Shown here: one piece after another, positions 1 to 10,388 of the stretch
How the letters are laid out: each line of letters begins with the position of its first letter
Numbering within the stretch: position 1 is the stretch's first letter
DNA from: Anaerolineales bacterium
Lineage (GTDB): Bacteria; Chloroflexota; Anaerolineae; Promineifilales; Promineifilaceae
Direction of reading: 5' to 3'
Length of the DNA stretch: 10,388 nucleotides
NCBI GenBank assembly: GCA_020432595.1
Contig: JAGQGA010000134.1
Location: forward strand, 1-10,388
Program-made: the position numbers and the translations under genes
The notes under the pieces: generated by a model
What the model was told of the DNA's origin: nothing
The model's input: only the letters and a program-made list of their open reading frames with translations
Database searches by the model: none

Positions 1-1
1 C

Positions 2-862
2 ATGACGTGGGTGAAGTTCCAGCACAAATGGAGCTCCGGCGATTCACCTGACGTGCTGCTGGGTCGTATTCAGGATGCCCACAACAATGGTTTCAAGGTG
101 CTACTTTCCATCACCGGGGCGCAAACGTACCCATCGGCCGGCAGCATTGATTATGCCGGTTACGTCAACTTCCTGCGCGGTGTAGCCGCCCATGGCCCTG
201 ATGCCATTGAAGTGTGGAACGAGATGAACATTGACTTTGAGTGGCCGGCCGGAGAAATTAGCCCCACTTCCTATGTCAACAACATGCTTGCCCCCGCCTA
301 CAACGCTATCAAAGCCGCCAACGGTAATGTGATGGTCATTTCCGGCGCACTCGCACCGACTGGCTTTGATAATGGCACCAATGCTTGGGCTGATGACCGC
401 TATATTCGCGGTATGGCGGCGGCCGGTGGTGCAAACTATATGGATTGCGTGGGCGTACACCACAACGCCGGTGCCACCTCCCCCAACGCCACTTCCGGCC
501 ATCCCGCCGGGTCGCACTATAGCTGGTATTTCCGGCCAACGATGGATTTGTACTACAACGCTTTTGGCGGCTCTCGCCCTGTTTGCTTCACAGAGTTAGG
601 CTATTTGTCGGGCGAAGGGTTTAACAAACTGCCCGCCAACTTTAGCTGGGCTGGTGGCACATCGGTTAATGAACATGCCCAATGGCTTGGCGAAGCGGTA
701 CAGCTTGCCCGCAGCAGCGGCAAGGCTCGCTTGGTCATCATCTACAACGTGGATTTCACCCAATACGATGAAAATGGCGACCCGCAGGCCGGGTATGCCA
801 TCATCCGTCCGGGTGGCAGTTGCCCGGCCTGTAGCCAATTGCGAGCGGCAATGGGGGGCTAG
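2..862 (+). CDS. Glycoside hydrolase, clan GH-A-like TIM barrel (5'-truncated)
   Basis: C-terminal 286 residues of a probable secreted glycoside hydrolase. The first codon in the window is ATG, but the sequence begins in the middle of the barrel (a VKFQHKW strand), so the true start lies to the left. Two motifs fit a retaining clan GH-A enzyme: WNEMN, with Glu74 as the likely acid/base after a beta strand (IEVWNE), and CFTELGY, with Glu198 as the likely nucleophile near the end of a later strand. About 120 residues separate the two glutamates, as expected for strands 4 and 7. A VGVHH segment (149-154) supplies further active-site-type residues. The C-terminus (GGSCPACSQL) has a CxxC pair. I cannot name the GH family or substrate; similar cellulase-like proteins are common in Chloroflexota. 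The gene ends just before a strong terminator, so it is the last gene of its transcript. Confidence 0.75.
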   Translation: MTWVKFQHKWSSGDSPDVLLGRIQDAHNNGFKVLLSITGAQTYPSAGSIDYAGYVNFLRGVAAHGPDAIEVWNEMNIDFEWPAGEISPTSYVNNMLAPAYNAIKAANGNVMVISGALAPTGFDNGTNAWADDRYIRGMAAAGGANYMDCVGVHHNAGATSPNATSGHPAGSHYSWYFRPTMDLYYNAFGGSRPVCFTELGYLSGEGFNKLPANFSWAGGTSVNEHAQWLGEAVQLARSSGKARLVIIYNVDFTQYDENGDPQAGYAIIRPGGSCPACSQLRAAMGG

Positions 863-902
863 ACGACTTATAACCCGCGCTCTTTGCTGAAAAAGAGATG
901 TC

Positions 903-942
903 AAAGGTGTGGCTGTTAGTAAACAGCAGCCACACCTTTTTT
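903..942 (+). terminator. Rho-independent terminator after the glycoside hydrolase
   Basis: A perfect 13-bp inverted repeat (903-915 AAAGGTGTGGCTG with 927-939 CAGCCACACCTTT) surrounds an 11-nt loop and runs into six T residues (937-942). It lies 40 bp past the hydrolase stop codon and separates that gene from the reductase transcript. Confidence 0.9.
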
Positions 943-974
943 GTTTGCCTGGTACTGGGTGATATTGTAGAATG

Positions 975-1032
975 ATTCGCAATTGGCGAATTTTCGCTGA
1001 GAAATTAGCGATTAAAATGAATCATTGCGAAG
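975..1032 (+). promoter_or_regulatory. Inverted repeats upstream of the reductase promoter (possible operator)
   Basis: Several short inverted repeats cluster just upstream of, and partly over, the -35 box of the reductase promoter. TTCGC (976-980) pairs with GCGAA (986-990). TCGCT (994-998) pairs with AGCGA (1007-1011). TTCGCAAT (976-983) is repeated in inverse as ATTGCGAA (1024-1031), which overlaps the -35 box. This is what a regulator site could look like, but the arms are short and no known operator is recognised. Confidence 0.3.
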
Positions 1033-1053
1033 CTGTGGTGCTCCCTTTATAAT
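1025..1053 (+). promoter_or_regulatory. Sigma-70-type promoter for the ferredoxin reductase gene
   Basis: A perfect -10 box TATAAT (1048-1053) sits 17 nt downstream of TTGCGA (1025-1030), which matches four of six bases of the -35 consensus. The predicted transcript start is near 1060, giving a leader of about 88 nt before the ATG at 1148. Confidence 0.7.
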
Positions 1054-1147
1054 GTTTCGTTGGAACATCTTTGCAGCACCTTAATAGCCACCCCCATTGT
1101 TTGCATTCTAGTGTAGGCAAGGGCGCAGAGAAAATAAGGAGTAGGTT

Positions 1148-2575
1148 ATGTCGTCGCAGATTGGGACAGTTGCACAGCCGCTACGGGTTGCCATTATTGG
1201 GTCGGGGCCGGCTGGGTTTTATGCTGCTGAACATTTGTTGAAGCAGCATGATGTTGTGGTGCAGGTGGATATGTTTGACCGCCTGCCAACGCCGTTTGGC
1301 TTGGTTCGGGCTGGGGTTGCGCCAGATCACCAAAAGATTAAATCAGTGACGAGAGCGTTTGAACGGGTAGCAGAGCAGCCAGGCTTTCGTTTTTTTGGCT
1401 ATGTGGAAATTGGCAAAGATATTTCGGTAGCAGAGCTTCGTCAATTTTATCACCAGATTGTGTATGCAACGGGGGCGCAAACGGATCGCGCGCTGGATAT
1501 TCCAGGGATTGACCTGGCGGGCAGCCATGCAGCCACGGAGTTCGTGGCTTGGTATAATGGCCACCCCGATTATCGTAATTGTGAATTTGATCTGTCGCAG
1601 GAGCGGGCGGTGGTAATTGGGATTGGCAATGTGGCGGTGGATGTGGCGCGGATTTTGTGTTCGACCCCGGAGGAATTAGCCAAGACAGATATTGCAACTT
1701 ATGCGCTGGAGGCATTGCAGCAAAGCAAGGTGCGTGAGGTGGTGATGGTGGGGCGGCGTGGGGTGGCGCAGGCAGCCTATTCGGCTCCAGAGATTAAGGA
1801 GCTTGGGGAATTGGCGGAAACGGCCGTTTATGTCCATCCCGATGAAGTAACCCTTGACCCGCTGAGTGCCGCCGCCCTGGAAGAGGCTGACCGCTCTACC
1901 AAACGAATGGTAGAGATTACGCAGGGATACGCTGGAAACACAACCGACAAGCCGCGCAAGTTGACCATTCGCTTTTTGCTGTCGCCCACGGAACTGTGGG
2001 GCGATGAAAGCGGGCAGGTCACGGGGATGCGGCTGGTGCGGAATGAGTTGGTGGCGGGAAGAAACGGCCGTTTGGGAGCCAACCCCACCGATCAGTTTGA
2101 AGAGATAGAAACCGGGCTGGTATTCCGTTCCATTGGCTACCGAGGCGTGCCAATGCCTGGCGTGCCATTCCGTGAAGATTGGGGCGTGATTTGGAATGAA
2201 CACGGCCGTGTTGTAGATGCCGAAACCCACCAACCCGTCATTGGTGAATACACCACCGGCTGGATCAAACGTGGCCCGTCTGGCATTATTGGCACCAATA
2301 AGCCTGATGCGGTAGAGACGGTTAGCCTAATGCTGGAAGATATGCAAGCTGGACAGATACAGCAGCCTGATTGCCCTGAACCGGCCGACGCAGAAGCCTT
2401 TATTCGGCAGCGGCAACCAAATTACTTTAGCTATCAAGATTGGCAAACCCTGGATCGGTTGGAACAAGAGGCCGGGGCGGCGTTAGGGCGGCCTCGTGTT
2501 AAGTTTACAACCATTGAAGAAATGTTGGCTGCACGAGAAGAAGCGGCTGCTCAATCGCCGCTAACGCCTGCATAA
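1148..2575 (+). CDS. Ferredoxin/adrenodoxin-NADP+ reductase (FprA-type flavoprotein)
   Basis: 475-aa cytoplasmic flavoprotein of the adrenodoxin reductase / mycobacterial FprA family, which uses FAD to pass electrons between NADPH and ferredoxin. The FAD-binding Rossmann motif is GSGPAGFYAAEHL (18-30), followed by the family signature PTPFGLVRAGVAPDH (47-61). The NADP-binding motif is GIGNVAVDVAR (158-168), and Arg203-Arg204 in VGRRG are placed to contact the 2'-phosphate, so NADPH is preferred over NADH. The C-terminal block TGWIKRGPSGIIGTNK (370-385) is the conserved FAD/nicotinamide segment. Length is normal for the family. The start is supported by TAAGGAG (1135-1141) six nt upstream of the ATG and by the promoter at 1025-1053. 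No ferredoxin or P450 partner gene is in the window, so the redox partner is unknown. Confidence 0.93.
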   Translation: MSSQIGTVAQPLRVAIIGSGPAGFYAAEHLLKQHDVVVQVDMFDRLPTPFGLVRAGVAPDHQKIKSVTRAFERVAEQPGFRFFGYVEIGKDISVAELRQFYHQIVYATGAQTDRALDIPGIDLAGSHAATEFVAWYNGHPDYRNCEFDLSQERAVVIGIGNVAVDVARILCSTPEELAKTDIATYALEALQQSKVREVVMVGRRGVAQAAYSAPEIKELGELAETAVYVHPDEVTLDPLSAAALEEADRSTKRMVEITQGYAGNTTDKPRKLTIRFLLSPTELWGDESGQVTGMRLVRNELVAGRNGRLGANPTDQFEEIETGLVFRSIGYRGVPMPGVPFREDWGVIWNEHGRVVDAETHQPVIGEYTTGWIKRGPSGIIGTNKPDAVETVSLMLEDMQAGQIQQPDCPEPADAEAFIRQRQPNYFSYQDWQTLDRLEQEAGAALGRPRVKFTTIEEMLAAREEAAAQSPLTPA

Positions 2576-2609
2576 AAGCATATGATTTGTTTGCGGGGTA
2601 GAAATTTTG

Positions 2610-2652
2610 CGTGGTGTGTGGTGCGTAAAAGGTACACGCACCACGTACCACG
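2610..2652. repeat. Intergenic 17-bp hairpin
   Basis: Arms 2610-2626 (CGTGGTGTGTGGTGCGT) and 2636-2652 (ACGCACCACGTACCACG) form a 17-bp stem with a 9-nt loop. The only two non-Watson-Crick positions would be G-U wobbles in RNA. The nearest T run (2667-2671) is 14 nt beyond the stem, so it is not a textbook terminator. It may still stop or stabilise the reductase transcript, or be a copy of a dispersed palindromic repeat of the GTGGTGCGTGG kind. Confidence 0.6.
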
Positions 2653-2682
2653 TTCAACTCTAGACCTTTTTAATTTTATTTT

Positions 2683-3558
2683 ATGAAAGTTGTGATTTAT
2701 TCGGATGGCGGTGCTGACCCTAATCCTGGCATTGGGGGTTGGGCCGCGATTTTGCGTTTTGGTGAACATGAAAAAGTGCTGACGGGCAATAATCCGCAGA
2801 CAACCAATAACCAAATGGAGCTAACGGCGGCCATTCGGGCGCTACAATCGCTAAAACGGCCGTGTGAGGTTGCGTTTTACACCGATTCTGAGTATGTGCG
2901 GCGCGGCATTACGGAGTGGATTGAGGGATGGGCCGCGAAAGGATGGCGCAGCAAGTCGGGCAAAGCGGTGCAAAATGTGGAGCTGTGGCAGGCACTGTGG
3001 CCGTTGGTGCAGCGTCATACCATCGAGTGGCATTGGGTGAAGGGCCATGCCGGAAATGAGTTAAATGAGCGGGTGGATCGGCTGGCGCGGCAGGCACGGC
3101 TGGAGATTACCCCAGAAACGGCCGTTGGCGAGGATGTGCCCAAACTATATCTACGCGCCTCTTGTAAAGGCAACCCCGGCCCTGGCGGCTGGGGCGTGGT
3201 GCTGGAGCAGGATGGTGAGACAGAGCAGTTTAGCGGGGCGGAAAGCAGCAGCACCAATAACCGTATGGAACTGCTAGCTGCTTTAGAAGGTCTCTTGCGT
3301 TTGCCTCCGGGCAGTTCGGTGCAGTTGTTTACCAGTTCAGATTACCTTTTTCAGGGGGCTACGCGCTGGATTCACGGTTGGCGGCAGCGGAACTGGGTGA
3401 AACGGGACGGTAAGCCGGTGGTGAATGCGGATTTGTGGCAAGCACTGGACCAGCTTATGGGGCAATATGCAGTGCGCTGGATCAACGCCAAGGGGCAGGA
3501 GATTGAAGAAATGAAGGTGGCGGGCAAGCTGGCATCAGAGGCCATTGCCGTGCATTAG
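2683..3558 (+). CDS. rnhA: Tandem ribonuclease HI: active N-terminal domain, degenerate second domain
   Basis: 291-aa protein made of two RNase H folds; ordinary RNase HI is about 150 aa. Domain 1 (1-142) has the full set of metal-binding carboxylates: Asp8 in YSDGGADPNPG, Glu46 in MEL, Asp68 in YTDSEYV and Asp132 in ERVDRLA, plus the active-site loop His122 in KGHAG. It should cut the RNA strand of RNA-DNA hybrids (R-loops, Okazaki primers). Domain 2 (about 153-291) keeps the fold signatures CKGNPGPGGW, TNNRMEL and the IHGWRQRNW helix region. However, the equivalents of Asp8, Asp68 and Asp132 are Arg158, Ser218 and Gly281, and the His is Gln272; only Glu196 remains. It is therefore probably a non-catalytic hybrid-binding or structural module. 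The ATG at 2683 has no Shine-Dalgarno sequence (preceded by TAATTTTATTTT). The reading frame is intact, so this is not a frameshifted pseudogene. Its stop overlaps that of the convergent minus-strand gene. Confidence 0.93.
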   Translation: MKVVIYSDGGADPNPGIGGWAAILRFGEHEKVLTGNNPQTTNNQMELTAAIRALQSLKRPCEVAFYTDSEYVRRGITEWIEGWAAKGWRSKSGKAVQNVELWQALWPLVQRHTIEWHWVKGHAGNELNERVDRLARQARLEITPETAVGEDVPKLYLRASCKGNPGPGGWGVVLEQDGETEQFSGAESSSTNNRMELLAALEGLLRLPPGSSVQLFTSSDYLFQGATRWIHGWRQRNWVKRDGKPVVNADLWQALDQLMGQYAVRWINAKGQEIEEMKVAGKLASEAIAVH

Positions 3559-3770
3559 CGAGAGTCGCCCAGATATTGACAGGTGGCGTGGAGAAAGCCA
3601 AAATCGCCAACGGGTGCCATGAGTTCGGTGACTTCTAGGATTTGAAAGAAACGGCCGTTAAACTGCACCGTCTCGCCCACTTGAGGAGCCTTGTCCACCT
3701 GGACAATGCTTCCTTTAATCGGACTACCTTGAACCACATAGCTAAGTTTGTAGGGATGGCTTTTTTTCAC
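3555..3770 (-). CDS. Small beta-rich hypothetical protein (71 aa)
   Basis: Unrecognised 71-aa protein. It starts with GTG (3770-3768), with an AGGAG ribosome binding site six nt upstream (3781-3777 on the minus strand), which makes it a credible gene. The sequence alternates hydrophobic and polar residues (GSIVQVDKAPQVGETVQFNG, then FFQILEVTEL), suggesting a small all-beta barrel of the SH3/KOW or OB type. There is no signal peptide or membrane segment and a single cysteine (Cys64). Its TAA (3557-3555) overlaps the RNase H TAG (3556-3558), so the two genes converge with no terminator between them, and transcription of either would run antisense to the other. It carries one copy of the ACGGCCGT palindrome, read as Asn-Gly-Arg. 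Function unknown. Confidence 0.7.
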   Translation of the reverse strand: MKKSHPYKLSYVVQGSPIKGSIVQVDKAPQVGETVQFNGRFFQILEVTELMAPVGDFGFLHATCQYLGDSR

Positions 3771-3840
3771 ACGTTACTCCTGTTTTGCAAACGGTTGACT
3801 CTGATTAAAGCATAAATTGCTCTCGACTTGCCTTACAGTA

Positions 3841-3849
3841 AGTATACCA
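3841..3849 (-). promoter_or_regulatory. Extended -10 promoter for the 71-aa gene
   Basis: On the minus strand TGGTATACT provides TATACT with the TGn extension, about 70 nt upstream of the GTG start. No good -35 box is visible, as is usual for extended -10 promoters. It lies back to back with the tRNA promoter. Confidence 0.4.
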
Positions 3850-3876
3850 CGCCCGCATTTTTACTCTGTGAAAATA

Positions 3877-3904
3877 TTGACAATTGCCTGTGAACTGATA
3901 CAAT
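3877..3904 (+). promoter_or_regulatory. Promoter of tRNA-Leu
   Basis: A perfect -35 box TTGACA (3877-3882) and a -10 box TACAAT (3899-3904) are separated by 16 nt. The expected start near 3911 leaves only a few nucleotides before the mature tRNA 5' end. Confidence 0.85.
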
Positions 3905-3916
3905 GCCCCTCGTCCC

Positions 3917-4003
<87 letters not shown>

Positions 4004-4074
4004 TCACTTGTAGATAACAGGTATCAAGCTCTAATGGCTAAATAGCAATAGTTAGTTGTTAAAGTTTATCAAAG

Positions 4075-4114
4075 AAGAGTCGCTCAGCTTTCCATGGCGA
4101 GATGGCTCTTTTTT
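4075..4114 (+). terminator. Intrinsic terminator after tRNA-Leu
   Basis: AAGAGTC (4075-4081) pairs with GGCTCTT (4104-4110) through one G-U pair. The stem continues with CTC (4083-4085) against GAG (4099-4101) across a small internal loop. The 3' arm runs into T4109-T4114. It ends the tRNA transcript about 70 nt after CCA. Confidence 0.65.
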
Positions 4115-4140
4115 GTTTTGAGATTTCATGTTATTCTAAG

Positions 4141-4304
4141 TGCTGCGAGTTCAGCAATGAACATTAAGAGCCATAAGCTAGGCTAAGTTACAGACATTCT
4201 TGCCTACAATCAATTCATTCACATCTCAATTTTATTGTTTGTTTTTTAGCCATCCTAATGGCTGTTACTAAACTCGCAGTCTGTAACCGCAAGGTGGCTT
4301 TTTT
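4141..4304 (+). other. AT-rich leader with competing inverted repeats (candidate structured RNA or attenuator)
   Basis: The 329-bp gap before the helicase is visibly poorer in G+C than its neighbours and contains no credible gene. Two perfect 9-bp complementary pairs cross each other: CTGCGAGTT (4143-4151) with AACTCGCAG (4271-4279), and GTTACAGAC (4187-4195) with GTCTGTAAC (4279-4287). Local hairpins compete with them: TGCTG/CAGCA (4141-4145/4152-4156), AGCCAT/ATGGCT (4248-4253/4258-4263) and GTTAC/GTAAC (4264-4268/4283-4287). Loop CGAGTT of the first hairpin is complementary to AACTCG in the loop of the last, so a kissing interaction is possible. TGGCT followed by T4299-T4304 looks like a terminator 3' arm that could pair with AGCCA at 4169-4173 or 4248-4252. 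It may be an attenuating leader of the downstream operon; this is inference. Confidence 0.35.
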
Positions 4305-4332
4305 CATTGGTTAACCATCAAAATAATTGTTC

Positions 4333-7300
4333 ATGGCCAGACTCGAAGACCTGAAAGCAGGCGTACAAGTAAATGGCATTTTGCCCCAACAAACCGTCAC
4401 CATCATAGATGTCACCTGGCACGGCTCGGCTGCCGTCGAAATTACATACAGACGCGCCGATGGCGAACCCCGCAGCCAGCTGCTTTACCGCACTGACGAA
4501 GCCAATCTCAGTATCAGCCAGACCCGCCACAAATGGGCATTTACCGCCCCTGGCGACACCTTCAAACTCACCGCTGAAGCCTTCCGCATCCATCTGGCTC
4601 ACCTCTTCGACCCTGTCCTCGCCGTCCACACCTCACTTGTCTTGCCCTTACCCCACCAGATAACGGCCGTTTACGGTGAAATGCTCTCCCGCCAACCCCT
4701 GCGCTATCTACTAGCCGACGACCCCGGTGCCGGTAAAACCATCATGGCCGGGCTGCTCATCAAAGAACTCATCGTGCGCGGCGACGTGCGCCGCTGCCTC
4801 ATCTGCGCCCCTGGCAGCCTGGCCGGACAGTGGCAGGATGAGATGTGGTTCAAATTCCAGACCCACTTCGACATCTTCACCCGCGAAACCGTTGAATCCT
4901 CCGTCAGTGGCAACCCCTTCCAGGAAAAAGATTTGGTCATCATTCGGCTGGATCAAGTTGCCCGCAGTGAAGAACTGCAAGCCAAACTCAGCCGCACCGA
5001 TTGGGACTTGGTCATCGTAGACGAAGCTCACAAAATGTCCGCCTCCTTGTGGGGTGGTGAGATGAAAGTCACCAAACGCTACCGCCTGGGCGAACTACTG
5101 GGCAGCATCAGCCGCCACTTCCTGCTCATGACCGCCACCCCCCACAACGGTAAAGAAGAAGATTTCCAGATGTTCCTGCGGCTCATAGATCCAGACCGCT
5201 TTGAGAACCGCTCCAAACTGCACAACGAGCCCGTAGATGTTTCCGACATCATGCGCCGCATGGTCAAGGAAGAGTTGCGCCGCTTCGACGGCCGTCCGCT
5301 CTTCCCCGAACGCCGCGCCTATACCGTCAACTATCAACTCTCACCCGCCGAACAAAAACTGTATGAGGATGTCACTGAATATGTCCGTACCGAGTTCAAC
5401 CGGGCGGAACAACTGCTTGATGACAAACGCAAAGGTACGGTTGGTTTTGCCCTGACTGTTTTGCAGCGCCGTCTGGCTTCTTCCCCTGAAGCTATATACC
5501 AATCGCTGCGCCGCCGCCGCGAACGCCTGGAAAAGCGGCTGCAAGAGGTAGAAGCGCAGACTTCCAGCCTGCCCTTATCAGACAACCAACTGCCGCTCTT
5601 TGACGACGATTATTGGAACGACTTCGACGATGCTCCGGCCGAAGAAACGGAGGTTATCGAAGATTTAGTCATGGACGCCGCCACCGCCGCCCTCACCGCT
5701 GCTGAACTGCAAGAAGAAATCAACATCCTGCAAACCTTAGAACGCCAGGCCTATCAACTGCGTCAAAGCGGCACGGATCGCAAATGGGCGCAGTTAGCCA
5801 CCCTTATCCAGGATGATGTGCATATGGTTGGACCGGGTGGGGCAAGGCGTAAACTGGTCATCTTCACCGAACACCGTGACACCTTGCGCTACCTGCAAGA
5901 GCGCATCATCACCCTCTTTGGCCGGGATGAACACATCGTCCACATAGACGGTGGCCTCAAGCGAGAAGACCGCCGCGTGGTGGAAGACAAGTTTCGTAAT
6001 GACCCCGATGTCCATTTTCTGCTGGCCACCGATGCGGCTGGCGAAGGCATTAACCTGCAACGCGCCCACCTGATGATTAACTATGACCTGCCCTGGAATC
6101 CCAACCGACTGGAGCAGCGCTTCGGCCGTATCCATCGCATTGGTCAGACCGAGGTGTGCCATCTGTGGAATCTGGTGGCTGCCGAAACCCGTGAAGGCTA
6201 TGTCTACGAGCGGCTGCTGCGGAAATTGGAAACGGAACAGCAAGCCCTTGACGGCCGTGTCTTCGACATCCTCGGTCAGCTATTTGAGCAAACCCCTTTG
6301 CGCAAATTGCTGATGGATGCTGTGCGCTATGGTGACAGACCCGATATTCGTGCCAAACTGAACCAGGCGGTAGATAATGCCGTTGACCGCGACCATGTGC
6401 GCGAACTGGTTGAATCCCGCTCCTTAGCTGCCAACTCTCTCGACTTGAGCGAGATTGAGCGTATCCGGGCAGACATGGAACGGTATGCTGCCCGTCGTTT
6501 ACAACCCTTCTACATTCAAGGCTTTTTCCTGCAAGCTTTTCAAGAATTGGGTGGCGCCATCCGTGAACGAGAGCCTGGCCGCTTCCGCATCACCCATGTA
6601 CCTGCTGCCATCCGTGACCGTGCCAAAGCCAATGGCTCGGTCATGCCTGTACTGCGCCAATATGAGCGTGTTTGCTTCGATAAAGAGCTGATCGCGCCCG
6701 AAGGCAAGCCGCTGGCGCAATTCCTTTGCCCTGGCCATCCTTTATTGGATACCGTTATTGATCTTATTCTGGACAAACAGCGGCAAACGCTGCGTAATGG
6801 CACGATTCTGGTAGACAGTCGAGACCCCGGCCAGACACCCCGTTATCTCTTTTTCCTGGAACAAACCATTCGGGATGCCAACCAACGCACCATTTCCCAA
6901 GAAGTTCATTTTGTCGAAATTGAGGCCGACGGCCGTCTTCATGCCGGTGGTTACGCGCCTTATTTAGATTATGACCCTGCCACCCCTGAACAATTAGACC
7001 TTATTCGGAGTACCGACATCCTGTCGGCCTCTGTTCCCGAAACTCTGGAGGGCCAGGTCACCAGCCACGCCATCACCCAACTTATTCCCCGCCACCTGGA
7101 ACAAGTCCGCCGCCGCCGGGAGGAACTCATAGACAAAACCCTCCATGCTGTCCAGGAACGGCTGACGCGGGAGATTAACTATTGGGACAGACGCGCCGCT
7201 GAACTGCGCCGCCAGGAACGCGAAGGCAAGCCCAATGCCCGCCTCAATTCAGCTTTGGCGCAGGAGCGAGCTGATAATTTGGCCGCTCGCCTGGAACGGC

Positions 7301-7800
7301 GCAAGGACGAGTTGGCCTTGGAACGGCAAATCTCAGCCGCGCCACCTGTGCTGATTGGCGGAGCTATGATTGTGCCCATTGGCCTGCTGTTGGGCGAGCG
7401 GACACCAGCCGACATCATGGACACGCGCATCACCGAAGCCATAGCCATGAAGGCAGTGATGGAGGCAGAGATTACACTGGGCAACCACCCCAAAGATGTG
7501 GGCCAGCAAAAGCTGGGCTATGATATTGAGAGCTTTGACCCGGAAACCGGCCGTTTACGCTTCATCGAAGTTAAAGGCCGACGTGCCGGTTCTCCAACCG
7601 TCACCATCACCCGCAACGAAATCCTCGTTGCGCTAAACCAGCCCAACCAGTTCATCCTGGCCCTGGTAGAGATAGAAAATGGGCAAGCCAAACCGCCCCG
7701 CTACGTGCGCCAACCCTTCCACAAAGAACCGGACTTTGGGGTCACCAGCGTCAACTATCATTTGTCGGAATTGATTAAACAGAGTGTAGTACCTGCCTAA
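4333..7800 (+). CDS. SNF2/DEAH-type helicase with C-terminal DUF3883-like domain (defence-associated, DrmD-like)
   Basis: 1155-aa superfamily 2 translocase from the ATG at 4333 (a TTG two codons earlier is in frame; neither has a clear Shine-Dalgarno). The SNF2 motifs are in order: LPLPHQ Q-motif-like (104-109), Walker A GAGKT (132-136), DEAH (230-233), TATPHNG (267-273), KLVIFTEH (507-514), ATDAAGEGINLQ (565-576) and the arginine-finger motif QRFGRIHRIGQ (595-605). Between the two RecA lobes lies a basic coiled-coil segment and then an acidic linker containing QLPLF (419-423). The 900-1010 region is again coiled-coil-like and Arg/Glu-rich. The C-terminus (about 1055-1135) matches the DUF3883 pattern, with Asp1064, Glu1079 and Lys1081 (FIEVKG) resembling a PD-(D/E)xK core. 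Such helicases accompany DNA methylases in anti-phage loci, class 1 DISARM (drmD) or helicase-methylase-ATPase systems. It is followed 16 bp later by the C39-like gene, probably in one operon. Confidence 0.88.
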   Translation: MARLEDLKAGVQVNGILPQQTVTIIDVTWHGSAAVEITYRRADGEPRSQLLYRTDEANLSISQTRHKWAFTAPGDTFKLTAEAFRIHLAHLFDPVLAVHTSLVLPLPHQITAVYGEMLSRQPLRYLLADDPGAGKTIMAGLLIKELIVRGDVRRCLICAPGSLAGQWQDEMWFKFQTHFDIFTRETVESSVSGNPFQEKDLVIIRLDQVARSEELQAKLSRTDWDLVIVDEAHKMSASLWGGEMKVTKRYRLGELLGSISRHFLLMTATPHNGKEEDFQMFLRLIDPDRFENRSKLHNEPVDVSDIMRRMVKEELRRFDGRPLFPERRAYTVNYQLSPAEQKLYEDVTEYVRTEFNRAEQLLDDKRKGTVGFALTVLQRRLASSPEAIYQSLRRRRERLEKRLQEVEAQTSSLPLSDNQLPLFDDDYWNDFDDAPAEETEVIEDLVMDAATAALTAAELQEEINILQTLERQAYQLRQSGTDRKWAQLATLIQDDVHMVGPGGARRKLVIFTEHRDTLRYLQERIITLFGRDEHIVHIDGGLKREDRRVVEDKFRNDPDVHFLLATDAAGEGINLQRAHLMINYDLPWNPNRLEQRFGRIHRIGQTEVCHLWNLVAAETREGYVYERLLRKLETEQQALDGRVFDILGQLFEQTPLRKLLMDAVRYGDRPDIRAKLNQAVDNAVDRDHVRELVESRSLAANSLDLSEIERIRADMERYAARRLQPFYIQGFFLQAFQELGGAIREREPGRFRITHVPAAIRDRAKANGSVMPVLRQYERVCFDKELIAPEGKPLAQFLCPGHPLLDTVIDLILDKQRQTLRNGTILVDSRDPGQTPRYLFFLEQTIRDANQRTISQEVHFVEIEADGRLHAGGYAPYLDYDPATPEQLDLIRSTDILSASVPETLEGQVTSHAITQLIPRHLEQVRRRREELIDKTLHAVQERLTREINYWDRRAAELRRQEREGKPNARLNSALAQERADNLAARLERRKDELALERQISAAPPVLIGGAMIVPIGLLLGERTPADIMDTRITEAIAMKAVMEAEITLGNHPKDVGQQKLGYDIESFDPETGRLRFIEVKGRRAGSPTVTITRNEILVALNQPNQFILALVEIENGQAKPPRYVRQPFHKEPDFGVTSVNYHLSELIKQSVVPA

Positions 7801-7816
7801 AAAGGGAGAGAAAACC

Positions 7817-9295
7817 ATGTTAAAAAGATCGTGTGTTAGAACTCGAATTTTTGTACTAGGAATGCTTTTCTCACTGCTTATCAGTTATTTATTCTGGGAG
7901 ACTACGCATCAACACGTCTATGCTGATGAACAGGCCGCAATTCTCAATAGCAGCGAAACACTAATTGCCCATTTTGCTAAGGGGCCGTATGCTGTTACAA
8001 CGATGCGGGAGTATCAGGGGCCAGTTACTGTTACAATAACTGGCATTGGGCAAGCCTCAGCCACACAATATAGCGATGCCTTTTACATTCTCACCGATAA
8101 TTTTGGTAATCCTATTAACCCTGTCCATCCAACGCTCCTTTATAATTGGGTTTTGTGGATAAATGGACAACATGCTGAGAATTTTATCCCTGGTCAACAA
8201 GTACCCTCCTATCGTAGTAACAATAGTTATACCTTCCAGATAAATGCGCCTGGCGGCCCGCTTGTATTTGGCGTCGGTGATGTAGGCACCGGTGATAACA
8301 CGGGAAGTTTTACCATTACTGTTGGTAATGATGGCAGCTGCGAGGTGCCGTTCTTTTCCCAAATAGATCCGCAGTGGCGGAAGCATCCGCTACGCACGGA
8401 TGGTAGCTGTGATATGTCATGTAATACCATTGGGGCTTGTGGTTGTACACTAACAGCGGCTGCCATGAATTTTGCCTACTTGGGAGCAGATCTCAATCCA
8501 GCTACATTAAGTGATTGTATGGGAGCAAATGCTTGTATGTTTCGGTATGGTGCAGGTGCCTCCTGTACCAATGGTAAAGCAAGCTATGCAGGATCTCGTC
8601 AATTTACCAATTGGCTTGATTTGGATCGGGAGTTGAACCAAAACGGCCGTTTAGTTATCTTGGGGTTCCACAAAGCAGGCAACGCATCCCAAACGCATTG
8701 GGTCTTGGTGACCGCTGGTCAGGGCAGCGACCCCAGCAACTACTTGGCACACGATCCTGGCTCCTTGCAAGGTGCCAATACAAATTTGCAATCCTTTTTG
8801 CGCGATAACTGGGTGCCAAAAAGAATTCTGCTATACGATGGGCAGCCAGCCTGTAACCCAGGCACACAATTAGCCTCATCACTATCAACACAAATCAATA
8901 ACCCCTTCCAATCGACCGAGGCAACCTTTGCACCAAATATTAATACAATGTCAGAAGAACCTGCCGCGATTACTGGCAGTATCACGCGCTACCATTTGAA
9001 TGAGACAACAATAATAGTACAGTTGGCAGCGTCAAGTACATCTAGCAACATCACCGATATGTTGATTTGGTCAGATTCTAGCCCGACTCCAAATTGGCAA
9101 CCGTTTAAGAGTCATGCGTGGTTACCTTGGAATCCCGGCGACCAACTCCACGCTCGTTTTCGTGATGAACTTGGCAACATTTCCGATACCTACACGGAAA
9201 GTTTATACCCTCTGACAAGCCCACCCACGTCACCAATAATGCGAGCCTATCTTCCTCTGATTATTCGGAATGTTGAAGCCAATATTGCACCATAA
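7817..9295 (+). CDS. Exported C39-like (papain-fold) protein with lectin-like N-terminal domain and YLPLIIRN tail
   Basis: 492-aa exported protein. The N-terminus has basic residues, a hydrophobic stretch (IFVLGMLFSLLISYLF, 11-26) and a plausible cleavage after VYADEQ; a retained membrane anchor is also possible. Residues about 65-170 look like a beta-sandwich ending GDVGTGDNTGSFTITV, similar in style to PA-IL-like lectin domains. Residues about 176-340 fit a C39_2-type papain-like fold: VPFFSQIDPQW, then ACGCTLTAAAM with Cys210 as likely nucleophile, His294 in THWVLV and Asp313 in AHDPGS. Extra cysteines (197-250) suggest disulfides. The C-terminus has a small beta domain and ends RAYLPLIIRN plus nine residues, a tail common on Chloroflexota secreted proteins. 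AAAGGGAG (7801-7808) is a good ribosome binding site 16 bp after the helicase stop. Its G+C is clearly lower than that of the helicase. Substrate and link to defence are unknown. Confidence 0.78.
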   Translation: MLKRSCVRTRIFVLGMLFSLLISYLFWETTHQHVYADEQAAILNSSETLIAHFAKGPYAVTTMREYQGPVTVTITGIGQASATQYSDAFYILTDNFGNPINPVHPTLLYNWVLWINGQHAENFIPGQQVPSYRSNNSYTFQINAPGGPLVFGVGDVGTGDNTGSFTITVGNDGSCEVPFFSQIDPQWRKHPLRTDGSCDMSCNTIGACGCTLTAAAMNFAYLGADLNPATLSDCMGANACMFRYGAGASCTNGKASYAGSRQFTNWLDLDRELNQNGRLVILGFHKAGNASQTHWVLVTAGQGSDPSNYLAHDPGSLQGANTNLQSFLRDNWVPKRILLYDGQPACNPGTQLASSLSTQINNPFQSTEATFAPNINTMSEEPAAITGSITRYHLNETTIIVQLAASSTSSNITDMLIWSDSSPTPNWQPFKSHAWLPWNPGDQLHARFRDELGNISDTYTESLYPLTSPPTSPIMRAYLPLIIRNVEANIAP

Positions 9296-9349
9296 ACGAA
9301 TCACTAACAAAAATCTTGGTTACTATTAGCAGAGAGAAAAAGAATATAC

Positions 9350-10388
9350 ATGACCCAACGTAAAAAATTAATCGAAGTCGCTTTACCGTTAGAAGCAATT
9401 AACGAAGCCAGCGCCCGTGAAAAATCTATTCGGCATGGGCATCCCAGTACGCTGCATCTGTGGTGGGCGCGGCGACCTCTAGCCGCTGCCCGCGCTGTCA
9501 TTTTTACCTCGTTGGTGGATGACCCGGATGATCCCCAAGCACCACCTGCCTTTGTCCAAGCCTGCCGCAACTTGCCCAAGGGCAAAAATGCCACCGCCAA
9601 CGACACCCCACGCCAGCGGCTGTTTGATTTTATTGAGCGGCTGGTGACGTGGGAAGCGACGACGGATGAGGCCATTCTGACGACGGCGCGGGAATTGATT
9701 CAGCTGAGTACGGATGGCAACCCACCGCCGCTGCTCGACCCCTTTGCCGGGGGTGGCTCCATTCCGTTGGAGGCGCAGCGGTTGGGGCTGGAAGCCCACG
9801 CCAGTGACCTGAACCCGGTGGCGGTGATGATTAACAAAGCGTTGATTGAGATACCGCCGAAGTTTGCCAACCAGCCGCCGGTGAACCCGCGTGACCGAGG
9901 AGGAGCGCCCGCTGCCAGCGGGCAAACGGCCGCCAAGATGGCGGCGGTACAGTGGAAGGGAGCCAGTGGCCTAGCCGCCGATGTCCGTTACTATGGCGAA
10001 TGGATGCGGGAGAAAGCGTGGGAGCGGATAGGCCACCTGTACCCGGAGTGCAATGGAGAGACAGTGATTGCCTGGCTGTGGGCGCGGACGGTGAAATGCC
10101 CCAACCCAGCCTGTGGGGCGCAAATGCCGCTGGTACGCTCGTTTGATTTGAGCAAAAAGAAAGGCAAACATGCCTGGGTAGAGCCACAGGTTGATGCCAA
10201 AACACGCAAAATCACTTTTGTAGTGAAACAGGCCAGCAAAGGCAGTGGGGCAGATGGCACAGTAAATCGTTTGGGTGCAACGTGTGTCGCATGTGGCACA
10301 CCTGCACCATTTCCTTATGTTCGGGATGAAGGGAAGTCTGGCAGGATGAACGCTCAACTCATGGCGATTGTGACAGAAGGAAACAACG
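9350..10388 (+). CDS. DUF1156-type DNA adenine methyltransferase with zinc ribbon (3'-truncated)
   Basis: The first 346 residues of a large methyltransferase open to the window edge. The N-terminus KKLIEVALPLEAINEAS followed by HPSTLHLWWARRPLAA is the hallmark of DUF1156 (COG1743, adenine-specific DNA methylase with a Zn ribbon). The AdoMet motif I is DPFAGGGSIPLEA (130-142), with the acidic residue Asp153 after the next strand. Cys250/Cys255 and Cys312/Cys315 are a split zinc ribbon. The catalytic (D/N)PPY motif normally comes later and lies beyond the window, so activity cannot be judged. Residues about 184-200 (GGAPAASGQT...) look like an insert encoded by two palindromes. It follows the C39-like gene by 54 bp with only a weak AGAGAG 13 nt before the ATG and no terminator, so it probably belongs to the same operon. 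Likely role: self-DNA marking, or an effector, in an anti-phage system together with the helicase. Confidence 0.88.
   Translation, partial: MTQRKKLIEVALPLEAINEASAREKSIRHGHPSTLHLWWARRPLAAARAVIFTSLVDDPDDPQAPPAFVQACRNLPKGKNATANDTPRQRLFDFIERLVTWEATTDEAILTTARELIQLSTDGNPPPLLDPFAGGGSIPLEAQRLGLEAHASDLNPVAVMINKALIEIPPKFANQPPVNPRDRGGAPAASGQTAAKMAAVQWKGASGLAADVRYYGEWMREKAWERIGHLYPECNGETVIAWLWARTVKCPNPACGAQMPLVRSFDLSKKKGKHAWVEPQVDAKTRKITFVVKQASKGSGADGTVNRLGATCVACGTPAPFPYVRDEGKSGRMNAQLMAIVTEGNN
9907..9945. repeat. Double palindrome inside the methyltransferase gene
   Basis: Two perfect hairpins lie 5 nt apart: GCCCGCT-GCC-AGCGGGC (9907-9923) and GCCGCCA-AGA-TGGCGGC (9929-9945). Each has a 7-bp stem and a 3-nt loop. 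They encode a low-complexity Ala/Gly-rich stretch in frame. They look like a small palindromic element inserted in the coding sequence. Confidence 0.6.

What the first reader, a model, noticed from the sequence alone, without database searches (positions are those of the whole stretch)
4333..10388. Helicase, exported C39-like protein and DUF1156 methylase in one apparent operon
A SNF2-type helicase with a DUF3883-like end and a DUF1156 methylase are a recurrent pair in anti-phage loci (class 1 DISARM-like, or helicase-methylase-ATPase sets with a DUF499 ATPase). Here an exported papain-fold protein sits between them, 16 bp and 54 bp from its neighbours, on the same strand with no terminator. 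This may be a variant defence system with an extracytoplasmic component, or a cargo insertion. The window ends before the remaining genes, so the system type is open.
Basis: partly seen in the sequence, partly recalled or inferred. Interest (0 to 1): 0.75.

Follow-up and report, generated by a model that had tools for sequence, protein, structure and literature searches.

The report
Defence operon carrying a secreted-peptidase gene
A known type of bacterial anti-phage gene set (Hma) has an unrelated gene for a probably secreted peptidase lodged between its first two genes, most likely a passenger in a slot where such gene sets often carry extra genes.

Summary
A SNF2 helicase, an exported C39-like protein and a DUF1156 methylase lie in line, 16 and 54 bp apart, with no terminator-like site between them. 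The helicase and methylase are HmaA (1621 bits, full length) and HmaB (402 bits, cut by the window end). This is Hma, also called Type-1 BREX-related, not DISARM. The closest relative (88% HmaA) also has the third gene, a DUF499 ATPase. Relatives show that the hmaA|hmaB junction is a cargo slot: 42 of 91 distinct loci have more than 150 bp there, and the four closest (67-88%) each carry a different gene (HNH-like, DUF6883, PIN, GmrSD). None of 120 hmaA loci held has the C39 gene. Its GC3 (0.42 against 0.61-0.63) suggests it was acquired. Its product is modelled as an N-terminal hydrophobic helix, a PA-IL-like lectin fold, a C39-type papain domain with invariant Q182/C210/H294/D313, an FN3 domain and a "YLPLI" tail. 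One other locus (L031) has exported cargo in the slot. The set follows a tRNA-Leu where four relatives have another gene. Verdict: a known defence system with an unusual passenger; a functional extracytoplasmic part is possible but unsupported.

The parts
3917..4003 (+). tRNA-Leu (anticodon CAG), the last gene of the conserved host neighbourhood
   Evidence: ARAGORN; Rfam 51.4 bits; same gene at the same place in 4 of 5 relatives fetched
4004..4332 (+). region between tRNA-Leu and hmaA: terminator-like hairpin, then a stretch without recognised counterpart in relatives; likely left boundary of the inserted set near 4120-4130 (inferred, weak)
   Evidence: folding
4333..7800 (+). hmaA: SNF2-family helicase with NOV_C C-terminal domain (GYDIES...FIEVKGR, PD-(D/E)XK-like motif, the motif reading recalled)
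   Evidence: PADLOC HmaA 1621.5 bits over residues 3-1155; Pfam; motifs
7817..9295 (+). cargo gene: exported lectin-fold / C39-like papain-fold / FN3 protein, 492 aa
   Evidence: composition
9350..10388 (+). hmaB, N-terminal 346 residues: DUF1156 N6-adenine methylase, cut by the window end
   Evidence: PADLOC HmaB 402.5 bits; Pfam DUF1156; DPFAGGG motif

Best explanation
The core is an Hma (Type-1 BREX-related) RM-like defence set: HmaB methylates self DNA, the HmaC/DUF499 ATPase (beyond the window) assembles and senses, and the HmaA helicase-nuclease attacks unmodified DNA (mechanism as proposed in PMC12839542, not shown here). The set was inserted just downstream of a host tRNA-Leu. The hmaA|hmaB junction is a slot that repeatedly takes up extra genes. 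In this lineage it took up a gene from a Chloroflexota-type exported family whose product is a lectin-fold, C39-like peptidase and FN3 protein. The gene is probably transcribed by read-through from hmaA and translated from its own AAAGGGAGAG ribosome site (inferred). The protein would leave the cell through Sec, bind a glycan through its lectin-fold domain and cut peptide bonds with its Cys210-His294-Asp313 site outside the membrane (inferred from fold and conserved residues). It is a passenger with its own, probably non-defence, function, not a working part of Hma.
For: Hma profiles: HmaA 1621.5 bits full length, HmaB 402.5 bits on the fragment. Closest relative L002 (88% HmaA): hmaA - 254-aa HNH-like ORF - hmaB, then a NACHT/EAD7 protein and a DUF499 match (G002:C30:19348-21261). 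Slot: 42 of 91 distinct collinear loci have >150 bp between hmaA and hmaB; 4 of 4 relatives at 67-88% HmaA carry four different cargoes. Cargo named by Pfam (nine slot ORFs scanned, eight with a match): DarT, RloB, Abi_2, Fic, PIN, GmrSD, DUF6883, CAP. C39 gene absent: 0 of 120 loci with an hmaA match; no C39 relative in the genomes of three of the four closest (G001, G002, G003 at E<=0.001), and none at E<=1e-30 in the fourth (G019). Composition: C39 GC3 0.416 against hmaA 0.627 and hmaB 0.610; L002's two cargo genes show the same drop, 0.357 and 0.348 against 0.58-0.69. Homologues: 26 of the 97 other proteins found cover at least 82% of it at 42-56% identity. tRNA site.
Against: The gene is in the same direction and tightly packed (16 bp), with no sign of its own promoter, as expected of a true operon member. 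Its catalytic residues are intact, so it is not a decaying insert. Not all cargo differs in composition: in L001 and L139 the drop against hmaB is slight (0.558 against 0.647; 0.669 against 0.677). Exported Chloroflexota genes may also simply be poorer in GC: two exported genes near the L002 set have GC3 0.495 and 0.517.
Confidence: 0.8

Rival explanations
1. The exported protein is a functional outer layer of this Hma variant: it is co-expressed with the helicase, sits on the cell surface through its lectin-fold domain and cleaves phage receptors or phage adhesins, so that the operon blocks adsorption outside and restricts DNA inside.
For: Same strand, 16 bp spacing, no terminator-like site; intact catalytic residues; lectin and papain folds suited to surface glycoproteins. 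Auxiliary nucleases inside this kind of locus are read as functional in print (PMC12839542 sections 29 and 35). One other locus, L031, has an exported CAP-domain protein in the same junction, and two have proteins with several predicted membrane segments there (L041 195 aa, L139 226 aa).
Against: No C39 match in 120 loci with hmaA. Partial homologues sit in eight fetched stretches where I recognised no defence set by eye; of ten neighbours from five of these scanned with PADLOC, one is HsdR-like, about 4 kb from the L160 homologue, and one, in L140, matches a candidate-defence ATPase model (PDC-S27, 138.5 bits).
Confidence: 0.1
2. The three genes are not one unit: the C39 gene is an independent recent insertion that separates hmaA from hmaB and has weakened or broken the defence set by polarity.
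For: 54 bp with only a weak ribosome site before hmaB; a promoter-like site at 9212-9240 on the + strand inside the end of the C39 gene could serve hmaB alone.
Against: hmaA and the visible part of hmaB are open and match their profiles strongly; many relatives have 0.4-7 kb of cargo in the same place beside an hmaA matched over most of its length.
Confidence: 0.07
3. Assembly artefact: a fragment from another Chloroflexota genome was joined into the Hma operon.
For: The window belongs to no held genome and composition changes abruptly at the gene.
Against: Both joins fall between complete ORFs with no damage; the protein cluster of this gene stands for 12 contigs, the longest 15,855 bases, though whether these show the same joins was not seen; a similar composition drop is seen for cargo in L002.
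Confidence: 0.03

Closest known systems
Hma system (PADLOC; Payne et al. 2021, PMC8565338)
   Same: HmaA and HmaB by profile, in the same order and strand; DUF499 ATPase downstream in the closest relative
   Different: Extra exported gene between hmaA and hmaB; hmaC lies outside the window
Type-1 BREX-related (BR) system (Rakesh and Krishnan 2026, PMC12839542)
   Same: SNF2 helicase with a C-terminal nuclease-like domain, DUF1156 N6-methylase, DUF499 ATPase; auxiliary genes within the locus are described there
   Different: The auxiliary genes described in the parts read are nucleases; the words secreted, extracellular, signal peptide and papain do not occur in its main text
C39-type papain-fold peptidases (PCAT1 and ComA peptidase domains; 3erv C39-like peptidase)
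   Different: Stand-alone exported enzyme with lectin-fold and FN3 modules instead of part of an ABC transporter; window protein scores under the Pfam cut-off
PA-IL/PllA-type lectins
   Different: Fused to a peptidase; Pfam PA-IL reached only 1 of 32 family members, at E 0.011; sugar binding untested
Contact-dependent inhibition toxin domain of Citrobacter rodentium (8ssm)
   Different: No sequence relation found; no immunity gene recognised beside the C39 gene

Membership tests
Hma / Type-1 BR | HmaA-type SNF2 helicase | tested here: met
   PDLC00659 1621.5 bits, residues 3-1155 of 1157
Hma / Type-1 BR | HmaB DUF1156 N6-methylase downstream of the helicase | tested here: met
   PDLC00661 402.5 bits on the first 346 residues; Pfam DUF1156 1.3e-25; the rest lies beyond the window
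Hma / Type-1 BR | HmaC DUF499 ATPase in the locus | not testable with these tools
   Window ends inside hmaB and no genome is held. In relatives: DUF499 on the same contig in G002 and G019; 32 of 33 genomes searched have a match somewhere
Hma / Type-1 BR | active PD-(D/E)XK domain at the helicase C-terminus (Type-1 mark) | tested here: inconclusive
   NOV_C domain and GYDIES...FIEVKGR motif present; that this is the active nuclease motif is recalled, not computed
Hma / Type-1 BR | no DUF3780 gene and no HKD-helicase fusion (Type-2 marks) | tested here: inconclusive
   No HKD/PLD domain reported on the helicase; DUF3780 could lie beyond the window
DISARM class 1 | DrmD helicase at the curated cut-off | tested here: not met
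   NF038317 374.4 bits against cut-off 610; NF038318 191.6 against 950
DISARM class 1 | drmA/drmB/drmC beside it | not testable with these tools
   Not in the window; the remaining genes lie beyond it
Peptidase_C39_2 (PF13529) | Pfam gathering score | tested here: not met
   20.5 bits against 24 for the window protein; all 32 aligned members match at E<=1, best 1.8e-8
C39-type papain-fold peptidase | fold | tested here: met
C39-type papain-fold peptidase | Gln, Cys, His, Asp active site | tested here: met
   Q182, C210, H294, D313 in invariant columns of the 32-sequence alignment; their assignment to the active site is recalled and activity was not assayed
PA-IL lectin | sequence profile PF07828 | tested here: inconclusive
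   1 of 32 members, E 0.011; not the window protein; fold agrees

The most novel reading that the evidence does not exclude
An intracellular RM-like defence operon has taken in an extracytoplasmic arm: a surface lectin-peptidase co-expressed with the helicase that removes phage receptors or trims adhesins, giving two-layer protection from one transcript. The exported CAP-domain protein in the same junction of L031 would then be a second, independent case.
Probability: 0.1. Interest if true: 0.7.

Novelty: new member of a known kind. Interest (0 to 1): 0.3.

Why it matters
It places an unassigned locus in a known defence system and shows that the first two genes of that system are separated by a slot that is often filled with different genes, many of them toxin- or nuclease-like. 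An exported enzyme there was seen only once more among the loci examined. If it were functional it would extend such systems beyond the membrane; if, as seems likely, it is a passenger, it warns against reading co-orientation in defence operons as function.

Tried and rejected
DISARM: rejected on curated DrmD cut-offs. The C39 gene as a phage or plasmid gene: no match in viral contigs (close relatives only), plasmids or phages. The C39 gene as a normal gene of the host order: 2 of 56 genomes have a match at E<=1e-60, both to the C39/FN3 part only; 4 of 396 in the class at E<=1e-60; 11 of 400 in the phylum at E<=1e-30. These samples overlap, and at most three candidates per genome were scored. 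None of the listed matches covers the whole protein. Site-specific integration in the tRNA: no repeat of the tRNA end within the window; the break seems to lie about 120 bp past it. Sequence search of the lectin-fold domain against solved structures gave only a chance match and the whole-family profile none, so the lectin call rests on fold. Foldseek gave no PDB match at E<=0.001 and four viral ones (Ig-like, tail and tail-fibre proteins by name, one unnamed); a cyanophage endolysin and a lysozyme are lower in that list at low coverage.

Exported cargo being selected against: a first comparison suggested it (1 of 53 cargo ORFs against 18 of 108 ORFs in thirteen other stretches, Fisher p 0.004), but seven of those thirteen stretches had been fetched because they hold exported C39 homologues and the length cut-offs differed. 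Against ORFs upstream of hmaA in the same loci it vanishes: 1 of 48 against 21 of 273, p 0.22. Rejected.

Junction counts: one search counted 46 of 96 with duplicates; one search gave 36 of 85 after removing duplicates, but for six loci a shorter copy without hmaB stood in; one search repaired this: 107 distinct hmaA loci, 91 with hmaB downstream on the same strand, 42 of these with more than 150 bp. Ten hmaA loci had been extended on purpose, six of them having shown no hmaB in their shorter copy, which raises the share. The signal-peptide score is my own uncalibrated hydrophobicity measure and ORF lists are mechanical.

Full report
Check of the observation. The window (10,388 bp) holds, in order: an ORF without Pfam match (it looks like a glycoside hydrolase to me; recalled), a pyridine-nucleotide flavoprotein reductase, a protein with two RNase H stretches, tRNA-Leu(CAG), and then three + strand ORFs: 4327/4333-7800, 7817-9295 and 9350 to the end. 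Spacings are 16 and 54 bp. No + strand terminator-like site lies between 6670 and 10388 and no + strand promoter-like site between 6379 and 9211.

What the core is. The helicase matches PADLOC HmaA over nearly its whole length at 1621.5 bits, against 434 bits for the best DrmD model; the methylase fragment matches HmaB at 402.5 bits. DrmD cut-offs of NCBIfam are not reached. Hma was named in PMC8565338 (passages seen) and recast as a DUF499-centred Type-1 BREX-related system in PMC12839542 (passages, abstract and section list, section 29 and part 1 of 2 of section 35 seen). Helicase motifs (DDPGAGKT, DEAHK, QRFGRIHRIGQ) and a C-terminal GYDIES...FIEVKGR are present. The third gene, hmaC, lies beyond the window, for which no genome is held. 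In the closest relative, L002 (88% HmaA, an Anaerolineae MAG), the order is hmaA - 254-aa ORF - hmaB - NACHT/EAD7 protein - DUF499. The 254-aa ORF has no Pfam or PADLOC match; HNH-like is my reading of its cysteines and histidines. L139 (69%) has hmaA - GmrSD-like - a 226-aa ORF - hmaB, with a DUF499 match at its contig end.

The junction is a slot. Of 107 distinct HmaA loci held, 91 have hmaB downstream on the same strand; 42 of the 91 have more than 150 bp between them. In the earlier count of 85, 15 of 28 Chloroflexota and 21 of 57 other loci did (groups assigned by me from record titles and the phylum draw). Cargo seen includes DarT, RloB, Abi_2, Fic, PIN, GmrSD, DUF6883 and an exported CAP protein. 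The four relatives with HmaA identity of 67-88% (L002, L001, L139, L003) all have cargo, each a different one. The next junction, hmaB|hmaC, is longer than 1 kb in 17 of 46 loci (contents not examined except in L002). That auxiliary nucleases sit inside these loci is already in print (PMC12839542).

The C39 gene is not shared. Of 167 loci held, 120 have an hmaA match and 30 a C39 match; none has both (many stretches reach only 1.5 kb past hmaA). The genomes of L001, L002 and L003 have no relative of it at E<=0.001, and that of L139 none at E<=1e-30. Its GC3 is 0.416 against 0.627 and 0.610 for its neighbours. The two cargo genes of L002 show the same drop (0.357, 0.348), those of L001 and L139 little against their hmaB. 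Exported cargo: by a hydrophobicity score, 1 of 48 cargo ORFs of 150 aa or more (L031), against 21 of 273 ORFs upstream of hmaA in the same loci (p 0.22); two further cargo ORFs have several predicted membrane segments. So an exported gene in the slot is uncommon but not shown to be rarer than expected; an earlier comparison that said so was biased (see Tried and rejected).

Place in the host. Reductase and RNase H genes are collinear in 5 of 5 relatives fetched, and tRNA-Leu(CAG) follows in 4 of the 5. In these four the next gene encodes a similar, N-terminally hydrophobic protein (in L165 only its start is on the contig; the one copy scanned, from L163, has no Pfam match), behind a TTGAGA...TATAAT promoter-like sequence. 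In the window hmaA stands there instead, and similarity to this promoter region stops near 4123 (weak, a few bases). So the Hma set is probably an island inserted next to tRNA-Leu.

How it most likely works. Shown here: gene order, family membership of the two core genes, slot behaviour, absence in relatives, predicted fold and conserved residues. Taken from the literature: Hma as an RM-like defence. Inferred: read-through expression, secretion, lectin-guided peptidase action. The passenger reading explains the absence in relatives, the composition and the many other cargoes; the functional reading has adjacency, orientation and an intact active site.

In print. Searches (listings seen) and the term look-up in PMC12839542 showed no exported peptidase in Hma or BR loci; most subscription papers are not held and supplements were not read.

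Noticed in passing
window 4128-4326: Upstream of hmaA two perfect 9-bp inverted repeats interleave (4143-4151/4271-4279 and 4187-4195/4279-4287), the topology of an H-type pseudoknot; 45 of 2000 shuffles have as many pairs, folding z-score -3.04. The 3' arm was not found in 167 loci. Possible leader RNA or operator of the defence set.
   Followed up: partly
window 9230-9292; L162:11438-13213; L140, L141, L159, L161: Exported Chloroflexota proteins repeatedly end in [YF]-L-P followed by hydrophobic residues and often R or K, perhaps a sorting or anchoring tail; the ten papers listed by one search gave nothing on it by title and abstract start.
   Followed up: no
L031:4069-7932: A 1287-aa exported CAP-domain protein sits between hmaA and hmaB in an Oscillospiraceae contig, the only other exported cargo found.
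   Followed up: partly
P0091, P0096: Proteins named Ser/Thr kinase match about a quarter of the C39 protein, probably its lectin-fold module, suggesting use as a receptor sensor.
   Followed up: no
L002:1919-4993: A TmtA-like protein (797 bits) lies upstream of the Hma set of the closest relative, so that set may sit in a defence island.
   Followed up: no
window 2683-3558: RNase H protein with two RNase_H stretches, conserved next to the reductase gene in 5 of 5 relatives fetched.
   Followed up: no
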